DNA from: Deltaproteobacteria bacterium
GTDB taxonomy: Bacteria > Desulfobacterota > Syntrophobacteria > BM002
Assembly (NCBI GenBank): GCA_020353215.1
Contig: CP070692.1
Location: 282,133-318,851, forward strand
Direction: 5' to 3'
DNA: 36,719 bases
Shown: piece by piece, positions 1 through 36,719 of the stretch
How the letters are laid out: every line of letters begins with the position of its first letter
Position numbering within the stretch: the first letter of the stretch is position 1
Notes under the pieces: generated by a model
What the model was told of the DNA's origin: nothing
The model's database searches: none
Seen by the model: the letters and a program-made list of their open reading frames with translations, nothing else
Program-made: the position numbers and the translations under genes

Positions 1-167
1 ACAACAACATCCACGTCCTCGCTTCGGGAAAACTCGTTCCTCAGTTTATCGGGCGACCGCACGAGACAACGAACCTTTATGCCCTGCGCAGTGAAATGTT
101 GAAGTAGCCGACCCCCTACAAAACCCGTTGCCCCAGTGATCAGTATCTTGCCGGAATACTCTTTCAT
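1..167 (-). CDS. NAD(P)-dependent epimerase/dehydratase (SDR, NmrA-like), N-terminal part
   Basis: Only the first 55 codons are in the window; the gene runs off the left edge. The protein opens with a short lead and then a beta strand and glycine motif ITGATGFVGGRLL, the Rossmann NAD(P)-binding signature of atypical/extended SDR enzymes. Next comes VRCLVRSPDKL, the second strand with basic residues that usually select NADPH. The ATG at 165-167 is preceded on the minus strand by AAGGA at a usable distance. Proteins with this start are often membrane-linked NAD(P)-binding proteins of unknown substrate. It is transcribed away from the SRPBCC gene that follows. The fold is clear; the substrate cannot be told. 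Confidence 0.85.
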   Translation of the reverse strand, partial: MKEYSGKILITGATGFVGGRLLQHFTAQGIKVRCLVRSPDKLRNEFSRSEDVDVV

Positions 168-426
168 GTTTATCTTTTCCTTAGCCTCCTCGTTTCGTTT
201 GATGGGTGTGTACTGCACTTCGACGTTTGTGGTTGATATATATAGCAACGCAGATGCGAGTGTGCAAGGGTTTTCGTCGTGCCGACCAGCTGTGAGGCTT
301 AGAAGATCTAATTCTCCCCCCACAGCTCTCCGGACTTACGGCAGGCTACTCGAGAAATCAGAGAGCATAGTTGGAAAGAGACCAGCGATTCTTTCGGCAT
401 CAACCTCGCAAGTTGGGGACGGCAGC

Positions 427-879
427 ATGGTAATTAGAGAAGAGATTGAGATTGCAGCACCTCTGGCAATTGTCTGGAATGTATTTTCCCGTTTGGAGGA
501 ATGGGACGATTGGAACACAGCCTGCCAGAGCTGCCGATTGGTGGAAGGGGAGGGGATGGCGGAAGGTGCTTGTTTTTCTTTTGTTGTCAGACCTTTCAGC
601 CTACCGATAGAGGTGAAACCCAAGATCACGGACTGCGAGCCGGGTGAAAAGGTTGTCTGGGAAGGGACGCGGCTGGGAATCCACGCCATTCACACCTGGA
701 CTTTCCAAGAGGCGAGCGGCAAGGTTACGTTAATCAGCAGCGAATCGTTCAGCGGCCCGTTGATCTGGTTGGCGAGATTGGTCCTGGTACCTCAGCGTCT
801 TCACACGCTCACCAGACAGTTGCTTGTTTCCATTAAAAAGGAAGCTGAGGCCCGTTACCGGAGCCAAAAGGTGTCCTGA
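427..879 (+). CDS. SRPBCC (START/Bet v1-like) ligand-binding protein
   Basis: A 150-residue protein with the polyketide-cyclase/START-like pattern. The N-terminal strand IREEIEIAAPLAIVW is followed by a WDDWN turn, then antiparallel strands ending in SFSGPLIW, and a long C-terminal helix (LTRQLLVSIKKEAEARY) that normally closes the hydrophobic pocket. The open frame extends upstream to 136, but that part is low-complexity and not protein-like; the ATG at 427 begins exactly at the domain, so I place the start there. It is divergent from the SDR gene on the left. This is the first of three unrelated-looking SRPBCC genes in the window. The ligand is unknown; such proteins bind lipids, haem or aromatic compounds or act as cyclases. 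Confidence 0.8.
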   Translation: MVIREEIEIAAPLAIVWNVFSRLEEWDDWNTACQSCRLVEGEGMAEGACFSFVVRPFSLPIEVKPKITDCEPGEKVVWEGTRLGIHAIHTWTFQEASGKVTLISSESFSGPLIWLARLVLVPQRLHTLTRQLLVSIKKEAEARYRSQKVS

Positions 880-947
880 TAGGTTTTCTCAAGGCGAAGA
901 GAAAGAAGTTAATTGTCTAGACTACAATATTGGAAGCGAGGTCCAAA

Positions 948-1214
948 ATGGAAACGGAACTTGATCTGTCAGATCGTATTGAGGAAATAACAAGCGATCC
1001 TGAAGTCATAGACTTCTTTGTTGTCATTTCCAGCAAGGCAGGGACTCACTTCGGGGCCAAAACCATAGGATCGGATATCATCTCCGCACTGGCAAAAACT
1101 ATTGTGGAACGGGAGGGCGGTCTCTCAGCCATTAATCGGCTGCAACTCGCTATTTTCAAGGCGAAGGAGTTAGCAAAACAACTGTTGGAAGACCGAGTTG
1201 GGGCCATGCACTGA
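948..1214 (+). CDS. Small conserved-looking hypothetical protein
   Basis: An 88-residue soluble protein, rich in acidic residues in its first third, then mainly helical (KAKELAKQLLEDRVGAMH). I do not recognise the family. A TTG at 930 is in frame, but GAGG at 939-942 sits six bases before the ATG at 948, so 948 is the better start. It follows the SRPBCC gene by about 70 bases on the same strand and could be co-transcribed. No membrane segment, signal peptide or metal motif is seen. The opposite-strand frame over it is a shadow. Confidence 0.55.
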   Translation: METELDLSDRIEEITSDPEVIDFFVVISSKAGTHFGAKTIGSDIISALAKTIVEREGGLSAINRLQLAIFKAKELAKQLLEDRVGAMH

Positions 1215-1379
1215 ATTGGGACTGAGGACAGGTTTACTTGTGTTTTGGCTCTTTCTGAGGGAGAATGCAAAAGCTTGAGAAGACGAACGATATTGTTTTT
1301 ACAGCTCAGCGTTTTGCTGTGAGCATAGTTCAACTCTATCATCGGGCCTAATGACCAGGTTCCCAAAAGAGCAATGATA

Positions 1380-1964
1380 TCAAATATTTTCTAACTCCTG
1401 CCATATTGTCTCAGCCGCCTCTTGCCCCCATTTGGCTTCAACTCGTGAAGCAAATCGCCGGAGAGCTTTCTGATAGGTTGGCCCATGCATGTCCTCTTCG
1501 AGCATGACAGCACTGTTTACCGTTGGTATATGACCACGCTTGAACGCCCTGTACCTTCGAGCCAACAATCGATTAACAGCTACATGAGCCAACTCGTGCA
1601 CCAAGGCGGCGAAAGGATCTTGGTTTTCTCCTTGGAGCACTAATGGCAGCATCGAGATCTCCGTGTCAGCGAACACGCCGTCTCCGTTCGTCCTGCCATC
1701 ATCTCTCATTTCAGTGTTGCAACGATTGGCTTCGGAGGTTCTTATATATTTCTGTGCTCGTGTCATAGCGGCAGGTATGATCAGGCCAGTTTCTCTTTGA
1801 CGCGTTTGCCACTCCGAAGGTGTCGTGTCCATCAGCAAAAGATGAATATTCAGTGCTCTTTGCGAACATTTATGTTCGGATGGATCTGTATATATATTCC
1901 AGTTGGGTGGCGTAACCTTATTGGCGTAATCGCATAAGATCTTACTCAATTCTTCTAAATTCAT
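1380..1964 (-). CDS. Putative zinc metallopeptidase-like protein (HExxH)
   Basis: A 194-residue protein with HELAH at about residues 123-127, the zincin active-site motif, and a downstream HGPTYQ about 40 residues later. That HG-x-x-[FY] layout resembles the third ligand region of SprT/WLM-type peptidases. The N-terminal half contains no family I recognise. There is no signal peptide, so it is probably cytoplasmic. I start it at the ATG at 1962-1964 because the upstream extension to 2111 is not protein-like, although the ribosome site there is weak. It is convergent with the small gene at 948-1214. Peptidase activity is inferred from the motif only; it could instead be a zinc-binding protein with a SprT-like fold. 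Confidence 0.6.
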   Translation of the reverse strand: MNLEELSKILCDYANKVTPPNWNIYTDPSEHKCSQRALNIHLLLMDTTPSEWQTRQRETGLIIPAAMTRAQKYIRTSEANRCNTEMRDDGRTNGDGVFADTEISMLPLVLQGENQDPFAALVHELAHVAVNRLLARRYRAFKRGHIPTVNSAVMLEEDMHGPTYQKALRRFASRVEAKWGQEAAETIWQELENI

Positions 1965-2132
1965 TAGGATTTCGCTTTTATCACCAACCAGGTTCTTCGA
2001 AAACTGACAACGGCTTTTTGGCCCTGTTGTGGGGTTGCGGTGGAGCGCGGCTTCGTGCATTGCCGACAACATTCCGACTCCGGTGTCCGTGTCCAACCCT
2101 CCACCCGCCAACTAAAGAAAGCTTAATGACCA

Positions 2133-2155
2133 CCCACAAGACAAAATCTTGCGGG
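2133..2155 (-). terminator. Hairpin after the 60-aa protein, possible terminator
   Basis: On the minus strand CCCGCAAGA, loop TTTTG, TCTTGTGGG forms a nine-pair stem with one G-U pair, 20 bases after the stop of the small gene at 2175-2357. No T tract follows, so terminator function is uncertain. Confidence 0.4.
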
Positions 2156-2174
2156 CCTCGTTTCAATTAGTGGG

Positions 2175-2357
2175 TTAGTCTACGATCTTGATATCCCCAG
2201 CGTATCTACCCACGGTTGCATCATCGACACACGCGTTCAGTTCTTCTTCGCTGGCATCTTTCGGATCCACCAAGGAATCTAATGGACATAGCCAGTCGTT
2301 TCCAGCCGCGTCTTTCACCCTTACAAACGCTTTTCCCCGCACTGATTCGTCTGACAT
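2175..2357 (-). CDS. Small cysteine-pair protein, copy A (GN-x3-C-x-LDSL-x-DP family)
   Basis: A 60-residue acidic protein with a strong ribosome site (GGAAAGGAGAG) just before its ATG. Its core has GN at 19-20, Cys24, LDSL at 26-29, DP at 31-32, a Ser-Glu-Glu stretch and Cys43. The protein at 30642-30803 aligns to it without gaps over 36 residues with 17 identities by eye, and its two Cys have the same 19-residue spacing. The two are therefore paralogues of one small family. I cannot name the family. The N-terminal half, alternating hydrophobic residues then GN, looks like a small beta structure; the conserved Cys pair could bind metal or form a disulfide. No signal peptide or membrane helix. 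It stands alone, with a hairpin downstream. Confidence 0.7.
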   Translation of the reverse strand: MSDESVRGKAFVRVKDAAGNDWLCPLDSLVDPKDASEEELNACVDDATVGRYAGDIKIVD

Positions 2358-2602
2358 TTTTCTCTCCTTTCCAGCAACCTATCAGGCCTCTGTAAGCCAT
2401 GGCTGACAGGTTATTTGCAGCTCTTTGAGAGCCAGGTTACGGTCAAGCCACTGCTTAATGTATTGGTTTCGTAAACTAAGACCCGCAACAGGTATTGTCA
2501 ATCGGGTGATGCTGGCTGATTGTTGCCTATGAACCTTTTCTGCCCGGTCCGTTAGCGGCGGCTGGTTGTCCCCGACATTTCGATAGGTCATAATACGTGG
2601 CC

Positions 2603-2788
2603 ATGAACAAAGACGAATTACTTCAATCAACCAGCAAAGGACTATACTTCGCGGCCGGGGATTTTTTCGTGGATCCATGGCAATCTGTGAAGCGGGCGAT
2701 CATCACGCATGTGCGAGAGGCTGAGTTCGGAGAAGCTCTCAGATCGGGTGCGACGGATGCAAGTTTCGCGAGAAAAAAGGGCGGATAG
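2603..2788 (+). pseudogene. Remnant of ligase-associated DNA exonuclease (N-terminus only)
   Basis: The first 35 residues (LLQSTSKGLYFAAGDFFVDPW, cited in part, then ITH) match the opening of the ligase-associated MBL/beta-CASP exonuclease, a protein of roughly 330 residues. The family continues from ITH into the HxHxDH zinc motif, but here it runs into unrelated sequence (VREAEFGEAL) and stops at 61 residues. All catalytic residues are missing, so it is a decayed or internally deleted gene. It lies 40 bases upstream of pdeM, its usual cassette partner, which supports the identification. A GTG at 2597 is an alternative start; neither has a good ribosome site. Confidence 0.65.
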
Positions 2789-2828
2789 AGATAACTGGAA
2801 GAACACTTGGGAAGGGTAGCCAAATCCT

Positions 2829-3491
2829 TTGAAGGCTAAGGATATTGCCGTGAATCTCTGCGGTCAGCGGATGTTGCTTCTTCCGGAGAGAGCGGTCTTT
2901 CGGGAAAACCGCTGTACCCTAGTGGTGACAGATGTGCACTTTCGTAAAGCCGCTTCTTTTATCAAGTTTGCTATCCCCAACCCTAGAGGGATGACGAAAG
3001 ACGACCTGAGCAGCCGAACGAGAATCATCGAACGAACAGGAGCTCACTGGCTAGTTATCCTTGGGGACCTCTTTCACGCCAAGGCGGGACGAACGGTCCA
3101 GAATGAAGATGAGGTAATTTCCCGGCGGAAGGCTCATTCTGTACTTGAAATCCTTCACATCCGTTGCAATCATGATTGGGGAGCGGGAGATCCTCCAGAG
3201 GATTGGCGGATAATTTGTGTCGATGAGCCTTTTTCAGATAACCCTTTTGTGTTGCAACATCACCCGACCCATTCTGACGAGGGCTACACCTCGGCAGGCC
3301 ACCTCCACCCGTCAGTAACTCTGCGGGGTACCGGTGGACAAAGGCAGAGATTGCCTTGTTTCATATTCGGTTCAAAGCTGGCCCTCTTGCCGGCATTTGG
3401 GAGTCGTACCGGTACGGCCACCGTCAGACCAAAAAGAGGCGATCGGGTGTATGTTCTGGCCGAAGACGAAGTAGTGGAGGTTAAAGGATAA
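2829..3491 (+). CDS. pdeM: Ligase-associated DNA damage response endonuclease PdeM
   Basis: A 220-residue calcineurin-like phosphoesterase. The metal-binding blocks are in family order: DVHFRKAASF (about 34-43), GDLFHAKAGR (about 79-88), CNHDWGAGDPP (about 112-122), a His-rich QHHPTH and AGHLHPSV. The ending LPCFIFGS, LPAFGSRTG and GDRVYVLA is diagnostic of PdeM rather than of other phosphoesterases. PdeM normally works with an ATP-dependent ligase, a Lhr-like helicase and an exonuclease in DNA repair. Here only an exonuclease remnant precedes it, and neither ligase nor helicase is in the window. One oddity: the canonical GNHD motif reads CNHD. The start is TTG at 2829 with GTG at 2850 as an alternative; both lack a strong ribosome site. 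Confidence 0.9.
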   Translation: MKAKDIAVNLCGQRMLLLPERAVFRENRCTLVVTDVHFRKAASFIKFAIPNPRGMTKDDLSSRTRIIERTGAHWLVILGDLFHAKAGRTVQNEDEVISRRKAHSVLEILHIRCNHDWGAGDPPEDWRIICVDEPFSDNPFVLQHHPTHSDEGYTSAGHLHPSVTLRGTGGQRQRLPCFIFGSKLALLPAFGSRTGTATVRPKRGDRVYVLAEDEVVEVKG

Positions 3492-3569
3492 CTCATGCTC
3501 AGAATCACTATTTTCTATTTCCTCGCTATAGTAGCATTGACTGTCTACGGTGGGCAGGTGTGACCCTTT

Positions 3570-5030
3570 ATGGAAACACTGCCCCCCGTGCTCTTGGGGG
3601 TAAGCCTTTTCGTCCCCTTCATGGCGGCTCTAGCGCTGCGCAAGCCCCTTGAGAACCGCTTCGTGGTGTCGCATCCCCGGATCGCTCAGCCCAAAAAGCA
3701 GTTTTTCCTCGACTTTGCTCTGTGTATGGCTGCCGGTGCTGCCGTGGTTGCATACAACACACTAGCCTACGGTTTTCCGGCCCATAGCGGAATCAGCTTA
3801 CTGTTCGGTTGCTCGGTTGTTGGCTTTTTTGTCTCGCTGGATACGGCCTTAGCCCGAGAACGAAAAGTCATACATGGCGCGCTTGCTGAAGATCGTGCGC
3901 CGCCGCCACCCGAGCGATTATACTCCATGACACGGAAATTCTCCCTGGTTGCTCTGAGCGGCATCTTGTTCGTTTCTCTCGTACTCGGACTGGTCATTGC
4001 CAGAGATGTGGTCTGGCTCTCAAAGATCGAAAAGAGCGGTATGTCCATCACCCAGGCCCAATTGTCCGTATTGCGTGAAATCCTTTTTGTCATGACCGTA
4101 CTCTTGGTGGCATTTGCGAATTTGATCATTTCATACTCCAAGAATCTGAAGTTACTGTTCGAAAATGAGACCAGTGTCCTCGAGAGGGTTAGCCAGGGTG
4201 ACCTTACTAAACTGGTCCCGGTAGCTACCAATGACGAGTTTGGGGTTATCGCCGGACACACCAATACAATGATTGATGGACTAAGACATCGCCTTCAGCT
4301 CATAACATCGTTAAAGTTGGCGGAAGAGGTTCAAAAGAACCTCTTGCCTGCTGAGGCCCCCTCCTTTCCCGGACTCGATATCGGCGGTGTAAGTGACTAC
4401 TGCGACGAGACCGGCGGAGACTACTACGATTACTTCAGGCTGTCAGCCGGCAACTTTGGAGTGGTAGTGGCAGACGCTTCCGAGCACGGTGTGAGCGCAG
4501 CCTTGCTCATGACCACGGTGCGGGCTCAATTGAGACAAAGGGTTGCTATGGAGGGCGACCTCGCCAGCATTGTCTCAGACGTCAACCGAGAGCTGGCCAG
4601 AGATGTTGCGCGGAGCGGTCGGTTCATGACCATGTTGTTCCTGGAAATCGAACCTGCAAGTAACACCTTGAATTGGGTTCGCGCCGGTCACGAGCCGGCA
4701 ATCCTCTATGATTACGGAGAAGACATGTTTTTCGAGCTTGCCGGGGAAGGTATGGCCTTGGGAGTGGTTGAAGACTTCAAATTTCAAAAACATACCCATC
4801 AGGGGTGGACTCCGGGCAGCATTGTGGTCGTGGGCACGGACGGCATTCGTGAGGCCCAAAATGACAAGGGAGAGATGTTCGGCTTGGATCGACTCCGAGA
4901 AGCCATACGCAAGAATGCGAGCGTATCTGCCAAAGATATTCAGAACGGAATTATCGAGGATCTCAATATCTTTCGGGGAGAGGTTCCACAAGAGGACGAC
5001 ATTACCCTAGTTGTGGTTAAGCTCTTATAA
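3570..5030 (+). CDS. Membrane-bound HAMP-PP2C (RsbU/SpoIIE-type) serine phosphatase
   Basis: A 486-residue regulator. The N-terminal part has about five membrane segments (near residues 4-24, 46-68, 72-92, 124-147 and 169-188). A HAMP linker follows (about 188-240, with NETSVLERVSQGDLTKLVPV). The rest is a PP2C-like phosphatase domain that opens with AEEVQKNLLPAEAP and carries ETGGDYYDYF, VVADASEHGVSAALLM, VRAGHEPAILY, GTDGIREAQN and DDITLVVVKL, including the Asp residues that bind Mn/Mg. Proteins of this kind dephosphorylate anti-sigma-factor antagonists in partner-switching pathways. No STAS or kinase partner gene is in the window, so the target is unknown. No periplasmic sensor domain of any size is present, so the membrane part itself may sense the signal. 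Confidence 0.9.
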   Translation: METLPPVLLGVSLFVPFMAALALRKPLENRFVVSHPRIAQPKKQFFLDFALCMAAGAAVVAYNTLAYGFPAHSGISLLFGCSVVGFFVSLDTALARERKVIHGALAEDRAPPPPERLYSMTRKFSLVALSGILFVSLVLGLVIARDVVWLSKIEKSGMSITQAQLSVLREILFVMTVLLVAFANLIISYSKNLKLLFENETSVLERVSQGDLTKLVPVATNDEFGVIAGHTNTMIDGLRHRLQLITSLKLAEEVQKNLLPAEAPSFPGLDIGGVSDYCDETGGDYYDYFRLSAGNFGVVVADASEHGVSAALLMTTVRAQLRQRVAMEGDLASIVSDVNRELARDVARSGRFMTMLFLEIEPASNTLNWVRAGHEPAILYDYGEDMFFELAGEGMALGVVEDFKFQKHTHQGWTPGSIVVVGTDGIREAQNDKGEMFGLDRLREAIRKNASVSAKDIQNGIIEDLNIFRGEVPQEDDITLVVVKLL

Positions 5031-5073
5031 AGGTGGGAGATCACGCCTCATCATTCTCAAAATCCTAAATGTT

Positions 5074-5097
5074 TCAGCTCTATGCGATCTGAGCTGA
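5074..5097 (+). terminator. Hairpin after the phosphatase gene
   Basis: TCAGCTC and GAGCTGA form a seven-pair perfect stem around a ten-base loop, 44 bases after the phosphatase stop. No T tract follows; a weak or factor-assisted terminator is possible. Confidence 0.3.
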
Positions 5098-5130
5098 TCC
5101 AGAGGACCAGGTTTTGCATGATGAAGATAG

Positions 5131-5164
5131 CCCCCCACCGGAAGGAGGAGAGAATGGTGGGGGG
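5131..5164 (-). terminator. GC-rich hairpin after aprB
   Basis: CCCCCCACC and GGTGGGGGG form a perfect nine-pair stem with a 16-base purine-rich loop, 22 bases beyond the aprB stop. It lies between two convergent genes and may serve aprB; the sequence after it on the minus strand (CTATCTTCATC) is only mildly T-rich. Confidence 0.45.
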
Positions 5165-5185
5165 ACACGGGTGGGGTGGGGCAAC

Positions 5186-5626
5186 TTACGATCTGGTGGG
5201 CAGCGTATCGAAGCCCCCTGATGTAGGCTCAGTCCACAGGTTCTCGTCGTTGAGATCGCCGGGGCCCTCAGCATAACCCCCATCGGGCACTGCCATGCCT
5301 TCCTCGGTGGTGCGAATGGGGAACTTGAACCGCTTGATCACGCCGTTTCTGAACTTGACCGTCCACATGATGTCCTCGGAACCACGCAAAGGTACCACGC
5401 TGGCCCCCATGGGCACGAAATCAGCATAACCGCGAACGTCCATGGCCTGCTGGGGACATATCTTTACGCAGCTGTAGCATTCCCAGCAAAACTCGGGCTC
5501 CTGGTTGTAAGCCTTCATGGCCTCCGCGTCCAAGACCATCAGGTCATTGGGACAGATGTACATGCACGCGGTCCTGTCCTGCCCTTTGCATCCGTCACAT
5601 TTTTCATCAATAACGTAACTTGGCAT
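5186..5626 (-). CDS. aprB: Adenylylsulfate reductase beta subunit AprB (orphan)
   Basis: A 146-residue iron-sulfur protein matching AprB along its whole length. Cys10, 13, 21 and 25 and Cys47, 50, 53 and 57 ligate two [4Fe-4S] clusters (KCDGCKG, CMYICP, CWECYSCVKICP). Then come YADFVPMGASVVPLRG, IMWTVKFRNGVIKRFKFPIR and the long C-terminal tail that in known AprAB structures wraps around AprA. AprB carries electrons to the FAD of AprA in dissimilatory sulfate reduction or sulfur oxidation. AGGAGG lies eight bases before the ATG. aprA normally follows aprB directly, but here the next gene on that side is a convergent phosphatase, so this copy has no partner beside it. The intact tail suggests it still binds an AprA encoded elsewhere. 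Confidence 0.93.
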   Translation of the reverse strand: MPSYVIDEKCDGCKGQDRTACMYICPNDLMVLDAEAMKAYNQEPEFCWECYSCVKICPQQAMDVRGYADFVPMGASVVPLRGSEDIMWTVKFRNGVIKRFKFPIRTTEEGMAVPDGGYAEGPGDLNDENLWTEPTSGGFDTLPTRS

Positions 5627-5644
5627 ATCAGTTTCCTCCTAATT

Positions 5645-5662
5645 TTGTGCTCGATTTCACAA
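5645..5662 (-). promoter_or_regulatory. CRP/FNR-like palindrome upstream of aprB
   Basis: TTGTG, eight bases, CACAA lies just upstream of the aprB ribosome site; as a CRP-type box it is TGTGC-N6-TCACA, one base from the TGTGA-N6-TCACA consensus. Its position close to the start codon would favour repression. The rest of 5663-5808 is AT-rich, with a T9 tract at about 5706-5714, and probably holds the divergent promoters. Confidence 0.4.
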
Positions 5663-5808
5663 TATTGTAACCGATAACTACCCGCGAGAAAAGCGGTAGA
5701 AACCGTTTTTTTTTAGCCCCCTGGAAACTGCTTTTGGTTTAAAAGTCGATTCGTCATGATTATATATAGAATGATTCTAGGTGAGATGCGTTTGGGGATG
5801 ATTGATCG

Positions 5809-6288
5809 ATGACCCACAAGCTGAAAACTTCTGTGACCCTACCTGTGGAGATTGAAAAGACGTTTGCTTTCTTCGCCAATGCCTCAAATTTGGAAACGAT
5901 TCCCCCACCGGAACTGCGATTCCAGATTCTCACCCCTCAGCCCATTGAAGTCACTGAAGGTACGGAGATTGATTATCGACTGTGTCTATGCGGTTTACCA
6001 CTCAAATGGCGGGCGCGGATAACCAACTGGACACCCTCGCACCGCTTTGTTGACGAGCAGATTCAAGGTCCCTACAAACAATGGGTTCACATTCATCGTT
6101 TCCATGGGCACAATGGAAGTACAACAATTGTGGACGAGGTCCGGTACGAACTACCCCTGTGCCCTTTCGGAGAACTGGCCTATCCAATTGTCTCCGCTCA
6201 GCTTCAAAGAATTTTCGACTTCAGAAATAAAGCCATCCGGGAGACGATCTTTGGAAGTCGGGAAGAAGATAATTGGCTAAAGCAATAG
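5809..6288 (+). CDS. SRPBCC family protein (cyclase/dehydrase-like)
   Basis: A 159-residue START-like protein. It starts HKLKTSVTLPVEIEKTFAFF, followed by NLETIPPPELRFQIL and a run of strands, with GPYKQWVHIHRFHGHNG in the middle and a C-terminal helix RIFDFRNKAI. This pattern (PPEL near residue 33, then QWxHxHRF) is the one seen in stand-alone relatives of the SRPBCC domain found with TIGR01777 oxidoreductases. It opens a four-gene + strand run with the DinB-like, DUF4174 and DUF1499 genes and is divergent from aprB. Ligand and role are unknown. Confidence 0.8.
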   Translation: MTHKLKTSVTLPVEIEKTFAFFANASNLETIPPPELRFQILTPQPIEVTEGTEIDYRLCLCGLPLKWRARITNWTPSHRFVDEQIQGPYKQWVHIHRFHGHNGSTTIVDEVRYELPLCPFGELAYPIVSAQLQRIFDFRNKAIRETIFGSREEDNWLKQ

Positions 6289-6318
6289 ATCTGCCCATTG
6301 GTAATGGTGAGTCCAACA

Positions 6319-6870
6319 ATGCTTTCAGAATTGCGAGACCAGCTTGACATTTACGATCAGAGCCGTCGCCTCCTGCTGGGCGATTTGCTGGAGTTGAATG
6401 CTGAACAACTTAGACGAAAGCCCGACGCCGGCAGCTGGTCAATTTTGGAAACCATTCAACACCTGGTACTGTCTGAGCGCGAGGTGCTGCAAGACCTTCC
6501 GGAGCCAAAGGAGCTGATTGCCCGAAAGCGGGGTCCTCGCGCACGGTTATCCTATCTACTGGTGTTTTTGGTGCTTAGATGGAACATCCCCGCGCCCGTC
6601 CCTTCTGATGGCATGGTGCCGAACGGAAATACCTCGATCTCTGAGTTGAGCCACCAATGGGACGAGAATCTACGCTGGATGAGAGATTATCTGGACACCT
6701 CAAGCCCGGAAGATCTGCAACGTGCCGTGTTTAGACACCCCATAGCGGGGCCTATGACCGCGGTGCAAACCGTTCGTATGGCTAAGCTGCATTTTGATAT
6801 TCATCTCAGGCAGATAAGCAATGTCAAAGCTTTTGTCAACTCGAAACTCGCAACACAATCCAACAGCTGA
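6319..6870 (+). CDS. DinB-like (YfiT/DinB superfamily) protein
   Basis: A 183-residue four-helix-bundle protein. The first helix LRDQLDIYDQSRRLLLGDLL is followed by LRRKPDAGSWSILETIQHL, the typical DinB-superfamily GxWSxxExxxHL motif whose His is a metal ligand. A later HFDIHLRQI supplies the expected C-terminal HxxxH-type ligands. Members are metal-dependent, often thiol-linked transferases or stress proteins. The frame opens at 6298, but GGTGAG seven bases before the ATG at 6319 makes that the likely start. The stop overlaps the start of the next gene (TGATG), so translation is probably coupled. Confidence 0.75.
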   Translation: MLSELRDQLDIYDQSRRLLLGDLLELNAEQLRRKPDAGSWSILETIQHLVLSEREVLQDLPEPKELIARKRGPRARLSYLLVFLVLRWNIPAPVPSDGMVPNGNTSISELSHQWDENLRWMRDYLDTSSPEDLQRAVFRHPIAGPMTAVQTVRMAKLHFDIHLRQISNVKAFVNSKLATQSNS

Positions 6871-7391
6871 TGCCGACTGTACCTTGGCCGCATCCCGGCC
6901 AGGTACGGTTACATCTTCTTCAAATGGCGATGAGAGACGATTATCTTTACCCAGTGTTACTGCTTGTGGCAGTGAATCTGATGGCGACCAAAGGCTATGG
7001 GCAGGATAGAATTCGCCTTGACGATTACCGTTGGCGGAATCGATTGATTGTCGCCTTCGCGCCCTCATCAGACGATCCAGGATATAAGGCGCTTTCGCAG
7101 ACACTTGCCATTCGGCAGGAGGAGGTCATCGACCGTGATATCCTCGTTTTCCACATTCTTGAGACAGGAGAGGTAAGACGGGGAAACGCGAATCTGCCGG
7201 CAGGATCAGGTGATTATCTTAAGCAAAGGTATTCCATCGAGCCGGGTAAATTCACCGCCCTTCTCATTGGCAAAGACGGCGGTGAAAAACTGCGGAGAGA
7301 GGATCGAGTCGAACTTGATGAGGTCTTTTCACTGATCGATTCAATGCCCATGCGGCAGCGGGAGATGAGAGAGAAAGCATCAAACAGGTGA
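6870..7391 (+). CDS. DUF4174 domain protein, exported or membrane-anchored
   Basis: A 173-residue protein with a hydrophobic segment (YLYPVLLLVAVNLM, about 25-38) ending near GYGQ, which looks like a signal peptide. The DUF4174 core follows: LDDYRWRNRLIVAFAPSSDD, then RDILVFHILETG, YSIEPGKFTALLIGKDGGEK and LIDSMPMRQREMR. The core has a thioredoxin-like look but no CxxC. Coupling to the DinB gene favours the ATG at 6870; ATGs at 6924 and 6930 would put the signal peptide nearer the N terminus and cannot be excluded. Function unknown. Confidence 0.8.
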   Translation: MPTVPWPHPGQVRLHLLQMAMRDDYLYPVLLLVAVNLMATKGYGQDRIRLDDYRWRNRLIVAFAPSSDDPGYKALSQTLAIRQEEVIDRDILVFHILETGEVRRGNANLPAGSGDYLKQRYSIEPGKFTALLIGKDGGEKLRREDRVELDEVFSLIDSMPMRQREMREKASNR

Positions 7392-7394
7392 AGG

Positions 7395-7853
7395 ATGAGT
7401 AGGAGTACCGTGTTTATGCTGGCTTTGACCGTTACGTTGATCCAGTGTTCAACTGATCCTGCGATAAAGCCGGGCCCTGCGGGCAGAGAACTACCGCCAT
7501 GTCCCGACTCTCCCAACTGTGTGTCTTCTCTGAGCGATGACAAATCTCATTACGTCAAGCCCCTTGAGTATGAGGGTTCTGTTGAGAAGGCCAAAGAGGA
7601 ACTCATCGCCGTGATCAGTTCCATGAAGCGTTCCAAGATTGTTAGGGCCGAAGCTGGCTATCTGCACGCCACCTTTACCTCTTTCCTTTTTCGCTTCGTG
7701 GACGATGTGGAATTTTCCTTTGATCATGCACAAAAGGTAATCCATGTCCGGTCGGCATCGAGGACAGGTTACTCGGACTTGGGTGTGAATCGTAAAAGAG
7801 TGGAGGAAATCCGAAAGAGATTCGCGACTCGCGAAATCGGTCAGACGGACTGA
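7395..7853 (+). CDS. DUF1499 family lipoprotein
   Basis: A 152-residue protein. The N-terminal hydrophobic stretch ends in LIQC, a plausible lipobox with Cys18, so it is probably anchored to a membrane. The DUF1499 signature follows: LPPCPDSPNCVSS, then HYVKPLEY, YLHATFTSFLFRFVDDVEF and VHVRSASRTGYSDLGVNRKRV-type residues near the C terminus. DUF1499 proteins are widespread in proteobacteria, cyanobacteria and plastids and have no firm function. It starts three bases after the DUF4174 stop, closing the four-gene run, and is convergent with the coiled-coil gene. Confidence 0.87.
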   Translation: MSRSTVFMLALTVTLIQCSTDPAIKPGPAGRELPPCPDSPNCVSSLSDDKSHYVKPLEYEGSVEKAKEELIAVISSMKRSKIVRAEAGYLHATFTSFLFRFVDDVEFSFDHAQKVIHVRSASRTGYSDLGVNRKRVEEIRKRFATREIGQTD

Positions 7854-7884
7854 CTTCCCCACCCTGCCTTGGGTCATGGTTTCT

Positions 7885-8160
7885 TTATCCGGCCGGTGGG
7901 GCCCAGAAAGCGATTTCGGGTGCTTTGCTTGATGTGAGCCAGGGATACCGTTTCTCGAGATCCTCCAACCTTCTTTTGTAATGATGCACCCTCAAACGCA
8001 TCTTTCCGTCCTCGGGAGCCTCTCTTAGTGCAGCCTCCGCATCTCGCAAAAGCACCCTGAGCTCAAGGTACTCCGTCTCCACCTGTTGGACTTCTTTTCG
8101 GAATCTATGAATGCGTTGCAACAGCCGGTCCGGGTCACTATAATCTATCGGAACCGTCAT
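7885..8160 (-). CDS. Small coiled-coil hypothetical protein
   Basis: A 91-residue charged protein. Residues about 10-70 are two helices with heptad-like hydrophobics (LLQRIHRFRKEVQQVETEYL, then MRLRVHHYKRRLEDLEKRYPW), probably an antiparallel coiled coil. A short proline-containing tail ends in WAPPAG. GAGGAG lies six to eight bases before the ATG. Family not recognised. It precedes nothing on its strand but follows DUF2237, from which it may be co-transcribed. Confidence 0.6.
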   Translation of the reverse strand: MTVPIDYSDPDRLLQRIHRFRKEVQQVETEYLELRVLLRDAEAALREAPEDGKMRLRVHHYKRRLEDLEKRYPWLTSSKAPEIAFWAPPAG

Positions 8161-8202
8161 GATCCGCTCCTCATAGCACTACGATGCCATCTGCTCCAGC
8201 TT

Positions 8203-8574
8203 TTAGCTTAAATCAATCGCATGCTTTTTGAACTCTTTTATTGACACGTATTTCAGAGCCCCTTCGTGGGTGGCTGCTAGAATCACCGGTGGAGCGGTGC
8301 CGGCATCCAGCGCCTCCCTCCACCGCGAAACACACAAACACCATCTATCCCCTGGCTTTAGAGAAGGGAACCCGTGCATTGGAGCCGGTGTCGTCAAATC
8401 GTTGCCTCTAAATTTCGTGATTGAAAGGAACTCATTCGTTACCTCGGCACACACCACGTGGGTACCCGTATCTCGAGGTCCCGTTTCACACGAGCCGTTT
8501 CTGTAAAAACCAGCCATTGGAGAGGTGCAGCAGGTTTCGAGCGGTTCTCCATAGACATTTTTAGAATCTGCCAT
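8203..8574 (-). CDS. DUF2237 family protein
   Basis: A 123-residue protein that is nearly all DUF2237. The conserved blocks are KNVYGEPLETCC, PMAGFYRNGSCETGP, GTHVVCAEVTNEFL, GNDLTTP, FPSLKPGDRWCLC and APPVILAATHEGALKYV. The five or more conserved Cys suggest metal or cluster binding, though none is shown for the family. The frame extends to 8613, but GGAG lies nine bases before the ATG at 8572-8574, where the domain begins. The upstream boundary is about 70 bases from the MITE-like element. Confidence 0.9.
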   Translation of the reverse strand: MADSKNVYGEPLETCCTSPMAGFYRNGSCETGPRDTGTHVVCAEVTNEFLSITKFRGNDLTTPAPMHGFPSLKPGDRWCLCVSRWREALDAGTAPPVILAATHEGALKYVSIKEFKKHAIDLS

Positions 8575-8645
8575 TGTTTCAACTCCACTGCTATCATGGC
8601 GCCGGATTTTCATTCAATCAAAAATTCTTTCGGGATCCGCTCCCT

Positions 8646-8829
8646 TAGCCCGGATGTTTCATGAATTGCAGTCGGGAAACCGTGAAGATGGGCCTTCCAC
8701 AGGGCAACCGCAGGGTGTTGGACCTGAGGCGTACTTCAACGGTACGTCGCAAGGTGCGACACCCGAGGACGCCCGGAAGAACGCCCATATCCGCGGTTGC
8801 AGCAGGTGATTCATGAAATGTCCGGTTTA
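8646..8829. mobile_element. MITE-like 184-bp element with 21-bp inverted ends
   Basis: The left end TAGCCCGGATGTTTCATGAAT (8646-8666, cited here as its 21 positions) and the reverse complement of 8809-8829 agree at 17 of 21 positions. The segment has no coding potential of its own. A 9-base core (TTTCATGAA) is common to both ends and recurs in two other places in the window (12008 and 32367). The right outer end supplies the TAA stop of the SOUL gene at 8827-8829. No clear target duplication is visible. The arrangement fits a miniature inverted-repeat element mobilised by a transposase elsewhere. Confidence 0.65.
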
Positions 8830-9489
8830 GTCGGTGGGCATCCGGAAACCCTGCTCCACCGGAATCAAGACCTCGTTGCGTCGCAAAAACCAAGGCATAA
8901 ATGGTGGGTTGTACCGGGCAAAGACCGGCTCGCCCACAGGTCTCAATCCGCTTTTCCCGATCAGCTCAAAAAGCCGGTCTTTCTTCTCCTCGTAGCGGCT
9001 TTGGCTCCAGGTCCCTGAGTATCGAAGCGCCGCCATAAGCTGGCCGGAAATCTCCCTTAGTTCGACCCTGCTGTCCAGTGGCTCGGGCAAGGTCTCCATG
9101 GTATAGTGCGATGGCATGACAAAGGTGATCCGGTACCTTTCACCCATCCTTTCCATATTGACGGGTGCGGTCATCGAAATTTTCTCCGATTTTGCCTCTT
9201 GTGATACTGGCGCTGCCATCGCAATCGACTGCTTGCTAAGGTTCTTCCCGGAAATGTAGTCGAAAAGGCGCCGGAAGCCTTCGTTTCCTACCTGTTCGAA
9301 ATCTCCCTCCACGAAAGTCTCGGCCACGATTTGCGGCTCATATTTCCTGAGTTCAAATGCCTGTTTCTTTTGCTTTTCAACAACCGTATACTTAGCCTTC
9401 TCTAAAGCCATGGCATCCCCAACTGCGAAAAACGTGTTTGCAGACATCACTAGTATGTAAAGCAGAGCGAGCAAATTGTGCGGCTTCAT
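8827..9489 (-). CDS. SOUL-type haem-binding protein, exported
   Basis: A 220-residue protein with an N-terminal signal peptide (LLALLYILVMSANTFFAVG). The SOUL/HEBP fold follows: YTVVEKQKKQAFELRKYEP, GFRRLFDYISGKN, the IAMAAPV and ISMTAPV pair, ITFVMPSHYTMETLPEP, and YSGTWSQ to YNPPFMPWFLRRNEV. The MxxPV repeats and FLRRNEV are diagnostic. Family members bind haem or tetrapyrroles; export suggests periplasmic haem handling. GGAGG lies seven bases before the ATG. Its stop codon lies in the outer end of the adjacent MITE-like element, so the last residues may have been changed by insertion. It lies 18 bases downstream of the TPR gene and is probably co-transcribed with it. Confidence 0.9.
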   Translation of the reverse strand: MKPHNLLALLYILVMSANTFFAVGDAMALEKAKYTVVEKQKKQAFELRKYEPQIVAETFVEGDFEQVGNEGFRRLFDYISGKNLSKQSIAMAAPVSQEAKSEKISMTAPVNMERMGERYRITFVMPSHYTMETLPEPLDSRVELREISGQLMAALRYSGTWSQSRYEEKKDRLFELIGKSGLRPVGEPVFARYNPPFMPWFLRRNEVLIPVEQGFRMPTD

Positions 9490-9507
9490 CTAACATCCTC
9501 CACGACG

Positions 9508-10218
9508 TCAATTTTTATCCGGCGGTCTCAGCCTCTTTCCAAATATCCACACAAATGCGATGCCGATTATACCGTAAAGCCCTAAATGGCTTATTTCTTC
9601 CGGGCTGGGATACCTTTTGTCGGGATAACGCCACAGGACAATTCTCGGGTCCAACTCCACTGACCTTCGGTAATCCGCCCGGGCAAGTTTATCCTCACCG
9701 CGCTGCCAGTAAATCTTGAACCTGGTTCGGTATGCGTCCGCCCTGCTTCGCGGATCCCCTCTCAGTCCAATGGCCTTGGAGGCGTCCCGGATAGCTTCCT
9801 CGTCCCGGCCCATCAGCCTGTAAGCCTCTGCCCGGTTGGCGTAGGCTTCCACCCGCTCCAGTTCCATATTGATGGCAAGAGTGAAGTAGTGAACGGCTGG
9901 TTCATAGAACCTCTTCTTCAGATAACCCATGCCTAGCATCCGATAGGACTCACCGTTCGCACCGGCAAGCTTGGTGTAGGCCGTAAAGTCTTCAATCGAT
10001 AGTTGGTATTTTCCTTGCCAATAGTAGAGCATTCCCCTTTTCTCGTAAACTTCCGCCAGCCTGGGATCCAGCTCCAGCGCTTTGGTGAAGTATTCGATCT
10101 TTTTTCGGGTCACGGACTCTTGAACTCCCAGGTTGAAATACATCATCGCCTCGTCGCTGTGAGCAGGCGTGGCGACCAGCAAAACTGTTGTGATCAGAAA
10201 CAAGACAGCCGATTTCAT
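9508..10218 (-). CDS. Periplasmic TPR protein with C-terminal membrane anchor
   Basis: A 236-residue protein starting MKSAVLFLITTVLLVATPAH, a clear signal peptide. Four to five TPR units follow (for example YFTKALELDPRLAEVYEKRG and AVHYFTLAINMELERVEAY). A C-terminal hydrophobic helix (LYGIIGIAFVWIFGK) with basic residues after it would hold the protein in the membrane. The frame runs up to 10350, but the ATG at 10216-10218 has GAGG nearby and is followed by the signal peptide. It probably scaffolds protein contacts in the periplasm; partners are unknown. It leads the SOUL gene. Confidence 0.8.
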   Translation of the reverse strand: MKSAVLFLITTVLLVATPAHSDEAMMYFNLGVQESVTRKKIEYFTKALELDPRLAEVYEKRGMLYYWQGKYQLSIEDFTAYTKLAGANGESYRMLGMGYLKKRFYEPAVHYFTLAINMELERVEAYANRAEAYRLMGRDEEAIRDASKAIGLRGDPRSRADAYRTRFKIYWQRGEDKLARADYRRSVELDPRIVLWRYPDKRYPSPEEISHLGLYGIIGIAFVWIFGKRLRPPDKN

Positions 10219-10752
10219 CCTGTGCCTCGTTGCGCTTGCGTTCAGTATGACAGCCTTATGGATCATCAGTGGATAAGTATGAGAAGCCAGCGACGTTCGT
10301 CCAACCGGGTTGGACGAACGACGTTCCGGAATCGTCGCCTCATTCACCATCTTGAAACAGTTCGGGTTTCCCTTACGAGTTCATTTCGACACTGTGCGAC
10401 TTGATGATTAACTTCGTACGAACCTTCTTGATTGGCTCTTCTATCAAAAAGCTTTTGCTTTCAAACTCTCGTTTCGTAGATCCGGTATTTTTAATTTAAT
10501 TCGTTTCAGAACGAGTGCGATGGTAAAATACTAGGTGGAAATTAGTAGGTGAAAACTACCACGGTGTGAAATCAATCAAGATGAGATTTGCGAATTCGGG
10601 GGTGAGTTAAAAGTATTGCGGAGAGGACTTGAGGCGGTTTAGCGCGTCTATTTTACAGCGAAGTAGGTGGGGTCAAGCTCGAACGAGTTATCCTGACCCC
10701 GTTTTCGTGGCTGCCGTCGAGAGGTGATAGCCTTTTCAACTTTTGCCAGAAT
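10219..10752. other. 534-base non-coding stretch with palindromes
   Basis: No convincing gene is seen. The stretch is AT-rich in the middle (10440-10620). It holds a 27-base near-perfect palindrome at 10294-10320 and a hairpin at 10669-10700: GGGGTCA pairing with TGACCCC, with an inner CTCG/CGAG stem, followed by GTTTTCG. The latter resembles a REP-type hairpin. Confidence 0.5.
10294..10320. repeat. 27-base palindrome
   Basis: CGTTCGTCCAACC (10294-10306) and GGTTGGACGAACG (10308-10320) are perfect reverse complements around one base. With almost no loop it suits a dimeric protein binding site or cruciform better than a terminator. It sits 76 bases upstream of the TPR gene start, where an operator would be expected. 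Confidence 0.5.
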
Positions 10753-10782
10753 GAGAAGACGGGACTAAAGCCCCGACTTCTC
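10753..10782 (-). terminator. Hairpin spanning the end of the YeeE operon
   Basis: GAGAAGACGGG (10753-10763) and CCCGACTTCTC (10772-10782) pair with one mismatch. The stem includes the last codons and stop of the YeeE-like gene. No T tract follows on the minus strand, so it may be a terminator or an mRNA 3'-end stabiliser. Confidence 0.4.
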
Positions 10783-11292
10783 AAACCAACGAAAAAGGTA
10801 CAGCGCACCGATGATGAATGCCGGGATAATGATCCAGTGACTGACACCGAGCACCTGAGGCAAGGTGATTTTTCCAAACGTTCCCCAGGTAAGAATTGAT
10901 TTTTTGAGCGCAGGGTAGCACTCGGCGTAGATGGCGGCGCCGACAAGCATTCCTAAGACTCCCCAAAGCGCATCCCAGCGTCCTTCACCGATGGCCCCGG
11001 CAGAAGTCCCAGGGCAATAGCCCAATAGGCCCCAGCCGGCACCAAAAAGCAAACCGCCAATGATATTCGCCCCCAGATTGGTAGGCTTGACGGAGAGCTC
11101 GACGAAACCCAGATCCTTGAAGACATAGATACCGATCATACTCACCAATACGGTGGAAAGCATGAATTTGACGATCGTCATATCCATCAGTCGCAAGGCC
11201 CCCAACTGTTTATCGTAACGAAGCACTCGCCCTTTCTGGAGAAAAAACCCGAAGAGTATTCCCGTAACTAGTCCGTAGATGAGCATTTTCAT
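10765..11292 (-). CDS. YeeE/YedE (TsuA-like) sulfur/selenium transport family protein, second subunit
   Basis: A 175-residue membrane protein with about five hydrophobic segments: LIYGLVTGILFGFFLQKG, FMLSTVLVSMIGIYVF, ANIIGGLLFGAGWGLLGYCPG, ALWGVLGMLVGAAIYAE and WIIIPAFIIGALYLF. GYCPGTSAGA in the middle is the conserved Cys motif of the family. YeeE/YedE proteins carry thiosulfate or related sulfur, and some are linked to selenium. Short forms come in adjacent pairs that resemble the two halves of the longer proteins. Its ATG overlaps the stop of the upstream partner (ATGA at 11289-11292), so the two are translationally coupled. Confidence 0.9.
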   Translation of the reverse strand: MKMLIYGLVTGILFGFFLQKGRVLRYDKQLGALRLMDMTIVKFMLSTVLVSMIGIYVFKDLGFVELSVKPTNLGANIIGGLLFGAGWGLLGYCPGTSAGAIGEGRWDALWGVLGMLVGAAIYAECYPALKKSILTWGTFGKITLPQVLGVSHWIIIPAFIIGALYLFRWFEKSGL

Positions 11293-11813
11293 CGGCTATC
11301 ACCTCCTCCGTAAAGCATTCGCGCAACCACCAAGCCGCCAATGAAAAAACAAATCAGTGCAACGTATCCACTGACCGAAAGCTGAGCGGAACCACTCAGA
11401 CCGTGGCCACTGGGTCAGCCGCCGGCCAGTCTGGCACCGAACATAGCCACTGCTGCTCCAATGAAGGCAACAATACCTCTTTTCCCAAGACTTTCGCCAA
11501 ACCGGCCCTGCCACATGTCAGGAAGTGGTTGCCAGCGAAAGCTGCCTGAGGTTACTGCCGAAATCAGGGATCCAATTAAGACACCCAGCACAAACATCCA
11601 TTGCCATTCGATTTTGGGCACCTTGCTCTTGAAATAGGTCATCTGCGCAACCCGCTCGGCACCAAACACTTGCTCAATCATTCCGGCCGTGCGAACGAAC
11701 GAGGTTGAGGCGCCAAAATACTTTCCAGCGATTAAAACCGAGAAGATGAGAACCACCCCTGAGAGCGCCCCTGCCAAGTAAGGACTCCAGCCATCATCGG
11801 TTTTGAGTCTCAT
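11289..11813 (-). CDS. YeeE/YedE family transporter subunit, probable selenoprotein (Sec133)
   Basis: Read through the TGA at 11415-11417, this is a 174-residue protein with selenocysteine at 133. Its first part has membrane segments YLAGALSGVVLIFSVLIAG, WMFVLGVLIGSLISAVTSG and GIVAFIGAAVAMFGARLAGG. The UGA then falls exactly where family members have Cys in GG-C-x-SGHG-[LI]-SG; here the sequence continues PSGHGLSGSAQLSV and a last membrane helix (VALICFFIGGLVVARML). Two things favour real readthrough. The extended frame ends at 11289-11291 in an ATGA overlap with the partner gene, and a bacterial SECIS-like hairpin follows the UGA. Stopping at the UGA would remove the signature motif and one helix. 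AAAGGAG precedes the ATG. A nonsense mutation or base-call error is the alternative. Confidence 0.8.
11372..11417 (-). promoter_or_regulatory. Bacterial SECIS-like element in the YeeE mRNA
   Basis: In the mRNA the UGA (11417-11415) is followed after 15 bases by CUGAGU, loop GGUUCC, GCUCAG: six pairs including one U-G. The loop begins 21 bases after the UGA and has G at its first two positions, as bacterial SECIS elements require. A lower stem pairs UGACC, which contains the UGA itself, with GGUCA at 11376-11372. The layout is that recognised by SelB; binding is inferred. Confidence 0.65.
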
Positions 11814-11916
11814 AGCCAGTGAACTCCTTTCTCTAACTTTATGGTACAGTGCATGTCTTTAAACAGCTCCGGGCATATTCTTAAAGGATGAATGTCTACA
11901 GATGGGGTGGGCATTC

Positions 11917-11932
11917 TGTGACATATTTCACA
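11917..11932 (-). promoter_or_regulatory. CRP-family binding site upstream of the YeeE operon
   Basis: A perfect TGTGA-CATATT-TCACA palindrome is centred 111 bases before the YeeE start codon. This is the half-site pair bound by CRP-type regulators, a family that also includes sulfur- and redox-responsive members. The spacing suits activation of a promoter between it and the gene. Confidence 0.6.
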
Positions 11933-12007
11933 TTATACCACGAATTAGCAGTATGAATAGAAAGTGTCAATCGCAAAAACCATTTTATGTCCACGAATGT
12001 TAGGTCC

Positions 12008-12030
12008 AGCCCGAATATTTCATGAATTGC
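12008..12030. repeat. Solo copy of the MITE end
   Basis: AGCCCGAATATTTCATGAAT and the next bases match the left end of the 8646-8829 element, including TTTCATGAATTGC. By eye 23 of 28 positions agree over 12008-12035. No second end is found nearby, so this is a solo or decayed copy. Confidence 0.55.
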
Positions 12031-12069
12031 CGTAGCGATACCATGCAACTTGGTTCTGCTTTGCTTCTA

Positions 12070-12342
12070 TCAGAAGCTTGTCTGAGGGGAAGCATTTCTG
12101 TCCACGGGAGATTCATGGTAAAGTATGGATTTTATCCGCGCCATTGCCCGTCCGATTACCTCCAGCTCAGTACATATTTTGTGCTCGAGACGGACGTTTT
12201 CGGAGAAATTGAAAATGTCCATGGCCAGATCGGGATCAGGAAAAAGCGAACTGAATGCATCGATGGTGGGCAAATCCGGTTTGAGCTCTACTTCATATCG
12301 TGCTTGTATATGCGATAAGAAAGTCTGTTGAAGCTGGATCAA
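12070..12342 (-). CDS. Doubtful 90-aa hypothetical protein, perhaps a gene remnant
   Basis: The frame reads like a real protein, with ordered hydrophobic and acidic residues (LPTIDAFSSLFPDPDLAMDI, then a helical NVRLEHKICTELEVIGRAMA). It has only a TTG start, no ribosome site and no promoter that I can see. Two opposite-strand frames cover the same bases and look worse. It ends 40 bases from the solo repeat end. It may be the 3' part of a gene whose front has been lost. Family not recognised. Confidence 0.35.
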   Translation of the reverse strand: MIQLQQTFLSHIQARYEVELKPDLPTIDAFSSLFPDPDLAMDIFNFSENVRLEHKICTELEVIGRAMARIKSILYHESPVDRNASPQTSF

Positions 12343-12582
12343 ATCTAATTGGTAGGTGCGAAAGGCTATCTGAGCTCACTTGTGAGTGGCCATTAGTGCA
12401 TATAGAAAGGAAATGGTCAGCACTGTCTGGGAAAACAGCGAGTTTGTCGGGCAATTAAATGGTATCGCCATCTGTGTAGCAAGTTTCCCGTTGATTATAA
12501 TCGAAAGTCCAGGGGCACTGAATATTATCTCAAGTTTTCATTGCTCAAGAATGGTGGCTGAAAGTAAAGGAGTAGGAGCAAT

Positions 12583-12607
12583 AAATGGTAGTAAACGACT
12601 ACCATTT
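12583..12607. repeat. Perfect 10-pair hairpin
   Basis: AAATGGTAGT and ACTACCATTT flank the loop AAACG. Four T bases end the right arm, but the sequence then becomes CACCCC. It lies 98 bases upstream of the small gene at 12705 and may be an operator or weak terminator. Confidence 0.45.
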
Positions 12608-12704
12608 TCACCCCATTATTATACCCTTGATTTTTCAGCGATTGCCCCTACCTTTTTCACTGAGAAACGAGAACAAGCGGCATTAGAAACGACAGGAGAT
12701 TGCC

Positions 12705-12908
12705 ATGAATGAAAAAAGAGAGTTTAAAGAAAGGGAAGAAGAGTTGGTTGAGTCTGGATGGGCTGGTCCTGGGATCGAGATTTGGCCGGAAGAGGATGAC
12801 TACACAATGTGGCGGTCAATGAGGACAAATGCTAGAAGGTACTTGGAGTGCAACATTCCAGATTTGGCAGCCAGTCCTTTCTGCGGAAAGGGATACCACA
12901 ACGGTTAG
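12705..12908 (+). CDS. Small acidic hypothetical protein
   Basis: A 67-residue protein with a charged first part (NEKREFKEREEELVESGWAG), two Trp-containing turns (EIWPEEDDYTMW) and two Cys in the C-terminal third (LECNIPDL, SPFCGKGYHNG). AGGAG lies six bases before the ATG, a good ribosome site in a gene-poor stretch. No signal peptide or membrane segment. Family not recognised. It precedes the hsp20 leader, and its transcript probably ends at the 13022-13063 hairpin. Confidence 0.6.
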   Translation: MNEKREFKEREEELVESGWAGPGIEIWPEEDDYTMWRSMRTNARRYLECNIPDLAASPFCGKGYHNG

Positions 12909-12920
12909 AACCGGAATATC

Positions 12921-12954
12921 TTACGACCAAGCGTTTTGTTACGACCATGCGTTT
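12921..12954. repeat. Tandem 16-base direct repeat, 18-base period
   Basis: TTACGACCAAGCGTTT and TTACGACCATGCGTTT, 18 bases apart, differ at one position. They lie just after the small gene and about 120 bases upstream of hsp20. The spacing of nearly two helical turns would suit a regulator that binds as a tandem pair. Confidence 0.5.
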
Positions 12955-13021
12955 GAGGTAGCGCACAGACCATTAGCTGAACACCGTGACAATCAAAAGG
13001 ATTAAATTACATGATAGCCAG

Positions 13022-13063
13022 GGCTCCCATAGGCTGCCTGACCGGTCGCGGGAGCCTTTTTTT
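13022..13063 (+). terminator. Intrinsic terminator-like hairpin abutting the hsp20 ribosome site
   Basis: GGCTCCC (13022-13028) pairs with GGGAGCC (13050-13056), followed by seven T. The 21-base loop can fold further (GGCTGCC region). The T run ends directly against GGGAGG, the hsp20 Shine-Dalgarno sequence, 11 bases before the ATG. It looks like a complete intrinsic terminator, yet any hsp20 mRNA with a normal leader must pass through it. Confidence 0.75.
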
Positions 13064-13074
13064 GGGAGGTCTAG

Positions 13075-13497
13075 ATGAAGTGGTTTCCGGATGATTACCA
13101 TAAAGTTGGAATCGAGAAGACGATGATAATTTATAAAGGATTCTTGCACCGTTTTGAACTTTTTCACATTGACATAAATTCCGGTTGGCGTCCTTTTTTG
13201 GACCTATACGAGACTGAGCAAGATCTCGTTGTGCTGGTGGAGCTGGCAGGAATGCAAGCTGATGATGTGGAAATTAACGTGGGTAGGGAGCGCGTACAGT
13301 TACGGGGAAATCGCTGCCGGCCGTCGGAGCACAAGGTAACTCGTGTCCACCACATGGAGATAGAGTTCGGGCCATATGATCAGATGATCGCGCTTCCTGA
13401 ACCGGTAGACCCCAACGGCTCAACGTCGACCTATCGGGATGGATTTCTAATTATCCGCTTGCCGAAAGAAGTAAAATCCCTGAGGTTAGACCAATGA
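13075..13497 (+). CDS. Hsp20/alpha-crystallin small heat-shock protein
   Basis: A 140-residue protein with an alpha-crystallin domain from about residue 38. WRPFLDLYETEQDLVVLVELAG begins it (cited in part), then ADDVEINVGRERVQLRGNR, a loop with HHMEIEFGPYDQMIALPEPVD and the ending YRDGFLIIRLPK, which matches the family's G-x-L-x-[IV]-x-[LVI]-PK end. The N-terminal arm is short and no IXI tail motif is seen after LPK. Such proteins are ATP-independent chaperones holding unfolding proteins in the cytoplasm. GGAGG lies five bases before the ATG. Upstream is the terminator-like hairpin, which may regulate it; lon follows 118 bases later on the same strand, so chaperone and protease may respond together. 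Confidence 0.92.
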   Translation: MKWFPDDYHKVGIEKTMIIYKGFLHRFELFHIDINSGWRPFLDLYETEQDLVVLVELAGMQADDVEINVGRERVQLRGNRCRPSEHKVTRVHHMEIEFGPYDQMIALPEPVDPNGSTSTYRDGFLIIRLPKEVKSLRLDQ

Positions 13498-13615
13498 GAC
13501 GGAAGAGTGACGGGAATGCGACCATAAAATATTCGTGCAAAGCGATACATGCCGTCTCATTCGAGAAAGGGAGATGATAGATTTTCGCTAAGAAAGCGGA
13601 CTAAGGAGATATTGA

Positions 13616-15970
13616 ATGGCTGATGATACGACCACGCAAACGAAAGCTGATGATGGTTTCAGGGTTCCTGAATCCTTAGCAATCTTGCCGTTACAAAACG
13701 GGGTGCTCTTTCCCGACCTCACGGTGCCACTCATCGTAAGTCGCCCCGACCACATCAAACTCATTGATGAGGTTTTAGTTAAGGACCGATTGCTCGCTGC
13801 AGTGGCGCAGAGGGATGCAGATCTAGAAAAGCCAGCGCTTATCGATCTTTACCGTGCTGGGGTTGCGGCCTACGTATTGAAAATGATGCGCACGCCTGAG
13901 GGTCATTATCAGATTCTGGTCCGGACCTTCAAAAAGATAGGATTATTGGAGTCCGTGCAGGAGGATCCATATCTGACAGCCCGGGTTGAAGCGCTTGAGG
14001 ATAGGGTTCAACCGGGCAACCAACTTGATGCGATGGTTTTAAATGTCCGCAAGCTGTTTCAAAAGTTGGTGGAGCTGGGAAATTTACCACCCGAACTGGC
14101 CATGCTGGCTGCCAATTTGGAAGGACCCTACCCCCTCGTTTATCTAATAGCCACCAATTTGGACTTTAAAGTCGAACAGGCCCAGGAAATCCTCGAGACG
14201 ACAGATGCGGAAAAGGTCCTTGAGCGACTGACCGTTCACCTGAACGAAAGGCTCGAAACCCTCAAGCTCAGTCAGGAAATCCAGAACAAAGTCAAAGAGG
14301 GTATGGATAAAACTCAGCGGGATTATATGCTGCGCCAGCAACTGCAAGCCATTCAACAGGAACTCGGCGAGCAAGACGAACGCACCGTAGAGATCGATGA
14401 ACTCAGAAACAAGCTGCACGAGACAGACATGGACGATGAAGTACGAAGCACTGCGGAGAAGGAACTCGACCGTCTTAGCAGAATGCCTCCTGCAGCCGCT
14501 GAGTATTCGGTGTCCAGAACCTATCTCGATTGGCTCCTCGAGTTTCCCTGGAGAATTAACACCGAGGACAATCTTGACATTGAATCGGCCCAGGCGACGC
14601 TGGATGCTGACCACTACGGGTTGGAGAAAGTAAAAAAGCGCATTGTGGAGTACTTGGCGGTGCGCAAACTCAAACAAGATATGAAGGGTCCGATTATGTG
14701 CTTCGTCGGACCTCCGGGAGTCGGAAAAACCTCTCTTGGACAGTCCATCGCCAGAGCTCTTGGGCGCAAATTCATTCGAATCTCTCTTGGAGGAGTAAGG
14801 GATGAGGCAGAAATCCGCGGCCATCGGCGCACCTATGTGGGTGCTTTACCCGGTCGTGTTGTCCAGGGCATGCGCAAGGCAGAAGCAAACAATCCGGTGT
14901 TTATGCTGGATGAGATCGACAAAGTGGGCACCGACTATCGTGGCGACCCCTCCTCAGCACTGTTGGAGGTGTTGGACCCAGAGCAAAATTATTCGTTTTC
15001 CGATCATTATATGGAGGTACCGATTGATCTCTCCAAGGTAATGTTTATCACCACTGCGAATATCTTAGACACGATTCCACCGGCTTTACGGGACCGCATG
15101 GAAGTCATTGAGCTACCAGGTTACATTGAAGAAGAAAAGCTGATGATCGCTAAGCGTCATCTTGTTCCCAACCAACTCGAGGCGCACGGCCTGACTGATG
15201 GCTCTCTGCAGTTAACTGACGATGCGATTCGTACGATCATACGATCCTATACACGCGAGGCTGGAGTTCGCAATCTGGAAAGAGAGATAGCTTCGGTCTG
15301 CCGTGGCGTGGCCAAGGAAGTGGCTGGTGGGATGGTTTTGTCGATGATTGTTCACCCGGAAGATCTGGAAAAATTCCTTGGACCTGTGAGGTTTATTCCA
15401 GAGGTGGCTGCACGGAGTTGGGGACCTGGATTGGCCACGGGTCTCGCCTGGACCCCGGCTGGAGGGGATCTTATCTTTATAGAGGCAGCGCAGATGCCGG
15501 GGAAAGGTGGGCTGACCCTGACCGGTCAACTGGGTGATGTGATGAAGGAGTCCGCCACCGCTGCGCTCACCTATGTCCGTTCACATGCTGGGGAACTTGG
15601 AATTAACGGCAAGTTTTTGAACGGAACGGACGTTCACATTCATGTGCCGGCCGGTGCTATACCGAAAGATGGCCCCTCAGCCGGGGTCACTATGCTGGTT
15701 ACTCTGGCCTCTCTGGCGACGGGGAGAGCGGTGCGCAAAGATATTGCCATGACTGGAGAGATCACCTTGCGTGGGGATGTCCTCCCCGTTGGAGGCATCA
15801 AGGAAAAGGTCCTTGCAGCGCATCGGGCTGGAATTCGGGAGGTATTGCTGCCACAATTGAATGAGAAGGACCTCTCAGATATACCCGAGTCAATCAGGAA
15901 ATCAATGAGTTTCAAGCTGGTACGAGGTATGTCGGAGGCTCTGGAAACGGCTCTGGAGTCGCACTCATAA
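13616..15970 (+). CDS. lon: ATP-dependent Lon protease
   Basis: A 784-residue protein of full LonA length. The N-terminal substrate-binding domain starts [20 protein letters not shown] helical linker follows, with [20 protein letters not shown]. The AAA+ module has Walker [10 protein letters not shown] (about 364-372) and Walker [10 protein letters not shown] (about 428-436). The protease domain has [10 protein letters not shown] with catalytic Ser688 and GGIKEK with Lys731, at the 43-residue spacing of the known Lon dyad. Lon degrades misfolded and regulatory proteins in the cytoplasm. AAGGAG precedes the ATG. No stop, frameshift or missing motif is seen. It follows hsp20. Confidence 0.98.
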
Positions 15971-16000
15971 AACTAGTCGCCGGAAAGAAGCTTTGGATAC

Positions 16001-16042
16001 TGGCCTCGCTACCTTTGATTCCATCGGTAACTCATGAGGCCA
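16001..16042 (+). terminator. Hairpin after lon
   Basis: TGGCCTC (16001-16007) pairs with GAGGCCA (16036-16042), and inner TACC and GGTA can extend the stem. It begins 31 bases after the lon stop. There is no T tract, so termination here would be weak. Confidence 0.35.
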
Positions 16043-16178
16043 CCTTCAGCCATGTTTCTATAGAGGATATGCAAAAGCACGCTGTGTTCACACCGTAGGC
16101 TTCTAGGACATACACAGAGTCGGGGCCAGCGGCGGGAGTTTTGCGTAACAACATCGCCACCCGGCAAGGAGTCTTGTG

Positions 16179-16391
16179 ATGCAAATCAAAAAAGAGGACG
16201 AGAGATATTATTCAGTGAAAATCACCCGTAATATGCCCCTCGCTGACCAACTCCGCGAGGCAAACGCTCTTCTATGCACTGAAGCTGCGAAAGACGAAAG
16301 CGTTTTCCTGGAAAGGTCAGAGACTCGAAATGGCCACCTTGTTTTGCTTTACCGTTTGTGGCGCAGGGAAGAGCGCAGAAAGAAAAGATAA
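16179..16391 (+). CDS. Small basic hypothetical protein
   Basis: A 70-residue protein with many charged residues. The middle is helical (LADQLREANALLCTEAAKD), followed by two strands (SVFLERSETR, HLVLLYRLWR) and a basic tail (EERRKKR). AAGGAG lies seven bases before the ATG at 16179; a GTG at 16176 is also in frame. Family not recognised. The stop TAA is followed at once by a GTG opening the next small frame, which suggests an operon with that frame and the NUDIX gene. Confidence 0.6.
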   Translation: MQIKKEDERYYSVKITRNMPLADQLREANALLCTEAAKDESVFLERSETRNGHLVLLYRLWRREERRKKR

Positions 16392-16585
16392 GTGGCCGAG
16401 CTCTATCCCAATGGTCCAGGCTACCGGATGGACGACGATGTGTTGCTGATCCCGTCCAAGTTACTGGAGACGCTGGGCATGTTACCACTGCAAAGATACT
16501 CAAATTGCTCAGAAGCCACCAATTAACCCACCTTGCCGTTGCCAGGTGGAAATCGAAGATGGACCCCGGGGAGTCGTATACATGA
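16392..16585 (+). pseudogene. Possible small gene with a frameshift, between the small basic protein and the NUDIX gene
   Basis: A GTG at 16392 directly follows the upstream TAA and opens a 44-residue frame (PGYRMDDDVLLIPSKLLETL) that stops at 16524-16526. In the frame one base back, the protein-like run TAKILKLLRSHQLTHLAVAR continues and ends at a TGA (16583-16585) that overlaps the NUDIX ATG as ATGA. Joining the two near 16475-16480 gives one continuous peptide of about 64 residues coupled on both sides. This suggests a single-base deletion or a sequencing error. Family not recognised. Confidence 0.35.
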
Positions 16586-17139
16586 ACTTTTGCAGTAATT
16601 GTGGCGAAAGATTAGTGGTCCTCGTTCCTCCGGGCGATGATCGACCTCGATTCGTCTGTAATGCCTGTGAAACCATCCATTACAGCAACCCGAAGATGGT
16701 CGTCGGCTGCGTACCCGAATTGGATGGGAGGATTCTTCTCTGCCGCCGGGCCATCGAACCTCGTTTTGGTAAATGGACTTTGCCTGCCGGTTACCTGGAA
16801 AATGGTGAAACAGTAGCAGATTGCGCCAAACGAGAAGCTTATGAGGAGGCTCTGGCAAGGGTCGAGAACTTGAAATCATATGCGTTACTTAACATTCCAT
16901 TTATCAATCAGGTCTATTTCATATTTCGCGCTCAACTCGCAAATGATGACTATCAAGCAGGCAACGAAAGCCTCGAGGTCAAGCTATACCGGACGGATGA
17001 TATTCCGTGGTCGGAGTTGGCCTTTCCCGTCATACGTGAGGTCCTTAAACTGTATTGTGGGGATTTGGTAACGGGGGAGTTTCCTTTTCACATGGTAGAC
17101 ATCGCTCCACAAACGGGAATGGGAGGTGCTCATCAGTAA
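16582..17139 (+). CDS. NUDIX hydrolase with N-terminal zinc ribbon
   Basis: A 185-residue protein. Residues 1-35 are a zinc ribbon (FCSNCG, then CNACETIHYSNPKMV). The NUDIX box follows at about 80-103: G-x5-E-x7-REAYEEA with the two catalytic Glu present, though the usual Gly after EE is Ala. The ribbon resembles that of NADH pyrophosphatase NudC, but the protein is shorter, lacks the NudC N-terminal domain, and is closer to the short ADP-ribose/nucleotide pyrophosphatases. GGGGAG lies eight bases before the ATG at 16582, so the longer frame from 16546 is not used. It hydrolyses some nucleoside diphosphate derivative; which one cannot be said. Confidence 0.88.
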   Translation: MNFCSNCGERLVVLVPPGDDRPRFVCNACETIHYSNPKMVVGCVPELDGRILLCRRAIEPRFGKWTLPAGYLENGETVADCAKREAYEEALARVENLKSYALLNIPFINQVYFIFRAQLANDDYQAGNESLEVKLYRTDDIPWSELAFPVIREVLKLYCGDLVTGEFPFHMVDIAPQTGMGGAHQ

Positions 17140-17361
17140 GTAAGATACGGAGAAGTATGAATAAACTCGATACGTAGGGAAGGACGCTGTTGCGAAAAAA
17201 CTTGTAAAGGCCAACTAGGGGCAGTCTTGAAATAAAGTTGTCTCAGAACCATCGTTTTCTAGTAAGCAAGAGAACTCGCCTAAATGTACAGGGCGAGCTA
17301 ATTAACTTCTCACTTCTTTAGCTCAATGGGTGTTCTGAAAACCACACGTCCAGAATCAGCA

Positions 17362-17754
17362 ATGATAAAGATCGCATTTCCTTACCTAGAGATCAGTCGT
17401 GTAGTTCGTGCTTCGCCAAATAGGGTGTGGGGATTGCTTACAGACACGTTTGCATGGGGGGACTGGGGACCCTCGATTCTAGCTGTGCGATCTTCAGATC
17501 GATACATAAGGAATGGATCTCATGGTCGAGTCAAAACCGCCCTCGGTTTTTGGGTGCCCTTTGAGGTTACCCATCTAGACTCTGGTAAGTATTGGTCCTG
17601 GCGCATATTTGGTGTCAGTGCGACGGGTCATCGCATTGATCGGCTGGACCAGGCCAGTTGTCGCCTTGTATTTCAGGTACCCATTTGGGCCGCCCCCTAC
17701 CTCCTCGTTTGCAAGATTTCCTTAGATCGGATAGTGCAGTTGCTTGATAGATGA
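17362..17754 (+). CDS. SRPBCC family protein
   Basis: A 130-residue START/Bet v1-like protein beginning IKIAFPYLEISRVVRASPNR, then VWGLLTDTFAWGDWGPSI, strands RVKTALGFWVPFEVTHLD and WSWRIFGVSATGHRIDRLD, and a short C-terminal helix. It resembles polyketide-cyclase-like proteins. It is a little short, and the final helix is clipped compared with the gene at 427-879. The frame extends to an ATG at 17326; neither start has a clear ribosome site, and I chose the one next to the domain. Upstream 17140-17325 has a small hairpin (CTCGCC/GGCGAG) but no gene. Confidence 0.7.
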   Translation: MIKIAFPYLEISRVVRASPNRVWGLLTDTFAWGDWGPSILAVRSSDRYIRNGSHGRVKTALGFWVPFEVTHLDSGKYWSWRIFGVSATGHRIDRLDQASCRLVFQVPIWAAPYLLVCKISLDRIVQLLDR

Positions 17755-17989
17755 GGATTCTTGGTCAATGAAAATGGATTCAGACCTCATCTACTGAGAT
17801 TGCCCAATACTCTTTTGATCAAGAATATCAAAAGACTGTAGTACGACGTAATGGATAAGCTCTCCCAAGAGTTTAGGGGCAACGTCTCCCCAGGCCCTCG
17901 ATCCCCGCTGGAGTTCCCCCCGCACTCGATGTGGCGCGGAATGACGATTATACACAACCGCCTGTCATCTCACTCATTTAATCGACGCT

Positions 17990-19135
17990 TCACTGCCTCG
18001 CTCGACGTACGAAGGACTCATCAGTGAGTGCCCGCAGGAACGCAACCATCTGTCTCCGTTCCTCTGGAGTCAGCTCGAACCCGGTAATCAGCGGGTCCGT
18101 CGCGGACCCGGGTCCGATGGCTCGTGTATCTAAACCGAAGGATCGGGCACGGCCTCCAGCCGCGTAATGATCGAGCACAGCCTCGAGGGTGGCAACGCTG
18201 CCGTCGTGCATGTATGGTGCCGTCAGCGCGATGTTCCGGAGAGTGGGTGCCCGGAATTTACCCATGTCCTCACTACGCCCGCTGTGCCGGTGCACGCCAG
18301 TGTTGGGTTTCGGGTAGGCACCGCGTCGGTCCTCGTTATAGAGCCCGGTATTGTGGAACTGTGGCTTCGACACCCCGGATCCCTCGTAGACCACCGGGCC
18401 GGAGAAGTTGAATCCGGCGTGACAGCGAAAGCAGTTCACTCGTCGGGAGAAGAACAGCCGTGCGCCGGCTCGTTCATCGGGATTCAGGGCGTCCACCTCC
18501 CCGCCGTACGCCCAACGGTCGTAAGGCGAGTTCCCGGAGATCAGTGTCCTTTCAAACGACGCCAAGGCGTAGATCACATTGCGCATGGTCACCGGGTCCT
18601 TGTCTTCCGGGAAGGCCTTGAAGAAAAGCTGACGGTAGCGTCGATGGCCTCGAAACCGCACCAGGACCACGTTCTCGCGGCCAGCCACTCCCATCTCCAG
18701 GGGTTGTGTATTGAACAACGGCACAAGGGCCTGATCTTCCAGGCGTATTAGAGAGGGATCGTCCCAACCCAATGTCGCATTGTAAGCGACATTGGTAAGC
18801 GACATGGCCGAGCGGGGATGAATATTTCCCTGAGAACCCACGGCACGACTTCGGCCGTCGGTGTAGGCGAGCTCTGGTTGATGGCAGCTGGCGCACGAGA
18901 CCGTGCCGTCGCCCGACAGCCGGGGATCGTGGAACAGGTGACGGCCGAGCTCGACTTTCTCCGTCGTCATCGGGTTGTCTGGCGGTACCCGGGGCGCTGG
19001 AAAGCCCTCCGGCAACGGCCAAACATACCGGGATGGACTGTGGTTATCTGGTCGGTCTAGTTCCTGTCTTCCGTACTCGCACGCCGTCCCAAGTAACACC
19101 AGGACAACTGCGGCCATCGTGCCGACTCTCACCAT
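17990..19135 (-). CDS. Di-haem cytochrome c peroxidase-like enzyme (MauG/MbnH family), lipoprotein
   Basis: A 381-residue exported protein. The hydrophobic start ends in LGTAC, a lipobox (Cys19). Two haem c sites are present: CASCH at 81-85 and CFRCH at 235-239. The blocks WPLPEGFPAPRVPPDNPM, VELGRHLFHDPRLSGDGT, SMSLTNVAYNATLGW, SFERTLISGNSPYD, FHNTGLYN and APTLRNIALTAPYMHDGS match the MbnH branch, which converts a Trp of the copper protein MbnP to kynurenine, better than classical peroxidases. No MbnP gene is beside it; instead a TPR protein lies just upstream, with overlapping ends. Base composition is visibly more GC-rich than the neighbours, suggesting transfer. Family is certain; the MbnH assignment is probable. 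Confidence 0.9.
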   Translation of the reverse strand: MVRVGTMAAVVLVLLGTACEYGRQELDRPDNHSPSRYVWPLPEGFPAPRVPPDNPMTTEKVELGRHLFHDPRLSGDGTVSCASCHQPELAYTDGRSRAVGSQGNIHPRSAMSLTNVAYNATLGWDDPSLIRLEDQALVPLFNTQPLEMGVAGRENVVLVRFRGHRRYRQLFFKAFPEDKDPVTMRNVIYALASFERTLISGNSPYDRWAYGGEVDALNPDERAGARLFFSRRVNCFRCHAGFNFSGPVVYEGSGVSKPQFHNTGLYNEDRRGAYPKPNTGVHRHSGRSEDMGKFRAPTLRNIALTAPYMHDGSVATLEAVLDHYAAGGRARSFGLDTRAIGPGSATDPLITGFELTPEERRQMVAFLRALTDESFVRRARQ

Positions 19136-19626
19136 GACTTTGCCAGCCCCTCCAGCCCCTCCGGCTCCTCGCCCGAGGCGATCGCTGCCTGAAGCGCATC
19201 GGCGAGGTTGCGATCCAGTCTGGTAAGAGTGCGGTGGTCCTCCAGGGCCTTGTTCTCGTTACCCATTAACATGTGCAGTACACCTCGATACATGTAAGCC
19301 TCGGCGAGGTTCGCATTTAGCTCTATGGCGCTGTCGTAGTGACGCAGCGCCTCCGTGGAATTCTGCGGTCCCTGCTTCCTCAGGGCGTATCCGAGGTTGT
19401 TGTGCGCCTCCGCCATGTTCGGGTTCTTGGCCAGTGCGGCCTCGAACTTCGCTTGGGCCTTCTCGTACTTCCCCTTCTTCATATACTTCACGCCGGAGTT
19501 GTAATCGGCAACGCCGGGACGTGTATCCCTGGCCGGTCTCGAGATACTTCCCGCGGCGAGCGCAACAGATCCAGAAAACGTTAGCGCCACGACAGCAGTC
19601 GTAATTCGAATCAAAATTGAGGTCAT
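19129..19626 (-). CDS. Periplasmic TPR protein partnered with the di-haem enzyme
   Basis: A 165-residue protein with a signal peptide (ILIRITTAVVALTFSGSVAL, cleaved after ALA). Two to three TPR motifs follow: YNSGVKYMKKGKYEKAQAKF, AEAHNNLGYALRKQGPQNS and LAEAYMYRGVLHMLMGNENK. GGAGG lies before the ATG at 19624-19626, so the longer frame to 19656 is not used. Its stop overlaps the start of the di-haem gene, so the two are coupled and it probably binds or presents a partner of that enzyme. It shares the GC-rich composition. Confidence 0.85.
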   Translation of the reverse strand: MTSILIRITTAVVALTFSGSVALAAGSISRPARDTRPGVADYNSGVKYMKKGKYEKAQAKFEAALAKNPNMAEAHNNLGYALRKQGPQNSTEALRHYDSAIELNANLAEAYMYRGVLHMLMGNENKALEDHRTLTRLDRNLADALQAAIASGEEPEGLEGLAKSW

Positions 19627-20028
19627 GATTTCCTCCGTCTTGAACATTATTGGCAAAAGAATAATCGTCCGATTCTACAACATTAAACACTCCCTGCTGG
19701 AATGCACGGAGACTCATAACAAATACTTGGTCTAGAATCCAGCTGACACTCATTTTTGGTGAATACATAGAGACAAACACCCTTCAATGGGGTCAGCTTT
19801 GAACTGACACTATAAGCAGCCTCAGAGTGGTTTTCAAGTGATAGTCCTCTTTTCGGGAGATCGAAGCGAGCAATTGATGTTGTCTGAAGTCAGGTCTCGG
19901 TTTGACGCTTTTTACTTACAACAATAGTCAAAAGGTAACCCTTATACAATTCACCCTTGGCAAAGACTCTGGGAAAGTGGATAATTAGAGGGTTCTGCCT
20001 ATCCATACGTTCACTTAGAGCTGCAACC
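19627..20028. other. 402-base divergent intergenic region
   Basis: It separates the GC-rich di-haem/TPR pair from the lipid island and is AT-richer. It contains two copies of CTGACACT (19743-19750, 19804-19811) and GTCAG/CTGAC arms at 19792-19808 next to GGGGTCAG, a REP-like fragment. No gene is supported; the frame upstream of the desaturase start at 20029 is not protein-like. Confidence 0.45.
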
Positions 20029-21015
20029 ATGTCCCGAGAATCTCCTGGCCCTGTCAAGCAATCTGAATCGCTGATATCCGTCATTCGTTGGTTCGATTCC
20101 GAGGCAGGTCTCGATCTGCTCCTTGAGAGCCAGGATCCTGGTGTAGATTGGTGGCGCATTCTGCCGTTTGCTATTTCACATGTCATGTGCCTTGGCGTCT
20201 TCTTGGTGGGGTGGAGCTGGGTCGCCGTTGCAGTTGCAGCGGGACTCTACCTGGTGAGGATGTTTGCCATAACCGGCTTTTACCACCGTTATTTCTCACA
20301 CCGGACCTTTAAGACGAACCGTTTCTGGCAGTTCATCTTCGCTGTTCTTGGTAATTCGTCTGTCCAACGCGGGCCCCTCTGGTGGGCCGCTCACCACCGC
20401 CACCACCACCGCTATGCGGATCAGGATGAGGATCCCCATTCACCGTCTCGACATGGTTTCTGGCACAGCCATATCGGCTGGCTCACAACCCGCACAAACT
20501 TCCGTACCAGAATGGAATACGTAGGCGATTGGGCAAAATATCCCGAGCTCGTCTGGATCAACCGTTTCGACACTGTGATCCCCATTCTTCTGGCTCTAAC
20601 CCTTTTGGGGCTTGGGGAGGCTCTCGCCACCTTCGCTCCAGGACTGAACACAAACGGGCCACAGATGCTTATTTGGGGTTTCTTCATCTCAACGGTGGTG
20701 CTGTTCCACGGGACCTCTACCATCAATTCTCTGGACCACTTGATAGGAACACGGCGCTATGACACCCCAGATACGAGTCGTAACAATCTAGCCCTTGCAC
20801 TCATTACCCTGGGGGAGGGATGGCACAACAACCACCATCACTATGCAGTCACTGCGCGACAGGGATTCTACTGGTGGGAAATAGACATCACCTATTACCT
20901 GCTGGTGCTGCTGTCGTGGCTTGGGATTGTTACGGACCTTCGGCCCATCCCTGAGTCGGTTCGCAGCCGCAATCAGTTTCAGGGTAAAGTCCGAAACGAG
21001 GAGGATCAAGCATGA
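20029..21015 (+). CDS. Membrane fatty-acid desaturase (acyl-CoA/acyl-lipid delta-9 type)
   Basis: A 328-residue integral membrane di-iron enzyme. The three His boxes are in order: HRYFSH, HRHHH and HNNHHH, with membrane segments before the first (ILPFAISHVMCLGVFLVGW, VAVAVAAGLYLVRMF) and between the second and third (VIPILLALTLLGLGEAL, LIWGFFISTVVLFHGTS). The box spacing fits the SCD-like acyl desaturases. It introduces a double bond in acyl chains using O2 and an electron donor, so the cell must meet oxygen. The ATG at 20029 is chosen because the longer frame from 19957 adds nothing domain-like. Its stop overlaps the next ATG (ATGA), beginning a four-gene coupled operon that ends with CFA synthase. 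Confidence 0.95.
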   Translation: MSRESPGPVKQSESLISVIRWFDSEAGLDLLLESQDPGVDWWRILPFAISHVMCLGVFLVGWSWVAVAVAAGLYLVRMFAITGFYHRYFSHRTFKTNRFWQFIFAVLGNSSVQRGPLWWAAHHRHHHRYADQDEDPHSPSRHGFWHSHIGWLTTRTNFRTRMEYVGDWAKYPELVWINRFDTVIPILLALTLLGLGEALATFAPGLNTNGPQMLIWGFFISTVVLFHGTSTINSLDHLIGTRRYDTPDTSRNNLALALITLGEGWHNNHHHYAVTARQGFYWWEIDITYYLLVLLSWLGIVTDLRPIPESVRSRNQFQGKVRNEEDQA

Positions 21016-22256
21016 GACTAGCCGTTGTCGGGGGTGGCATTTCGGGGATGGTTGCTGCCTATCTACTTTGCGAGGACCACGAGGTCGTTGTTTTTGAGGC
21101 CAATGATTACATCGGCGGACACACCAACACCATTGATGTCAAGTTGAATGGCACGAAGTACGCGGTTGACAGCGGATTCATTGTGTTCAACGAATCTACC
21201 TACCCCAACTTTGTCAAGCTGATGACGCGTCTGGGTGTGGCCTGGCAGCGTTCCAACATGAGCTTCAGTGTTCAGAGTGAAAAGACAGATCTGGAGTACA
21301 GCCCCAGCACCCTGAACTCTCTCTTCGCGCAAAGGCGGAACCTCCTGCGTCCCTCTTTCTATCGCATGCTATTGGACGCATTTCGCTTTCGCCGCGAGGC
21401 CCAGGACATCCTTCGTGCCAACGACTACGAGACCACTCTGGGGGGCTACTTGGAGGGAAAAGGGTATTCTCAGGCCTTCATCCATCATTTTATCATTCCC
21501 ATGGGAGAAGCAATCTGGTCGGCGGACCCCAAGCAATTCAACGAGTTTCCAGCCCATTACTTTGTCCAGTTTTTCAACAACCACGGTTTTCTCAAGGTGA
21601 GAGACCAGCCCCAGTGGCAGGTCATCAAAGGGGGGTCAAGGAGTTACGTCGGACCGCTGACGAAGCCGTATCAGAACAATGTGCGGCTCAGTTGCCCTGT
21701 GGAGTCGGTTCGGCGACACGCTGACCATGTGGAAGTGACGCCGCGGAATGGTGAAAGCGAGAAATTCGATCAAGTCATCATAGCGACCCACAGCGATCAG
21801 GCTCTCGCAATGTTGGCTGATCCGTCCGATGCCGAACGAGAGATTCTAAGAGCCATCCCCTATCAGGATAATCTGGCCATCCTGCATACCGACGCTTCGC
21901 TCCTTCCCAGTAGAAGGGCTACCTGGGCGAGTTGGAACTACCATATTCCACGTAGAGAGTTGGGACGGGTCGCTGTGACCTACTACATGAATATGCTTCA
22001 GAGCCTTGACGCTCCGGCAGATTTCTGCGTAACCCTCAATCGTTCCAAGATCGTCGATCAAAGTAAAATTATCAGGGAGTTCAACTACCACCATCCGGTT
22101 TATACCCGCCAAGGGCCTCTGGCGCAGAAGCGCCGCGAGGAGATAAACGGCGTCAATCGGACCTATTTCTGCGGCGCCTACTGGGGCTATGGATTCCATG
22201 AGGACGGCGTAAACAGCGCATTGGCTGTGTGTAAGCATTTCGGGAAATCTCTGTGA
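21012..22256 (+). CDS. FAD-dependent amine-oxidase-like oxidoreductase of the lipid operon
   Basis: A 414-residue flavoprotein. GGGISG near residue 7 and VVVFEANDYIGGHTNTIDV give the Rossmann FAD site and its second motif. The end YWGYGFHEDGVNSAL is the C-terminal FAD-binding motif. This subgroup (COG2907) regularly precedes DUF1365 and CFA-synthase genes. GAGGAGG lies upstream of the ATG, and the gene overlaps both neighbours (ATGA and GTGA types). In related loci such flavoproteins act on modified acyl chains, for example in furan-fatty-acid formation. Whether this operon makes furan, cyclopropane or methylated chains cannot be told from sequence. Confidence 0.92.
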   Translation: MRLAVVGGGISGMVAAYLLCEDHEVVVFEANDYIGGHTNTIDVKLNGTKYAVDSGFIVFNESTYPNFVKLMTRLGVAWQRSNMSFSVQSEKTDLEYSPSTLNSLFAQRRNLLRPSFYRMLLDAFRFRREAQDILRANDYETTLGGYLEGKGYSQAFIHHFIIPMGEAIWSADPKQFNEFPAHYFVQFFNNHGFLKVRDQPQWQVIKGGSRSYVGPLTKPYQNNVRLSCPVESVRRHADHVEVTPRNGESEKFDQVIIATHSDQALAMLADPSDAEREILRAIPYQDNLAILHTDASLLPSRRATWASWNYHIPRRELGRVAVTYYMNMLQSLDAPADFCVTLNRSKIVDQSKIIREFNYHHPVYTRQGPLAQKRREEINGVNRTYFCGAYWGYGFHEDGVNSALAVCKHFGKSL

Positions 22257-23041
22257 GCATGAATAGCTGCATCTACGAAGGACACATTCGCCACCGTCGC
22301 TTCCGCCCTGTTCAAAACCCCTTTCGATATCGTCTTTTCTTTATGTTCCTGGATCTGGCCGAACTGCCGACGCTGTTCAACGGAAAGCTTTTCTGGTCCA
22401 GCAACCGGGTCAACCTAGCTTACTTACGGCGCCGGGATCACCTGGGCGATCCGAAAGTGCCACTCCATTGGGCCGTCCGTGATCTCGTGGAAAAACGTCT
22501 TGGTCATCGCCCGGTCGGCCCCATTCGCATGCTCACTCACTTGCGGTACTTCGGGTACTGCTTCAATCCTGTGAGCTTCTACTACTGCTATAACCCAACA
22601 GATGAGCATGTCGAAACCATAGTGGCCGAGATTCATAACACCCCTTGGAACCAAGAGTATTTCTATGTGCTTGGTGAGGAACTGAATGAGCACCCGGTGA
22701 AAGGTTGGAAGCGCTATCAGTTCGGTAAGGATTTCCACATTTCACCCTTCATGGATATGGATATCTGGTACGACTGGAGGTTTCGGGAACCAGGCGATAC
22801 CTTGAGTGTGCACATGAACAGCTTTGAAAAGGGCAAGAAGTTATTCGATGCGACCTTGACACTAAGCCGAAAAGAGATTAACAACCGCTCTTTGAACCGG
22901 ATGTTAATGGTTTATCCTTTTATGACCTTGAAAGTCACCACTATGATATATTTACAGGCGCTTCGGTTATGGTCGAAGGGCGCGGTTTTCTATGTCCATC
23001 CTGACAAGAGAAACGTAACAGCCGAGGGTAGCCGATCATGA
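22253..23041 (+). CDS. DUF1365 family protein
   Basis: A 262-residue protein with the DUF1365 blocks CIYEGHIRHRRFRP, RYRLFFMFLDL, HLGDP, RMLTHLRYFGYCFNPVSFYY, VAEIHNTPWNQ, FHISPFMDMD and YPFMTLKVTTMIYLQALRLW. The domain is cytoplasmic or membrane-associated through the last hydrophobic helix. DUF1365 almost always sits between the FAD oxidoreductase and a CFA synthase and is needed for certain fatty-acid modifications in Rhodobacter, but its chemistry is unknown. GTG at 22253 couples to the upstream stop; the ATG at 22259 is the alternative start. Confidence 0.95.
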   Translation: MSMNSCIYEGHIRHRRFRPVQNPFRYRLFFMFLDLAELPTLFNGKLFWSSNRVNLAYLRRRDHLGDPKVPLHWAVRDLVEKRLGHRPVGPIRMLTHLRYFGYCFNPVSFYYCYNPTDEHVETIVAEIHNTPWNQEYFYVLGEELNEHPVKGWKRYQFGKDFHISPFMDMDIWYDWRFREPGDTLSVHMNSFEKGKKLFDATLTLSRKEINNRSLNRMLMVYPFMTLKVTTMIYLQALRLWSKGAVFYVHPDKRNVTAEGSRS

Positions 23042-24315
23042 ACCGCTCCATCGTGCCCATCGAGGCGCCCGTTGCTGAGAAGACCAAGTCTGGCCGCCTC
23101 GACCAGTGGGCCAAACGAGTTCTTTTCTCGCTCCTCGGCGGTTTACGGCGAGGAAGACTCCACATTATCGACGGCGACGAGGGTTATTCCTTTGGCGAAA
23201 GCAGCAAGGAATTCCCTTTGGAGGCCACAGTCACCGTTTACCATCCCCGATTTTACAGAAACACTGTATTTGCAGGCAGTATCGGTGCCGGCGAGGCTTA
23301 CATGGCGGGCCAGTGGGCTGCCGATGACCTGACCGCAGTAATCCGTATCATTATTTTGAATAGAGACGTACTGGAGGGTATGGAAGCGGGCTTGGCGAGG
23401 CTCGCGACTCCCCTTTACAGGTTTTTTCACTTCTTGCACAGCAACACGAAAAAGGGCAGCCGAGCAAACATCGCGGCTCACTATGACTTGGGAAACGACT
23501 TCTATGAGTTGTTTCTGGATGAGACCTTGACCTACTCCTGTGGCATATTCCAGCGAGAAGACAGCACCCTGCTGGAAGCTTCCCTGGCCAAATACGACAG
23601 AATATGCAAAAAGCTCCAGCTCTCCCCAGTAGACCATGTGCTCGAGATCGGTACGGGGTGGGCTGGCTTTGCCATATACGCAGCGCAGAATTATGGTTCA
23701 CGAATCACCACCACGACGATCTCCAAGGCCCAATACGGGCATGCCAGGGAAAGGATACGCCAAGCTGGGGTAGCCGACCATGTCGAGTTACTGCTAAAAG
23801 ATTACCGCGATCTTAAAGGTAAATACGGCAAGCTTGTCTCCATCGAGATGATCGAGGCGGTGGGTCACCAATACCTAGATTCTTTTTTCCACTCTTGCAG
23901 CAAGCTTTTGAAAGACGACGGCATGATGTTGCTACAGGCCATTACTATCGCCGATCAGGTCTTTGATCACCATAAGCGGTCTGTTGATTTTATCAAACGC
24001 TATATTTTCCCGGGAAGCTGCATACCCTCTATTGCAGCCATGGGTCGATCCATAGCCCGTGCCACCGATTTGAGACTATTCCATCTAGAGGACATCACGC
24101 CTCACTATGTCAGGACGCTTCGCCATTGGAGAGAAAGGTTTTTTGCCAGGATAGACGAGATACGCGAATTGGGCTACTCGGAAACGTTCATCCGAATGTG
24201 GGAGTACTATCTCTGCTATTGCGAAGCTGGGTTCATGGAACGCTACCTGGGAGATGTTCAAATGCTCCTGACAAAACCGGCTTGCCGCCGCCTGCCACTA
24301 CTGCCATCTCTCTAA
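23038..24315 (+). CDS. Cyclopropane-fatty-acyl-phospholipid synthase family methyltransferase
   Basis: A 425-residue CFA synthase. The N-terminal lipid-binding part is followed by AHYDLGNDFYELFLDETLTY, the SAM motif VLEIGTGWAGFAIYAA, SIEMIEAVGHQYLDSFF, FIKRYIFPGSCIPS and the C-terminal HYVRTLRHWRERFFA, all hallmark blocks. It adds a methylene or methyl group from SAM to an acyl double bond in membrane phospholipids, using the product of the desaturase encoded three genes earlier. It overlaps DUF1365 by four bases. Its last four bases also overlap the end of the convergent DUF2062 gene. Confidence 0.96.
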   Translation: MNRSIVPIEAPVAEKTKSGRLDQWAKRVLFSLLGGLRRGRLHIIDGDEGYSFGESSKEFPLEATVTVYHPRFYRNTVFAGSIGAGEAYMAGQWAADDLTAVIRIIILNRDVLEGMEAGLARLATPLYRFFHFLHSNTKKGSRANIAAHYDLGNDFYELFLDETLTYSCGIFQREDSTLLEASLAKYDRICKKLQLSPVDHVLEIGTGWAGFAIYAAQNYGSRITTTTISKAQYGHARERIRQAGVADHVELLLKDYRDLKGKYGKLVSIEMIEAVGHQYLDSFFHSCSKLLKDDGMMLLQAITIADQVFDHHKRSVDFIKRYIFPGSCIPSIAAMGRSIARATDLRLFHLEDITPHYVRTLRHWRERFFARIDEIRELGYSETFIRMWEYYLCYCEAGFMERYLGDVQMLLTKPACRRLPLLPSL

Positions 24316-24791
24316 TTGACAGCACCCCATCGGGGAATTTTTACTCTTTTCAACAGGTGTATGAGGCCCGCGTAGAGGGCTAAGAAAAACGGTGCGCTAA
24401 CAAGAAGCCACGCCACAATTGCACGCATTGTTGTGTCCCACAAAGAGCGTATGGTACCCCATAGATCGGACTGTAACAGTCCAATCAACTCTTGAGCAGT
24501 AAGCGGCAGAGGTTCCGCCCGAAACAATAGGTCACCCAGGTGGAAAAATGGGATTAGAAGCGCTAGGTGGAGGGGATAGACCATATAGTTGACGAGTTGC
24601 ATGGCTGGCAGGTTCAACTGGAAGATAACGGCAGCGAGCCCGCTTAAAATAGTGGTGGAACCCAATACCGGGAATATTCCGAGCACGATACCGCCGGCAA
24701 CACCCATGGCTATCTTCTCGGGGGAGATGCCCTGTTTCAAGAGACTGATGATCGGATTCACTAGTCTTTTATGAAAGAATTTTCCGACCAT
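24312..24791 (-). CDS. DUF2062 membrane protein
   Basis: A 159-residue protein with the DUF2062 pattern. A basic amphipathic start is followed by SPEKIAMGVAGGIVLGIFPV, LSGLAAVIFQLNLPAMQLVN, YPLHLALLIPFFHLGDLLF and a C-terminal hydrophobic segment (AIVAWLLVSAPFFLALYAG). There are three to four membrane helices. The function of the family is unknown. It is coupled to DUF1475 (TAATG junction at 24789-24793) and overlaps the CFA synthase end, so both sides are tightly packed. Confidence 0.88.
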   Translation of the reverse strand: MVGKFFHKRLVNPIISLLKQGISPEKIAMGVAGGIVLGIFPVLGSTTILSGLAAVIFQLNLPAMQLVNYMVYPLHLALLIPFFHLGDLLFRAEPLPLTAQELIGLLQSDLWGTIRSLWDTTMRAIVAWLLVSAPFFLALYAGLIHLLKRVKIPRWGAVN

Positions 24792-25138
24792 TATCCATTT
24801 CGCCTCGTGAGCAAGGTTTTCACGCTGTCACCTTCTCTGAGCTTGGCAAGCTCAAGCAACATGTAGGTTGCAATGGTTAAATTACCCAGTAGCATGAATG
24901 CTACGAACCAAACCACTTTCCTCCACAGGTGCACCTCCTTGTATGCCACCCATACGAAGAAAGTAAGGAAGCCAAAATAAGCATCCGCTAAAGTGGCCCT
25001 GAACCACCAATTTGGCCACATGTTGCGAACAGCTACGAATAGGTTTTGGTCGATGCTTGCAGCCACCGTAACCGCAAGCATGCTCAGAAGAATAAGCCCG
25101 AACAGACTCCTTAAACCGTTTATCACACTTTTGCCCAT
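24791..25138 (-). CDS. DUF1475 family membrane protein
   Basis: A 115-residue protein with three membrane segments (SLFGLILLSMLAVTVAAS, ADAYFGFLTFFVWVAY, VVWFVAFMLLGNLTIATYML). ADAYFGFLTFFVWVAYKE and the WF-V-A-x-MLLGN block are typical of DUF1475. An in-frame TTG at 25159 would add seven residues; the ATG at 25136-25138 is the simpler start. It is divergent from the secreted protein at 25437 and coupled to DUF2062. Function unknown; members often accompany lipid-modification genes. Confidence 0.85.
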   Translation of the reverse strand: MGKSVINGLRSLFGLILLSMLAVTVAASIDQNLFVAVRNMWPNWWFRATLADAYFGFLTFFVWVAYKEVHLWRKVVWFVAFMLLGNLTIATYMLLELAKLREGDSVKTLLTRRNG

Positions 25139-25436
25139 TGTCTTTTCGATACCTTCCAAATTGAATTTTTCGTTTTCTCGCCTTTTCCCTTGAAAGATAG
25201 CCCCGAATCACGATCAAACAATACCAAGAAAGAAATAGTAAAATCGTAGTTTATTGCTACCGGTAAGAAGCTAACGACTTCTTTTTACGTAGAAAGTGGT
25301 GCTCTGAGATGCGCGAGACATTGAAGTGCAGGTTTGACTTCGAGAATGCAAATCTTATCTTAGAACTCATTGAAGCGCGTTAGGTAATGTTTAGTTATTC
25401 TGATTGTATCGGAATTTTGGAGAGGAGATTATATCC

Positions 25437-26177
25437 ATGCGAGCCAGAAAATTTGTTAGTGTGAAAAGGAGAACGAGACGGATTGATCTGGCAGTGCTTT
25501 TTGCGACGGCTATAAATCTCTGCTTTCTTCTGACCGTGGCAGCAGGTGAAACATTTACGGGCCAAGCAGTCAACCTTAAAGGAGGACTGGAATACGTCGA
25601 ATACCATACCGTCGAATACAAGAATGGAGAAGTCAGTCGGAGTGAAACGATCTATTATGACCCTAATCAACAAAAGATCGGCGAGTTGATTTCAGAGTAC
25701 TCACACGGTCCTCAGTTCGGAAGCTACGATTTCAGAGATATCCGTGCTCAATACGAGGACGGTGCTGAAGTGAAAATAGATCAGATCCGGTTGTTTCGAA
25801 AAGAGGGCCCAGACAATCATGTCGACGCCAAAATTCTTCCGAAGAAACCGGATCAGATCGTCGGTCAAGGTTTCCACCAATTCATCGTTCACAACCTTGA
25901 GCCAATCGCCCAAGGTGAGATTCTACACGTGCGACTCGTCTTCCCATCCCGACTAGACCAATTCAAGTTTCGTATTCGCAAACGCAAGATCGAAGGGGAC
26001 ACCCTGTATATCCGACTTGAAATCGACAATTGGTTTCTCAGACTCTTTGCGCCCCACGTGGACGCCGAGTATGATTTGAGAACCCGTCGGCTGTTGCGCT
26101 ATGTTGGAATCTCCAACCTGGAAGATGTTTCAGGGAAGCATAAAAAAGTCACGATTACGTATTCTTATAAGAGCTAA
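25437..26177 (+). CDS. Exported hypothetical protein of the lipid island
   Basis: A 246-residue protein with a basic start (RARKFVSVKRRTRR) and a hydrophobic stretch LAVLFATAINLCFLLTVAAG ending in AAGE, a signal peptide. The mature part is rich in beta strands and has repeated aromatic-charged patterns (EYVEYHTVEYKNGEVS, SYDFRDIRAQYEDG). Near the end is a helical or strand unit with VDAEYDLRTRRLLRYVGISN. Secreted proteins of this kind, lipid-binding in appearance, appear in such loci, but I do not recognise a named family. GGAGAGGAG lies nine bases before the ATG at 25437. Nothing else is on its strand within 300 bases. Confidence 0.75.
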   Translation: MRARKFVSVKRRTRRIDLAVLFATAINLCFLLTVAAGETFTGQAVNLKGGLEYVEYHTVEYKNGEVSRSETIYYDPNQQKIGELISEYSHGPQFGSYDFRDIRAQYEDGAEVKIDQIRLFRKEGPDNHVDAKILPKKPDQIVGQGFHQFIVHNLEPIAQGEILHVRLVFPSRLDQFKFRIRKRKIEGDTLYIRLEIDNWFLRLFAPHVDAEYDLRTRRLLRYVGISNLEDVSGKHKKVTITYSYKS

Positions 26178-26493
26178 AGGGTGGGAGCGTCGGAACCTGG
26201 AACCGAAATCGCTGCCTGAACGGGTGACTGGTGAAAACTGAGCAGTGAAGCTTCAGAAGTGAGCCGTCAGCGATTGCGAAGTGCAGAGCGCAATGTAAAC
26301 GGCGTCAGGCAGGAAAGAAATGGGAGCCGAGATCTCTGAAGATTTGAATTGATGAACCTACGCCTTCGGGGGCTGGATATCGGCGACTTGTGTCAGTTCC
26401 TGTTCCCGATGCCATTTATTTAAAATCTTGCCCAGCCCCTCACACTTGCGGGTTCTGCTTTACACATCGACACAAATGGCATAAGGATAACCC
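26178..26493. other. 316-base intergenic stretch
   Basis: No gene, RNA or strong hairpin is seen. The region is purine-rich at first (26180-26340) and becomes AT-rich before the DUF2177 gene, where its promoter is expected. Confidence 0.4.
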
Positions 26494-26901
26494 ATGGCTG
26501 CAGTGAAACTTGTTCAGCTCTACATGGTAACCGCTGTTTTCTTTTTCGCCATCGATATTCTCTGGTTGGGTGTAATTGCCAAGAATTTCTATAACCGGCA
26601 CCTGGCCCAATTCTTCAGGGAGCGCGTCAACTGGGCTGCCGCGGCCATTTTCTACGCTCTTTACATTCTTGGCATCATGATTTTTGCGATCCTGCCTGGA
26701 ATAAGTTCTGCTTCGTTGGCCCGAACGGTCATTCTGGGTGTGCTTTACGGTTTGTTTACTTACGCAACCTATGACCTCACAAATCTGGCCACCATCAAAG
26801 ATTGGCCGGTGAAAATTGTAGTGGTTGATATTCTCTGGGGAATGATGCTTTGTGGCCTTGTTTCGGCCGGTGGGTTTGTCGTTGCCACGCGTTTCCTCTA
26901 A
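26494..26901 (+). CDS. DUF2177 family membrane protein
   Basis: A 135-residue protein with four membrane segments: LYMVTAVFFFAIDILWLGVI, AAAIFYALYILGIMIFAIL, VILGVLYGLFTYATYDLTNL and VVDILWGMMLCGLVSAGGFV. DILWLGVIAKNFY and YGLFTYATYDLTNLAT are the family signature. AAGGA lies six bases before the ATG. DUF2177 genes often neighbour DUF1295 and CFA-synthase-like genes, as here on the opposite strand, where the next gene ends 27 bases away. Function unknown. Confidence 0.92.
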   Translation: MAAVKLVQLYMVTAVFFFAIDILWLGVIAKNFYNRHLAQFFRERVNWAAAAIFYALYILGIMIFAILPGISSASLARTVILGVLYGLFTYATYDLTNLATIKDWPVKIVVVDILWGMMLCGLVSAGGFVVATRFL

Positions 26902-26928
26902 ACACAGAGAGTCGGCTCTTGTTGTTTG

Positions 26929-27987
26929 CTATTGAGCAATTGAGAGATCTTCCCCTATTTGCTTCGTTAAGCGGTAGTGCGAAACAAGCCATTCCTCGCC
27001 GTTTCGGTATCCCCAAAGTTCCGCACAGGCTAGAAAGAAAATGCGCCAACGCTGGAGCCAGCGCTTCGCCTGGCTCTTGCCGTAGGTTTGTGCCAAAACG
27101 GGTAATATCTCATCACGTCTTTGGTCGAGGTTGGCCAGCCAGGCCTCGGCGGTTTTCTTGTAGTGAATACCGTTCACCCGCCAGTGGTCTTCCACCAAGA
27201 GCTCGTCTTGAAAGTTGAACAGCAGGTCATCCGAGGGCATCATCCCTGCAGTAAAGAAAAACCGCCCCATCCAATCGTCCTCACCAGCAGTGTCAAAAAT
27301 GTAGGCAAACTTTCGGTGCGAAAAAATGTGGATGAAAAGTTTCCCTTCCGGCTTCAACCAGGTGGCGATGCGTGACAACAGCTGTTTCCAGTTACGCATG
27401 TGTTCGAACATCTCAATTGAGAAGACTCTGTCGAATTGGTGTTCAATGTACAAATGGTTCATATCGGCGGTGACCACCTCCAGGTTTTTGAGACCTTTTT
27501 GTCTGCACGTTGCCCTAATGAATCTTCCTTGCGGTTTCGAGTTGGAGACGGCCACGACGCGACTGTTTGGATACGTTTCTGCAATCCAGGTGGAAAGAGA
27601 ACCCCAGCCGCAACCCAGATCAAGGACCTCCATTCCATCTTCAAGTTGCGCCCTTTCTGCGGTCAATGCCAGCATGGTCTCTTCTGCCCGGTCCAGTGAA
27701 TCGACGCCTTGCGGCCAATAACAGCCGCTATACTTCATTCTCTTTCCCAGCACCTTCTGGAAAAAAGCTGGTGGGAGTTCATAATGCTGCTCTTTCGGCT
27801 TTTGGACCTCCACAGCCACGGGGCTCCGCCCCAGTTCGTCAACGAATCTCCGCAGAGCCTCTCGCTGCGCTTCCCTGTCGCCGCGATCCTCCGACCGCAA
27901 TCTTTTCTTGTCCAATTCACGAATGCCCCACCGAATAAGCCAGTCTGGGAGGACACCGCGCTCTGCCAGTTCGATGGGCAGTTTCAT
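26929..27987 (-). CDS. Second CFA-synthase-like SAM methyltransferase
   Basis: A 352-residue protein related to CFA synthase but of a different branch. [20 protein letters not shown] and [15 protein letters not shown] lead to the SAM motif [20 protein letters not shown], then [20 protein letters not shown] and [15 protein letters not shown]. The C-terminal part ends in [18 protein letters not shown]-like residues. It is shorter than the enzyme at 23038-24315 and lacks its N-terminal domain; its substrate may be another lipid. The frame is open to 28188, but AAAGGAG before the ATG at 27985-27987 and the TAATG junction with DUF1295 fix the start. It forms an operon with DUF1295. Confidence 0.9.
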
Positions 27988-28778
27988 TACTTCTCCTTTC
28001 TCGGAAACCACGGAACAAAAGGACTCGTGGTCTTTATGTACCCCTGGTATTCGGGCCGGGTATCGACCATTGTTTTTTCCAACAGGGTCACTCCAGAAAC
28101 CTTCAGGAGAAGAACGGTGATCAACACAGGACTGATCACCACCCAAGTACTTCCCGGTGTTGCCAGAGTGATCATAAACAGTCCCCACCAGACCAGCGAT
28201 TCACCAAAATAATTGGGGTGTCTCGTGTAGGCCCACAGCCCTTTGTTCATCACCCTGCCTTTGTTCTCTGGGTTTGCTTTGAAGCGGTACAACTGCCAAT
28301 CGCCCACCGTTTCGAACATGAAACCAACAGTCCAAACAATCATCCCCAAAAGGTCGAGGATCACTAGCCTCGACGGAACTGCTGAAATCTGCCCGACTTG
28401 AAGGACAAGGGAAATGATCCACAGGAAGACTCCTTGAAGTCCGAATACGGTAAATAAACTTACCCACCAGAAACGGGCGCCGTATTGGGCTCTCCAAACT
28501 TGGTAACGGCGATCCTCCCCATGACCCCAATTTCGAATGAGGATGTAGAGGGCTAAACGTAGCCCCCAAAGGGTTGTCAGTGTGGCAATCAGCACCTTTC
28601 GACCCAGGTAACCGTCCGTTTCGAAAAAAGTAAGCCAGGCAACAAGCACAAATCCCAGTCCCCAGAATACGTCCACGATGCTTGCATCCCGCTTAACCAG
28701 ACTCAACAGCCAGATTCCAAACATCATGGCGATTACAGCCCCTAGGTTGGTGAGAAAAATGGAAAGTTCATTCTCCAT
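27987..28778 (-). CDS. DUF1295 family membrane enzyme (steroid 5-alpha-reductase-like)
   Basis: A 263-residue polytopic protein (about six helices, for example [20 protein letters not shown] and [17 protein letters not shown]). The C-terminal [20 protein letters not shown] is the signature shared by DUF1295, 5-alpha-reductases and isoprenylcysteine methyltransferases, and marks the NADPH- or SAM-binding side. Members reduce or methylate lipids. AGGAGAG lies six bases before the ATG. It precedes the CFA-like gene with overlapping stop and start, so the two probably act on the same lipid. Confidence 0.93.
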
Positions 28779-28862
28779 CGAGCGCTCTCCTGCCGTTAAC
28801 TCGGTTTCTTTGTTTCCAATGGATAAAGTCGCGTTTCTTAAACCCCAGCCCCATTCCTCCGG

Positions 28863-30266
28863 TCACCTGATTATTCGCGCTGGACGGAGAGGGTCCCTAA
28901 CTGATTCGCCTGCACGCCGCTCGGCAATGGCCGCCAGAATATCTTTATGAATCCGACGATTGATGGGATAGGCTATCGCTAAGACAAAAGCCGCAATATT
29001 GCAGAGGGACGGCACTAAGGCATACAACACCCTGAGGGTGAATTGGACCTGTTCGGATTGCTCCACATTGGGCGTGTAACCTACGGCGCCTAAAACAGAG
29101 AGCGATACACCCACGCCCAGAGCAGCGGCAAGCTTTTTGGTGATCGACCATATTCCGATGTAGTGTCCTTCGCGTCTTTCACCCGACAGAAGCTCATCGT
29201 AATCAATGACATCGGCCTGCATGGCAGATGGTATGGCCAGGGTGGCACCGAAGCCAATGCCCGAGAAGAAGACCAGAACTCCGTAAATGTGAGCGTCCCC
29301 TGGCCCAAGAAAGAAGACGCCCACAAAGGCGCCAGTGTTTATCGCCATAGCAGCGAGCCACGTCACCTTCTTCTCCAGCCGTCGTGCCAGGAAAACCCAA
29401 CCGGGTAGGAAAAGGACGCCGGTTACAAAATATACGAAAAGAAAGAGATCGGCCTTGTCTGATCGCAGCACGTATTCCACGTAGTAAAGAATCAGGGTAG
29501 CCGGGAGATTGCTGCCAAAGGCAGCAATGACGTAGGAGATCAGCAGGATCAGGAACGGTCGGTTCTGTGACACATGTTTGAGTCCCTGCCACAGACCCTG
29601 CTTGTGAGTCTGAACAAATTGCGGCCGTTCGCGTATCGAGATGACACACCACCAACAGAAGGCAATCATCAGCGGCGCATAAAGCAGAGCGATCCAGAAG
29701 AACTTGGCCCGCTCCCCTTCACTGGTTGGGGTAAGACCAAAGGCCCAGGCCACGGCTGCGGGCGAGCTTGCCGCTGCCAGAGTGCCCGCGATAAGGGCTC
29801 CATCTCTCATGCCCAGCAAGGTGGTGCGCTCGTCGTAGTCAAAAGTAATTTCAGGCCCGAGAGACTCGTAAGGCACCACCACTGCTGTCCAGAAAAGAAA
29901 CAAGCAAAAAATCGTTATGCCGAACCAGACAGTCTCGAAAAGAGGAGAGGCAGCGGGGGGATTAAAAAGAAAATACATGGAGAGGGAGAGAAGAACGGCC
30001 CCCGCGGCAATGTACGGTCTGCGTCTACCGAAGCGCGTTTGGGTTTTGTCGGATATATACCCGATGGCCGGGTCCGTAACGGCATCGAAGACCCGCACCG
30101 CCAGGAGCAAATATCCCAGGACCGCGATGTTTACGCCCACTACGTCAGTGTAAAATTTCGGGATATACACATAAACGGGGATTCCTACGATGGCAAGGGC
30201 AAACGCCGGGGCCGCATAGGCAACTTTCTTGCTCAGCGGAACCCTATGGAAATCTGTGCTCGTCAT
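28863..30266 (-). CDS. MFS transporter of the GPH (MelB-like) cation symporter family
   Basis: A 467-residue protein with twelve membrane segments. The GPH pattern shows early: KKVAYAAPAFALAIVGIPVY, AVTDPAIGYISDKTQTRFGRRRPYI (cited in part) with the conserved D-P-x-x-G-x-x-SD and FGRRRP loop, then VVPYESLGPEITFDYDERT. Classical members move sugars with Na+ or H+, but GPH proteins next to CFA-synthase and DUF1295 genes are common and their substrate is not known. It lies 84 bases upstream of DUF1295 on the same strand and may be the first gene of that operon. The ribosome site is weak (A-rich). Confidence 0.92.
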   Translation of the reverse strand: MTSTDFHRVPLSKKVAYAAPAFALAIVGIPVYVYIPKFYTDVVGVNIAVLGYLLLAVRVFDAVTDPAIGYISDKTQTRFGRRRPYIAAGAVLLSLSMYFLFNPPAASPLFETVWFGITIFCLFLFWTAVVVPYESLGPEITFDYDERTTLLGMRDGALIAGTLAAASSPAAVAWAFGLTPTSEGERAKFFWIALLYAPLMIAFCWWCVISIRERPQFVQTHKQGLWQGLKHVSQNRPFLILLISYVIAAFGSNLPATLILYYVEYVLRSDKADLFLFVYFVTGVLFLPGWVFLARRLEKKVTWLAAMAINTGAFVGVFFLGPGDAHIYGVLVFFSGIGFGATLAIPSAMQADVIDYDELLSGERREGHYIGIWSITKKLAAALGVGVSLSVLGAVGYTPNVEQSEQVQFTLRVLYALVPSLCNIAAFVLAIAYPINRRIHKDILAAIAERRAGESVRDPLRPARIIR

Positions 30267-30376
30267 CTTTTTTTAATATTCCTGCGGTCGTTGGTGCGCT
30301 CGCTCCGGCCTAACCTTGAAGCGACTCTCCTGTTTCCAACGACTCATCTTTTTGCAAGTTCCGACCGCTGGCATCA

Positions 30377-30406
30377 GCACTTCATCGCCGTTTGACGATG
30401 AAGTGC
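30377..30406. repeat. Perfect 11-pair inverted repeat
   Basis: GCACTTCATCG and CGATGAAGTGC flank the 8-base loop CCGTTTGA, 111 bases upstream of the MFS start. No T tract follows on either strand, which favours an operator over a terminator. Confidence 0.45.
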
Positions 30407-30581
30407 AGTATGTTTAGACGAGTCGGGACCGGTGGCCTACGATGCAACTCCTGGTTCTGGGCAAAGTAATCACGGCGCGCTTCATGTCAAGGAATTGGCG
30501 TGCTAAACGGAGTCTGATTATGAACTTTGGCAGGTACTGATAAGGGTAAGAAACGGCTACTCCCGCCTGGCGGTTGGATAC

Positions 30582-30612
30582 AAGAAAAGGCGAGTGAACC
30601 ATCACTCGCCTT
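30582..30612 (-). terminator. Intrinsic terminator of the 53-aa protein gene
   Basis: AAGGCGAGTG, loop ATGGTT, CACTCGCCTT gives a perfect ten-pair stem; on the minus strand the right arm runs into TTTTCTTG. It lies 30 bases after the stop at 30642. Confidence 0.75.
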
Positions 30613-30641
30613 CGGTGGTGAAGGGTAAGAATCTTGCCAAA

Positions 30642-30803
30642 TTACTCGTTTCTGGTGAACTGGCCCCGATCCAAATCAGTACAATCGGCTTTCTCTTCAT
30701 CGCTGACAGTTGCAGGATCTTTTAGAGAATCAAGATCACAAATGTACGCATTTCCCTCTTTGTCGTACACATACACCATCGAACTCTTAGTCGGCTCTGC
30801 CAT
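30642..30803 (-). CDS. Small cysteine-pair protein, copy B (GN-x3-C-x-LDSL-x-DP family)
   Basis: A 53-residue acidic protein with a strong ribosome site (GGAAGGAGGGAAG before the ATG at 30801-30803). It aligns without gaps to the 60-residue protein at 2175-2357: VYVYDKEGN, Cys22, LDSLKDP, SDEE and Cys41 match, 17 of 36 residues by eye, with the same Cys spacing. The ends differ. No signal peptide, membrane helix or named domain. Like copy A it is alone on its strand, with its own terminator, which suggests strong independent expression. Family not recognised. Overlapping frames on the + strand (30803-31066) are shadows. Confidence 0.75.
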   Translation of the reverse strand: MAEPTKSSMVYVYDKEGNAYICDLDSLKDPATVSDEEKADCTDLDRGQFTRNE

Positions 30804-31062
30804 TGTTACTTCCCTCCTTCCATTTTGGTTTTTTGTTTGACAGCAAAATTTATAATTGCGAGTTTGCCAGAATGTTCAGTGAGCGAGAAATTAAGTACTC
30901 GGTTCACGTCAGTCAAGGGTGGAAAGTTCTTTCCACTATCATTTTCTTACATCACCTTCCCCGGCGGGTCAACTATATTCTGCAGGGAGCCATTGCAAGT
31001 TGCGACGGTCGGCCCTATATTTTTAGAGTTCAGTTAGTAGAGCAGAAATGCTGGGGATTGTC

Positions 31063-31971
31063 ATGAAAATCGGATACCCGTGCATAAATCGTGGAATCGG
31101 CTGCACGGCCAATTCCACTTTCAGACTAGCCTCCTACTCGGAGGAGCGGCTAGTTCAGAAAGTGGAAAGCAATTTGCGCTGCCTCGTCAAGATTTTGCAG
31201 TACAACGTTCAGAATGGTTTCTACTTCTTTAGAATAAGCTCTAACCTGATCCCTTTCGCATCACACCCCGTTTGCACCTTCGACTGGGCCCGTCAATTTA
31301 GGGGGCAGTTTAAGAAAGTCGGCGAGTTCATAACGGAGCATGACATAAGGATTTCCATGCACCCTGATCAGTTTGTACTCATCAACGCGCTAAAAGAAGA
31401 CGTGGTGGAGCGAAGTGTACGGGAACTCGACTATCATTGCACCGTCCTCGATAAAATGGGTTTGGACGGCACCGCAAAAATCCAGATTCATGTAGGTGGG
31501 GTGTACGGCGACAAAAGATCCGCCATGGATCGGTTCACTGAGAGACACAACTCTCTGAACGAGTCGCTCAAGAGACGGTTGGTGATAGAGAACGACGACA
31601 GATCATACAGCCTGAAGGATTGTTTGTCGGTACACGAAAAAATTGGCATTCCAATCATATTCGACGCCTTTCACCACCAGTGCCTCAACAACGGTGAAAC
31701 CTTACGACATGGTTTCGAACTCGCTGCGAGTACCTGGAAAGAATCAGATGGCGTTCCCATGGTTGACTATAGTAGTCAGCAGAGAGGCCAGCGGATCGGA
31801 TCGCATGCAAAAACGCTGAATATCGCAGTCTTTAGAAAGTTTCTCCAAAAGACGAGAGGCTTGGACTTTGATGTAATGTTGGAGATAAAAGACAAGGAAA
31901 CCAGCGCTTTAAAGGCCCTTAGGATTCTGAGAGAATATCAGAACGGAAAGGAGATCAATTTAGTTGCATGA
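31063..31971 (+). CDS. uvsE: UV DNA damage endonuclease UvsE (UVDE)
   Basis: A 302-residue TIM-barrel nuclease. It starts KIGYPCINRGIGCTANSTFR and carries the metal-site blocks ISMHPDQFVLIN, IQIHVGGVYGDK, LVIENDDRSY, IIFDAFHHQCLN and VMLEIKDKE. The length and motif order fit UvsE. It nicks DNA 5' to UV photoproducts and other lesions, starting a repair route that does not need UvrABC. GGGGA precedes the ATG at 31063; the frame from 31048 only adds five residues. Its stop overlaps the next ATG (ATGA), so the unknown gene behind it is co-translated. Confidence 0.96.
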   Translation: MKIGYPCINRGIGCTANSTFRLASYSEERLVQKVESNLRCLVKILQYNVQNGFYFFRISSNLIPFASHPVCTFDWARQFRGQFKKVGEFITEHDIRISMHPDQFVLINALKEDVVERSVRELDYHCTVLDKMGLDGTAKIQIHVGGVYGDKRSAMDRFTERHNSLNESLKRRLVIENDDRSYSLKDCLSVHEKIGIPIIFDAFHHQCLNNGETLRHGFELAASTWKESDGVPMVDYSSQQRGQRIGSHAKTLNIAVFRKFLQKTRGLDFDVMLEIKDKETSALKALRILREYQNGKEINLVA

Positions 31972-32369
31972 AGCCGACTCCTTTTTATCCCGAAACGGAT
32001 CTACCTCCAATCCCTTTCGGCCTTAGACACTGCCAGGTTGCCGCCCAACTCAAAGAGAGGGGCTTGCCATGGACCCCGCAGGTGGGATGCTTTGTGTGGG
32101 ACCCTGAGAAAATCATTGAGATAACCTCACCTTTTCCCGGCCGCATATATTTCATTCTAAATCTAGGCCATTTTCTGCGGATCTTTGGATCACTTGAGGA
32201 AATCTCCAAGAGGTTGGTCTGGCTGCCAACTTACCATCAGGCTCGTTTGCTCTGTGATTGGGCTGGCGTAGATCAACAGGAAGTTTCAGCAGTATTGGCT
32301 TCAGCGGAGAGTATCCACGCCGGGGATGAGGTCCTGGAATTATATAAAATGATTCTGAATAGACTATAG
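31968..32369 (+). CDS. Hypothetical protein coupled to uvsE
   Basis: A 133-residue soluble protein. Its core has LRHCQVAAQLKERGLPWTPQ, VGCFVWDPEKIIEI and an aromatic run IYFILNLGHFLRIFGSLEEI, and a helical C-terminal third (WAGVDQQEVSAVLASAESIH). I do not recognise a family. The four-base overlap with uvsE implies that it works with the nuclease. The stop TAG at 32367-32369 is the first three bases of a repeat end related to the MITE at 8646-8829, so the original C terminus may have been altered. Confidence 0.75.
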   Translation: MKPTPFYPETDLPPIPFGLRHCQVAAQLKERGLPWTPQVGCFVWDPEKIIEITSPFPGRIYFILNLGHFLRIFGSLEEISKRLVWLPTYHQARLLCDWAGVDQQEVSAVLASAESIHAGDEVLELYKMILNRL

Positions 32370-32387
32370 CCCGGATGTTTTACGAAT
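32367..32387. repeat. Solo MITE end overlapping a stop codon
   Basis: TAGCCCGGATG and the rest of 32367-32387 match the left end of the 8646-8829 element at 19 of 21 positions (by eye). It provides the TAG stop of the upstream gene. No partner end is visible within the following 100 bases. Confidence 0.55.
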
Positions 32388-32459
32388 AAACTACTGCAAA
32401 CGTGGACATGACCTTCCTTCCGGGCAGAGGCAAGACAGAAATTTAACTGGAGGTGAGTG

Positions 32460-32954
32460 GTGGCACGAATTACCGGTTCAGGTTCCAGGAGGGAGACCCT
32501 CTTGAGTGAGGAAACGGAGCTTGAACAACTCATAAGAGGATTGTTTGAGTCGCAAAAACTCGCAGTCCTGGGCACCCAAAACAAGGGGCAGCCCTACGCC
32601 AACCTGGTCGCTTTTGCCGCCAACGAGGACCTGAAGAGCTTGTACTTTGTTACAGCTCGCGCTACCCGCAAGTACGCCAACATCGAGGCCGATGCCAGGG
32701 TAACCATGCTGATTGACAATCGTTCCAATGAGGACTCTGATTTTTCTCAAGCTGCAGCCGTTACCGCAACCGGTGCGGCTCAAGAAGTAATGGATGCAAA
32801 TCGAGATGAGGTTCTCGCCAACTATCTGGCCAAACACCCGATGTTGAAAGATTTCGTACAATCTCCGAGCTGCGCCCTGCTGCAGGTCAAGGTTGAAACA
32901 TATTACTTGGTGAGACGATTTCAAAATGTAATGGAACTCCATGTAAAGCAATGA
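32460..32954 (+). CDS. Pyridoxamine-5'-phosphate-oxidase-like (PNPOx) flavoprotein
   Basis: A 164-residue split-barrel protein. LIRGLFESQKLAVLGTQNKG leads into QPYANLVAFAANEDLKSLYF, then ATRKYANIEADARVTMLIDN and AVTATGAAQEV. The C-terminal QVKVETYYLVRRF completes the fold. Such proteins bind FMN, F420 or haem and reduce or store small molecules. A GTG at 32457 and the GTG at 32460 are both possible; GGAGG lies six bases upstream. Its last codons overlap the next gene (ATGA), which suggests a functional pair with the PEP-synthase-like protein. Confidence 0.85.
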   Translation: MARITGSGSRRETLLSEETELEQLIRGLFESQKLAVLGTQNKGQPYANLVAFAANEDLKSLYFVTARATRKYANIEADARVTMLIDNRSNEDSDFSQAAAVTATGAAQEVMDANRDEVLANYLAKHPMLKDFVQSPSCALLQVKVETYYLVRRFQNVMELHVKQ

Positions 32955-35125
32955 GACTGGTCCTTTTTCTCAAAGATATATCAAAGAACGATGGTGAGAT
33001 AGTAGGCGGCAAGGGTTACGCACTCGCGGTGATGGCGAACAGTGGATTTAGAGTACCCCTGGCCTGTTGCATTACCTCGGAAGGTTACCGTCGATACTTG
33101 GCAGCCACTGGCCTGAAACCTCGCATCCTGATGGAGCTCAACCGGAAAGACTTCACAAAGATGCGCTGGGAAGAAATGTGGGACGCCTCCTTGAGGATTC
33201 GGAACCTTTTCATCAAAACACCCATACCAGGAGACTTACGCAACCTGCTTGAGGCTTCTCTAAAATCTGAACTCTCCGGCAAACCTCTCGTGGTGCGTTC
33301 ATCTGCCCCTGGCGAGGATTCCTCCCACGCATCTTTTGCCGGTCTACATGAGTCCTTCATAAATATCATCGGGGTAGATTCCATCTTGGAGCACATGAAA
33401 CTTGTATGGGCCTCGCTCTGGTCAGACCGGGCTTTGCTTTACAGGCAAGAACTGGGGTTGGATGTTGAAGAGAGTTCAATGGCTGTTGTCGTCCAGGAAC
33501 TCATGGCTGGAGAGCGCTCCGGAGTTACGTTTGGCAGGAACCCCAATGACCCGTCACAGGTTGTAATCGAAAGCGTCTACGGTCTGAACCAGGGACTGGT
33601 TGACGGTAGCATCGAACCTGATCGCTGGCTTTTAGACCGCAGGAGCGGCGCCATCATCAGTCATCATTCAGCACAGCGGGGCATGACGGTCGGCGTGGAC
33701 GCAGAGGCCACGCGCTTGGAGAAATTGTCAGCCGAGAAGCAGAGCGTTCCACCCCTGAGTGAAGATGAGGTGGCCAAGGTTTTTCGCCTTGCTCTGGAGA
33801 CGGAAGAGCTATTTGGTTCGCCCCAGGACGTGGAATGGACCTTTTTAGGAGATGAACTGTACGTCCTGCAATCTCGTCCCATCACAACCCTCGCCGAGAA
33901 GAATAAAGGTGACAAACGTGCCTGGTACTTCACCTTGAGGAGGAGCTTCGATAATTTGAAGGCACTGCGCAACAGGGTGGAAGGTGAGCTCATACCTGCC
34001 ATGGAGCATGAAGCTAAAAGCTATGCCCAGAGGAATCCTGCTGAACTGACTGATGCAGAATTAGCCAATGAGCTGGCTGGAAGACAGCAGGCCCACGATA
34101 AATGGGTGGACATATACTGGGACGAGTTCATTCCCTTGGCCCACGGCATAAGGCTCTTCGGTCAGGTTTACAATGACACGGTTCGCCCTGATGACCCATA
34201 TGAGTTCATGGACTTGCTGGGCGCAACCGAGATGGCAAGTCTCGAGCGAAATCGCATGCTCGAAGATATGGCCGGCATGATTCGAGGCGATGAAGACCTG
34301 GCAGCAAATCTGAATGACCGAAACTATCCGGGGCCGAACCATCTCTTGATGGAGGCATTGGAATCGTTTGTGGAGAGATTTGGTGATCTCTCCTGCTCGG
34401 CAGATCTCTGCACTCAGGGACGCGACGGTATCCTGAGGTTATTGCTGGAATTGTCCTCCCGTCCCGCCGCTAAAAAACGCTCGGGCGCCAAAGACTTGTT
34501 GGCTTTAAAGGAAAGCTTCCTTTCCAATTTCGAGGGCGAGAAAAGATCTAGGATGGAAGAACTCTTGGACCTTGGACGGGCCAGTTACAGGCTGAGAGAC
34601 GATGACAACATCTATCTCGGTATGATTCAGAGTCAACTTAGATTAGCCATGGAAGAGAGCAAACGCCGTTTGACCGCTCGTGGCAACTTGGAAGTCGAAA
34701 CCTTAGATCCACTGGAGATTATCGAAGCCCTGAACGACCCACATTATGCGCCGAAGAGAGTTGTGGCTATGCCAGAAAAATCAGTCCACTTTGATATCAG
34801 ACCGAGACAGCTGGTGGGGCAGCCAGCAAGTCCAGGTGTGGTCCGGGCAAGTGCACGGGTCATCACTGAGCCTTCGAACCTGTTCGATTTCAAGGCGGGA
34901 GAGATTCTTGTGTGCGATGCTGTTGATCCGAACATGACCTTTGTGGTGCCCCTCGCCGCCGGTGTGGTGGAGCGCAGGGGCGGAATGCTCATCCACGGCG
35001 CCATTATCGCCAGAGAATACGGTCTTCCCTGCGTTACAGGTGTTCCAGACGCTTCCTCCCTGATCCACACCGGTGATGAGCTGACCGTCGATGGCTATTT
35101 GGGCATTGTCATCAAACACTCCTGA
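32951..35125 (+). CDS. PEP/pyruvate-binding phosphotransferase (PEP-synthase-like, no PEP barrel)
   Basis: A 724-residue protein. The N-terminal ATP-grasp domain has IVGGKGYALAVMANSG, LVVRSSAPGEDSSHASFAGL, VVVQELMAGERSGVTFGRNP and QDVEWTF. A helical middle of about 300 residues follows. The C-terminal phospho-His domain has SPGVVRASARVI and GGMLIHGAIIAREYGLPCVT, with catalytic His682. The PEP-binding TIM barrel of true PEP synthase is absent, as in rifampicin phosphotransferase and other ATP-dependent dikinases, so it probably moves phosphate from ATP to an unknown small molecule. It overlaps the PNPOx gene by four bases. Confidence 0.92.
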   Translation: MRLVLFLKDISKNDGEIVGGKGYALAVMANSGFRVPLACCITSEGYRRYLAATGLKPRILMELNRKDFTKMRWEEMWDASLRIRNLFIKTPIPGDLRNLLEASLKSELSGKPLVVRSSAPGEDSSHASFAGLHESFINIIGVDSILEHMKLVWASLWSDRALLYRQELGLDVEESSMAVVVQELMAGERSGVTFGRNPNDPSQVVIESVYGLNQGLVDGSIEPDRWLLDRRSGAIISHHSAQRGMTVGVDAEATRLEKLSAEKQSVPPLSEDEVAKVFRLALETEELFGSPQDVEWTFLGDELYVLQSRPITTLAEKNKGDKRAWYFTLRRSFDNLKALRNRVEGELIPAMEHEAKSYAQRNPAELTDAELANELAGRQQAHDKWVDIYWDEFIPLAHGIRLFGQVYNDTVRPDDPYEFMDLLGATEMASLERNRMLEDMAGMIRGDEDLAANLNDRNYPGPNHLLMEALESFVERFGDLSCSADLCTQGRDGILRLLLELSSRPAAKKRSGAKDLLALKESFLSNFEGEKRSRMEELLDLGRASYRLRDDDNIYLGMIQSQLRLAMEESKRRLTARGNLEVETLDPLEIIEALNDPHYAPKRVVAMPEKSVHFDIRPRQLVGQPASPGVVRASARVITEPSNLFDFKAGEILVCDAVDPNMTFVVPLAAGVVERRGGMLIHGAIIAREYGLPCVTGVPDASSLIHTGDELTVDGYLGIVIKHS

Positions 35126-35241
35126 CCCGCCCGATCTCACCTTTTCCTGGTCGTTTGGGCTGCAGTTCTCCTACATGTATTTCTGTCGAAAAACCGAGAG
35201 GATAAGCTGGAAAAAGAAGACATAGCCATGCTGCGATACCA

Positions 35242-35269
35242 TTGACAAAAGAGCAGCCCTGCTTACATT
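35242..35269 (+). promoter_or_regulatory. Candidate sigma-70 promoter for the methyltransferase gene
   Basis: TTGACA at 35242-35247 and TACATT at 35264-35269 with 16-base spacing. It lies about 40 bases before the start at 35307. The -35 is perfect; the -10 matches at four of six positions. Confidence 0.45.
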
Positions 35270-35306
35270 GCATGTTGAAAGTTTGAAGTGCTAAAGGATG
35301 AATGAG

Positions 35307-36380
35307 ATGAACGAAGGACAAGCTGCGAAACACAAAGCGATGACCGAATCTTCCTCTCGCCGCGACTTTTTGCTTGCTGAAGATTCATTTTCCAGGTTGG
35401 ACGAATCAGATGACGCCATATTTTATGAGACGGATCGATTTGTTCAGCATCTAGATTCCCTTGCCTTGTCGACGGTGGAAGAGATAATTCAAGAACTTGT
35501 CATTGAGGAGACTCCAGTTATTCTGGATTTGATGGCCGGCTGGGACTCCCATATTTCTTCGAGCATTCAGGCCCAGAGAGTTGTGGGACTTGGTCTGAAC
35601 CGAAATGAACTCTCGCGCAACGAAATCCTAACTGATTGGGTTTATCACGACTTGAATAAAGATCCTTCTTTACCCTTCCCGGACAACACATTTGATGCTG
35701 TTCTCAATGTGGTCTCGGTGGACTACATCATCAGACCCCTGGATATCTTTCGCGAGGTGGGCAGAATTCTCAAACCAGGAGGCTTGTTCCTGGTCATTTT
35801 CTCCAATCGCATGTTCGAACAAAAGGCGGTTAAAATCTGGCGTCAGTCTGGAGAGGAAGAGCGGATTGTGCTGGTTGAAGAGTTTTTCAACCGGTCTGGG
35901 ATGTTTGGCATTCCAGACGTTTTCGTCTCAAAAGGAAAGCCAAGGCCCAAGGACGATAAGTACGCGCATCTCGGTGTTCCGAGCGACCCCATCTACGCCG
36001 TATATGCCGAAAAAAGTGGGGGAGAGGCCAGCAAAAGACCTGACCTCTCATTGAGTTGGCCCCTCACGGATTTCCTGGATCAAGGGGAACTTGAGCGCAG
36101 AAAAGCGGCGGTCAAAGATACATTACGGTGTCCCCATTGCAATCATGGTTTACTGAAGTGGGAATTGCCTCAAAACCCGTTCACAGAATGGGACATGGAG
36201 TTTATGTTTGTCTGTTTTAACGATACGTGCCCGTATCTGGTTAGAGGCTGGGAGGTCATGCACCGCCAGGGCAACACGGGATTGTCCTATCGTTTCGCCT
36301 ATAACCCAGATCGTGACCACTGCATGTCAGTTCCGATTCCGAATCTCGATGCCCTGAGAGAGGGAATCAGTGATGATTAA
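35307..36380 (+). CDS. Class I methyltransferase fused to a C-terminal zinc ribbon
   Basis: A 357-residue fusion. The first half is a SAM-dependent methyltransferase fold: VILDLMAGWDSHISSSIQ (motif I, with Ala-Gly in place of the usual second Gly), LPFPDNTFDAVLNVVSVDYI and EVGRILKPGGLFLVIFSNRM. The second half carries a zinc ribbon: CPHC at 275-278 and CFNDTC at 303-308, with the ending YRFAYNPDRDHCMSVPIPNL. I associate that tail with small zinc-ribbon proteins of Desulfobacterota. The substrate is not known; the ribbon suggests nucleic acid or protein contact. AAAGGA lies eight bases before the ATG at 35307; the ATG at 35298 is too close to it. Confidence 0.85.
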   Translation: MNEGQAAKHKAMTESSSRRDFLLAEDSFSRLDESDDAIFYETDRFVQHLDSLALSTVEEIIQELVIEETPVILDLMAGWDSHISSSIQAQRVVGLGLNRNELSRNEILTDWVYHDLNKDPSLPFPDNTFDAVLNVVSVDYIIRPLDIFREVGRILKPGGLFLVIFSNRMFEQKAVKIWRQSGEEERIVLVEEFFNRSGMFGIPDVFVSKGKPRPKDDKYAHLGVPSDPIYAVYAEKSGGEASKRPDLSLSWPLTDFLDQGELERRKAAVKDTLRCPHCNHGLLKWELPQNPFTEWDMEFMFVCFNDTCPYLVRGWEVMHRQGNTGLSYRFAYNPDRDHCMSVPIPNLDALREGISDD

Positions 36381-36465
36381 GACATGGAGAACAGTACCCG
36401 GCTTTTCGGATGGCTCGCGATGCCAAGTTCATCGGTTCCACCCCCCGGGTGAGAGGTGACTTGCA

Positions 36466-36719
36466 ATGACGGAGACTCCCTCTGTCGAAGAACTAATGCA
36501 GAGAGTGAAAGAGCTGGAAGAAGAAGCTTCAGAGTGCAGGGAAGCCACTCAAGCCATGCAGCTCACTGGGCAGTATATAAATATAGCCATAGATTCCCTC
36601 TCAGCCAACATAGCCATACTCGATAAGGATGGCGTCATCCTGGAAACCAATCTTTCCTGGCAACAATTCGGCCAAGAAAACAAGATTGAAAGTTCAACTG
36701 ACACTGCAGGTTTTAATTA
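36466..36719 (+). CDS. PAS-domain sensor/regulator, N-terminal part
   Basis: The gene runs off the right edge after 84 complete codons. A short N-terminal coiled coil (EELMQRVKELEEEASECREA) is followed by a PAS-like start: INIAIDSLSANIAILDKDGVILETN and SWQQFGQEN, cited in part. This pattern opens many sensor kinases and response regulators with PAS domains. AGGTGA lies six bases before the ATG. Output domain unknown, since it is outside the window. Confidence 0.8.
   Translation, partial: MTETPSVEELMQRVKELEEEASECREATQAMQLTGQYINIAIDSLSANIAILDKDGVILETNLSWQQFGQENKIESSTDTAGFN

Follow-up and report, generated by a model that had tools for sequence, protein, structure and literature searches.

A conserved terminator-like hairpin abutting the Shine-Dalgarno sequence of hsp20-lon, a candidate attenuator in a deltaproteobacterial family

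The rplL-rpoB and rpsU-dnaG operons of E. coli contain internal partial terminators, and RfaH/LoaP-type systems use recruitment hairpins. Naville and Gautheret 2010 (PMC2965389) surveyed transcription attenuators in which a premature intrinsic terminator lies in the 5' leader, and PMC4166951 reviews the RNA thermometers found at small heat-shock genes, among them ROSE, fourU and the Synechocystis hsp17 element. The locus described here lies in a window of 36,719 nt from a deltaproteobacterial genome. It resembles the leader attenuators in that a predicted intrinsic terminator, kept in a relative, lies downstream of where transcription of a stress operon presumably begins and ahead of the first codon; it differs from them in that the leader has no conserved antiterminator, leader peptide or aptamer, and the terminator abuts the Shine-Dalgarno (SD) sequence. 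As in rplL-rpoB and rpsU-dnaG, the terminator is placed between two genes and would set their transcript ratio if the upstream gene is cotranscribed with hsp20. In common with ROSE, fourU and hsp17, the hairpin directly precedes a small heat-shock gene and pairing with the SD is possible on paper, whereas the SD lies outside the main stem, which has a T-tract and gives no Rfam match, and the SD-pairing fold rises with heat. Finally, a second copy upstream of an RfaH/UpxY-like gene recalls the RfaH/LoaP hairpins, from which this one differs by its own T-tract and by a link to a specialised NusG paralogue gene that is not conserved.

On the plus strand, a 67-aa ORF is followed by a spacer, the stem-loop, T7, the SD, TCTAG, the hsp20 ATG and then lon (Table 1). 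The hairpin reads AGGGCTCCC (13020-13028), ATA, GGCTG, CCTGAC, CGGTC, GC and GGGAGCC (13050-13056). The start assigned to hsp20 gives MK.F, which is common to its orthologue and paralogues. An earlier note on this DNA had described a GC stem and T7 just before GGGAGG, 11 bases from the ATG; this arrangement is real, and the positions given for it were right to a few bases.

Table 1. Features of the hsp20-lon region of the window (G011, the relative with an orthologous hsp20)
Feature	Position	Strand	Basis or remark
67-aa ORF (MNEKREFKE...GKGYHNG)	12705..12908	+	conserved gene; no Pfam/NCBIfam match
27-nt block CCATGCGTTTGAGGTAGCGCACAGACC	12945..12971	+	24/27 (89%) identical in G011
Stem-loop	13020..13057	+	folding; 40/44 kept in G011, no pair broken
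Hairpin outer arms	13021-13028 / 13050-13057	+	folding
Hairpin internal loop	13029-13031 / 13048-13049	+	folding
Hairpin inner stem	13032-13036 / 13043-13047	+	folding
Hairpin apical loop	13037-13042	+	folding
T7 tract of predicted intrinsic terminator	13057..13063	+	sequence; kept in G011
hsp20 SD, GGGAGG	13064..13069	+	sequence; AGGGGG in G011
hsp20, 140 aa, PF00011 (E = 1.2e-12)	13075..13497	+	Pfam match
lon protease gene	13616..15970	+	adjoins hsp20 downstream, in G011 too

Among 13 genomes of the family, some of them incomplete, only one other, G011, which belongs to another genus, has an orthologous hsp20 (67% amino-acid identity). At its locus hsp20 is likewise preceded by the 67-aa gene and the hairpin and followed by lon. 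The other Hsp20 proteins of the family (about 50% identity) are paralogues, and no hairpin was seen in their leaders. The earlier note had made its proposal depend on conservation of the hairpin in relatives, and in G011 it is conserved: hairpin and T7 together are 91% identical, with three of the four changes at loop positions and the fourth at the stem's outer edge. The T7 tract and the 11-nt distance to the hsp20 ATG are unchanged. In contrast, identity is 34% in the spacer 3' of the 67-aa gene, 46% in the spacer between the 27-nt block and the hairpin, and 45% in the SD and start spacer; the hsp20 coding sequence is 73% identical at its beginning and 72% as a whole (308/426). Given the 91% identity and the kept T7 and ATG distance, as against poorly kept spacers, the hairpin and its geometry relative to the ATG are probably under selection. 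For the SD letters and the leader, comparison with this one orthologous locus suggests no visible selection.

A GC-rich stem-loop directly followed by a U-tract is what characterizes an intrinsic terminator, and both are present. The 44-nt element formed by hairpin and T7 folds at -21.4 kcal/mol (z = -2.76), a value matched by one of 200 shuffles, and the G011 copy has z = -3.51 relative to shuffles (all energies compared here were computed in silico). Read on the minus strand, the hairpin is not followed by a U-tract, so the terminator would be one-directional. At 55 C the predicted hairpin still has -12.5 kcal/mol, and at 65 C -8.9 kcal/mol; thermal melting of the terminator was rejected because, according to these folding energies, the stem is stable to about 65 C. 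We infer from the sequence that the hairpin acts in vivo as an intrinsic terminator that stops transcription.

To estimate how unusual the layout is, terminator-like sites were counted in 437 kb of the source genome and, as a control, in the reversed sequence. There were 69 such sites, of which 18 had -15 kcal/mol or lower, versus 48 and nine strong ones in the control; weak terminator-like sites are therefore largely due to chance, and form alone is weak evidence. A different pattern scan takes loops of 3-8 nt only, and hence does not list the hsp20 hairpin itself. In the 437 kb, this hairpin is the only strong terminator-like site directly before an SD and start, the three others located within 40 nt of a possible start all being weak. 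No promoter fits into the gap between T7 and SD, and any overlapping -10 element would sit in the GC-rich stem (CCGGTCGCGGGAGCC), so that the hsp20 mRNA very probably starts upstream of the hairpin and crosses it. The comparison with G011 revealed no clear conserved sigma-70 promoter upstream of the hairpin.

The 27-nt block upstream may be a promoter or operator of hsp20-lon. By eye, a sigma-32-like or sigma-70 promoter in it was rejected, as it has no conserved -10 element. By eye, GGUAGC of the block could pair in the window with GCUGCC of the hairpin loop, a pairing that is lost in G011. No convincing further copy of the block was detected in the 13 genomes, matches with three mismatches being no more frequent than in the control.

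On the observed structure, T-tract, conservation and geometry of the hairpin, and on the conserved block upstream of it, we favour a reading in which an intrinsic terminator attenuates hsp20-lon, either between cistrons or within the leader, with a probability of roughly 0.57. The terminator would separate hsp20-lon from the 67-aa gene or from a promoter shortly beyond it. Transcripts begun upstream would mostly stop in the T-tract, only the fraction reading through would reach hsp20-lon, and a partial terminator of this kind would limit how much of the chaperone and the protease is made. None of the usual sensors (an antiterminator, an aptamer or a melting stem) was found at the hsp20 leader; constant attenuation, or a factor acting at the hairpin or the promoter, is therefore likelier than a structural switch. 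In the consensus fold of the two sequences, a comparison of low power with two sequences only, no upstream part of the leader pairs with the hairpin arms. Nor is there a conserved, mutually exclusive antiterminator, as the spacers are 34-46% identical and the competing pairing of arm and SD is not kept. Any regulatory leader would have to lie in a spacer that shows no conservation at the one orthologous locus, which counts against an attenuator.

The hairpin could instead be the plain end-of-gene terminator of the 67-aa gene, with a promoter of hsp20-lon overlapping it and its closeness to the SD incidental. The 67-aa protein (SGWAGPGIEIWPEEDDY...ASPFCGKGYHNG) has homologs in seven genomes of the family, including the source (54-81% identity), and none in 43 other genomes of the class that were searched; its gene adjoins hsp20-lon in two genomes. 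Homologous genes usually do end in intrinsic terminators, six of them elsewhere having unrelated ones no more than some tens of bases past the stop codon, which was also counted in favour of the attenuator. The hsp20 hairpin begins 111 nt past the stop, which is beyond the range of these homologues, and the conserved 27-nt block lies between. A -10 element within the stem would be unlike any common promoter, and the exact hairpin-ATG geometry is conserved. We consider this explanation unlikely.

Other copies of the hairpin bear on whether a protein or RNA factor might recognise its apex (GGCUG-NNUGAY-CGGYC) and control readthrough. Using a 44-nt covariance model built from three copies, matches with E below 1e-5 were confined to the family of the source genome, and no match at E <= 1e-5 was obtained outside the family in 395 genomes of the phylum. 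The source genome has a second copy (G000:C1:4539450-4539493; L002:1498-1541; L057:1501-1544), with an RfaH/UpxY-like antiterminator gene 162 nt downstream. At this unrelated locus 19 of the 20 loop bases are identical to those of the hsp20 hairpin, and the stem is altered yet still pairs, the outer-stem pairs covarying through compensating changes; both observations speak for recognition of the apex. However, no close RfaH homologue was found in G011, and the RfaH-like homologues of two relatives (G002 and G010) show no hairpin within 300 nt of upstream sequence; since the association of hairpin and gene is not conserved, the RfaH-like protein itself was rejected as the factor.

Four relatives carry related hairpins about 95 nt downstream of a gene for a 57-aa cysteine-rich protein, one of them in two copies; with the second copy of the source genome, these come nearest to the hsp20 hairpin. 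This is the spacing expected of end-of-gene terminators, and was counted in favour of the terminator reading. In some of these relatives the apical loop has drifted (UGGCCC for UGAY), which again argues against a factor reading the apex, an explanation that we regard as decidedly improbable. A more elaborate form of it, a family-specific terminator whose apex would be read by a trans-acting factor, with stress readthrough occurring without refolding of the leader, is a very long shot. The 57-aa protein (MAEQVCRGDHSGHICVLASCG...CFNCGRVA) is conserved and has no Pfam/NCBIfam match (L034, L036, L037, L058, L146-L154). In several relatives, the 3' region of its gene contains a small hairpin (CAAGG...CCTTG) before the terminator.

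Genomes of the family contain up to nine copies each of a looser form of the hairpin, CCCCATnGGC...GTCnGTGGGG, which almost always has a T-rich tail; the reversed control pattern gave none. Most of these look like ordinary end-of-gene terminators, and the set possibly represents dispersed copies of one element. Conserved G-U pairs are seen among them (L059, L060, L061, L062-L088 and others), and by eye some lie upstream of PilZ-like genes (L060, L101). For 40 loci with related hairpins, Rfam gave only tRNAs, none of them at the place of the hairpin. The one exact loop match in a viral contig (L019) lies inside phage genes, has neither stem nor T-tract and was put down to chance; matches with two or three mismatches (L016, L018) have no stem.

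A transcription start at about 13020 would make the structure a 5'-terminal hairpin shielding the hsp20 mRNA from decay. A weak promoter-like sequence, GTGACA-18-CATGAT (12986-13015), with a predicted start at about 13022, fits this idea. Its score is 9/12, the scan yields fewer such sites than shuffled sequences do, and in G011 this stretch is not kept. Moreover, T7 is not needed for mRNA protection, yet it is conserved, and such a role appears very unlikely.

The last explanation is the one put forward in the earlier note, an SD switch or RNA thermometer, in which the left arm would have two alternative partners, the SD and the terminator arm, one for each state. The alternative pairing is possible, CUCCCA (13024-13029) with UGGGAG (13063-13068) and AGGCU (13031-13035) with AGCCU (13053-13057). 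In a 61-nt fragment at 37 C it is the MFE structure (-24.8 versus -21.4 kcal/mol). With longer 5' extensions the two folds are near in energy and either may win, so that fold probabilities depend on the true 5' end. The duplex of left arm and SD (-14.6 kcal/mol) is stronger than that of 110 of the 114 SD regions sampled in the genome, which makes it unusual in this one genome, and the accessibility of the SD is low, in the 8th percentile.

When 20 nt of coding sequence are included (75-nt fragment), however, the arm-SD fold is no longer the MFE; the terminator stem has a probability of 0.99 at 37 C and 0.94 at 45 C, and the arm-SD fold 0.01 at 37 C, at most 0.05 up to 45 C, 0.30 at 55 C and 0.61 at 65 C. 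Heating would thus close the SD, the opposite direction to a heat-shock thermometer, and SD accessibility stays flat (0.20 at 25 C, 0.21 at 45 C), so that no stem over SD or AUG is predicted to melt with heat in the window. The terminator hairpin is also complete before the SD is transcribed. The near-identical GGGAG copies on which the switch was based exist in the window and are not both kept in the orthologous leader: since the G011 SD is AGGGGG, the duplex there is only -8.9 kcal/mol, near the background median of -8.2, and the arm-SD fold has a probability of at most 0.01. Rfam gave no match at gathering score in the window, and only poor unrelated ones in 12300-13700. What stands of the earlier proposal is a strong, conserved terminator-like hairpin before the SD, plausibly an attenuator; switching through the SD, by two folds or by temperature, is the least probable of the explanations.

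In G011, the SD is predicted to open strongly on heating, from 0.23 to 0.62 between 25 and 45 C, which is matched by 1% of sampled genes. There it would pair with the first codons (UUUU) in a weak stem of another register (L017:1420-1495, minus strand), a weak fourU-like candidate in the model folds that is absent from the window. As the window SD is flat and that of G011 would open via another register, no thermometer common to the two genomes is seen.

Attenuation at hsp20-lon would be one more example of a type of control already known, of interest for the tight conserved geometry of hairpin and SD and for a hairpin sequence shared across unrelated loci. The locus also calls for caution: since GC-rich terminator arms and SDs share short motifs, a single genome can present what looks like an arm-SD switch. 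If the attenuator reading is true, the hairpin would be a simple point at which a chaperone-protease operon of a little-studied lineage is controlled after initiation.
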